From a virus, in the IMG/VR virus record IMGVR_UViG_3300028553_000100, positions 1-34,080 of that record: DNA of 34,080 bases; one strand, written 5' to 3'. Position numbers and translations under genes: made by a program. Of the stretch, positions 1 through 34,080 are shown piece after piece (within the stretch, counting starts at the first letter, position 1; every line of letters starts with the position of its first letter). The notes beneath the pieces are model-generated. The model was given only the letters and a program-made list of their open reading frames with translations. It ran no database searches and was not told where the DNA came from.

Positions 1-745
1 TCAATAGTATATTAGGTTTTCTCTGTTGTAATGTAGTTCTAATATTAGATACGGTAATCATATCATTAAACTTATAATGATTCTTTGTACCTATGACCCA
101 ATCTTTAGGATCCTTTGCCATAACAACAACATTACCCGGACTATGTTGAAGTAATCCATTACTACCATCTTGTAATATCTTTAATGCCTCATTAAATGAT
201 TCAATAAAGTTATAATTCCATTTTACTTCTAATGGAATTTCGATGATACCATTACGATATGCATCAACTTTAAATTGGTGCACACCCTGTGTTATAGTGT
301 ATGCCTTTGCAGGATAATCATTTAACACTTGCATTAATAACTTATCACCATTACTTTTACCATATAGATAAGTTTGATATTGATTACCGTGTTTATCAGC
401 TTCAAAGTTTTTAACTTCTTTACCTAAACCTAGTATTCTATCAGATAATTTGCTACTAGATACTTGAACATCAACAATAACCTGAACCTGATTCCCCGAT
501 TTAAATGTATTAATGATTTTGTAGTCAGTTACATAACCGGCACTATAAACTAAAATTTCATCTTTAACTAGTTTATAGTTGATAGATTCACGTTCTGTGG
601 TTACGACTGAACCAGCAACAACCTCAATCGCTGTTCTAAAAGCATTTAGTTTAGCTTCTTCAAACGTAGCACCCTGACCACTAATCTGTAGTGCATTTGC
701 AAAGGGAGCTACCAGACACAACAAGCCTGATAATAGTTTTTTCAT
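1..745 (-). CDS. Secreted FlgT/LPP20-like protein, C-terminus outside window
   Basis: The reading frame is open from the ATG at 745 to the left edge, about 248 codons with no stop, so the gene is cut by the window end. Residues 1-18 (MKKLLSGLLCLVAPFANA) form a clear signal peptide with an ANA cleavage site. The next stretch (GATFEEAKLNAFRTAIE) has the pattern of the N-terminal domain of FlgT and related LPP20-type envelope proteins, where a Gly is followed by Ala-rich repeats. Its start shares one base with the stop of the lipoprotein gene upstream (TAATG), so the two are probably co-translated and act together in the periplasm. Role unknown; some marine T4-like phages carry curli-type (CsgG) secretion genes, and this pair could belong to such a set, but that is inference. 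Confidence 0.72.
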   Translation of the reverse strand, partial: MKKLLSGLLCLVAPFANALQISGQGATFEEAKLNAFRTAIEVVAGSVVTTERESINYKLVKDEILVYSAGYVTDYKIINTFKSGNQVQVIVDVQVSSSKLSDRILGLGKEVKNFEADKHGNQYQTYLYGKSNGDKLLMQVLNDYPAKAYTITQGVHQFKVDAYRNGIIEIPLEVKWNYNFIESFNEALKILQDGSNGLLQHSPGNVVVMAKDPKDWVIGTKNHYKFNDMITVSNIRTTLQQRKPNILL

Positions 746-1410
746 TATTGACCAAAGCGTTTACGCATATACATTGCGGCACGTTCAGTATCATGGTCCC
801 AGCGAATAACTGCTTTAACAGTTTGTCTATCTACTATTTCGGCATCTTTGAGTAATGCACCACGTAGTTTACCTTCAGCATTATTGCGAATGCTTTCACT
901 TAGTGTACGAACAACCTCGTTGTTGTTTTCACGTATAGCAAAGTTTGTATCCTTGCTTGCATCTTGGTCGCTCATTTCAACTGCTTCGTCTGATTTGATA
1001 CGATTCTTAATTCGGTCTTGTGCTTTCTCTACGTTCTTTGTAACAGTATTAGCAAAGTTATTAGAGCCGACACCCTCGTTCATAAAACGAATCAATCGTG
1101 CCTTAGCATCCATCTCAGCGGCAATGAATGCACGTTCACGTAATGCTTCACTATTGCCAAAACTATTTGCGTAACCAGTTACTTCAATGGCTCGAATCTC
1201 ACCCTTGACACACAATGCATCACTTACACCGAATAATCCTGTACCCCATGCACAAGACCATTCAATCTTAATTCCCTGTCGTTTAAAACTAGAGGTTAGT
1301 TTTTGTGTATTGATTGCAGTGATAGGTGCAGACTCTACACTTGCATTTTTTGTTGTTGAGCAACCTGTTAGCACTAATACTAGTGAGATTGCTAAAAGCT
1401 TGAGTTTCAT
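745..1410 (-). CDS. LPP20-like lipoprotein
   Basis: A 221-residue protein. The first 17 residues (MKLKLLAISLVLVLTGC) are a type II signal peptide with an LTGC lipobox, so Cys17 should be lipidated and the protein anchored to a membrane. The ATG at 1410 is chosen because GGAG lies about 8 bases upstream and because it puts the hydrophobic leader at the N-terminus; a start 13 codons earlier (1449) would bury it. The middle holds an Ala/Arg-rich stretch (EALRERAFIAAEMDAKARL) that resembles LPP20/FlgT-type envelope proteins. It has its own promoter just upstream and overlaps the next secreted protein by one base. Exact function unknown; an outer-membrane or periplasmic role is inferred from the leader. 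Confidence 0.8.
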   Translation of the reverse strand: MKLKLLAISLVLVLTGCSTTKNASVESAPITAINTQKLTSSFKRQGIKIEWSCAWGTGLFGVSDALCVKGEIRAIEVTGYANSFGNSEALRERAFIAAEMDAKARLIRFMNEGVGSNNFANTVTKNVEKAQDRIKNRIKSDEAVEMSDQDASKDTNFAIRENNNEVVRTLSESIRNNAEGKLRGALLKDAEIVDRQTVKAVIRWDHDTERAAMYMRKRFGQ

Positions 1411-1440
1411 ATATACTCCGGTTTTGTTAAAGATGTGTTT

Positions 1441-1469
1441 ATTATACACTACTTTTAACTAAACGTCAA
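1441..1469 (-). promoter_or_regulatory. Sigma70-type promoter for the lipoprotein pair
   Basis: On the minus strand TTGACG (1464-1469) and TATAAT (1441-1446) are separated by exactly 17 bases. The predicted transcript starts near 1434 and reads the lipoprotein gene at 1410. The -35 box overlaps the stop codon of the upstream membrane-protein gene, so the lipoprotein pair can be transcribed separately from the long operon that precedes it. Confidence 0.8.
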
Positions 1470-3082
1470 CTGTTTTGGTTATTCTTTTGAATTTTAATGT
1501 AATCTTCAATTTGGGCACGTTCATTTTCTGATAGTAATTCAGGATCGTATTCGCCCTTACCCAACATCTCAATCAAATACTCAATGTATTTTGAGTTATA
1601 CAAGTATGTATTGCTAGAAGTTTTGGCAATTTCAATCCAATTTTTACCATCATATTTGTAAACCTTGTTTGGTAATACATCTACACGTGTAAATACATCT
1701 CCTTTATCTGCGGACTCAGGAAACTTAGGACCAAAACCACTGTTAACCAATTTACCCGAATCAACTGATAACTTTAAGAATTCGGGATGCATACTGAATA
1801 ATGCATCCCGTTGCATATGCTTACCATCAAACGCTACATACCCGCCTGGTAATTCTTTAAAAGGTAAATCTTGTTTAACTATCATACTATGGTCTTCATC
1901 TGCTGTAGGTTCATCTACTGTTGCTTCAGCTTTGGGAGCGACCATTGGTTTAACATCAAAATTAACAAATGGTTTAGTTAAATATGGATGTTGTTCTAAT
2001 ATAGATTTGGGTTCTTCAAAAGGACCATCATTAATATCACAATTTTTATTTGCACAGAACAATCCTATACCGGGTGCATTTTCTAATGTTGCACCACACT
2101 TGTGACAATTTATTGTAGGGTCATTACCTTTTGGTTCTAAGTTTTTAAAGGCTTCATCTTCTTCTGCTGTAACCTCAATATCATTAACACTTTGTTTTAT
2201 TTGTTCAATCTGCTCATCTGTCAATGGTCCGTCATCTGGTTCATAATCTGGTTCTGTGACAGCGGGAGTCGATGGTGTTTCATTCCCTAGAGGGCTGTCA
2301 CCCTCCTCATCTTTTTTATCCCATTCTTTACTTGCATTGGCAGCTAACACTAATGCAATAGCTAATGGATCAAAAACAATAACAAGTAAAATAATAACCC
2401 AACGTACTGATGCTTCCAGCATATTGGTATCAGCATTGTCACCATATATTAATGCGGCAATATATTTTATCGGACCGACTTCTGCCTCAACCTTGCGTAC
2501 CTCGGCAGCAATAGGGGCTCGTTCTTCATTAAGTTTTGTAATTTTTTTCTGTTCGGCTTCAATCTCAGCAAGTAGACGCCCACGTTCTTTTTGTTGCGCC
2601 CTACGGACAGCCACGGCCTTATCTGCACCCGTTTCTGTTGTACTTCGACCCATAATTTGGTCCACTGCCTCATCCATTTGTTTGAGAGCTTTGCGATTAA
2701 CATCTATGTTTTCCTTTGAAGTTTTAATCTTCTCATCGTATAATGCAATCTTATCTTGCACCTCACCTGAGGTAATACCTTGTTCCATGTGTGCTTTACT
2801 TAAGAAGCCAAAGATACCCATGCTTGTTAATAGTGCAAGTGCAATAACAGCGGGTACAAGATAGAGTTTAAGTAAAAATCCACAACGACTCCAATATTTA
2901 CGTAACCATACTGTGGTGGTAATCTTACCTATTTCTAGTATACCTCCCATAATGATAACAGGAATAACCGCACCTGCAAAGATGGCGGTCAATCCAATGA
3001 TACTATACCAGGCAGCTACCGAACTAAGCGATAGTGCCACTAATAGTGTAAGATTTGAGAATGATAGAAATTTTAAACGCAT
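1466..3082 (-). CDS. Four-TM coiled-coil membrane protein with zinc ribbon
   Basis: A 538-residue protein of unknown function with a clear modular layout. Hydrophobic segments lie at about 10-30, 31-52, 70-94 and 228-249. Residues 108-205, between TM3 and TM4, are a long charged coiled coil. An acidic linker (255-320) follows, then a zinc-ribbon-like knuckle (Cys326, Cys329, Cys343, Cys348) and a C-terminal domain of about 150 residues rich in aromatic residues. It is the last gene of a long minus-strand operon and ends inside the promoter of the lipoprotein genes. Large membrane/coil proteins of this shape occur in aquatic T4-like phages without a known job. A role at the host envelope, for example lysis timing or superinfection exclusion, is possible but not shown. 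Confidence 0.75.
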   Translation of the reverse strand: MRLKFLSFSNLTLLVALSLSSVAAWYSIIGLTAIFAGAVIPVIIMGGILEIGKITTTVWLRKYWSRCGFLLKLYLVPAVIALALLTSMGIFGFLSKAHMEQGITSGEVQDKIALYDEKIKTSKENIDVNRKALKQMDEAVDQIMGRSTTETGADKAVAVRRAQQKERGRLLAEIEAEQKKITKLNEERAPIAAEVRKVEAEVGPIKYIAALIYGDNADTNMLEASVRWVIILLVIVFDPLAIALVLAANASKEWDKKDEEGDSPLGNETPSTPAVTEPDYEPDDGPLTDEQIEQIKQSVNDIEVTAEEDEAFKNLEPKGNDPTINCHKCGATLENAPGIGLFCANKNCDINDGPFEEPKSILEQHPYLTKPFVNFDVKPMVAPKAEATVDEPTADEDHSMIVKQDLPFKELPGGYVAFDGKHMQRDALFSMHPEFLKLSVDSGKLVNSGFGPKFPESADKGDVFTRVDVLPNKVYKYDGKNWIEIAKTSSNTYLYNSKYIEYLIEMLGKGEYDPELLSENERAQIEDYIKIQKNNQNS

Positions 3083-3089
3083 CTAATAT

Positions 3090-3296
3090 TTAGTCTTTAA
3101 ATAGGTAGCCATAAGTGTTGATAAATTCTTCGACGCCCATTACGTATCTGACGGGTATACCTGGACCTGTCTTAGTCATATAAGTAATCCAGTATATACC
3201 CTCATCACGTAATTTAATTTGTGTGACAGTGATTGTAGCACCATCCTCAAATACAAATGACTTACCTATTAACTTTTGTAAGTCAGGTGGCATCAT
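3090..3296 (-). CDS. Small hypothetical protein (68 aa)
   Basis: The predicted fold is mostly beta (FEDGATITVTQIKLRDEG, then WITYMTK), with no motif I recognise. Its start overlaps the stop of the preceding acidic-protein gene (ATGA; a second in-frame ATG is at 3293), and the next gene begins 7 bases after its stop, so it belongs to the same operon. Confidence 0.7.
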   Translation of the reverse strand: MMPPDLQKLIGKSFVFEDGATITVTQIKLRDEGIYWITYMTKTGPGIPVRYVMGVEEFINTYGYLFKD

Positions 3297-4531
3297 TTCG
3301 TATTGTGATACACATCAAACTGTGACCACTGACCTCTCCAGTTGTCGTGTTCACTATCCATACCCTCGTCATCAAGTTCAACACCATCATATACTAATCG
3401 TGTGACTACGCTTGTGCCTTGAATATCCCAGTTGAATACTTTAAGTTTCTTAGGTTCAAATACACCTTCGATACTTGTTTGAATACACGAACCCTTGCCA
3501 CCTTGTGTCCACATCAACCAGTAACCCTTGCCTAGATGTTCTGGATATAGTTCTTCTAATTCTTCAGCACAATCATAACGACTATCTTCTTCTCCGTGTG
3601 CTTCACTAAAGAATGATTCTAAGTCACCGTCATAGATAGTCTCACCTTCACTATTCTCAATAGTCATGTGAGTATCATCTTGGTCAAAGCCCCAGAACGA
3701 ATGTTTGCCTTGATACTCATAGTAAGGACTATCAAATCGTGCCGCTTTAGGAGTCTCATTCTCATCATAGTCATAGTTCTCATTAAGTGCATCACTCAAA
3801 TCATCTTCGTGTTCTTCACTACTCCAATGTTCGTATTGTGCCTTCTTAATCTTATGTACGCCAATCTCACGTGTGCGACCCCACACACGAATTGTGTATG
3901 TATCTTCAGGATAACTTTCCTTCAATGAGTCATCATCCTCTACGTTGAAGGCTTCGTCAAGGTCCTCAAACTCACGCTCAAGTTCTTCTAAGTCTCTTTC
4001 CAAATCAGCTTCGTCACCTGTTTCTTTTTCCTTAGCCCAACGTGCAGAACGTTCTGCACTTTCTTTTTCTGCTATCACACCAGCTTCTGTTAGTTCAGTG
4101 TCACTTTCACAGTAAGGGCAAACTTTTCTAGGATCATCAATTTCAATACCGTCTTTATCTTCCCAAGACCATTCAGCATCATAACTCTGTCCAGTCCACT
4201 TGCACTTAGTGCATTTGTGAGTATGCGGTGCTGGCTCAGGCTCAACAACCCAACTAGACTCATCACCTAGTTCATATGTAACATCGTAACCACCTTTGCG
4301 GTCAGTCCAGCAATCATCGTATTGAAACTCCCATTCAATTTCTACATCATTCTCATGGGCATCGTTAATAACATCTTCATAATCAACTTCACCGGACTCA
4401 ATGTCAGCAAGTTTTTGTACAATCTCATCCTCATCTAATTCAGGATAAATTTCACTTAATAATGCTTCATCAATTTCAATAGCATATTGTCTATCATGTT
4501 GATGCCATTCGTGTTTAACTATTGTTACCAT
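3293..4531 (-). CDS. Very acidic protein with zinc ribbon (412 aa)
   Basis: Unknown function. The protein is strongly acidic over most of its length (many DE runs, for example around residues 30-65 and 175-215). A CxxC...CxxC zinc ribbon is visible at Cys107/Cys110 and Cys138/Cys141, followed by a charged helical region (150-200) and a C-terminal half rich in aromatic and acidic residues. The start is secure: AAGGAGG lies 6 bases upstream of ATG 4531, inside the end of the small membrane-peptide gene. Strong acidity could mean DNA mimicry or simply adaptation to a crowded phage-infected cell; the sequence does not decide. Confidence 0.78.
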   Translation of the reverse strand: MVTIVKHEWHQHDRQYAIEIDEALLSEIYPELDEDEIVQKLADIESGEVDYEDVINDAHENDVEIEWEFQYDDCWTDRKGGYDVTYELGDESSWVVEPEPAPHTHKCTKCKWTGQSYDAEWSWEDKDGIEIDDPRKVCPYCESDTELTEAGVIAEKESAERSARWAKEKETGDEADLERDLEELEREFEDLDEAFNVEDDDSLKESYPEDTYTIRVWGRTREIGVHKIKKAQYEHWSSEEHEDDLSDALNENYDYDENETPKAARFDSPYYEYQGKHSFWGFDQDDTHMTIENSEGETIYDGDLESFFSEAHGEEDSRYDCAEELEELYPEHLGKGYWLMWTQGGKGSCIQTSIEGVFEPKKLKVFNWDIQGTSVVTRLVYDGVELDDEGMDSEHDNWRGQWSQFDVYHNTK

Positions 4532-4646
4532 TTTGCGCCTCCTTAGCGTTTTTATAAATTTTTGCCGCTATATCATATAGAGGCTTAATAATAAAGATGC
4601 CCCAGATTACTCCGGTGACAAACATTGCAAATTCATTTAGTGTCAT
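4515..4646 (-). CDS. Single-TM small membrane peptide (43 aa)
   Basis: The frame from ATG 4646 to TAA at 4515 encodes a peptide with one membrane segment (MFVTGVIWGIFIIKPLYDIA) and a short lysine-rich tail. It begins 4 bases after the ligase stop and its last 17 bases overlap the next gene, whose ribosome-binding site (AAGGAGG) lies inside it, so it fits the operon tightly. Function unknown; tiny membrane peptides recur in this genome (compare 7533, 31640 and 31758). Confidence 0.65.
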   Translation of the reverse strand: MTLNEFAMFVTGVIWGIFIIKPLYDIAAKIYKNAKEAQNGNNS

Positions 4647-4650
4647 TGTA

Positions 4651-5985
4651 TCACTTATCGTCACGGAAACGAACGAATCTGGGGAAACGCAAACTATATG
4701 TTCCGTCTTGGTTCTGTGTAATCACATCACATAAGACTTCAGCAGTACGACCTATGACCAGATTACGGTTAGTCCAATAGTCATCTCTATCAGTATCACT
4801 AAAACCACTACCCACATTGACTGTAATTTCTTTCCCGTCGTCAATTCCATGACAAACCAGTGCTCCAAGTCTTCCCAAATTTCTACCAGTTCCTTCTTCA
4901 ACACCTACGACTTCCAAGTCTACGGTTAATGTTGGTTTCCATTTCATCCAATCAGTACTACGTTTGCAGATATATGGAGCTTCTAATTCTTTAATCATAA
5001 TGCCTTCAAACCCTGCATTGACATTATCCTTAGCATAACGTTCAAGTTGATCCTTACCTGCGGCTGTATCTAAGTCAACCATGATGTGTGGTAGTAGTTC
5101 AACGTTAGGCATTATATCAATCACGTGCCGAATATGTTCAAGTATAGCAATACGTTTGCGTAGTTGAGCATTCCAATGTCCTTCACGGAAATCACTTAAT
5201 GGAATAATATCAAAGATATTGAATACACTATCATCCGCTTGTACATCAGTTTTGCGGCGAGCCTGTCGCATTAGTTCTTGGAATGTATTACCAATCACTT
5301 CTCCATCTAATACAAACCCGTTAACCAATGCGTTCTGATGACCTCTGGCAATCTTAATCCAGTTCTCACGAACCTGTTCTTCAATGTGACCAAAGTTGTC
5401 AAACACCTTACCGTTACGGCTATAACAAACAGTAGATACATCACCAAAATCACTTGGGATAACAAACATCAATACACGAACACCATCAAGCTTAGGCTCT
5501 AAACGTTTAGTGCCTTTCATCTCAGGACGACCTTCGCTATTAGTAGCAAGTTGACAACCGAATACAGGAATCTCATACTCTGTTTTCTTACAGATTTTAT
5601 TGATTGTCTTTTCGCTAACACCTGCACGTAAATCTCTACGAATAACAGGAGCACAGAATGTATTCCATTCACTGCTATCAAATCGTTCACTCATTTCATT
5701 GATAGCATCAAGTGCGGCATTGCCTGTCAATTGGCGATGCCCTAACTGATTAAGTAATGAAATAAACTCATCCCAGGGATTTTCTGCATCAACAATACCA
5801 ACTGTATCTGGTACTTTACGCACACCGAATGTAACATAAGGATTGTATGTAAGTTTAGCCAAAAACAAGAAATTGTTAGCATTTGAGCTACCAAGGACAC
5901 TTGCCTCTAATGCTTGTTTGATAACATCTTCCTTATGCAGGCGACTATCTGATTCATTTAATTTATTAATCCAACTTGCACTCAT
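4651..5985 (-). CDS. ATP-dependent DNA ligase (T4 gp30-like)
   Basis: A 444-residue nick-sealing ligase for phage replication and repair. The nucleotidyltransferase motifs are in order: motif I EPKLDGVR with the adenylated Lys165, motif III FVLDGEVIG (224-232), motif IV FEGIMIKE (326-333), motif V WMKWKP (346-351), and a C-terminal OB-fold region ending in the basic segment LRFPRFVRFR (432-441). The length is close to T4 gp30 (487 residues). A good ribosome-binding site (AAGGAG) lies upstream and overlaps the stop of the preceding 66-residue gene. The N-terminal 140 residues are the helical DNA-binding domain typical of phage and eukaryotic-type ligases. Identification is strong; the exact subfamily was not tested. 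Confidence 0.95.
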   Translation of the reverse strand: MSASWINKLNESDSRLHKEDVIKQALEASVLGSSNANNFLFLAKLTYNPYVTFGVRKVPDTVGIVDAENPWDEFISLLNQLGHRQLTGNAALDAINEMSERFDSSEWNTFCAPVIRRDLRAGVSEKTINKICKKTEYEIPVFGCQLATNSEGRPEMKGTKRLEPKLDGVRVLMFVIPSDFGDVSTVCYSRNGKVFDNFGHIEEQVRENWIKIARGHQNALVNGFVLDGEVIGNTFQELMRQARRKTDVQADDSVFNIFDIIPLSDFREGHWNAQLRKRIAILEHIRHVIDIMPNVELLPHIMVDLDTAAGKDQLERYAKDNVNAGFEGIMIKELEAPYICKRSTDWMKWKPTLTVDLEVVGVEEGTGRNLGRLGALVCHGIDDGKEITVNVGSGFSDTDRDDYWTNRNLVIGRTAEVLCDVITQNQDGTYSLRFPRFVRFRDDK

Positions 5986-5996
5986 TTTTCAACTCC

Positions 5997-6197
5997 TTAA
6001 GGCATGCATCCATTGGGATGTTCTAATTCCTTAAGGGAATCATTAATGGAAGAATCGGCATTGCTTGTGTACCTAGCTATCTGCCTATTCATATCCATAC
6101 CAGTAAACTTGGTATGTGGTTGCCGGGCCCAATGATAAACATCGGCCAGTAAGTCTTGTGCCTGCAAGAGTTTCTCTCTTACTTCTAAATTTGTCAT
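5997..6197 (-). CDS. Small hypothetical protein (66 aa)
   Basis: Mostly helical (EVREKLLQAQDLLADVYHWA), no recognised motif. It ends inside the ligase ribosome-binding site and starts 3 bases after the stop of the acidic protein upstream, so it is translated within the same operon. Confidence 0.65.
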   Translation of the reverse strand: MTNLEVREKLLQAQDLLADVYHWARQPHTKFTGMDMNRQIARYTSNADSSINDSLKELEHPNGCMP

Positions 6198-6200
6198 ATA

Positions 6201-6686
6201 TTATCCTGAGAATGGCCACGCTGTTGTTGCTACAAAAGGTGGTCTGGGTTTAAGTTCTAATGTTTCAATACTCTCATTATACACGTCCTCATCAATTTTG
6301 TCAACTACAAACGGACCCAAAATAGTAATAGTATCTTCTTCTACTTCCCAATTATGGTCACCGTCATATAGCCAACCTGCACCACCGTCTTCCCAAAGTT
6401 GTTCAATTTCTTCTTTTTCTTCTTCGGTAAAACTATCGTCAAACTCAAAGTCTACCGCACAAAGGTCCTCAAGTTCACAACCCCAACCAATCGTAGGATC
6501 AACACAATGATACCGATCATCACTATATGGCAACTCGGACTCATCTTCTACAAACCCTTGACCCCAACGATACAGTTCGGTTACACTCCAACTGCGGATA
6601 TTACCCTGTTCATCCTTACTATAAACATCATAATATGCCTCAACTGATTTTTTATCTGCAGGTTTAATTCTATATAGTATTTTCAT
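6201..6686 (-). CDS. Acidic hypothetical protein (161 aa)
   Basis: Starts at ATG 6686 (MKILYRIKPADKK), chosen because AAGGAG lies 7 bases upstream; an earlier in-frame ATG at 6713 would sit deep in the preceding gene. The middle is very acidic (SFTEEEKEEIEQLWEDGG) and Trp-rich. The first 17 bases overlap the end of the cyclotransferase-like gene. Function unknown; its composition resembles the acidic zinc-ribbon protein at 3293. Confidence 0.72.
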   Translation of the reverse strand: MKILYRIKPADKKSVEAYYDVYSKDEQGNIRSWSVTELYRWGQGFVEDESELPYSDDRYHCVDPTIGWGCELEDLCAVDFEFDDSFTEEEKEEIEQLWEDGGAGWLYDGDHNWEVEEDTITILGPFVVDKIDEDVYNESIETLELKPRPPFVATTAWPFSG

Positions 6687-7104
6687 TATATTCTCCTTGT
6701 AAAAGCATATCAATAGTTTCTGTCAACCAATCTACATTCAATCCATGTGATGTGTAACCTTCAATCAAACATTTTTCATAACTTAAACCGGGCGGCTCTT
6801 GTTTACCTTTTTTGTTCATAATATAAGCCATAGCAACAGTGTTATCATCCAATACTACATTAATTTTATTGTAGTAATATGGGTATCCTTCTAATCTATC
6901 TAATGCTTGTTCGCATTCAGGTGTGATTTCCCATAACACACCTTCCATACAACTACCGGGAACTAAGTCAATATCTGCATGGATGCGGAACCTTAACTCA
7001 AAGTTCTCTAACACACATTTGCCGAGACTGACCGCGTTTGGACAACGATTGGTCATCTCGGTAATGTTTGTATTCATACCATACGCAAAATAATATTTGT
7101 TCAT
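6670..7104 (-). CDS. Gamma-glutamylcyclotransferase-like (GGCT/AIG2) protein
   Basis: A 144-residue protein with the fold signature of the GGCT/AIG2 family: YYFAYGMNTN near the N-terminus (substrate loop), MEGVLWEI in the middle, and the LDRLEGYPYYY segment that holds the usual catalytic-region Glu. Family members cyclise gamma-glutamyl amines or peptides to 5-oxoproline; the substrate here cannot be read from the sequence. Phages carry such proteins without a settled role. The ATG at 7104 is preferred because it overlaps the stop of the preceding gene (TAATG) and starts right at the conserved beta strand; a TTG two codons earlier is unlikely. Confidence 0.82.
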   Translation of the reverse strand: MNKYYFAYGMNTNITEMTNRCPNAVSLGKCVLENFELRFRIHADIDLVPGSCMEGVLWEITPECEQALDRLEGYPYYYNKINVVLDDNTVAMAYIMNKKGKQEPPGLSYEKCLIEGYTSHGLNVDWLTETIDMLLQGEYNENTI

Positions 7105-7532
7105 TACCAACTACTGTTATAAAAAACTTTCAATCCTAAGAACACTTCTGCCTTAGCGTTGTTCACAAACTCAAGGTCTTGTTCATAGTAATGACCGTCA
7201 GCGGGATTGCCAAAGAAGAAACCTTGTGTATCTGGAAGTTGATTATGACGAATAGCACGTTCAAGTTCATCCAAATCATCCCAAGTTAGTTCTAACTCAA
7301 TGCCATTGAATGTAGCATCACTATTGCCTGTACCCGGCATACCCTTGCTTCGCCAAAGTTGTTCCATCCAACCATGCAAATTCGGGTGTTTTCTTCGGTA
7401 TCCTATTTCAAATGGCTTGGTAACTGTCTTACTCACAAACTCACTGGTTGTTGCATCAAACTCAGCGGTATCGTAGAACTCACTATATTGCCCTGCCCTT
7501 GATGCCACATACATATATTGATCTAATCCCAT
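7104..7532 (-). CDS. Hypothetical phage protein (142 aa)
   Basis: Begins MGLDQYMYV and contains EIGYRRKHPNLHGWME, a pattern I recognise from conserved hypothetical proteins in phages and bacteria (GYWRKxxxLHGWM type). No catalytic motif is visible. AGGTG upstream provides a ribosome-binding site and lies inside the end of the 42-residue membrane-peptide gene. Conserved but of unknown function. Confidence 0.75.
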   Translation of the reverse strand: MGLDQYMYVASRAGQYSEFYDTAEFDATTSEFVSKTVTKPFEIGYRRKHPNLHGWMEQLWRSKGMPGTGNSDATFNGIELELTWDDLDELERAIRHNQLPDTQGFFFGNPADGHYYEQDLEFVNNAKAEVFLGLKVFYNSSW

Positions 7533-7661
7533 TTATTTCACCTGTTCCTGTGTTACTTCTTTAACCTTGTCTACACCTTTGTCAGCCATCTTAGCGATAC
7601 CGCTAAAACCTACTGTGGAAACAACAATACCAAGAATAAAACCTACTAGTAAATTAGTCAT
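7533..7661 (-). CDS. Small membrane peptide (42 aa)
   Basis: The frame from ATG 7661 to TAA 7533 encodes an N-terminal hydrophobic helix (LLVGFILGIVVSTVGFSGIA) followed by a short charged tail (KMADKGVDKVKEVTQEQ). GGAG lies upstream of the ATG. It overlaps the preceding gene by 8 bases and ends directly against the next ATG. The peptide looks like a family seen in aquatic T4-like phages; function unknown. Confidence 0.75.
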   Translation of the reverse strand: MTNLLVGFILGIVVSTVGFSGIAKMADKGVDKVKEVTQEQVK

Positions 7662-7872
7662 TACTCATCTCCTCAATACCAAAATGTATTAACAAATCTC
7701 TACCTAACAACGGACCATGCTCCCATACACTACAAGCATAACGATTGCATTCTTTAATAAGCAACTCCGCAAACTTCTTTGCAAAATCTTTACTATATGG
7801 AATAGTCACGGGATACCCGTCAGGACTTTGATGTGAAGCCTGTTCGGCAAATTCTTTAATCAGAACGTTCAT
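7654..7872 (-). CDS. Small protein, FAEL-x5-C family (72 aa)
   Basis: The segment KKFAELLIKEC matches EKFAELIIRDC in the gene at 29736, and both proteins are 72 residues, start with a charged helix (KEFAEQA / EELAKEA) and have a Gly-rich C-terminal half. They are probably paralogues of a small family common in T4-like phages. The start codon overlaps the stop of the preceding gene (ATGA). Function unknown. Confidence 0.72.
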   Translation of the reverse strand: MNVLIKEFAEQASHQSPDGYPVTIPYSKDFAKKFAELLIKECNRYACSVWEHGPLLGRDLLIHFGIEEMSND

Positions 7873-8609
7873 ACAATAACCTTTACACGATTAAGTTGGG
7901 TAGTGTTATCTCTATGACCTTTAACAGTACCATAAATGTCATACATCTTGCCTACATCCAATTCTTTTTTGTAAGCAAAGAAAACAACTTGGTCATCACT
8001 ATTGATACCAGTAATAAAATTCACATTGTAAGTATGTGAGAATACCGATCTTAATACTTCAATACTTGTTGAAACTTTGTTGCCAACAGCACCAATCAAA
8101 CCACCAGTAGAAAAGTTAACACGCTGGTCAACTGATTGACGTTTTACTCCACGCTCATAGCAACTTGGCAAACTTGCAATCACTGCCAAATCATATGTAC
8201 CAGTAATAACTTCCCGATTGGCAATCAACATAGCATTGTTATCAAACTCACTTAGTAATTTACCTTGTAGGATTTTGAAAGTAAATGCTTGATAGAAAGC
8301 ACGAACCTTTTTACCTTCTTCCCTAGACTCGTCGGTAATCGATGTAGCATCAACCAATAAACTTTCAATAATCTGACGATTGGACAGTTTGTTTTGACTT
8401 TTGTCGGACTCGGTCAATACACTCAGTTTAACATACGCACCATTCGTGCGTTGTGCCTGACAAGCCGCGGCCCACACATCATCGGCATTAAGATTCAACA
8501 CAACCTTTTTAGTGTTAGTCCTTGCACGATATGTAGTGGTATCATCCTCGTGACCCATACGTTGGACCTGACGATTTGACATTTTTGATACATCAACAAA
8601 ACCTGACAT
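7869..8609 (-). CDS. Hypothetical protein with OB-fold-like C-terminus (246 aa)
   Basis: No enzyme motif is visible. The last 40 residues (KELDVGKMYDIYGTVKGH followed by TQLNRVKVIV) have the strand pattern of a nucleic-acid-binding OB fold, such as those of single-strand-binding or polymerase accessory proteins; this is a weak similarity by eye. AAGGAG precedes ATG 8609. It follows the small gene driven by the upstream copy of the duplicated promoter, so it may be an early, abundantly made protein. A role in DNA or RNA metabolism is plausible but not established. Confidence 0.65.
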   Translation of the reverse strand: MSGFVDVSKMSNRQVQRMGHEDDTTTYRARTNTKKVVLNLNADDVWAAACQAQRTNGAYVKLSVLTESDKSQNKLSNRQIIESLLVDATSITDESREEGKKVRAFYQAFTFKILQGKLLSEFDNNAMLIANREVITGTYDLAVIASLPSCYERGVKRQSVDQRVNFSTGGLIGAVGNKVSTSIEVLRSVFSHTYNVNFITGINSDDQVVFFAYKKELDVGKMYDIYGTVKGHRDNTTQLNRVKVIV

Positions 8610-8619
8610 ATTAATCTCC

Positions 8620-8886
8620 TTAAACTTCTGTACCGTACTCGTAAAACTTAACTGATGGATCCAACTGTTTCAACTCAAAAGCTGCCTTAGTCAATGCCTT
8701 GTACCGAGCATGAACCTGACTACGGGGCAGCTCACCATCGCAAGTCAAATTCTCTGGACTCAAATCACTGTCGATTGAATCGGCAATTTTCTGACGGTCA
8801 CTTGCAATTTGCAGGCTAAGTTCTTTGTTACCAAAGATTTTAGCAAAAGAGTTTTTACGATCCAAATACTGTGTAAGTGCTGACAT
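8620..8886 (-). CDS. Hypothetical protein (88 aa), first gene after promoter copy A
   Basis: Mostly helical and charged, no recognised motif. It starts 26 bases downstream of the predicted transcription start of a near-perfect promoter (8919-8947) and is likely strongly expressed early in infection. The next gene starts 11 bases after its stop, so the transcript continues into the OB-like protein. Confidence 0.72.
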   Translation of the reverse strand: MSALTQYLDRKNSFAKIFGNKELSLQIASDRQKIADSIDSDLSPENLTCDGELPRSQVHARYKALTKAAFELKQLDPSVKFYEYGTEV

Positions 8887-8904
8887 TTTGTTTCCTTTAT
8901 TTAA

Positions 8905-8952
8905 CTGTCTAAGATTCTATTATATACCCAAATCCATTTATTGTCAAATTTT
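8905..8952 (-). repeat. 48-bp direct repeat, promoter copy A
   Basis: Identical over 48 bases to 9231-9278 and in the same orientation. The similarity continues, less perfectly, down to the ATG at 8886, so a whole promoter plus leader and ribosome-binding site was duplicated. The repeat reaches the stop codon of the next gene upstream (8952). Confidence 0.9.
8919..8947 (-). promoter_or_regulatory. Consensus sigma70 promoter (copy A)
   Basis: TTGACA (8942-8947) and TATAAT (8919-8924) are both perfect consensus hexamers with a 17-base spacer, preceded by an A-rich tract. It drives the 88-residue gene and the operon below it. A phage promoter of this quality suggests transcription by unmodified host RNA polymerase soon after entry. 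Confidence 0.92.
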
Positions 8953-9212
8953 TACATTGACCAATAAGTCTCTGTTGCAGGATTACAACAGTGTGGGGTA
9001 TCGGCATCAATTTCAATTTCCTTGCCGGACATTAGATTTTTGACTGTTTTCTTGGGGAAAACAAAGTTGGGGTTCAGAACCTTGAAAGCTTCCAAAGTCT
9101 TAGCCGGTTGTGCTAAGGGATTTTGTGCAATAAACTGTAGTGTTTCCATTACACCTAGACCCAAGAATTGTGCTTCTTTTTGGATCTGTTTCAATGCTGT
9201 TTCTACTTTCAT
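8952..9212 (-). CDS. Hypothetical protein (86 aa) behind promoter copy B
   Basis: No recognised motif; the N-terminus is helical (VETALKQIQKEAQFLGLG) and the C-terminus carries a CC pair (HCCNP). It has its own copy of the duplicated promoter and the same type of leader as the 88-residue gene, so the two small proteins are probably made at the same time. The proteins themselves do not look like paralogues. Confidence 0.72.
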   Translation of the reverse strand: MKVETALKQIQKEAQFLGLGVMETLQFIAQNPLAQPAKTLEAFKVLNPNFVFPKKTVKNLMSGKEIEIDADTPHCCNPATETYWSM

Positions 9213-9230
9213 TTTATGTCCTTTAGTTGA

Positions 9231-9278
9231 CTGTCTAAGATTCTATTATATACCCAAATCCATTTATTGTCAAATTTT
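9231..9278 (-). repeat. 48-bp direct repeat, promoter copy B
   Basis: Second copy of the 48-base repeat at 8905-8952. Outside the repeat the leaders differ by a few substitutions (for example ACTTTA-type versus CTTTAGTTGA-type), so the duplication is not brand new, but the 48-base core has stayed identical. Confidence 0.9.
9245..9273 (-). promoter_or_regulatory. Consensus sigma70 promoter (copy B)
   Basis: TTGACA (9268-9273), 17-base spacer, TATAAT (9245-9250): the same perfect promoter as copy A. It drives the 86-residue gene starting at 9212. Confidence 0.92.
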
Positions 9279-9286
9279 ACACATAT

Positions 9287-9309
9287 GGAAAAGCCCCAGA
9301 ATTTGGGGC
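9287..9309 (-). terminator. Rho-independent terminator
   Basis: On the minus strand GCCCCA and TGGGGC form a perfect 6-bp GC-rich stem with a 5-base loop, followed by a short T run (TTTTCC). It lies just after the stop of the 66-residue gene at 9318 and directly before promoter copy B, so it separates the late-type block from the early-type block. Confidence 0.75.
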
Positions 9310-9317
9310 GAATGATG

Positions 9318-9518
9318 TTAGGCTTCTAATCTAGATTTCATCACACCTAGCATTGCAACTTGACGGTCAATATCTAGTTTTAATACAATAGCTTTTTTTT
9401 CTAATTCTGCAAATTCTAGTTGCATAGTAATTACAGATTTTTCTATCGCCTTTGCCATTACAGTTAAATCTGCTTGGCTCATAGTTAGTGTTAGCGAATC
9501 ACTTGTTGTTTCTGACAT
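9318..9518 (-). CDS. Small coiled-coil hypothetical protein (66 aa)
   Basis: A Ser/Thr-rich N-terminus followed by a heptad-like helix (LEFAELEKKAIVLKLDID). AAAGGAAC upstream of ATG 9518 is a good ribosome-binding site. A TATAAAC element a few bases upstream may be a weak late-type promoter. The gene is followed immediately by a terminator. Function unknown. Confidence 0.68.
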   Translation of the reverse strand: MSETTSDSLTLTMSQADLTVMAKAIEKSVITMQLEFAELEKKAIVLKLDIDRQVAMLGVMKSRLEA

Positions 9519-9576
9519 GTTGGTTCCTTTAAAGTTTATATACTAGTAATTATCTTAGGAATAGGTGACCTATAAA

Positions 9577-10683
9577 TTATTCTATTAGTAAGTTTTTTGG
9601 AACTTCATTGTACCAATTTTTTACTTCTTCATTGGCAATTTGTTTAAGTTCATCATTGGTATATTTTGTACCTAAATTATTTTGATCCACCCATTTATTA
9701 TAAACATCAACACATTCATCAAAGTTTTTAATTACTTTTTTCTTTTCTGCCATAGTTTGCAATTTAATAGGTATGCCACTTACTAATGCACCTTGTTTAA
9801 CTAATTGTTCTATACCTTTATATGCAGAAACATATTTTTGACTATGTTCCATTAGGTAGTTTTGATCCACTAAACTTAAATTACTTTTGAGCTTATCTAA
9901 CACTAATGCGGTACTATCACTAGAAGTAACATCATATTCTAGTAATTTGGGATCCATTGAACCAACATCACTAATTAATTTATGGCACTTATTCCAATCA
10001 CGCCATTCAATGTTGAATATATCATTCCATGACTTCTTTTCTTTATTTGGGAAGATATCTAAATTTAATATGTATTTTTCAATATCCTTTAAGTCTTTCT
10101 CATAGTCAAAATAACTTGCCACTCTAAAATGAGTATCAGACCACTTAAAGTATTCTTTGTAACTGTATAAATAATTGGTTAATGTTGTCTCATTAATGGT
10201 TATACCATTTTTATATATGTTATAAAAAGTATCTATTTTTTCCGCATGAGTATACACATTCAATTTCTTACTTGCAGTAACTATTCCCCAACTGATAGCA
10301 TGTTCAAATAAATTATTCCTACGTGCTGATATTATATAAAAATTATCATTAAGGTAATTATAAAATTGAGTTCTATCCTCAGTACTATCATTTCTGACAT
10401 TTAAATGGTATAATGCAAGCCTAGCTGTTTTATAGTGGTCAACTTTTGATAAGTTGTTTACTACTTCTTCCAGTGATTGATAGTAACCCCATTCTTTACC
10501 GTTTCTAGGTTTACCTAATATCTCTCTATTATAAACATCACTGTAATATGATTCTATACCATTAGTAAGTTCATGCAAATTAATAACTGGTTTGTCATAT
10601 TCATGTGCATTCATGTAAACAGTTATGAGGCGTTGTAGTAGGGTGCTACCTACACGATCGGGGGTTAGTATTAATACATTCAT
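9577..10683 (-). CDS. Sulfotransferase-like protein (P-loop fold)
   Basis: A 368-residue protein whose N-terminus (ILTPDRVGSTLLQRL, residues 5-19) matches the 5'-phosphosulfate-binding loop of PAPS-dependent sulfotransferases, and whose segment ISARRNNLFEHAISWG (118-133) matches the 3'-phosphate-binding motif (Arg121/Arg122, Ser131). This suggests transfer of sulfate from PAPS to a sugar or other acceptor, perhaps on the virion or host surface. Sulfotransferase-like genes occur in marine phages with unknown acceptors. A perfect late-type TATAAATA lies so close to the ATG that the mRNA should begin at or next to it. The functional motif begins at residue 7, so a later start is excluded. A terminator separates it from the upstream gene. 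Confidence 0.72.
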   Translation of the reverse strand: MNVLILTPDRVGSTLLQRLITVYMNAHEYDKPVINLHELTNGIESYYSDVYNREILGKPRNGKEWGYYQSLEEVVNNLSKVDHYKTARLALYHLNVRNDSTEDRTQFYNYLNDNFYIISARRNNLFEHAISWGIVTASKKLNVYTHAEKIDTFYNIYKNGITINETTLTNYLYSYKEYFKWSDTHFRVASYFDYEKDLKDIEKYILNLDIFPNKEKKSWNDIFNIEWRDWNKCHKLISDVGSMDPKLLEYDVTSSDSTALVLDKLKSNLSLVDQNYLMEHSQKYVSAYKGIEQLVKQGALVSGIPIKLQTMAEKKKVIKNFDECVDVYNKWVDQNNLGTKYTNDELKQIANEEVKNWYNEVPKNLLIE

Positions 10684-10688
10684 GTAGA

Positions 10689-10696
10689 TATTTATA
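10689..10696 (-). promoter_or_regulatory. T4-type late promoter with leaderless start
   Basis: A perfect TATAAATA octamer on the minus strand, with 5 bases (TCTAC) between it and ATG 10683. In T4 late promoters transcription begins about six bases after the octamer, which here is the A of the ATG. No Shine-Dalgarno sequence fits in that space. Confidence 0.72.
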
Positions 10697-10705
10697 GCCG
10701 TAAAG

Positions 10706-10728
10706 GAAGGCTCTAAAAAGAGCCCTTC
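10706..10728 (-). terminator. Rho-independent terminator
   Basis: On the minus strand GGCTCT and AGAGCC pair around a four-base T loop, extended by GAA/TTC with one bulged base, and followed by TTCCTTT. It lies between the stop of the 91-residue gene (10737) and the late promoter of the sulfotransferase-like gene. Confidence 0.75.
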
Positions 10729-10736
10729 GTTAAGAA

Positions 10737-11012
10737 TTACTTCTTAGATTGTGTTTGACCTTGATTTACAAAGCCATACATCTTCTCAGCAACTTCAAGG
10801 ATTTTGTCGAGGCCGGGAAACTCGGGCATGTTAACTGTGCTAACAAGTTGTCCTGTCTTCTCATCACGTTTAGCACTTAGTTCCCAACCTTGGAACTTCA
10901 TTTGATATTCGTGTTGAACAGCATCTTTAGCCATAGCCAAAATATCTGTGCGTAGTTCATAGCCGTTTTTGTTAAATTTAACTTCAGGTAGTTTTGGTGT
11001 GTAGTCTGTCAT
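10737..11012 (-). CDS. Conserved phage hypothetical protein (91 aa)
   Basis: Starts MTDYTPKLPEVKFNKNGYEL and has a helical middle (RTDILAMAKDAVQHEYQ), a pattern that I recognise from conserved unknown proteins of aquatic T4-like phages. AAGGAAA precedes ATG 11012. It is the last gene of the late-type transcript that begins upstream of 11749 and is followed by a terminator. Function unknown; late expression fits a virion or assembly role. Confidence 0.72.
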   Translation of the reverse strand: MTDYTPKLPEVKFNKNGYELRTDILAMAKDAVQHEYQMKFQGWELSAKRDEKTGQLVSTVNMPEFPGLDKILEVAEKMYGFVNQGQTQSKK

Positions 11013-11039
11013 TTTATTTCCTTAAAAAGTGTATGTACA

Positions 11040-11141
11040 TTAATTGTAGTTTGTTTTGACTGGAATGTCAACCGGTTTTGGTAATGTACCATGATTGACC
11101 CACTCCCAATCTTCATCAGTCATAGGTTGCCATTGATTCAT
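11040..11141 (-). CDS. Tiny protein in coupled chain (33 aa)
   Basis: ATG 11141 to TAA 11040, a Trp-rich acidic peptide (MNQWQPMTDEDWEWVNHG). Its start overlaps the stop of the preceding tiny gene (ATGA). It is the fourth and last member of an overlapping chain; the frame is supported by perfect fit with its neighbours rather than by homology. Confidence 0.6.
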   Translation of the reverse strand: MNQWQPMTDEDWEWVNHGTLPKPVDIPVKTNYN

Positions 11142-11236
11142 ATCCAACCTCTAAATTCATCGTCAATGATTGGATGTACTTCCCAACCATCCTTAGCCCA
11201 GTTGAATAGCATAATTAGGTCGTTAAGTAATCTCAT
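11138..11236 (-). CDS. Tiny protein in coupled chain (32 aa)
   Basis: ATG 11236 to TGA 11138, encoding a short helix with two Trp residues and an acidic end (MRLLNDLIMLFNWAKDGWEV). Both ends overlap the neighbouring genes as ATGA, which is typical of translational coupling. No function can be assigned. Confidence 0.6.
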   Translation of the reverse strand: MRLLNDLIMLFNWAKDGWEVHPIIDDEFRGWI

Positions 11237-11316
11237 TTTAGTTTACTCGCTTTGTAGTCTTTGATAGACTGAATTGCCTCTAAGAGACTATTGAATAGTT
11301 GTTTAAGTGTGTTCAT
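11233..11316 (-). CDS. Tiny helical protein in coupled chain (27 aa)
   Basis: ATG 11316 to TGA 11233, an amphipathic helix with a basic tail (MNTLKQLFNSLLEAIQSIKD). It has ATGA overlaps on both sides. At 27 residues it is at the limit of what can be claimed; the chain context is the main support. Confidence 0.55.
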   Translation of the reverse strand: MNTLKQLFNSLLEAIQSIKDYKASKLK

Positions 11317-11477
11317 AGAAATCTCCAATCTGATTGTTTGCGATGGAACTCGTAGGTCAATCGCTCAATGTCGCCTATATCTTGTGGATTTCGGCCGATG
11401 ATATATTTTTCTAACTGTGATCCATAGGTATCTGTAGAGAAACCTAGGAACGCTATTAACATTCCTAAAAGTTTCAT
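11313..11477 (-). CDS. Small protein with N-terminal hydrophobic leader (54 aa)
   Basis: ATG 11477 to TGA 11313. The first 13 residues are hydrophobic (MKLLGMLIAFLGF) and are followed by a soluble part with QLEKYIIGRNPQDIGDIERL. The LEKYIxxRNPQ...D(I/V)E pattern resembles a small conserved family in aquatic T4-like phages. It starts 2 bases after the stop of the 89-residue gene and is the first of four overlapping tiny genes. Function unknown. Confidence 0.7.
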   Translation of the reverse strand: MKLLGMLIAFLGFSTDTYGSQLEKYIIGRNPQDIGDIERLTYEFHRKQSDWRFL

Positions 11478-11479
11478 GA

Positions 11480-11749
11480 TTACTTAGCCTTCTTTTGATT
11501 AAAAGCAGGAACCATTGCTTTGAACTGGTCACCCATTTCTGTATAGAAATCTTTGCTTGTGAAAATCATACCCAAAGCCATCATAGATTGCATTCCTGCA
11601 TCTGCGGCTGATTTAGTGTATTTTGATTGTGCATCAATGAATGTGTTTATTGCTGTTTTGATGCCTTCGTGTTGAACTGTTTGTTCTACGAATTTCTTTT
11701 TAAAGTCTGAAACGCCGTCAATAAAGGCGTAAGTTGCTGTGTTAAACAT
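11480..11749 (-). CDS. Late-type helical hypothetical protein (89 aa)
   Basis: Largely helical (FKKKFVEQTVQHEGIKTAIN, then a long second helix) and ending QKKAK; loosely reminiscent of phasin-like helical proteins but without a recognised motif. ATAGGAG precedes ATG 11749. It heads a transcript that begins at a late-type promoter with a hairpin-bearing leader and goes on to the chain of tiny genes and the 91-residue protein. Late timing suggests a structural or assembly role. Confidence 0.72.
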   Translation of the reverse strand: MFNTATYAFIDGVSDFKKKFVEQTVQHEGIKTAINTFIDAQSKYTKSAADAGMQSMMALGMIFTSKDFYTEMGDQFKAMVPAFNQKKAK

Positions 11750-11787
11750 TTTATATCTCCTATGTGTGTGTTTAAGTGTTGAGTTTT

Positions 11788-11809
11788 TATGAAGAACTCT
11801 AACTTCATA
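11788..11809 (-). other. Hairpin in late mRNA leader
   Basis: A 7-bp perfect inverted repeat (TATGAAG / CTTCATA) around an 8-base loop, placed at the predicted 5' end of the late transcript that reads the 89-residue gene. A 5'-terminal hairpin may protect the mRNA from RNase E-type decay. The AGGAG ribosome-binding site lies farther downstream and stays free. Confidence 0.5.
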
Positions 11810-11811
11810 TA

Positions 11812-11819
11812 TATTTATG
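11812..11819 (-). promoter_or_regulatory. T4-type late promoter
   Basis: CATAAATA on the minus strand, one mismatch from the T4 late consensus TATAAATA. The expected transcript starts near 11806 and gives a leader of about 57 bases ending in an AGGAG ribosome-binding site before ATG 11749. Confidence 0.6.
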
Positions 11820-11840
11820 CGTTGTTTATCCGCAATATAA

Positions 11841-12548
11841 TTATATACTTAACAGACCCGAGTTGACAATGTTATTGGTCAGCAAGTCTGATGTTTTAAT
11901 ATCATAGTGGTGCCCATCTCTAGCACGGTCAATTTGATGAAATAAAACTATATTTATATTCATTTTGATAATTGCTTCATCAATATCTCCATTTGGGAAG
12001 CATCCGGGAATGAATGTGTGAATAATATTTGTGTTTTCTTTTATAGACTCAACTGAATTTATACAATCAATTATATGTTGCGTATCCTGTTCACTGGTAG
12101 TATTAATAGCATAAATTCTACGATTTTCATCTGTTAATTTAATGTCGGTAGATTCTCTACGATGAATATACGACCATTGGATAATTATGTTTTTTGGTTT
12201 AATACTTAACAAATCAATAATTTTACGTGTAATCCAAGAATTACTAGCACCATCCATGCTTACGTTTATCGTGTTGATTTTTAACTTGTTAGATAATACT
12301 TGATGCCAAGTATGATGATACGGAACACCCAATCCGGCTGTAAAACTATCACCTACACACCAACATATGTCAGTTAAGTTAGAGGGCCATTCAGGCCCTC
12401 TAAAACCTCTAGAATTATACTGATACTCTACTTTATGTGGATACTTTAAAAAATGCTCTTTATCCCAACATTCCTCTAATGTATCTAACCCGGAATATTC
12501 TCTATGTTTATTTGAAAAGCCTCTGAGATATAAATTGGGTAAAATCAT
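11841..12548 (-). CDS. SGNH/GDSL hydrolase-like protein
   Basis: A 235-residue protein with the SGNH-hydrolase signature: block I CVGDSFTAGLGV with nucleophile Ser68, a block II Gly in VSMDGASNSW (Gly100), and a C-terminal DGHHYD (211-216) supplying the Asp-x-x-His pair. Such enzymes remove acyl or acetyl groups from sugars or lipids. With no signal peptide, a cytoplasmic role or incorporation into the virion is likely; a deacetylase acting on host polysaccharide would suit a late gene. It overlaps the preceding ORF by 4 bases (ATGA). The fold call is fairly strong, the substrate is unknown. Confidence 0.8.
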   Translation of the reverse strand: MILPNLYLRGFSNKHREYSGLDTLEECWDKEHFLKYPHKVEYQYNSRGFRGPEWPSNLTDICWCVGDSFTAGLGVPYHHTWHQVLSNKLKINTINVSMDGASNSWITRKIIDLLSIKPKNIIIQWSYIHRRESTDIKLTDENRRIYAINTTSEQDTQHIIDCINSVESIKENTNIIHTFIPGCFPNGDIDEAIIKMNINIVLFHQIDRARDGHHYDIKTSDLLTNNIVNSGLLSI

Positions 12549-12739
12549 AACGTATATTTATTACCATATTCCTGTAGGGCTTTAATTCTTGCAGATTCAA
12601 GTTTTTTCAATATACGTTCGGGTAATTCTGTATCATCATCCCAAAGATTATTTGTGACTAGTCTAGGACGACTATAACTACGATGAAAGTCTAAATCAAC
12701 TATATCATAGTTATCGTCATCATTTAGTTCACTTGCCAG
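12545..12739 (-). CDS. Conserved-looking protein lacking a standard start (about 64 aa)
   Basis: The frame ends with TGA overlapping the SGNH gene start (ATGA) and codes for an acidic then basic stretch (FHRSYSRPRLV, later ELPERILKKLESARIKALQE) that resembles a small family in aquatic T4-like phages. The problem is its start. In this frame there is no ATG, GTG or TTG between the end of the secreted-protein gene and the conserved part; the only ATG (12826) would force a 98-base overlap through sequence that merely mirrors the neighbour's Lys/Pro-rich codons. I give the first in-frame CTG (12739) as a placeholder. A +1 frameshift at the AAG-TGA end of the upstream gene is another possibility. 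Confidence 0.5.
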   Translation of the reverse strand: MASELNDDDNYDIVDLDFHRSYSRPRLVTNNLWDDDTELPERILKKLESARIKALQEYGNKYTL

Positions 12740-12989
12740 CTGGCTTGGTGTCTGCCTTAGGAGCAGTTGTTGCTGTAGTCTTTTCTGTCTTGGCAGGTGC
12801 ACTTTTAGTATCTGCTTTGGGAGCATCCTTTTTCTTAGCTAGTTTCATTTCTTCTTTTGGTGCTTCTACTTTAGCGGGTGCTGTAACAGCTGGCGCCGTT
12901 TTGGCAATACCTTCGGGTTGTTTGGCAGCTTGTGCGAAGGCAGAACCGATACTGAAAGAGGCGATGATTGCGATTGCTAATGTTTTCAT
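12729..12989 (-). CDS. Secreted Ala/Lys/Pro-rich protein (86 aa)
   Basis: Residues 1-19 (MKTLAIAIIASFSIGSAFA) are a typical signal peptide with an AFA cleavage site. The mature part is almost entirely Ala, Lys, Pro, Thr and Glu, with repeated KAPAKT/APKADTK-type units, so it is probably disordered and positively charged. Such a protein could bind peptidoglycan, nucleic acid or a surface polymer in the periplasm; no homologue is recognised. AAAGGAAAC precedes the ATG and a late-type TATAAATC promoter lies 28 bases upstream. Confidence 0.75.
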   Translation of the reverse strand: MKTLAIAIIASFSIGSAFAQAAKQPEGIAKTAPAVTAPAKVEAPKEEMKLAKKKDAPKADTKSAPAKTEKTTATTAPKADTKPAGK

Positions 12990-13017
12990 TTTATGTTTCC
13001 TTTATGTTAATGAAGTA

Positions 13018-13025
13018 GATTTATA
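13018..13025 (-). promoter_or_regulatory. Late-type promoter (TATAAATC)
   Basis: One mismatch from the T4 late consensus at its last position. A start near 13012 gives a leader of about 22 bases containing the AAAGGAAAC ribosome-binding site of the secreted-protein gene. It is back to back with the plus-strand late-type element at 13067, so this short region serves both directions. Confidence 0.6.
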
Positions 13026-13066
13026 TGTCTACATATATATAACGCGGCAGCTATTGATTCCGTTGA

Positions 13067-13074
13067 CATAAATA
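13067..13074 (+). promoter_or_regulatory. Late-type promoter with near-leaderless start
   Basis: CATAAATA is followed after only 6 bases by ATG 13081, so the transcript should begin at or one base before the ATG. A TTGACA at 13064-13069 overlaps it, but no good -10 box stands at the right distance upstream of the gene, so the late reading is preferred. Confidence 0.5.
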
Positions 13075-13080
13075 CATATT

Positions 13081-13572
13081 ATGTTATATATATCTTATCA
13101 GGGAATTTACGACGGGCAAAACTATGAAGATGCCAATACTCCAAAACAAATAAACAAAGCACTCGGCAAAGGATTTAGTTGTTTAATATATGTTTGGCGT
13201 ATTAACAATAAACTATATGTTGGTAACGGGCAACCAGTTATTGAAGTAACCGAAAAATACATTCAAGGTCCGCGCTTTTGGATTAACGCTGTAAATACTG
13301 ATATGCAAACTTGGATAGCTACCCAATCAAGTACATTGTATCCAAATTATTTTACTTTTGCGGCAAGTACTCCGCCCCCACCGTATGCTACTGCTAGCAA
13401 TGGTAAATTGATTACTCCGGGCACAGTACCTATCAATATTAATAGTGTTATGTTTTTACCAGAAATAAATGACCGTAGCCTGTATACTATGGTTAAAGTA
13501 AAAAGTTACGGTATATGTAGCGGATTCTTAACTCTCATTAAACGTATGCGTAATGAGGGTATTTGGTATTAA
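13081..13572 (+). CDS. Degenerate GDPD-like phosphodiesterase (likely pseudoenzyme)
   Basis: A 163-residue protein that aligns by eye with small phage and bacterial PLC/GDPD-like phosphodiesterases, whose pattern is ISHRG, GFDVEIDVW, LYLGHDEP, LWCHAKN and a late YGICSDY. The scaffold is present: YISYQG at 3-8, GFSCLIYVW at 31-39, LYVGNGQP at 45-52, FWINAVN at about 66-72, and SYGICSGF near the end. Yet each catalytic position appears changed: His6 to Tyr, Arg7 to Gln, Glu35 to Leu, Asp37 to Tyr, His49 to Asn, and the last His to Asn. The reading frame is intact, so the protein is probably kept for binding rather than hydrolysis. It is an isolated plus-strand gene converging on the small basic protein at 13569, with its 3' end overlapping. 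No Shine-Dalgarno sequence precedes the ATG. Confidence 0.75.
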   Translation: MLYISYQGIYDGQNYEDANTPKQINKALGKGFSCLIYVWRINNKLYVGNGQPVIEVTEKYIQGPRFWINAVNTDMQTWIATQSSTLYPNYFTFAASTPPPPYATASNGKLITPGTVPININSVMFLPEINDRSLYTMVKVKSYGICSGFLTLIKRMRNEGIWY

Positions 13573-13733
13573 CCACCCCTGCCGGTACGTCTAACTACAC
13601 TAGCACCACCGAATCCTTTACTAGGCTTAGGAGCTTTTTGTTCAACTTTTTTACCTGTAATTGCGGGAGTATTTTTCTTTTTAGCTTCGTTGGCTAAATT
13701 AATAAATGGATTTGGATTTTTCTTTTCTGTCAT
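13569..13733 (-). CDS. Small basic protein (54 aa)
   Basis: ATG 13733 to TAA 13569. It is Lys-rich with a Gly/Arg-rich end (GFGGASVVRRTGRGG) that could bind nucleic acid. The start overlaps the stop of the preceding 134-residue gene (ATGA). Its stop codon overlaps that of the plus-strand GDPD-like gene tail to tail. Function unknown. Confidence 0.65.
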   Translation of the reverse strand: MTEKKNPNPFINLANEAKKKNTPAITGKKVEQKAPKPSKGFGGASVVRRTGRGG

Positions 13734-14134
13734 TTTCTTACCTTTACTGAATCTAAGTAACTTACTATATCACCATATAACTCAATCATCATAGCAATCT
13801 TGCTATCATATAATCTTATGTATGGTTGTTTTTTCTTGCCTTCAATCTTATTTACACCCAAGTAGAAGGGGCATTTGATTTTTTTATTGATTTCCATAAC
13901 ATAGGCGTGTTCACTGGTTCCCTCTCTGAGTTTAAAATTAGATTGATAGTACTCTATTTCTGCCATTCTAAAAATAAAGTCTCCATACTCTGTTAAACGT
14001 AAGCCGTCTTGTCTACCACTCATCCATATACGCATCATTAATCCATCCGCAGTGGAATCAACCTGCTGATTGTTAGGTAGTTCGGCCAATACGGCTTCGG
14101 TTATAATTAGTTTATGTGACTTACGTTCACTCAT
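13730..14134 (-). CDS. Conserved phage hypothetical protein (134 aa)
   Basis: Contains GLRLTEYGDFIFR, INKKIKCPFYLGV and PYIRLYDSKIAMMIELYGDI, a pattern I recognise from conserved unknown proteins of T4-like phages. There is no catalytic motif. It overlaps the upstream gene by 8 bases and the downstream one by 4. The upstream promoter is at 15096-15123. Confidence 0.75.
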   Translation of the reverse strand: MSERKSHKLIITEAVLAELPNNQQVDSTADGLMMRIWMSGRQDGLRLTEYGDFIFRMAEIEYYQSNFKLREGTSEHAYVMEINKKIKCPFYLGVNKIEGKKKQPYIRLYDSKIAMMIELYGDIVSYLDSVKVRK

Positions 14135-14420
14135 CTGGATAAACTTTATTGCCGTTGTTCATAAACACAACACTAAATTTATCAGTTTTAAATTGTGCGT
14201 TGAGTTTACGACACAAGTTTCTAGCGTGACCAGGATTGCTGAAGCTAGTTTTTTTATATTTAGGGGTTGCATCAGGATCTTGATAATGCTGACTTTTTAA
14301 ATTGATAGGTTGGTCATCATAGAAAACTGCCCATATGCCTGCAGCCTCTACAATCTGGTCGCACTTATATGTAACTTTATCTACTATCTCTAGTAAGATA
14401 GTGGGCTGTGTTCTACTCAT
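14127..14420 (-). CDS. Hypothetical protein (97 aa)
   Basis: Mixed alpha/beta with a basic middle (FSNPGHARNLCRKLNAQFKT). No motif recognised. It starts directly after the stop of the 64-residue gene and overlaps the 134-residue gene by 8 bases. Confidence 0.68.
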   Translation of the reverse strand: MSRTQPTILLEIVDKVTYKCDQIVEAAGIWAVFYDDQPINLKSQHYQDPDATPKYKKTSFSNPGHARNLCRKLNAQFKTDKFSVVFMNNGNKVYPDE

Positions 14421-14615
14421 TTACCATTTACCGCCGTTAATTTCTAGTTGAATAACAGTATCATCCTCAGATGAAGTTTTATTATGTAGCTCATAATTAT
14501 CTGCTAATAACTTTGATATCTCATCACGTAACATTTTAGCTTCTTCAACAGGCAAAACTAAGTTGTTGCCCTTTATAGATGAAACCTTATCAATGAAACG
14601 CTTTATAATAATCAT
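14421..14615 (-). CDS. Small helical hypothetical protein (64 aa)
   Basis: One predicted helix (VEEAKMLRDEISKLLADNYE) with heptad character. The start codon overlaps the stop of the gene before it (ATGA). Function unknown. Confidence 0.65.
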   Translation of the reverse strand: MIIIKRFIDKVSSIKGNNLVLPVEEAKMLRDEISKLLADNYELHNKTSSEDDTVIQLEINGGKW

Positions 14616-15076
14616 ATATTATTTATCAATAATTCAGCTTCATCTTTTGTTTTAAACGGACCCTGATACTCATATCGTTGAATAAAGATGTATTTGGGAC
14701 AAAAAATCACTTTTTCTTCACTACCTTGTTTAAATGTGTACCATCCTGCGGCATGATAACACTTGCTTTTTGGTGTTTTGGTATATAAATGTAATTTTCG
14801 TTTAATATCTAGTATCGAATTACATACCTTTGCAGTAGTAGGATACTCACTAAAAGCCACTTCCTTTTTTATACTACTGAATTTACTGAATGTTTGAAAC
14901 TCAATGTTTGTTATTTTTTCTATAGCCTTAGTATTTTTGTAATGAGTTTTGTTACCATTCAATTTGAGTTCAAAGCCTGAGCCATCTGCTAGTACGTTTC
15001 CTACTTTTTCATTGCCGTCCGTCACAATCCAAAATTGGTTCTTTACTACTGGTTTTGCAATTAGTGTTTTATTCAT
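14612..15076 (-). CDS. Conserved hypothetical protein (154 aa), first of a promoter-led operon
   Basis: Begins with a beta-rich part (FWIVTDGNEKVGNVLADGSG) and has a C-terminal region containing HAAGWYTFKQGSEEKVIFCP. It resembles conserved unknown proteins of aquatic T4-like phages. AAAGGAATATA upstream gives a ribosome-binding site. It is the first gene after an extended-type promoter and heads the block of small genes down to 13569. Function unknown. Confidence 0.72.
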   Translation of the reverse strand: MNKTLIAKPVVKNQFWIVTDGNEKVGNVLADGSGFELKLNGNKTHYKNTKAIEKITNIEFQTFSKFSSIKKEVAFSEYPTTAKVCNSILDIKRKLHLYTKTPKSKCYHAAGWYTFKQGSEEKVIFCPKYIFIQRYEYQGPFKTKDEAELLINNI

Positions 15077-15095
15077 TATATTCCTTTATTATCTA

Positions 15096-15123
15096 ATAAT
15101 AACATATTTTCATTTTAAGTCAA
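15096..15123 (-). promoter_or_regulatory. Sigma70-type promoter with extended -10
   Basis: TTGACT (15118-15123), 16-base spacer ending TGT, then TATTAT (15096-15101). The TG before the -10 box makes it an extended -10 promoter. The -35 box lies inside the last codons of the radical-SAM gene, and the transcript reads the 154-residue gene. Confidence 0.65.
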
Positions 15124-16639
15124 TAGATTTGGTTAACCTATTAAACAATAGATTCTTGTATGCTTCAATATATAAATTTTTGTTAAGGGTGATATCTTGC
15201 CATTTTATTTCATTATACTTGGTATTTGAAATGTAATCATCTGTATATCCTAAATTCTTTAACGAAAATCCTATCTGCCCGGGCAAGCCTAGTCTATTAC
15301 TATTTTGTGCTGTTGTATTAAACTCGTTTGCTAACTCGTTTGCAATCGTATTATCTAAATGTTGATTTTTCCAATTGATTTTAGGACTATTATGATCCGT
15401 ATTTAGTTCGGTATAACCGTAATCTTTAAAATTTTTACCCAATTCACTATTGAAGGGTACGGATTCATTCTTGTATAAACTTAACCCATGAAATATAAAC
15501 GTATGTAACGGGATACTATTATCCATTAGTTGATTAAAAGTATGTCGCATGGAATCTATTGGTTCTTCTGGTAATCCTAATATAAAACTTCCGTGCATTG
15601 TTACTTGATTACCATATCGTTCACGTATTTGTTTTATAGTATTGATTTGTTTTTCCCTATCAAATCCCTTACCAATTATTAATCCTGTGCGTTTATGAAG
15701 TGTCTCAATTCCGAAATAAATCCCACGCAAGCCAATCTCATATAACTTATCAATCAATTCATTGTTCTGTGCTATTAAATCTAACCGTGTATAGGCCCAG
15801 AACTTAGGTTGAAAGGTCAATCGTTTGATTGTGTTGTGTAGTATATCCAATTTATATGTACTATCATTGAAAGTATCATCAAGTATATAAAAATTAGATA
15901 CACCAAACTTGTCATAGCTTGATTGCATTTCTTCATATAAGATATCACTGTGTCTAATAAAATCTAAGTTCTGTTTTCCATTCAATGGATAACTACAAAA
16001 CTTACATTTAAAAATACATCCACGTGCTATCTCTAATGGTAATACCTTAGCATTTCCAACATCTAAATCTTCCCATTCAAATTTGCTATTGACAAAATTA
16101 TAGTTATCATTTGTTCTGTTATCAACTATTGTAATACCATATAAATTTTTATAGCTATTAACTAGTGGTGTATTATTTTTTAAATGATTAGCGATAGATA
16201 GAATACTGACTTCCCCGTATCCAATCACACTATAATCTATGTTCTTATCATTTAAGTTAGCGTGAGCCTTTGTACCGCCTACTACAATTTTACAGTTATA
16301 GTTTCTGGATTTAATATGATTAACAACACAAGTTTCAAAATCAATACCCTGTGGTATAACTCCGGACAATACAGGTTTATATGTTTTTGACCCATCTATG
16401 TTAGTAGAGTCAATGATGTTATTAAAGAAGGTTGTACTGAATCCTACAAACAACGTATTAACTGATACTGATTTGTCAATGACTTGTTTAATCTCATCTA
16501 AATTAAATGCGTGTAGGTGATCCACGACTAAACATCTATATCCTTGTTGTCGTAGAGTATTAGCAATCTTATATGCACCGATTGCTTTATAGATAGTTAC
16601 TGTATCGGTTACATCAGTAAAAATTACTGCATCATACAT
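15110..16639 (-). CDS. B12-binding-type radical SAM protein (509 aa)
   Basis: The N-terminal 150 residues have the Rossmann-like pattern of a cobalamin-binding domain (hydrophobic strands, then KIVVGGTKAH and VIGYGEVS), and the radical-SAM core begins at PLEIARGCIFKCKFC with the CxxxCxxC cluster at Cys208, Cys212 and Cys215. The YFGIET and GSFILGLPEE segments further on are typical of class B radical SAM enzymes. Such enzymes do methylation, methylthiolation or ring-forming chemistry; the substrate cannot be told from sequence, and the DxHxxG motif that marks B12 binding is not obvious. A second radical-SAM protein lies two genes upstream (17089). Confidence 0.88.
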   Translation of the reverse strand: MYDAVIFTDVTDTVTIYKAIGAYKIANTLRQQGYRCLVVDHLHAFNLDEIKQVIDKSVSVNTLFVGFSTTFFNNIIDSTNIDGSKTYKPVLSGVIPQGIDFETCVVNHIKSRNYNCKIVVGGTKAHANLNDKNIDYSVIGYGEVSILSIANHLKNNTPLVNSYKNLYGITIVDNRTNDNYNFVNSKFEWEDLDVGNAKVLPLEIARGCIFKCKFCSYPLNGKQNLDFIRHSDILYEEMQSSYDKFGVSNFYILDDTFNDSTYKLDILHNTIKRLTFQPKFWAYTRLDLIAQNNELIDKLYEIGLRGIYFGIETLHKRTGLIIGKGFDREKQINTIKQIRERYGNQVTMHGSFILGLPEEPIDSMRHTFNQLMDNSIPLHTFIFHGLSLYKNESVPFNSELGKNFKDYGYTELNTDHNSPKINWKNQHLDNTIANELANEFNTTAQNSNRLGLPGQIGFSLKNLGYTDDYISNTKYNEIKWQDITLNKNLYIEAYKNLLFNRLTKSIDLK

Positions 16640-16908
16640 TATTTCTTTTTCTTGGGTTCTTCATCAAAGCTTACTAATCTATTTACACCTTTGTGTTTCG
16701 TGAAAAGATGATCGGTATATTTACCATCAATCTTTAGTGGTAAATCTAAATGAATGTGCAACATAGGACCTATTTGGTCACTAATAACAGTATCATTACC
16801 AACACTACCAATCCAACGTATCTTACCATACATACCGGTCACTCTAGCCATAAACTCATATTTAGGCTTATAACGATGTTGTTCAAAGTATTCAGCGAGA
16901 CTTGCCAT
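16639..16908 (-). CDS. Conserved phage hypothetical protein (89 aa)
   Basis: A beta-rich protein (MARVTGMYGKIRWIGSVGND, LHIHLDLPLKIDGKY, HKGVNRLVSFDEE) that I recognise as a conserved unknown of T4-like phages. It ends with KKKK. It sits between the two radical-SAM genes, overlapping the downstream one by one base (TAATG) and the upstream one by 17 bases. Whether it works with the radical-SAM proteins is unknown. Confidence 0.75.
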   Translation of the reverse strand: MASLAEYFEQHRYKPKYEFMARVTGMYGKIRWIGSVGNDTVISDQIGPMLHIHLDLPLKIDGKYTDHLFTKHKGVNRLVSFDEEPKKKK

Positions 16909-17092
16909 TTTTTAATTCCATAACAGGTGCAATACTATTATCAAAAATCTGAGCCATTGTGTTGTACAATCCTTTACGCTCTTCCGGTGTCATTCCTGAT
17001 AACCAAGGAGGACCATTTGAATCTTTATCTAATCCATAATCATGTCGATATGTATAGCACATATCAGTAATGATTTCTTCACGTGATTTCAT
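16892..17092 (-). CDS. Small hypothetical protein (66 aa)
   Basis: Contains the Pro/Gly-rich middle NGPPWLSGMTPEERKGLYN between two helices. Its start overlaps the stop of the SPASM/twitch-like radical-SAM gene (ATGA), and its end overlaps the 89-residue gene by 17 bases. Possible accessory of the radical-SAM pair; not established. Confidence 0.65.
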   Translation of the reverse strand: MKSREEIITDMCYTYRHDYGLDKDSNGPPWLSGMTPEERKGLYNTMAQIFDNSIAPVMELKNGKSR

Positions 17093-18228
17093 GGTAACTT
17101 TCCTAGCACACTACAGGTATCTTTTAATAGATTATAAAATTCGGGTAATGACTCACTAAACTTTTGATTTCTATGCTCGTCAAGTGTTATTATATACTTG
17201 AATGCCTTTTCTAGTAACTTTTGGTTGTCCTCTCCAATCATATAACTTAATACCTGTTGTGAGTGCGGATCAATTAATTTGTTACACAAGTATTCTTTTG
17301 TATTTTTGCTCAACATATTGACACTGTAATAATCTGGTCTAAACACCATACCTATAAAAGGTTTGGGAAGTTGTTCATCTCTACACCATTGTAAAAAATC
17401 ATCAACATAGAATATATTAAATATGCTTAGTGTATGTGAAATACTTAATTGTAAATTAGTATACTCTTTTTCTTTATTTTGGTATGATTTAATATTGTCA
17501 TATACTTCTGACCAAACACCGGGCCATCTTGTATATTCATACACTTTATGTGTGCCATCAATACTTAATTGCATATCAATTTTTTTAAAATTATTCCATC
17601 TAGACCAAAATCTTTCATCAGGCATGATGGTGCAATTTGTAGTATAATGTATGGTTATGTTTTTAGCATTGTGTTCAATCAGATAATCTAAGTATTCTAA
17701 GTGAGTTTCAGTACCGGTTACAAATGGTTCGCCACCGGGAACCTCAATCAATATTAGATTATCTGATATACTTTTGATATTTTCAAGGAAGTTTTCTTCT
17801 GCATAATATCTATTGTGCGGCCATGATTTAGTTTCAGGAAACACCTCTTTTAATTTTTGTTCTTCTGAAAGCCAACGACTGCTTGCATAACTTCTGCAAC
17901 TTCTACAAGCAAGATTACATATATTGCCAAAAGGAACACATAATGCTTTTATGTGACTTAGATCAGGAACTGTTTCTTCAAAAACGTATTTCCAATCACG
18001 TTGTCTTTTAGATTCAACCTTTACAGATTCATCTTTCCAACATCTACTACATCCGGCTGGTTTCTTACCGTCAATAAAATCTTGTTTAAGTTGTGCTAAT
18101 TCATCACTTGCTAAATAATCTTCCAGTGTGTTGGCAATAATATTGGAATATTTACAACATGGTCTAAAATCATGTTGCACTCCTATATCAATACCAACCC
18201 AGGGATAATAGCAAATGTTGTCGTTCAT
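17089..18228 (-). CDS. Twitch/SPASM-type radical SAM protein (379 aa)
   Basis: The radical-SAM cluster motif GNICNLACRSC places Cys104, Cys108 and Cys111 after a Cys-bearing N-terminal segment (Cys6, Cys24/Cys25, Cys60 and Cys63) of the twitch/SPASM kind that normally binds an extra iron-sulfur cluster. Here the auxiliary Cys group is N-terminal rather than C-terminal. EVPGGEPF at about 165-172 is the GGE motif that contacts SAM. Enzymes of this class modify peptides or proteins, but no short precursor peptide with a leader was recognised nearby, so a peptide-modification role is only possible. Its stop overlaps the next gene (ATGA). Confidence 0.85.
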   Translation of the reverse strand: MNDNICYYPWVGIDIGVQHDFRPCCKYSNIIANTLEDYLASDELAQLKQDFIDGKKPAGCSRCWKDESVKVESKRQRDWKYVFEETVPDLSHIKALCVPFGNICNLACRSCRSYASSRWLSEEQKLKEVFPETKSWPHNRYYAEENFLENIKSISDNLILIEVPGGEPFVTGTETHLEYLDYLIEHNAKNITIHYTTNCTIMPDERFWSRWNNFKKIDMQLSIDGTHKVYEYTRWPGVWSEVYDNIKSYQNKEKEYTNLQLSISHTLSIFNIFYVDDFLQWCRDEQLPKPFIGMVFRPDYYSVNMLSKNTKEYLCNKLIDPHSQQVLSYMIGEDNQKLLEKAFKYIITLDEHRNQKFSESLPEFYNLLKDTCSVLGKLP

Positions 18229-18431
18229 GAGATATTTAGTTGAAATTTTTTCAGATAATTTTTTGCTATAGAATAATCTGCTACCACTGGTTCATCTAGC
18301 ATCTTACGATATTCTATAATGATTTCCATAGCATAGGCTTTGTCTTCATCTTCTAATGAGTACCACCACTCATGCAATTCTTCCGGTGTTTTGTTTAAAA
18401 TATATTGTAAGTTGTTGTAATCTCTGTTCAT
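18225..18431 (-). CDS. Small acidic helical protein (68 aa)
   Basis: Helical and acidic, with Trp-Trp in the middle (HEWWYSLEDEDKAYAMEI). ATGA overlap with the radical-SAM gene downstream. No function assigned. Confidence 0.68.
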   Translation of the reverse strand: MNRDYNNLQYILNKTPEELHEWWYSLEDEDKAYAMEIIIEYRKMLDEPVVADYSIAKNYLKKFQLNIS

Positions 18432-18432
18432 T

Positions 18433-18660
18433 TCATTCTCCTAGTTGTTCCCAAACAAATTCTGATTCTTTCATGTAGGCTATAGGCTTTAACCAACCAT
18501 TTTTTATAGCTTCTATAATCATCGATTTATATTGTCTTGGACAATCATTACTTATTTCAAGTCCAGCACGTGGTGCCATAACAATACCATTATCAATCAT
18601 AAAGTCAGGATCATCTTTACGAATTGTTTTAATGATTTTGTCAGGTGTTGTGTATGTCAT
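18433..18660 (-). CDS. Hypothetical protein (75 aa)
   Basis: No recognised motif; contains NDCPRQYKSMIIEAIKNGW, a short amphipathic helix after a Cys-Pro turn. Its start overlaps the stop of the 105-residue gene upstream (ATGA). Function unknown. Confidence 0.66.
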   Translation of the reverse strand: MTYTTPDKIIKTIRKDDPDFMIDNGIVMAPRAGLEISNDCPRQYKSMIIEAIKNGWLKPIAYMKESEFVWEQLGE

Positions 18661-18974
18661 TTTTCTTGGTCAGCCAGTGTTGTAAAAAAGTTTTTAACTT
18701 TTGTTTCAGTATCCCAAGATACAACATAATCGTTGTCCTTATCACATAATGACAATGCCTCATCATACGTAACTACACGATGACTGACAATCTGTTCACC
18801 AAGATATTCTTGGCTGAATTCTTTTGCCGCTTGCATTGTTACTGTATCTAACGCCCACAATGTTTTATCATTGCCATAGTCATCAGTACCTAGGGGCACT
18901 TCAACCATATACCGTTGACGGAATGTACTAACACATTCTACAAGAACCCATTGTGTTTCTTCTTTATTGCTCAT
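18657..18974 (-). CDS. Conserved phage hypothetical protein (105 aa)
   Basis: Contains RQRYMVEVPLG, WALDTVTMQAAKEFSQEYLG, ivSHR and LCDKDNDYVVSWD, a pattern I recognise as a conserved unknown of T4-like cyanophages and related aquatic phages. It overlaps the exonuclease stop by 4 bases, and the two are probably translated together. Function unknown; its neighbour suggests a link to DNA metabolism, but this is only association. Confidence 0.76.
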   Translation of the reverse strand: MSNKEETQWVLVECVSTFRQRYMVEVPLGTDDYGNDKTLWALDTVTMQAAKEFSQEYLGEQIVSHRVVTYDEALSLCDKDNDYVVSWDTETKVKNFFTTLADQEK

Positions 18975-19969
18975 ACTAAATTACCTTTATAAGGACTGTT
19001 CAACCACTTTGCATAGGTCTCAGCTTGGTCACTAATTTTAGTCAACTCATACTTACCACAGAATCGCATAAAGTGAATGCCTACTTGAGGGGTAGTAGTT
19101 ACACGAACACCCTCTTTAATACGTTGGTCAACTAAATCTTTAATCTCTTGTGGTTGTGCGGTCAAGTCAATCAGTACACGGTTACGTTCGTAATCATCTT
19201 TAACCCTGTGTTCAACCTCATTATGGTCTACCCAACGTTGCAACATCATATTGTTCCAATTGAAGCCCATTTTATGTCTATCAGCATACGCTTCAGTTAG
19301 TCCAACTTTGTTCTTAGTACCTTTCTCACGTACCCCGGGATAAGCACTGAACACATTGTCAGAACTATCACCGCGCATACACTTCATAAAAAGATGCCAT
19401 TGTGGGTCACCAAGTAACTTGGGTTCTTTAGTTTTCTTATCTACAACTAATCTACCCTTTTCATCATGGTATCCTTCGAGGGTGATGAATTGATTTGTGA
19501 TACCGTTGTATTGGTGCACGTTGTCACTAATAAGTTGAATGTAATCAGTATCAGAACTAATAATGTAATGCGTGTCATTTGGGTGTAAGTGAACGAAACG
19601 GGCAATCATATCATCAGCTTCAGCACGTTCATGCCTGAGTACTGATACGTTTGTTTTTTCTTTTAGAAACGTAGTGAACTTTTCATACGTATCCCAAAAC
19701 ATTTCATTTTCTTCACGTTCAGCTTCAGTCTGTGATAGAGTATCTACTACCCTATTTTTCTTATACGGAGCATAATGATCCTTACGCCAGCTACGGCCTT
19801 CTAAGCAGAACACTACGTGATCGGCTCCAAACTTGCGTACAACCTGATTGACTGATGCAAGTGTAAGATGTAGTGCCATTCCAATCTTCTCCCAAGTATC
19901 ACTATTGCGTGAAGCAATGTGTCGTGCCCGAAAGAAGGTATTTGCTGTGTCGATAAGTGCGTATTTCAT
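18971..19969 (-). CDS. T4 RNase H-like 5'-3' exonuclease (FEN/PIN family)
   Basis: A 332-residue flap/5'-3' exonuclease likely removing RNA primers or flaps during replication. The metal-binding acidic residues are in the expected order: Asp7 (ALIDTAN), Glu57 (FCLEGRSWRK), Glu117/Asp119/Asp120 (RAEADDMIA), Asp140/Asp142 (ISSDTDYIQL) and Asp201/Asp204 (RGDSSDNV), the last followed by a helix-hairpin-helix-like region. This matches the T4 rnh type and its aquatic-phage homologues. A perfect promoter lies so close that the mRNA should start at the A of the ATG; Asp7 at the N-terminus rules out a later start. Confidence 0.93.
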   Translation of the reverse strand: MKYALIDTANTFFRARHIASRNSDTWEKIGMALHLTLASVNQVVRKFGADHVVFCLEGRSWRKDHYAPYKKNRVVDTLSQTEAEREENEMFWDTYEKFTTFLKEKTNVSVLRHERAEADDMIARFVHLHPNDTHYIISSDTDYIQLISDNVHQYNGITNQFITLEGYHDEKGRLVVDKKTKEPKLLGDPQWHLFMKCMRGDSSDNVFSAYPGVREKGTKNKVGLTEAYADRHKMGFNWNNMMLQRWVDHNEVEHRVKDDYERNRVLIDLTAQPQEIKDLVDQRIKEGVRVTTTPQVGIHFMRFCGKYELTKISDQAETYAKWLNSPYKGNLV

Positions 19970-19975
19970 ATTTGT

Positions 19976-20004
19976 ATTATATACTATTATTTAATAAATG
20001 TCAA
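19976..20004 (-). promoter_or_regulatory. Consensus sigma70 promoter with leaderless start
   Basis: TTGACA (19999-20004), 17-base spacer, TATAAT (19976-19981), then ACAAAT and the exonuclease ATG (19969). The usual start, seven bases after the -10 box, is the A of the ATG. The -35 box overlaps the end of the upstream 289-residue gene. Confidence 0.88.
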
Positions 20005-20870
20005 GTCATGATGATGCCAGCCTGAGTTAAACGGTCAATCACATTGTCGCCGTCTTTCCAATTAGGGGGCATAGTTGTTTTCCATTTAAAATAATTGTTT
20101 AACAAATCGGCTTCTGCATCGCTAATATAAGCCACTGCTAAATTTCGCTGTATCATATCAGCAACATCTTGTACAGAATAGTTGTTTTTATACATTTCTA
20201 ATGCCGTTTTTTCTATCCAGGCACACGGAACAATATGCTCACAATATGCATTTTTGGTTGTAAGTTGTTGTCGTCCTGCAATACTATAACCTTTAGTAAC
20301 TAATTTTTTTACATGAAGGTTATCAAAAATATCTGCACCCCTGCCTAATAAAACAGGCATTCCGTATTTTTGTGCAGTATATAACACTTCGGCTGATGCA
20401 ATCGCATAATTGTGTGGATTAATGGTAATACTTCTTCTAGGACCACCGGGACTTCTAAGAATTGTATTAATATTTTCAACACAGTCAACTAGTTCCCAAA
20501 AACCATCCATAACATTTTCTGCTAATTGGATGAAGAGATAATCACGATTGTCATGTACTATGACCATTCCTTTAGATTCAATTTCCTGTCTCAATATTAG
20601 AGTTTTAGCTTCTGCATTTTTAAAACCAGCAATATACACTACTTTGGGTTTACCTTCTGGATATCCCTTGGTAACAACTTTTAGTTCACAATCTACGCCA
20701 TTATTAGACCTAATAGTAAATCCATTATGTATAATATGCTCTTCTGGTCTTCTATCTTTAGCACGATATCCTCGAGATGCTGCCTCATTTTCAAATATAG
20801 AGAAAGGAATATATCTTTCAAGGTCTACACTCCAAATACCTTTGTGGCTAGTGCGAATATTAGTTGACAT
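20001..20870 (-). CDS. Hypothetical protein with EHIVP motif (289 aa)
   Basis: Of unknown function, but it carries YCEHIVPCAWIEK at about 213-225, similar to the HxxP/EHIVP segments of HNH-type nucleases and of a family of phage proteins found next to helicases. The N-terminal half is beta-rich, the C-terminal half helical (YSVQDVADMIQRNLAVAYIS). It lies 11 bases downstream of the helicase-HNH gene, so the two may form one DNA-processing unit. A nuclease role is not proved, because no second metal-binding His/Asn can be placed confidently. Confidence 0.68.
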   Translation of the reverse strand: MSTNIRTSHKGIWSVDLERYIPFSIFENEAASRGYRAKDRRPEEHIIHNGFTIRSNNGVDCELKVVTKGYPEGKPKVVYIAGFKNAEAKTLILRQEIESKGMVIVHDNRDYLFIQLAENVMDGFWELVDCVENINTILRSPGGPRRSITINPHNYAIASAEVLYTAQKYGMPVLLGRGADIFDNLHVKKLVTKGYSIAGRQQLTTKNAYCEHIVPCAWIEKTALEMYKNNYSVQDVADMIQRNLAVAYISDAEADLLNNYFKWKTTMPPNWKDGDNVIDRLTQAGIIMT

Positions 20871-20881
20871 TTAACTCTTTC

Positions 20882-22690
20882 TTATTTTTTATTGCCAAAA
20901 GTATATTTGTTCAAAAAGTCTTTTTGTCTCTGAGTTTTCAACATATGTACATTTGGACAAACTGTTGCATGATTTGATGTGTCGTTATTGTAACGATTAC
21001 CATCAATATGATCTACTTGCAATGTAGTTTTCCAATCTTCAATGAAGTCTCCTAATGAACTAGTATCGTCTCCGTATTGTTCAATGTAACCCTTAATTGC
21101 TTGCTCAAAACAAACACCTTTACAGGCTTCACAATGGTCCTTGCGAAACAATTGATTAAGTTGGCCGTTATCAAACGCAAGTCGCAAACCCGAAAGCAAC
21201 TTTTTTGGATCCTTACCTCCGAACACTCCCTTCAGAATGTAATCGATACCATCGATCATTTCAAACGTATCTTCTGTGTAGAATTCTTCTACTAACTGCA
21301 TCAATTCAGTATCTTGCGGAAGAATGGCAAACGATGTAGACAGTAACGAATAGTATGAACACACTAGTGATTTCACTTCATCGGACACTTTCATCTTGCG
21401 AATGAATTCAATTCCCAATTCATGGTCACGGAAGAAAGGCAAACGACAAGTACGTGCAACAAACTGTGTATAGCTGTTGTGAATCTTTTGTTGTGCGGGG
21501 ACTTTACAAACTACTGCCGTAATCAATCGAGGAATGTTGATACCCATCTTACCTGAATCAACAACAACCATCACAAGCGGTCTGTTCAGGTAAGCAGGGC
21601 TATTAGCCAATTTAATACCGTCACTCATGCGCTTGATAGCCTTACCATCAAAATGCTTTTCTTTAGATGTAGAAACAAACAACACCGCATTGATTCGTTT
21701 AACGAACTCTTTAACATCTTTCATTACTGCACCAATTGGGATACCATTAACTGCGTTATTGCGTCCTAAACTAATAATGATGCCGGGCATCATTTTTGGT
21801 ATCTTATCAGAAACAGAATCCCATGTGTCTTGTGGAATCAAAACTTGTTGATTGCGAATCTCATTAACTTGCCAAGCAAATGTCTTGTAGGCGGCATCTA
21901 ATGTCTCATTCAAATCTTCACGATTTCCATGATATTCAAATTTAGTGAATGCATTTGCTTCTTTGAATTTAGGCATTGTAGGCAACTGTATGTACTTGTC
22001 AGCACCAACCAATGTTTTCATACGTTGAGATTGGGTAGGTGTTGCAGTCAAATGAATGACGATAGTACCACTATCCATCATTGCAGTCTGCATGTCAAAC
22101 CATTTAGGTTCCCAGTTATTATTAGTAATGCCCTGGTCATCTTTAGTAGTTGACTTGTCAGGTACGCCTAAACCACGATGTGCCTCATCATTAAAGATAA
22201 GATCGGGTAACATCAAATCAAAGTCATCGGGATTCGCTGGGTCATAGTTCTCATACAGACCATACATATATTGTGTAGTCATAAAGAAATAACGAATGTC
22301 ACCCGGTAAGTCAATATTATTGACCAATGAATATTTCAATTGTTTACTGTCATAGACTTTAACTAATTTGTTGCCAATGTAGGTGCCATCATACTTCATC
22401 ATACTTTCAAGTGGCTCGTCAACACATTCCTGTGAAGGCGCCGCAAAGAAAATATTTTTAATTTTCTTAAAGTTTTGTGCAATAAGAATAGAGGTGTAGT
22501 TAGTGATAGTGAAACTTTTACCACTACCAGTAGGAGCCTGCACTACAATAGCTTTTTTTACGGCTGATTTTAAAAACCTAGTGATTGCATCAAGAATATT
22601 GTCTACTAGATATTCCTGTTGTAATGGTTCGATATCGGGAATTGAAATTTCATCAACTGCTAACGCTACTGATGTTTTATTACGCTTCAT
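20882..22690 (-). CDS. SF2 helicase fused to C-terminal HNH nuclease domain
   Basis: A 602-residue protein. Walker A APTGSGKS (52-59), a DEAH box in IFNDEAHRG (residues 168-171) and motif III HLTATPTQ (about 213-220) identify an SF2 helicase/translocase related to UvsW- or type III restriction-like enzymes; FVARTCRLPF further on is motif VI-like. The last 90 residues add a zinc-finger HNH module: Cys520, Cys523 and Cys527, then VDHIDGNRYNND with His561, Asn573, Cys578 and His582. This means it can unwind or translocate DNA and probably also cut it. It could work in phage recombination, host-DNA breakdown or homing. A promoter lies 31 bases upstream; the leader holds only a weak AGGT ribosome-binding site. 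Confidence 0.86.
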   Translation of the reverse strand: MKRNKTSVALAVDEISIPDIEPLQQEYLVDNILDAITRFLKSAVKKAIVVQAPTGSGKSFTITNYTSILIAQNFKKIKNIFFAAPSQECVDEPLESMMKYDGTYIGNKLVKVYDSKQLKYSLVNNIDLPGDIRYFFMTTQYMYGLYENYDPANPDDFDLMLPDLIFNDEAHRGLGVPDKSTTKDDQGITNNNWEPKWFDMQTAMMDSGTIVIHLTATPTQSQRMKTLVGADKYIQLPTMPKFKEANAFTKFEYHGNREDLNETLDAAYKTFAWQVNEIRNQQVLIPQDTWDSVSDKIPKMMPGIIISLGRNNAVNGIPIGAVMKDVKEFVKRINAVLFVSTSKEKHFDGKAIKRMSDGIKLANSPAYLNRPLVMVVVDSGKMGINIPRLITAVVCKVPAQQKIHNSYTQFVARTCRLPFFRDHELGIEFIRKMKVSDEVKSLVCSYYSLLSTSFAILPQDTELMQLVEEFYTEDTFEMIDGIDYILKGVFGGKDPKKLLSGLRLAFDNGQLNQLFRKDHCEACKGVCFEQAIKGYIEQYGDDTSSLGDFIEDWKTTLQVDHIDGNRYNNDTSNHATVCPNVHMLKTQRQKDFLNKYTFGNKK

Positions 22691-22720
22691 GTGTTACCTA
22701 TAGTTTGTTGCAATGTATGT

Positions 22721-22749
22721 ATTATACATCCATATGGTATTATTGTCAA
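22721..22749 (-). promoter_or_regulatory. Consensus sigma70 promoter for helicase
   Basis: TTGACA (22744-22749), 17-base spacer and TATAAT (22721-22726). The upstream A/T-rich part shares AAATTTGACAATAA with the duplicated promoters at 8942 and 9268, so these belong to one promoter family of this phage. Confidence 0.9.
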
Positions 22750-22759
22750 ATTTTATTTT

Positions 22760-22775
22760 GTTGTATTTTTACAAC
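22760..22775 (-). terminator. Possible weak terminator hairpin
   Basis: GTTGTA and TACAAC form a 6-bp stem with a 4-base loop between the stop of the 136-residue gene and the helicase promoter. On the minus strand it is followed by AAAATAAAA, not a T run, so termination is doubtful; it could equally be a simple spacer palindrome. Confidence 0.3.
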
Positions 22776-22781
22776 ACTACT

Positions 22782-23192
22782 TCAACTAACTTCTGTACGG
22801 CCATCACCCAAGTTTTTAGTACGGACCACACGTAAGTCACGGTTTGTAGGATCAGCCTGTTGTTGCTCATATACTTCTAATGCGATATTTCTGCAAACTG
22901 TTTGGAACCAGCGGTCTACTAGTACATCATCTGTATCACTATCTTTTTGTTTATACCCTGCACGAATCAAATTCAAAATGAACTTATCATTCCAATCTAA
23001 TTCAAATGCACCGTTATTAACATCATTGGGGTCAAGCTCCATACTTAGAATGTTAACGTATGGCTCGCCAGCCGCCGTTGCTTTCTCTTTAGCAGTAAGT
23101 TCGGGTGCAACTTTCTTTTCTTTAACCTTCTTAGGTGCAGGCTCAGATTTAACTTCTGGCTTCTTAAATAAATTCTTTAATTTTTCAAACAT
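22782..23192 (-). CDS. Conserved phage hypothetical protein (136 aa)
   Basis: The first 35 residues are Lys/Pro-rich (KPEVKSEPAPKKVKEKK), then ELTAKEKATAAGEPYVNIL and AFELDWNDKFILNLIRAGY, ending DLRVVRTKNLGDGRTEVS. I recognise this as a conserved unknown of aquatic T4-like phages. It starts within the last 16 bases of the UvdE gene and is followed by the helicase transcription unit. A link to DNA repair is suggested only by position. Confidence 0.75.
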   Translation of the reverse strand: MFEKLKNLFKKPEVKSEPAPKKVKEKKVAPELTAKEKATAAGEPYVNILSMELDPNDVNNGAFELDWNDKFILNLIRAGYKQKDSDTDDVLVDRWFQTVCRNIALEVYEQQQADPTNRDLRVVRTKNLGDGRTEVS

Positions 23193-24205
23193 TTATATCT
23201 CTCTAGTAATTTAAAGCTGGCAAGATTCTTTGCCTTTGATTCACACATCATATCAAAATTATCAATGAATGTCAATGCCCAATCGTTAACAGCTTCGTTC
23301 CAATAGTAATCACTATGTGCCCGAAGTTTTTGCTTACTGTATCCTGCCTCAATCAACGCATCATGGGCGGGACGTTCATTGCGGGAGTGTTCAACAAGAC
23401 AATCTTCCCTACTGACAGAATAGTGTAAAGTAGGGCGAACGCCACGCCAACTGTCAATAACCCTTTTAACACGGTCATCAGTAGGTTCAATGTATTCCCC
23501 TTCACGTATCCAGTGATGATGTATGTCCATGACCGTAGGTACGAGGTCAGATAATGATAAGCAGTCTGTAAGTCCATGTGTGTATTCCTCATTCTCTAGT
23601 GTTAGTGTGTTTCTCGCTTCTGGCGACAATCTGTTGTACACATCCCTAATGCCTTGTGGGCCTCTACGTCCTGAAATGTGTACGTTTACTTTGAAGTCTT
23701 GAAATGATTTGCCATAGCCCATAAAACGAACCATGTCACAATGATATTCAAATTCTTCAATACTCTTATTTACTACCTCATCACGGTCGCTTGCTAAAAC
23801 AACAAACTGATCGGGGTGAAAGCTAAGACGCACATCATTAGCACGTGCTGTTTCACCTATAGGGGCAAACCATCGAGCCAAGCTATTCTGTACATCTGTA
23901 CTATGCCAAAAGTCTTTGTATTCATCCATAGTATAGAAACTAAGCATGTCGCTAGTCAAACGCAACATACGCAATTCTGGTTCTAGTGTAGCAACACGTT
24001 TAACAAGTGCGTGAGTATTCATAATATTGCGTTTAGCAACATCCATAATCTTTTCTTCTACTACACTTCGATTATTACGCTTTGCCCAAGCTTGAGTTGT
24101 ACCTCCTGTGTTAAAACCTTCGACTGAAACAATCTCATCTTTGTGATTGATTTCTGCCCATTTACAAGCGAAACCGATACGTTTGATTGACTGATTTGTG
24201 TGCAT
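23177..24205 (-). CDS. uvdE: UV damage endonuclease UvdE
   Basis: A 342-residue TIM-barrel repair nuclease that nicks DNA 5' to UV photoproducts and other lesions. Metal-binding landmarks of the family are visible in order: LSFHPDQFVVL, NVHISG, LTLENEE, VMDIHHHW, LHYSVSRE and LRAHSDYYWNE, supplying the His, Glu and Asp ligands. Phages of sunlit water carry this or T4 DenV for the same purpose. Its promoter lies in the divergent region before the plus-strand genes. The ATG at 24205 lacks a strong ribosome-binding site. Its end overlaps the 136-residue gene by 16 bases. Confidence 0.92.
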   Translation of the reverse strand: MHTNQSIKRIGFACKWAEINHKDEIVSVEGFNTGGTTQAWAKRNNRSVVEEKIMDVAKRNIMNTHALVKRVATLEPELRMLRLTSDMLSFYTMDEYKDFWHSTDVQNSLARWFAPIGETARANDVRLSFHPDQFVVLASDRDEVVNKSIEEFEYHCDMVRFMGYGKSFQDFKVNVHISGRRGPQGIRDVYNRLSPEARNTLTLENEEYTHGLTDCLSLSDLVPTVMDIHHHWIREGEYIEPTDDRVKRVIDSWRGVRPTLHYSVSREDCLVEHSRNERPAHDALIEAGYSKQKLRAHSDYYWNEAVNDWALTFIDNFDMMCESKAKNLASFKLLERYKCLKN

Positions 24206-24219
24206 AGATAGACCAAAAT

Positions 24220-24227
24220 GATAAATA
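24220..24227 (+). promoter_or_regulatory. Possible late-type promoter for plus-strand pair
   Basis: GATAAATA, one mismatch from the T4 late octamer, would start a transcript near 24233 and give a leader of about 50 bases for the DUF6321-like gene. It overlaps the start region of the minus-strand UvdE transcript, so the two directions may exclude each other. Weak evidence. Confidence 0.35.
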
Positions 24228-24235
24228 ATAGATGT

Positions 24236-24264
24236 AGTGTAGCATACCTACGCAATAAAGTCAA
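24236..24264 (-). promoter_or_regulatory. Sigma70-type promoter for uvdE
   Basis: TTGACT (24259-24264), 17-base spacer and TACACT (24236-24241) on the minus strand, giving a leader of about 24 bases before ATG 24205. Confidence 0.7.
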
Positions 24265-24282
24265 CTATTTACGGATACCACT

Positions 24283-24837
24283 ATGAAAATTACTGAAGTA
24301 CTAACAGAATCAAGCAAGATTTGTCCACAATGTGGAATGAGAGGTTGCACTTGCAAACCCGGAACTTGCAAATGCAAACCAAAGCCCGGCTATCCAAAGA
24401 ACATTGATGAAGCCGCTAATCCAGCACAACAAGCCGCTATTGCTATTAGTATGAAAAAGGCTGGTAAGAAGCCAAAAGATATACAAGAAGAAGATTTAGA
24501 TGAGGATTGGCAAAAGGTCAACAAAAAAGACAAAACTGATGGCATGAGCAGTAAGGCTGTCAAAGCATATCGCAGAGAGAATCCAGGATCTAAACTAAAG
24601 ACTGCTGTTACTACTAAGCCTTCAAAACTAAAGAAGGGTAGTAAAGCCGCTAAACGCCGTAAATCATTCTGTGCTAGAATGAGTGGAATGAAGAAGGCTC
24701 ACGCAAGTGCTAAGACTAAACGAGATCCGGATAGCCCAATCAACAAAGCACTACGCAGATGGAACTGTGAAAGTGTACAACAGATGGAAAAATTGGTAAT
24801 GATTGCTGAACAGAAAATTAGAAACCTTAAGAAATAA
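24283..24837 (+). CDS. Cys-rich DUF6321-like phage protein (184 aa)
   Basis: The C-terminal half (KVNKKDKTDGMSSKAVKAYR, NPGSKLKTAVTTKPSKLKKG, then KSFCARMSGM and DPDSPINKALRRWNC) matches the DUF6321-type module found in many T4-like aquatic phages, often at the end of virion-associated proteins. The N-terminus starts MKITEVLTES, a lead-in common to such proteins, and then has a Cys cluster (Cys14, 17, 22, 24, 29, 31) that could bind zinc or iron-sulfur. The protein is strongly basic and may bind nucleic acid. It heads a two-gene plus-strand unit with the metalloprotease. The role of the module is not known. Confidence 0.85.
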   Translation: MKITEVLTESSKICPQCGMRGCTCKPGTCKCKPKPGYPKNIDEAANPAQQAAIAISMKKAGKKPKDIQEEDLDEDWQKVNKKDKTDGMSSKAVKAYRRENPGSKLKTAVTTKPSKLKKGSKAAKRRKSFCARMSGMKKAHASAKTKRDPDSPINKALRRWNCESVQQMEKLVMIAEQKIRNLKK

Positions 24838-24838
24838 C

Positions 24839-25516
24839 GTGAGAGCAAACGAATTCATCAGCGAAGCTATTAGCCGTAGAGACTTACTTAAAGGTGTAGC
24901 GGGTGCCGCCGCATTGGGCGCTACTGGTTTAGCTAAAGCAGGTGAATATCAAGATTTAGAAACTATAAAAAAACAACCTGACGTTTGGATGCCTAGATTC
25001 GAACAACTGCAACAACGTAGTAATGGTATGTTAGGTAAATTAATGCGAGCCGCCGGTCCAGAATGGGCACAAAGACTGACAGGGACAAAGGTTCGTGTTA
25101 TGTCGAATGACCAATGGGTTCAAGGAAATGCTGACAATCGCACTGTCAGTCTTGACCTAACTGTGTTTTGGGATGCTCCTGATGCTACACTGGCATTTGC
25201 TATAGCACATGAACTGGGACACATTGCCCTAGGACACGGTTTTCAGCCTGATCTCGGGCAAGCACGTCGGGAAGAAATGGATGCTGACGACTTTGCTATT
25301 AGGTTATGTAGGGCTTTGGGCTACAACAAAGTTGAGATGTTTAAGTTCTTGCATCAAAAACAATCTGATTACGACTTTTACAATAGTATAACTAAACTGC
25401 CTAATAGCAGTCATCCTAGTTATGACCAACGAATCAATCGTGCAGGTCAAAAAGGATTTCAGTTGTCAAAAGGTGGAGTTAAACAAATGAATACGCTAAT
25501 GACACACTTAGCATAA
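24839..25516 (+). CDS. M48-like zinc metalloprotease with Tat-like leader
   Basis: A 225-residue protein counted from GTG 24839, chosen because MRANEFISEA matches the usual lead-in of such phage proteins and because the alternative TTG (24803) lies within the preceding gene. SRRDLLKGVAGAAALGATGL (12-31) has the twin-arginine motif plus hydrophobic stretch of a Tat signal. The active site is AHELGHIALGHG (His124, Glu125, His128) with the third ligand in EEMDADDFA (Glu146, Ala149-Asp150), as in M48 peptidases. It could be a virion maturation protease, a protease released into the host periplasm, or an envelope-attacking enzyme. Its stop directly abuts the stop of the convergent epimerase gene. 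Confidence 0.85.
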   Translation: MRANEFISEAISRRDLLKGVAGAAALGATGLAKAGEYQDLETIKKQPDVWMPRFEQLQQRSNGMLGKLMRAAGPEWAQRLTGTKVRVMSNDQWVQGNADNRTVSLDLTVFWDAPDATLAFAIAHELGHIALGHGFQPDLGQARREEMDADDFAIRLCRALGYNKVEMFKFLHQKQSDYDFYNSITKLPNSSHPSYDQRINRAGQKGFQLSKGGVKQMNTLMTHLA

Positions 25517-26341
25517 TTAAATCTTCAATAACTGATCCATCGTATACAAGTTACGCATATAAGGTGACACATCTTCTAGCACACTGCTAGCAATATCGCC
25601 CTTTCTTCTTGGGCCGTATTTCACGTTGAAGCTAACATCATTGACTTTTTGAAACTCATCAACAATCTCTTTAACAGTATATCCTACTCCGTGACCAAGT
25701 GATTCAACGCTATTGCTAGGCTTCTCAATAGCTTGTTTCAATGCGTCACATATCTCGTTTACGTGTACATAATCACGCACACAAGTGCCATCGGGTGATA
25801 CTTCATAATCATTACCAAATACAGTAAACTCTTTTGATTGCATAGCCATAATGAGATTGTACATTAACCCATCGGGGTTAGTGGGAGCAAAGCCTTCGCT
25901 TCCAATAACATTATAAAATCTAAAGATTGTATATGGTATTTGACGATGAGTTGTACAATATTCTTTCACTACATCCTCTGCCGCACGTTTACTGATACCA
26001 TATGCACTCTCACAATCTTGTGCGGCACCTGTACTTGCAAAGATAAAGTTCTTTGTCTTAATCTTGTTTAGTACATTCATTGTACCATTCAAATTAGTAA
26101 TATAGTATTGAATAGGTTTCTGTTCACTTTCACCTACATTAACCAATGCGGCTAAATGAATAACACAATCAAATTCATCTTCTAAACTAAATGGTCTATT
26201 GATATCACATTGATAAAATGTATAAGGTGATTCTTGTGGTTCTACTTTATCTAAACCATACACTTGATATTCACCCTTCAACATCTTAGTAAGATGTGAA
26301 CCAATGTAACCACTGTTACCTGTAATTAAAATCTTTTTCAT
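25517..26341 (-). CDS. NAD-dependent sugar epimerase (GalE-like)
   Basis: A 274-residue short-chain dehydrogenase of the extended type. GNSGYIGS (8-15) is the NAD-binding GxxGxxG loop, and the catalytic set is Ser103/Thr104 and Tyr114-x3-Lys118 (YGISK). DGTCVRDYVHV and GPRRKGD are landmarks of UDP-glucose/UDP-sugar 4-epimerases. It is about 60 residues shorter than E. coli GalE. It would make the nucleotide sugar used by the glycosyltransferase two genes upstream. It overlaps the GIY-YIG gene by 4 bases. Identification of the fold is strong; the exact sugar is not. Confidence 0.88.
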   Translation of the reverse strand: MKKILITGNSGYIGSHLTKMLKGEYQVYGLDKVEPQESPYTFYQCDINRPFSLEDEFDCVIHLAALVNVGESEQKPIQYYITNLNGTMNVLNKIKTKNFIFASTGAAQDCESAYGISKRAAEDVVKEYCTTHRQIPYTIFRFYNVIGSEGFAPTNPDGLMYNLIMAMQSKEFTVFGNDYEVSPDGTCVRDYVHVNEICDALKQAIEKPSNSVESLGHGVGYTVKEIVDEFQKVNDVSFNVKYGPRRKGDIASSVLEDVSPYMRNLYTMDQLLKI

Positions 26342-26856
26342 AATCCTTCAAATAAATCTGTTGTATCTCTTGACGTGGACAAAGTTCCTTTAAGATTTTC
26401 TAACTGTTGAAAACCAAACCATTCAAAACAATCATCATTCAGTAAAGTTTGAAATTCAAAGATTAATCCGCTTTCCAAGAATTCTAATTGTTTTTTCGTA
26501 ATTTTGTTTTGGAAAGACACAAAAATATAATCGCTATCTTGTTCTAAACTATACCTTTCTGTTTTACACCAGCTATGAAAATAATCCCAAACTTTATGAG
26601 GTTTATTTTTGTCATAATCTTTACCTTTGTCTGCCCTACCCATGTGCCTTTCAAATCTACTATTAGCACTTGATTCAGTCATTCCTATATATATTATTCC
26701 TAACTTGTCACTATGAGTAATATATATACCACAGGTATTTGGTAATTTATCGGTTTTGTATTTTTTTAGCTCTCCGTCAAAAATGACGAAGGGTATTCCA
26801 AACTTATTTTTAAACTTGTTACTATTAATAAAATCTATAACTTTTTGTTTCATCAT
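26338..26856 (-). CDS. GIY-YIG nuclease-like protein
   Basis: A 172-residue protein with the GIY-YIG layout: CGIYI (42-46), IIYIGMT (54-60), Arg67/Arg70 and His71 in SRFERHMG, and a later Glu (LEFLESGLIFEF, about 125-134). Such domains cut DNA in homing or restriction enzymes, though some act on RNA or are inactive. No DNA-binding tail of the homing type is obvious. It lies between the glycosyltransferase and epimerase genes, whose functions it does not share, and could be a small free-standing endonuclease insertion. Two ATGs lie next to each other at the start; the first overlaps the stop of the upstream gene. Confidence 0.7.
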   Translation of the reverse strand: MMKQKVIDFINSNKFKNKFGIPFVIFDGELKKYKTDKLPNTCGIYITHSDKLGIIYIGMTESSANSRFERHMGRADKGKDYDKNKPHKVWDYFHSWCKTERYSLEQDSDYIFVSFQNKITKKQLEFLESGLIFEFQTLLNDDCFEWFGFQQLENLKGTLSTSRDTTDLFEGL

Positions 26857-28247
26857 TATTTCTCAATTTCAAACAAATCTTCCATTGGGTTACCGGTAAG
26901 ATTTGATTGTATAGTTGGTTGCAATATTACAATTGGTGCGGGTACAAATGCAGGATCAAGAGTCAAATATGTATCGTCATCAGTATAAATTACACGATAT
27001 TTGTATTTGTTTGTAAACACACTACGGGCATCATCAATGCAGATTATTCTTCTGTTTAGGGTTGCAATAAAATCTGCATATCTAACAGTTAAATTTGGAG
27101 AAGTGAGAGTCTTGCAAATACCTGCAGTACTGTTCCTTGATTGTTTACAAGCAAATTGATTAAAACAATCATTCCATTTATGAAATACTAAACTATCCAT
27201 AGTTTGAGTATGTTTTAATGAGCCTTCATCATACCAACTTTGTGCAGTGTCATATGAATGATACAACGCTTCCACTACAGTTACCATTGTTTGTTTTGTA
27301 CAAGTGAAAAAATATTGACTATTAAAATTGTTAGTCCATCGTATATTATCTAACGCAACAGTTGGCATTTGTGTCATTTGTTCTAAAAATGCAATCCCGT
27401 AACTCTCAACTAAACTAGGATTAAATGCAACACGACAACTAGTTATGAAATCAACCTTCTCTTGACCAATAATACCTATACGAATTTCATATGGTACACC
27501 AATTTCTTTTAATCGTGCTTCAAACTTTTTAGCACCAGTCGCACTTGTCATTACTCTTGCTGGCAATCGTGTTTGCTCAATTAAATCTAAATAGAGTTCG
27601 GGATTCTTACCCTCTTCCCATCTACCAATAAACAGTACACCTTCACGTGGCTTATGGTGTTCTTTTAATAAATCTTTTTCTGGCAATGGGATAGGTAATT
27701 CATATGCATTTTGAAATTGCAATTGATTGTATTTACTTTGTGTCCCTATAAACAATGCATTCATCTCTAATTGTTTACGCATCATTTCATTCGTACTTAA
27801 TAGAAATGGATTTGAAGTATTAGTAAAGATTTGACTTTCTAAGTGAGTGTACGCAATAATTTGAATAATATCTTCTAATCCCATAGTTGAAGCTAATTGC
27901 ACAGTTTCATATGTATTACATACGAGTGCATCATACATATTTTCTTCTAGTGCTTCAACAATACTATTACGGAAGTTGGCCATACGCTCATAGCAGAATG
28001 TATCACCATACATAAAGATAGCACTATGGTCTGTGTATTTTAATACATTAGTCGGTGCGATAATTTTTGCATTAAGTGACTTGATGAAATCTGTATTCTG
28101 CGGTTGTTTATCAGTAATGATATCAACTTTAATATTATGACTATCCATCAATTCACAAAAGCTTTTTGTAAATTGTCCTATACCACCATGTGGTATCAAT
28201 GTTTGTGAGCTTACTAAGAAGCCAATTCGTTTATCGTATGTTCTCAT
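26856..28247 (-). CDS. GT4-family glycosyltransferase
   Basis: A 463-residue GT-B fold enzyme. The N-terminal Gly-rich loop (IPHGGIGQFTKSF, 18-30) and the donor-site segments FIGRWEEGKNPELYLDLI and SLVESYGIAFLEQM (the E-x7-E motif) are typical of GT4 transferases that use nucleotide sugars. The last 100 residues contain an extra Asp-rich strand region (YTDDDTYLTLDPAF). It is probably part of a surface or DNA glycosylation pathway together with the epimerase. The acceptor, whether DNA base, virion protein or host polysaccharide, cannot be inferred. T4 also glucosylates DNA, but its enzymes are a different family. Confidence 0.87.
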   Translation of the reverse strand: MRTYDKRIGFLVSSQTLIPHGGIGQFTKSFCELMDSHNIKVDIITDKQPQNTDFIKSLNAKIIAPTNVLKYTDHSAIFMYGDTFCYERMANFRNSIVEALEENMYDALVCNTYETVQLASTMGLEDIIQIIAYTHLESQIFTNTSNPFLLSTNEMMRKQLEMNALFIGTQSKYNQLQFQNAYELPIPLPEKDLLKEHHKPREGVLFIGRWEEGKNPELYLDLIEQTRLPARVMTSATGAKKFEARLKEIGVPYEIRIGIIGQEKVDFITSCRVAFNPSLVESYGIAFLEQMTQMPTVALDNIRWTNNFNSQYFFTCTKQTMVTVVEALYHSYDTAQSWYDEGSLKHTQTMDSLVFHKWNDCFNQFACKQSRNSTAGICKTLTSPNLTVRYADFIATLNRRIICIDDARSVFTNKYKYRVIYTDDDTYLTLDPAFVPAPIVILQPTIQSNLTGNPMEDLFEIEK

Positions 28248-28417
28248 TTATCTTTCACTGTGGGCACATCTTGCCATTCAGTCCATTCACGCTTTTTAGT
28301 AAAACTACCTTTATCAGTGGTTGTACTATAATCTGTTACTTCAATTTGTGTTCTATATTGTAACACTTTTTCTGGTCCGTCCCAACCGTTTCGGACAAGA
28401 TATCTTAATTCATACAT
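28244..28417 (-). CDS. Small hypothetical protein (57 aa)
   Basis: ATG 28417 to TGA 28244, overlapping the glycosyltransferase start (ATGA). The product is beta-rich with Trp and Asp (LVRNGWDGPEKVLQYRTQIE, REWTEWQDVP). Function unknown. Confidence 0.68.
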   Translation of the reverse strand: MYELRYLVRNGWDGPEKVLQYRTQIEVTDYSTTTDKGSFTKKREWTEWQDVPTVKDK

Positions 28418-28421
28418 ATAT

Positions 28422-28649
28422 TTACCTTTTTAATAACCACATAATATGGGTATTCTTATCGTGCCAACTGTGTTCTAATACGGCAGCATCGGGGCCGTGC
28501 CAGATACTAGTTAGTCTGTAAGCTTTTACTAACCAGATACGTTTACCTGTTAGATTGCATCTTTCAGGTAACCAAACAAATTTAAGTTCTGCTCCTAGAT
28601 AACTATTACGATTAAACTCAGAAGTATGACCCATGCTATCTAGTGGCAT
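28422..28649 (-). CDS. Hypothetical protein (75 aa)
   Basis: Beta-rich with many aromatic residues (LGAELKFVWLPERCNLTGKR, SIWHGPDAAVLEHSW). The ATG at 28649 is preferred over 28661 because TGGAG lies 7 bases before it. It follows the 80-residue gene closely. Function unknown. Confidence 0.66.
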   Translation of the reverse strand: MPLDSMGHTSEFNRNSYLGAELKFVWLPERCNLTGKRIWLVKAYRLTSIWHGPDAAVLEHSWHDKNTHIMWLLKR

Positions 28650-28651
28650 AA

Positions 28652-28894
28652 CTATCTCCATCGTAACATAAAATGAATATAATCTTTCTCATCTGTGAAT
28701 TTGAACGTAGTTTCAAATCCATCATCTTGTGTATCTTTATATTCATACGTCCACCTAGACTTTGTTCTACCAGGACCAAAAGTATCAACACACCAATCTA
28801 ATGGATTATTTTTATCTCTTATAGAACCGTCTGGTCCCATATAGTATTTCCAATAATCCCATGGCAATAATACAATGTGCTGATATTTTTTCAT
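28652..28894 (-). CDS. Hypothetical protein (80 aa)
   Basis: Starts MKKYQHIVLLPWDYWKYYMG and contains GPGRTKSRWTYEYKDT, rich in aromatic residues and glycine. ATG 28894 is chosen because it overlaps the stop of queE (ATGA); a GTG at 28903 is less likely. It may be co-translated with QueE. Function unknown. Confidence 0.67.
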   Translation of the reverse strand: MKKYQHIVLLPWDYWKYYMGPDGSIRDKNNPLDWCVDTFGPGRTKSRWTYEYKDTQDDGFETTFKFTDEKDYIHFMLRWR

Positions 28895-29739
28895 GTTCCC
28901 CACTCATTTTTAAATAACGGTACTTGCAGTCTATCACTATAACGATAACCACGATTCATTGCTTCAATAGCAACATTCTTTGCATTTAGTTTATATAATG
29001 ACTCTACGCCACCGCATGGCATGAAGTATACAGGGCCTCTAAATCCACCATTGCGAAATTCTTTTACTGCTTTATCTGCTTCAAGTGCATCATCTTCTGT
29101 TGCTACTACAAACTTAAGATAAACAAAACCTACACTTTCATATTGACGAATAATACTAGGACAAATTGCTTCTTGCCACTTCTCGCCACTGATACTTAGT
29201 TTAGGACTAACACTAAATGTTAATGCATTCTTTTCTCTGTTAATCTTCCACTTCTGTAAATATATTGTGAGGTCTTGACTAAGTTCTTGTGTACCGTTAG
29301 TTTCGAATGTAATCTCTTTAAGACTTCTCATTTTTTCATTTGAAAGTAAGTCTGGATACGCTCTTTGCCATCCAAGAAGAGGTTCACCACCTGTGATAAC
29401 AAGGTGTTCATCCATCCAACGCTTGTGAGGAAGTATATCCATAATGCTGTCAACAATACTATCGGTAGCGATAACAGGACTAAGATGTTTAAAGCGAGGG
29501 TCCCAGCTTGCGTAACTATCACATCCTGTACTGACAAGCGGTAAGGATTTATAATCTGTATAATCTTCTGCTTTAATTGCAATAACATCTCTCTCACTAC
29601 TCATTTCTCCCTTAGGCATACCGAAGCCACCGCATGTAAAATTACATCCATATGTTCGTAAGAACACACTGGGAACACCCATGTATCTACCCTCACCTTG
29701 AATGCTATAAAATAATTCTGATACTTTTAAATGACTCAT
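28891..29739 (-). CDS. queE: 7-carboxy-7-deazaguanine synthase QueE (variant)
   Basis: A radical-SAM enzyme that turns 6-carboxytetrahydropterin into 7-carboxy-7-deazaguanine in the preQ0 pathway. Recognised by SELFYSIQGEGRYMGVPS, FLRTYGCNFTC and VITGGEPLLGW, all QueE landmarks, and a C-terminal domain with FETNGT and SVSPKLS. The 4Fe-4S ligands are unusual: Cys32 and Cys36 are in place, but the third, normally three residues later, appears at Cys73 (STGCDSYASWD), after an insert of about 36 residues. QueE variants with long inserts are known, so the protein is probably active. Its gene is in the operon that begins with QueD. Confidence 0.9.
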   Translation of the reverse strand: MSHLKVSELFYSIQGEGRYMGVPSVFLRTYGCNFTCGGFGMPKGEMSSERDVIAIKAEDYTDYKSLPLVSTGCDSYASWDPRFKHLSPVIATDSIVDSIMDILPHKRWMDEHLVITGGEPLLGWQRAYPDLLSNEKMRSLKEITFETNGTQELSQDLTIYLQKWKINREKNALTFSVSPKLSISGEKWQEAICPSIIRQYESVGFVYLKFVVATEDDALEADKAVKEFRNGGFRGPVYFMPCGGVESLYKLNAKNVAIEAMNRGYRYSDRLQVPLFKNEWGT

Positions 29740-29954
29740 TTGATTTTTATGTTGTAGTTGGTAAGGATGACTTCACCCCAAGTGCCGCCACCTTGTTTGT
29801 AAATGTGATTAACTTGTTTAGCACAATCACGTATAATTAATTCAGCAAATTTTTCAATAGATTCACTATCAGCAGTTTGACCTGCAAGTGATGCTCGTTT
29901 TAATGCCCAGTCAAACCCTGCTTCTTTTGCTAGTTCTTCTATTTTTTTGTTCAT
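29736..29954 (-). CDS. Small protein, FAEL-x5-C family (72 aa)
   Basis: Starts with a helical KIEELAKEAGFDWALKRASL and has EKFAELIIRDC, the counterpart of KKFAELLIKEC in the gene at 7654; this paralogous pair is about 22 kb apart. The start of QueE overlaps its stop (ATGA). Unknown function. Confidence 0.72.
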   Translation of the reverse strand: MNKKIEELAKEAGFDWALKRASLAGQTADSESIEKFAELIIRDCAKQVNHIYKQGGGTWGEVILTNYNIKIK

Positions 29955-29957
29955 TTA

Positions 29958-30149
29958 TTACCAATGACGTATAGTATTTGCTATAATGACACAACATGTT
30001 ATCACATGTAGCACCACCCAGAAAGTCTTTAGGAACAATGCAATCCTCGCTTCACCCAATGTAAGAATAGGAACATCAGGCCTGTCATCATCTGTATTAC
30101 CCATTAAATGGCCGGTTGCTCTTGCCCAAATTTTTTCTAAACTATTCAT
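29958..30149 (-). CDS. Single-TM hypothetical protein (63 aa)
   Basis: Starts at ATG 30149, chosen because AGGAAAAAC lies before it, and overlaps the stop of the upstream gene by 8 bases. Polar N-terminus (KIWARATGHLMGNTDDDRPD) and one C-terminal membrane segment (WVVLHVITCCVIIANTI). Function unknown. Confidence 0.66.
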   Translation of the reverse strand: MNSLEKIWARATGHLMGNTDDDRPDVPILTLGEARIALFLKTFWVVLHVITCCVIIANTIRHW

Positions 30150-30777
30150 GTTTTTCCTCAATAGAATAAAACCAATCATCTCCTGCACTCCATTTACGTG
30201 TACCATCTACTGTCCATAGATTTTGAGCCGCCTGAAAATCAGGAAATTTAGTTTCACCGGGAATCAAACTTTGATCGTACCACAAGCAACGGTTGTTAGG
30301 CTGACAAGCAAACTGTCCATTTTCTAACTTAATAAAATTAAACGATTTGTGTTCTTCTGCAACTTCAGTAAAGCCTGTGTCCACATCCATGCCGTCAGCA
30401 CAAAAGTCTACAGTAAACAAATAAGTTCCGTAATGCCATTCCTTGTCTTTACCTAGAAACTTAACACCTAAATTGCGTAATCCTATTTTTTCAATGATAG
30501 TAAAACGATACCCCATACAGTCCCAAAGCTGTAACATATCAATAGGTAACGTTGCTGTGTGGTCTTTTTTCCATACATAAGCGTGTATAGGTAGTTTATC
30601 ATACAATGCTCCGTAATTGGGTAATAAACTTTCAATACGAAATACTTGTCCACGCAATGCTTTAAGACTAACCCAGATGGCAGGTTCTAATTCTCCGTGC
30701 CCCTTTTCAAAGTTATAAAGAAATTCACGTTTTATCCAACACTTAATTGGTGGCAATGATCCTACAATGTAACTCAT
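30142..30777 (-). CDS. Conserved phage hypothetical protein (211 aa)
   Basis: Begins MSYIVGSLPPIKCWIKREFL and contains FEKGHGELEPAIWVSLKALR and ESLLPNYGALYDKLPIHAYV. I recognise this pattern from conserved unknown proteins of aquatic T4-like phages. Rich in aromatic residues; no enzyme motif. Its gene follows the aldolase gene by a single base and shares its mRNA. Confidence 0.75.
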   Translation of the reverse strand: MSYIVGSLPPIKCWIKREFLYNFEKGHGELEPAIWVSLKALRGQVFRIESLLPNYGALYDKLPIHAYVWKKDHTATLPIDMLQLWDCMGYRFTIIEKIGLRNLGVKFLGKDKEWHYGTYLFTVDFCADGMDVDTGFTEVAEEHKSFNFIKLENGQFACQPNNRCLWYDQSLIPGETKFPDFQAAQNLWTVDGTRKWSAGDDWFYSIEEKHE

Positions 30778-30778
30778 T

Positions 30779-31417
30779 TTAATATTTTCCTGATGCTAAT
30801 ACGATTTGACAAATATGTTCTAATCGTTCAATGTGTTCAAACGCACGCCAGGGGCTTGTGTCAATTGCTACTACTCCGTGTCCTTTAATACCTACAATGT
30901 CATAGGCAATGTTGCCTTTATTGTCTAATTGTAATTGATTATGGCATTGATCCGCAAGCTCTTGGCTAATGGGAGCCACATCCCTTACATTGGGTGCTAC
31001 CTTAGTGTAACGATTCAATTCTGGAAACGCACTACTGATAGTGCTTAAATCAATACCGGCGTGCATAGCGGCAATACAATAAGTAGGGTGTAAATGAACT
31101 ACAACTCTTACATCATCACTGTGTTGTCCTAGTCTCTTTTGCAATCCAAAATGCAAAGGCAATTCTCCACTAGGTCTCAATCCTTGGCTTATATCTGAAT
31201 AAGGAAGTTCTATCAACGACGGATCTTCTTGCCAAATCTGATCGATTATCCCAATCTTCTTAAACTGGTCGGGTTGCATCGTTTGCTTACGAACACCACT
31301 GGGTGTGATGTAGAAGTGGTCACGGTCGTGATGACGAATACTTACATTGCCATCACGACTGGTAATCCAGTTGCGTCTATATGCTTCAACTAATGTATCG
31401 CAAATTGTTTCTAACAT
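30779..31417 (-). CDS. Class II aldolase-family protein
   Basis: A 212-residue protein of the class II aldolase/adducin fold (fuculose-, rhamnulose- and ribulose-phosphate enzymes, MtnB). TSRDGNVSIR (19-28), ITPSG, RPSGELPLHF with Glu85, and the zinc ligands His108 and His110 in VVHLHP and His in EHIERLEH near the C-terminus are all present, so it should be active. Substrate cannot be told by sequence; it may act in the same sugar route as the epimerase and glycosyltransferase. AAAGGATAAAA precedes ATG 31417. Confidence 0.88.
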   Translation of the reverse strand: MLETICDTLVEAYRRNWITSRDGNVSIRHHDRDHFYITPSGVRKQTMQPDQFKKIGIIDQIWQEDPSLIELPYSDISQGLRPSGELPLHFGLQKRLGQHSDDVRVVVHLHPTYCIAAMHAGIDLSTISSAFPELNRYTKVAPNVRDVAPISQELADQCHNQLQLDNKGNIAYDIVGIKGHGVVAIDTSPWRAFEHIERLEHICQIVLASGKY

Positions 31418-31419
31418 TT

Positions 31420-31638
31420 TTATCCTTTATAATATTGTAACATACCTAGAAACCATACTGATGCCAGCATGCCAAAGTTTGCGGCACTAGGCCAATCTCT
31501 AGTACGTACGGCAGTTACCAACCAAGCGGCGTTGCCTACAAATAGTAGCTCAATGCCTATTATAGGATCTAGATTAAAACTAACTACTATGGCTCCTGCG
31601 AACATAATGCCAAAGCAAATCCATTTGATTATTGCCAT
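31420..31638 (-). CDS. Membrane protein with two to three TM segments (72 aa)
   Basis: Very hydrophobic: AIIKWICFGIMFAGAIVVSF, IIGIELLFVGNAAWLV and FGMLASVWFLGML. A start at ATG 31638, one base after the stop of the previous small gene, is preferred to an earlier TTG. Third member of a run of small membrane proteins; function unknown. Confidence 0.68.
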   Translation of the reverse strand: MAIIKWICFGIMFAGAIVVSFNLDPIIGIELLFVGNAAWLVTAVRTRDWPSAANFGMLASVWFLGMLQYYKG

Positions 31639-31639
31639 A

Positions 31640-31774
31640 TCAAGCCATTGTGATGGCAATAAAAGCCAACATAAAACTTAATACTGCTCCCACAATAGGA
31701 ATCACAACCGGTGCGTGTTTGGTTATATCTTCTAACCATTGTTCTGTTTCAGGTTCTTTATTCTCTTGGTTCAT
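31640..31774 (-). CDS. Small membrane protein (44 aa)
   Basis: ATG 31774 to TGA 31640. Acidic N-terminus (NQENKEPETEQWLEDI) and a C-terminal membrane segment (VVIPIVGAVLSFMLAFIAIT). It overlaps the previous small gene by 17 bases. Could insert in the inner membrane with its tail in the cytoplasm; unknown role. Confidence 0.66.
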   Translation of the reverse strand: MNQENKEPETEQWLEDITKHAPVVIPIVGAVLSFMLAFIAITMA

Positions 31775-31874
31775 CTTCTTTACTTAATCCATTTTTGTGT
31801 ATATCCCATAGTACTATTCCTACTACAGTTACCATTATTATTACGGCAATAATTTCATTAACAGTCATACTCAT
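31758..31874 (-). CDS. Small membrane protein (38 aa)
   Basis: ATG 31874 overlaps the stop of the upstream gene (ATGA). One N-terminal membrane helix (EIIAVIIMVTVVGIVLW) and a charged tail. Part of a tightly coupled run of membrane genes with unknown role. Confidence 0.64.
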   Translation of the reverse strand: MSMTVNEIIAVIIMVTVVGIVLWDIHKNGLSKEDEPRE

Positions 31875-32302
31875 GCTCCGTAATAAGTTTCTTTATCTTT
31901 TTCAGAATGTTTAGGTTCGTTCCAAACATTACGATTGTTCCATTCTTGTACTTTTTCAAGTCGTTGTTGTTCAGTAAGTTCGTCACAACGGCTACTGTAA
32001 TCTGGCATACGTAGCCAGTCTACTGTGCCACCGCGTGGACCATAAGTATTTTCTACTGAACGAAACACTGCCCAAGTAGCAAACACCATGCTAATGATAG
32101 CAATGTGTCCAATCATGTTGTAGCCGATAGTCAGTAGTTCACCAACGTAAAGACCAAACGCCAGACTCCAAAAACAGCCTAGTAGGATACTGAGAAAGTA
32201 TTTGACATATACGGGCGCATGACGCAGAGGATTCATATTAGGGTTTATAATATTCCAAGAGGAACGACTAATCAACCAAATGAATTTGAGTACACTAAAC
32301 AT
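31871..32302 (-). CDS. Conserved phage membrane protein (143 aa)
   Basis: Two membrane segments (FLSILLGCFWSLAFGLYVG and IGYNMIGHIAIISMVFATW) and a conserved end with WLRMPDYSSRCDELTEQQR. I recognise this from conserved unknown proteins of aquatic T4-like phages. Its start overlaps the QueD stop by one base (TAATG), so it is probably made with QueD. Function unknown; no link to pterin chemistry is visible. Confidence 0.75.
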   Translation of the reverse strand: MFSVLKFIWLISRSSWNIINPNMNPLRHAPVYVKYFLSILLGCFWSLAFGLYVGELLTIGYNMIGHIAIISMVFATWAVFRSVENTYGPRGGTVDWLRMPDYSSRCDELTEQQRLEKVQEWNNRNVWNEPKHSEKDKETYYGA

Positions 32303-32784
32303 TATGCAAACTCCCCGTCTTCCCTATGACCACTACGTCCTGCCATATTGCTATCAGTCTCACGTACCTCTACTCTGCAACACCAAACACGTTTAGCTTC
32401 TTCACTACCACAGTTGGGTAAGAAAATTGTGTTAATGTATTCGTATAAGAAGTCAGATATACCTTCACAACCAGTACGTTCTACTTCTGTAATCTTTGCT
32501 AGTTTCAATTCACCTAAACGCAATAGTTCATCACGCATAGGATCATCTTGTGCGACTAATAGAGTATGGTCAAACCATTCCTCTAGTTTATCTTTGAGGG
32601 GTCGTAATCCACCGAAGTCAGTTACCCAGTTACGTGCGTCTAATGTATCAGCTTCAAACTCAAAGTGAAAACTCATAGCATAGCCATGAATTAAATTACA
32701 ATGACTGTCAGCACGCCATTGACGATATGCAACAGGACCTATTTGTCTGTATGTTTTTGTTGAAAAGAATTTTTTGTTTGCCAT
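32302..32784 (-). CDS. queD: 6-carboxytetrahydropterin synthase QueD (variant)
   Basis: A T-fold enzyme (160 residues) converting dihydroneopterin triphosphate to 6-carboxytetrahydropterin. Landmarks: SHCNLIHGYAMSFHFEFEAD (27-46), WVTDFGGL (53-60), EWFDHTLLV (69-77) and VEVRET (138-143). By alignment with E. coli QueD the catalytic Cys27 corresponds to Cys29, and the Asp/His pair to Asp72/His73, with Glu142 in place. However, of the three zinc His (16, 31 and 33), only the second (His33) is clear; the third is Tyr35 (HGY instead of HGH) and the first has no obvious counterpart unless His28 replaces it. It heads the long operon ending in the epimerase. Promoter and ribosome-binding site (AGGAGAAATTC) are clear. 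Confidence 0.88.
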   Translation of the reverse strand: MANKKFFSTKTYRQIGPVAYRQWRADSHCNLIHGYAMSFHFEFEADTLDARNWVTDFGGLRPLKDKLEEWFDHTLLVAQDDPMRDELLRLGELKLAKITEVERTGCEGISDFLYEYINTIFLPNCGSEEAKRVWCCRVEVRETDSNMAGRSGHREDGEFA

Positions 32785-32802
32785 GAATTTCTCCTATGTT
32801 GT

Positions 32803-32831
32803 ATTATAGCATAGGCAGCAGAATTTGTAAA
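32803..32831 (-). promoter_or_regulatory. Sigma70-type promoter within an inverted repeat (queD operon)
   Basis: TTTACA (32826-32831), 17-base spacer, TATAAT (32803-32808) upstream of queD. CCTATG and CATAGG flank the -10 box as a perfect inverted repeat; the CATAGG arm also contains part of the ribosome-binding site (ATAGGAG). It may bind a repressor, or fold in the mRNA if transcription starts inside it. Confidence 0.78.
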
Positions 32832-32859
32832 GCGGGATGATGTCCAAAGACCGCTATAG

Positions 32860-33333
32860 TTATTTATTAAGAGTGTTAATAATCTGGGCATCAGCTACCC
32901 TTTTTCTTAAACTTGAACTACTGAAACTATGGTCACGTCCATTAAACACAAGTTCAATGCCACGTTCTCCACCTTCATATCTTCCGGTAAATTCTTTTTC
33001 TGCATATTCTACACCTAGTATGCGAACATCTACTGGTAGTATTAATAACAAGTCAATTAAGTCCTGTTCAGTTTGATAAACCACTACTTCATCAACATAG
33101 CGACAAGCCGCTAACTGAATTTGTCGTTCTACAATACTTTGAATGGGTTTATTCTTAGTATCAGGTCTATCGATAGTTGGATCAGTTTGTAATCCACAAA
33201 TCAAGTAATCACAATGATTCTTTGCCTCACTTAACATAGCAACGTGGCCTGCGTGTAGTAAGTCAAATGTGCTAAAAGTAATACCAATCTTTTTACCTTC
33301 TTGTTTAAGTTTTTTAATGTGGTTGAAAATCAT
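32860..33333 (-). CDS. Cytidylyltransferase-like nucleotidyltransferase (TagD type)
   Basis: A 157-residue enzyme of the HxGH nucleotidyltransferase superfamily. HAGH (27-30) is the ATP/CTP-binding motif and SFSSSSLRKRV near the C-terminus is the ISTTxLR-type motif. In this family are glycerol-3-phosphate cytidylyltransferase and ADP-heptose-type enzymes; the activated polyol or sugar here is unknown. ATG 33333 overlaps the stop of the preceding gene (ATGA); a GTG six codons earlier is less likely. May feed the sugar pathway of the queD operon. Confidence 0.86.
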   Translation of the reverse strand: MIFNHIKKLKQEGKKIGITFSTFDLLHAGHVAMLSEAKNHCDYLICGLQTDPTIDRPDTKNKPIQSIVERQIQLAACRYVDEVVVYQTEQDLIDLLLILPVDVRILGVEYAEKEFTGRYEGGERGIELVFNGRDHSFSSSSLRKRVADAQIINTLNK

Positions 33334-33566
33334 TTTGAAAGTGCTCTCCACATTTTAGTTTGGTCATGTTCTTTTAAAAATTCTTCTTCACCTGCAAACG
33401 TAGGACTATCAGACATAATTTCATCTAATAACCATTTTAATTTATGTAAATCTTTTTTGATTTCAAATTGATTGAAACCATCATTATAGTTACTATGAAG
33501 TTCTACACCACTCATATAGATTTGATGATGTACACTGTTGTAATCCATTTGTTTACGAAAGCCCAT
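33330..33566 (-). CDS. Hypothetical protein (78 aa)
   Basis: Contains a helical LHKLKWLLDEIMSDSP and an acidic EEEFLKEHDQTKMW end. Start and stop both overlap neighbours (TAATG and ATGA), so it is translated in series with FolE and the nucleotidyltransferase. No function assigned. Confidence 0.68.
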   Translation of the reverse strand: MGFRKQMDYNSVHHQIYMSGVELHSNYNDGFNQFEIKKDLHKLKWLLDEIMSDSPTFAGEEEFLKEHDQTKMWRALSK

Positions 33567-33763
33567 TATTGGTGTCCCTTGTGGATTAATTTATTTACAA
33601 TGTTAAGGTCAAACTGTAAATTCGTAATTTTATCTTTAAGAGATTGATATTCTGGACTAGACATATCACCGTCATTAGTAACAATATCTAAATACAAATT
33701 AGCAGCCTCTTCGTGGGCTTTTGTAATTTCTTGCTCTAGTAAAACTCGTCTATCTTTTAACAT
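33566..33763 (-). CDS. Small coiled-coil protein (65 aa)
   Basis: Two helices (RRVLLEQEITKAHEEAANLY and SLKDKITNLQFDLNIVNKLI) with heptad character. ATG 33763 overlaps the FolE stop by one base and is preferred to an upstream TTG. Function unknown. Confidence 0.68.
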   Translation of the reverse strand: MLKDRRVLLEQEITKAHEEAANLYLDIVTNDGDMSSPEYQSLKDKITNLQFDLNIVNKLIHKGHQ

Positions 33764-34080
33764 TATTTGCAACCTTTATTAGCAATTTGTAAGAACTCAC
33801 TACGTGCCGCGGGGTCTGATTTGAAACCTCCACCTAAACGACAAGTAACAGTACTACTACCTGTATCTTCTACACCGCGTGACTTAACACAATAATGCTG
33901 TGCATCAATCATAACTGCAACATCTTCTGTATCAAGGATGAACTGTAAGGTGTGAAAAATTTGCTCTGTTAACCTCTCTTGGATTTGAGGTCTTTTGCTA
34001 AAATATTCTACGATACGGTTTATCTTACTAAGCCCTAATACTTTTTGTTTAGGGACATAAGCTACAGTAGCCAATCCATC
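33763..34080 (-). CDS. folE: GTP cyclohydrolase I FolE, N-terminus outside window
   Basis: About 105 residues, open at the right edge. They match the C-terminal half of Fol[39 protein letters not shown] and [14 protein letters not shown], with His and Cys of the zinc site (Cys181 of E. coli) in HYC, ending [15 protein letters not shown]. FolE makes dihydroneopterin triphosphate from GTP, the first step of the preQ0 and folate pathways. With QueD and QueE nearby, preQ0 is the likely use. The gene is first in the unit before the nucleotidyltransferase. A normal protein of about 180-200 residues would need about 80-95 further residues outside the window. Confidence 0.93.

Follow-up and report, generated by a model that had tools for sequence, protein, structure and literature searches.

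The open reading frame (ORF) at 13081-13572 of the window, which is the whole 34,080-base IMG/VR virus record, encodes a pseudo-GDPD: a homologue of GDPD-like phosphodiesterases that has lost the catalytic set, is maintained by purifying selection, occupies a fixed genomic site where it was gained or lost only once, and is preceded by a late-type promoter element. The best explanation of these data, and one that we give an even chance of being right, is that the scaffold now serves as a binding protein that acts late and is probably associated with the virion or its assembly. Pseudoenzymes are well known as a kind of protein, and no description of a phage pseudo-GDPD was found in the literature searched, the coverage of which was incomplete. 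The family represents a natural case of a phage enzyme fold reused without catalysis. The uncultured jumbo phages that carry it recur in many metagenomes, and it offers a well-defined and testable candidate for a late or virion protein of theirs that has gone unrecognised.

Nearly all genes of the window lie on the minus strand. The pseudo-GDPD ORF lies on the plus strand and runs uninterrupted from ATG to TAA through 163 codons, solitary within a block of small minus-strand genes and outside any structural gene cluster. The sequence-only reading had described a lone plus-strand gene with a late-type element, which is confirmed here. The features of the site are as follows.

13081-13572, plus strand: pseudo-GDPD ORF, 163 aa (MLYISYQG...RMRNEGIWY), from the reading frame, homologues and the residue table
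13068-13074, plus strand: late-type promoter element ATAAATA, 6 nt before the ATG, with no Shine-Dalgarno sequence; position read directly and compared with relatives
13027-13067, minus strand: conserved upstream stretch GTCTACATATATATAACGC...CCGTTGAC, also present at sites without the pseudo-GDPD gene
13569-13733, minus strand: small basic gene, 54 aa, MTEKKNPNPFINLANEAKKK...GRGG, conserved neighbour F5, from sequence reading
12729-12989, minus strand: short Lys/Ala-rich protein with a signal-peptide-like N-terminus (F17), the other border of the site

Elsewhere in the window, two radical-SAM-like genes can be read from the sequence at 15110-16639 and 17089-18228.

Relation to GDPD-like proteins and loss of the catalytic residues

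The window protein belongs to a family with more than 190 contig hits, from which 81 distinct sequences were examined. Neither the window protein nor any of three intact phage relatives is assigned to a Pfam family, all of them falling below the Pfam cut-off. A profile search did match the window protein to PHROG 34507 (E 7e-8), a family without assigned function that includes Synechococcus phage proteins with intact HR, EID, GHDE and W(I/L)HCK motifs, and hhalign aligned a 54-member window family with 41 intact relatives across columns 1-157 (probability 99.9, E 5.7e-31). The intact relatives in turn match the solved GDPD enzyme 7e0v by sequence over HR..EID..GHD (E 3e-4). The intact-family model (pLDDT 96) has 1zcc, 7e0v and 2pz0 among its best Foldseek matches, with probabilities of 0.8-0.99 but E values of 0.004-0.1, and the spike of phage phi812 (9eul) as a weak one. 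A model of the window family alone is of moderate quality (pLDDT 71.7, with residues 129-163 below 50); its match in BFVD is a 151-aa phage protein (E 6e-9, TM 0.62/0.66), with giant-virus GP-PDE proteins ranking below it. Given the PHROG, hhalign, 7e0v and model matches, the relation to GDPD is regarded as firm by sequence profile and, less clearly, supported by predicted fold. The GDPD-like scaffold claimed from the letters alone was borne out by profile searches, while structural comparison gave a mixed picture: there is the BFVD match, but a PDB fold search with the same moderate model gave nothing significant at E 0.001. A PDB sequence search with the window family returned chance hits only.

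Catalytic positions were compared in an alignment of the 81 distinct window-family sequences with 59 intact ones. Every intact relative (59/59) has H6, R7, E35, D37, H49, D50, H69, K71, H93, D96 and D148. Columns 49-51 are conserved in this set partly by construction, because the search patterns contained GHDE; columns 6, 7, 35, 37, 69, 71, 93 and 148 are free of this bias. H6, E35, H49, H69, H93 and D148 are missing from all 81 members of the window family. Both catalytic histidines of active GDPD have therefore been replaced throughout, H6 by Tyr in every sequence and H49 by T, N, V, S and others. Among the metal-ligand columns, E35 (now M, L or N) and H69 (N in 76/81, otherwise S or K), which judging by the alignment is probably the equivalent of the third metal ligand, are lost in 81/81, while D37 is kept in 53 and replaced by N in 23 and by Y in five, including the window protein. 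Position 7 is Q in 72 sequences, R in five, L in three and K in one; H93 has become F (79/81) or Q, and D148 has become T, N, G, S or C. YISYQG served as the pattern for recovering part of the window family; the members recovered with other patterns all carry Tyr6, with position 7 variable. No intermediates between the intact and window families were found in either search, both being pattern-limited.

For the window protein, the six replacements named from the sequence alone (H6Y, R7Q, E35L, D37Y, H49N and H69N) are all correct, and K71V, H93F, D96S, W111I and D148G can be added. When the loss of all sites is extended to the whole family it holds for H6, E35, H49 and H69 but not for D37 or R7, and Tyr37 of the window protein is a local feature rather than a family-wide one.

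PHROG 34507, exemplified by Synechococcus phages S-SM2, SynMITS9220M01 and S-PRM1 and including a DSL-LC03 record annotated as glycerophosphoryl diester phosphodiesterase, shares its length class and apparently its fold with the window family, at 24-32% identity in a whole-domain alignment. PHROG 34507-type relatives differ in retaining the full catalytic set (59/59) and in lying in sugar-nucleotide/capsule clusters, whereas the window family has no catalytic histidines and has acquired an additional C-terminal motif and its own late-type promoter. Cellular GDPD enzymes (7e0v, 1zcc, 2pz0) resemble the intact relatives in fold and in their HR, E-x-D and H-D motifs; they are active and form larger barrels (228-255 aa), unlike the window family, which has no Pfam GDPD match.

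Selection, newly conserved columns and the old pocket

The window family forms a single clade (support 100/100), set apart by a stem of 1.66 changes per site. Pairwise Nei-Gojobori estimates from pairs with dS of 0.1-1 gave a median dN/dS of 0.08 for the window family (187 pairs) versus 0.24 for the intact family (40 pairs), and the invariant residues of the window family carry many synonymous codon changes. The dead clade is thus under purifying selection and is more constrained than its enzyme relatives, and its gene context and promoter class have changed as well. It had been suggested from the intact frame that the gene was selected for another task, and the 81 distinct intact relatives, the low dN/dS, the single clade and the newly invariant columns described below all uphold that suggestion. 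The absence of every catalytic residue from the window protein is what might be expected of a decaying pseudogene or a chance ORF, but this explanation is refuted, and left with practically no probability, by a frame that is intact in 81 distinct sequences, by the median dN/dS, by synonymous changes at invariant residues and by the conserved promoter spacing; decay is likewise rejected by the fixation of new columns.

Of the well-conserved columns of the intact family, the window family keeps thirteen, mostly scaffold G, P, I, W, F, S and C; seven have changed to another fixed residue, and 34 columns are newly fixed. The newly fixed columns include W78, YPNYF 87-91 (Y87 to Y90), TPG 112-114, LPEIxD 126-131 (LPEI 126-129 and D131) and, at the C-terminus, R155, M156, R157, E159 and G160 of an RMRxEGxW motif in a region that most intact relatives lack. 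The newly invariant residues are mostly away from the old GDPD site. Invariant polar residues (Q23, E128, D131, R155, R157 and E159) could be taken to indicate that the fold now carries another catalytic set and works as a new enzyme, but none of them occupies a catalytic column and the pocket columns contain no invariant acid, histidine or lysine, making this a very improbable explanation.

The old pocket itself has become hydrophobic at E35 (M/L), H93 (F) and W111 (I), and columns 49, 50, 71, 96 and 148 are free to vary. These changes bear on the proposal, made from the sequence alone, that the protein binds a phosphate- or glycan-containing ligand at the old site, which is so far unsupported. 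A pseudo-GDPD whose pocket, with Y6, Q7 and N69, holds a phosphate, nucleotide or glycan uncleaved, acting for instance as a sponge or in receptor binding, would account for the high conservation of these polar replacements and would suit a family whose intact relatives are located in sugar-nucleotide clusters. On the other hand, the positive charges of R7 and K71 have not been kept, and the hydrophobic or unconstrained character of the remaining pocket positions tells against the reading. Binding of a ligand at the old site is weakly supported, and we consider it unlikely to be the function of the protein.

The late-type element and the proposed role

TAAATA lies 4-8 nt before the ATG in all 80 relatives checked, with a Shine-Dalgarno sequence in none of the 80, compared with 2/59 intact relatives that have TAAATA anywhere in the last 30 nt upstream. 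The T4 late promoter is TATAAATA at -13 to -6 and T4-type late promoters vary to CTAAATA in Aeh1 (PMC1524935); furthermore, a motif resembling TATAAATA has been reported for the Rak2-like jumbo phage CBB (PMC5259590). The window gene has such an element upstream and is similar in this to T4-type late genes, in T4-like genomes with gp23, but it differs in its 4-8 nt element-to-start spacing and its lack of a Shine-Dalgarno sequence, and it is a putative member of the late, gp55-dependent class. If T4 spacing applies, a start codon so close to the element would place the transcript start at or next to the ATG, and the mRNA would be leaderless or nearly so.

In a 352-kb relative, [AC]TAAATA precedes 61 of 328 genes versus 1.7 expected. 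Among the families downstream of it are portal, terminase, tail tube, baseplate wedge, virion structural, tail fibre and head-tail adaptor proteins; non-structural genes (exonuclease, GTP cyclohydrolase and NifU-like) occur there too. A matched control set consists mostly of ribonucleotide reductase, DNA polymerase, thymidylate synthase and endonucleases, and it also contains two structural families. The TAAATA element is real, but it marks a wider class of genes in which virion genes are numerous. In the 352-kb relative (L219-L236) its spacings fall mainly into two classes, 4-7 and 15-24 nt; the former leaves no room for a Shine-Dalgarno sequence, which suggests a class of near-leaderless late genes in that genome.

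A dead protein that is strongly selected and has its own late-type promoter probably fulfils a structural or binding function at a late stage of infection. A late binding or assembly protein is the simplest reading, given a lost catalytic site, a constrained scaffold and new surfaces, and a late signal that is that of virion genes. The ancestor would have been a small GDPD-like phosphodiesterase like those found in the sugar-nucleotide/capsule gene clusters of T4-like cyanophages. After the acid/base residues and the metal and phosphate ligands had been lost, the gene for the dead protein would have been fixed as a stable component of an uncultured clade of T4-like jumbo phages, where a T4-type late promoter lying 4-8 nt upstream of the start codon would drive it as a single transcription unit. 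Late in infection the protein would most likely serve, in or on the virion or during assembly, as a rigid binding or assembly scaffold that works without catalysis and contacts protein partners through the new surfaces at W78, YPNYF, TPG, LPEIxD and the C-terminal RMRxEGxW. Late expression, a virion or assembly role and partner binding are each proposed here on the basis of sequence features.

GDPD domains are known from phage tail parts, such as enterococcal tail lysins (PMC10194240) and, as cited in that paper, the baseplate of phage Ld17. These proteins, and the phi812 spike, resemble the role proposed here in placing a GDPD scaffold in a virion part. The enterococcal tail GDPDs retain the conserved catalytic residues (PMC10194240) and come from phages of Gram-positive bacteria; no sequence link between tail GDPDs and the window family was found.

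The genomic site and the phages that carry it

The pseudo-GDPD gene occupies the same site in 52 of 54 loci, between an F17-type gene and the small basic gene, the stop codon of which overlaps the pseudo-GDPD stop codon, the two genes being convergent. The genes at 12729-12989 and 13569-13733 flank the site in most relatives. Among 48 loci chosen by the neighbouring gene and with enough sequence, 37 have the pseudo-GDPD gene and 11 do not, and at several gene-free sites the basic-gene stop runs straight into the promoter stretch of the other neighbour. The conserved stretch at 13027-13067 was considered as part of the pseudo-GDPD promoter and rejected; it is assigned to the minus-strand neighbour because gene-free sites have it too.

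A tree of flanking DNA separates filled (48) from empty (15) loci by one change (support 96), meaning one gain or one loss of the gene, on a tree that is unrooted and a sample that leans towards relatives of the window. No loss was seen among the 48 filled loci. A single gain or loss at a known site permits a before/after comparison. A more specific reading is put forward tentatively and is more doubtful than the general one: in a T4-like jumbo phage clade that is widespread, the dead scaffold would have become a permanent structural component of the virion, such as a decoration of the head or tail or a receptor-binding protein, after being gained a single time as a minimal cassette of promoter plus ORF.

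The same genomic data bear on the possibility of a late factor outside the virion, which as a decoy or regulator would bind a host protein or an active paralog late in infection, with lysis timing or exclusion of other phages as the proposed purpose. The gene stands by itself, has its own promoter, is gained or lost like a cassette and has copies next to tRNA-Gly, and in this it resembles an accessory gene; inspection of the sequence by eye reveals neither a signal peptide nor a membrane segment. However, the absence of losses in 48 filled loci and the very low dN/dS suggest a lasting, conserved partner, which would be more phage-like than a fast-evolving host target, and an active paralog is present in only one of 18 records, many of these being fragments. 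Such a factor is therefore judged improbable. The record with the paralog, of 100 kb, shows that one genome still holds both dead and intact forms; its intact gene adjoins a HAD/nucleotidyltransferase gene in a sugar cluster.

No relative was found in the bacterial genome contigs searched and no member of the window family in the cultured phages searched; a comparison of the window's ligase gene with cultured phages at the DNA level likewise gave no match. T4 gp23 was present in five of the 18 records tested and was nearest in sequence to that of jumbo phages, e.g. Sinorhizobium phage Phosso and Salmonella phage 7t3.

Four members have relocated, three of them lying directly behind tRNA-Gly(GCC) and one (L117:4001) about 0.5 kb behind such a gene; all four (L080:4001, L105:4001, L125:4001 and L117:4001) retain the TAAATA element. 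Upstream of one relocated copy (L080:47-1705), a subtilisin-like protease gene can be recognised by eye beside a PP-loop/asparagine-synthase-like gene. One IMG/VR record of 524,565 bp (L021/L044) contains two copies of the whole locus in opposite orientation, 84% and 93% identical to the window protein, and may join two phage genomes.
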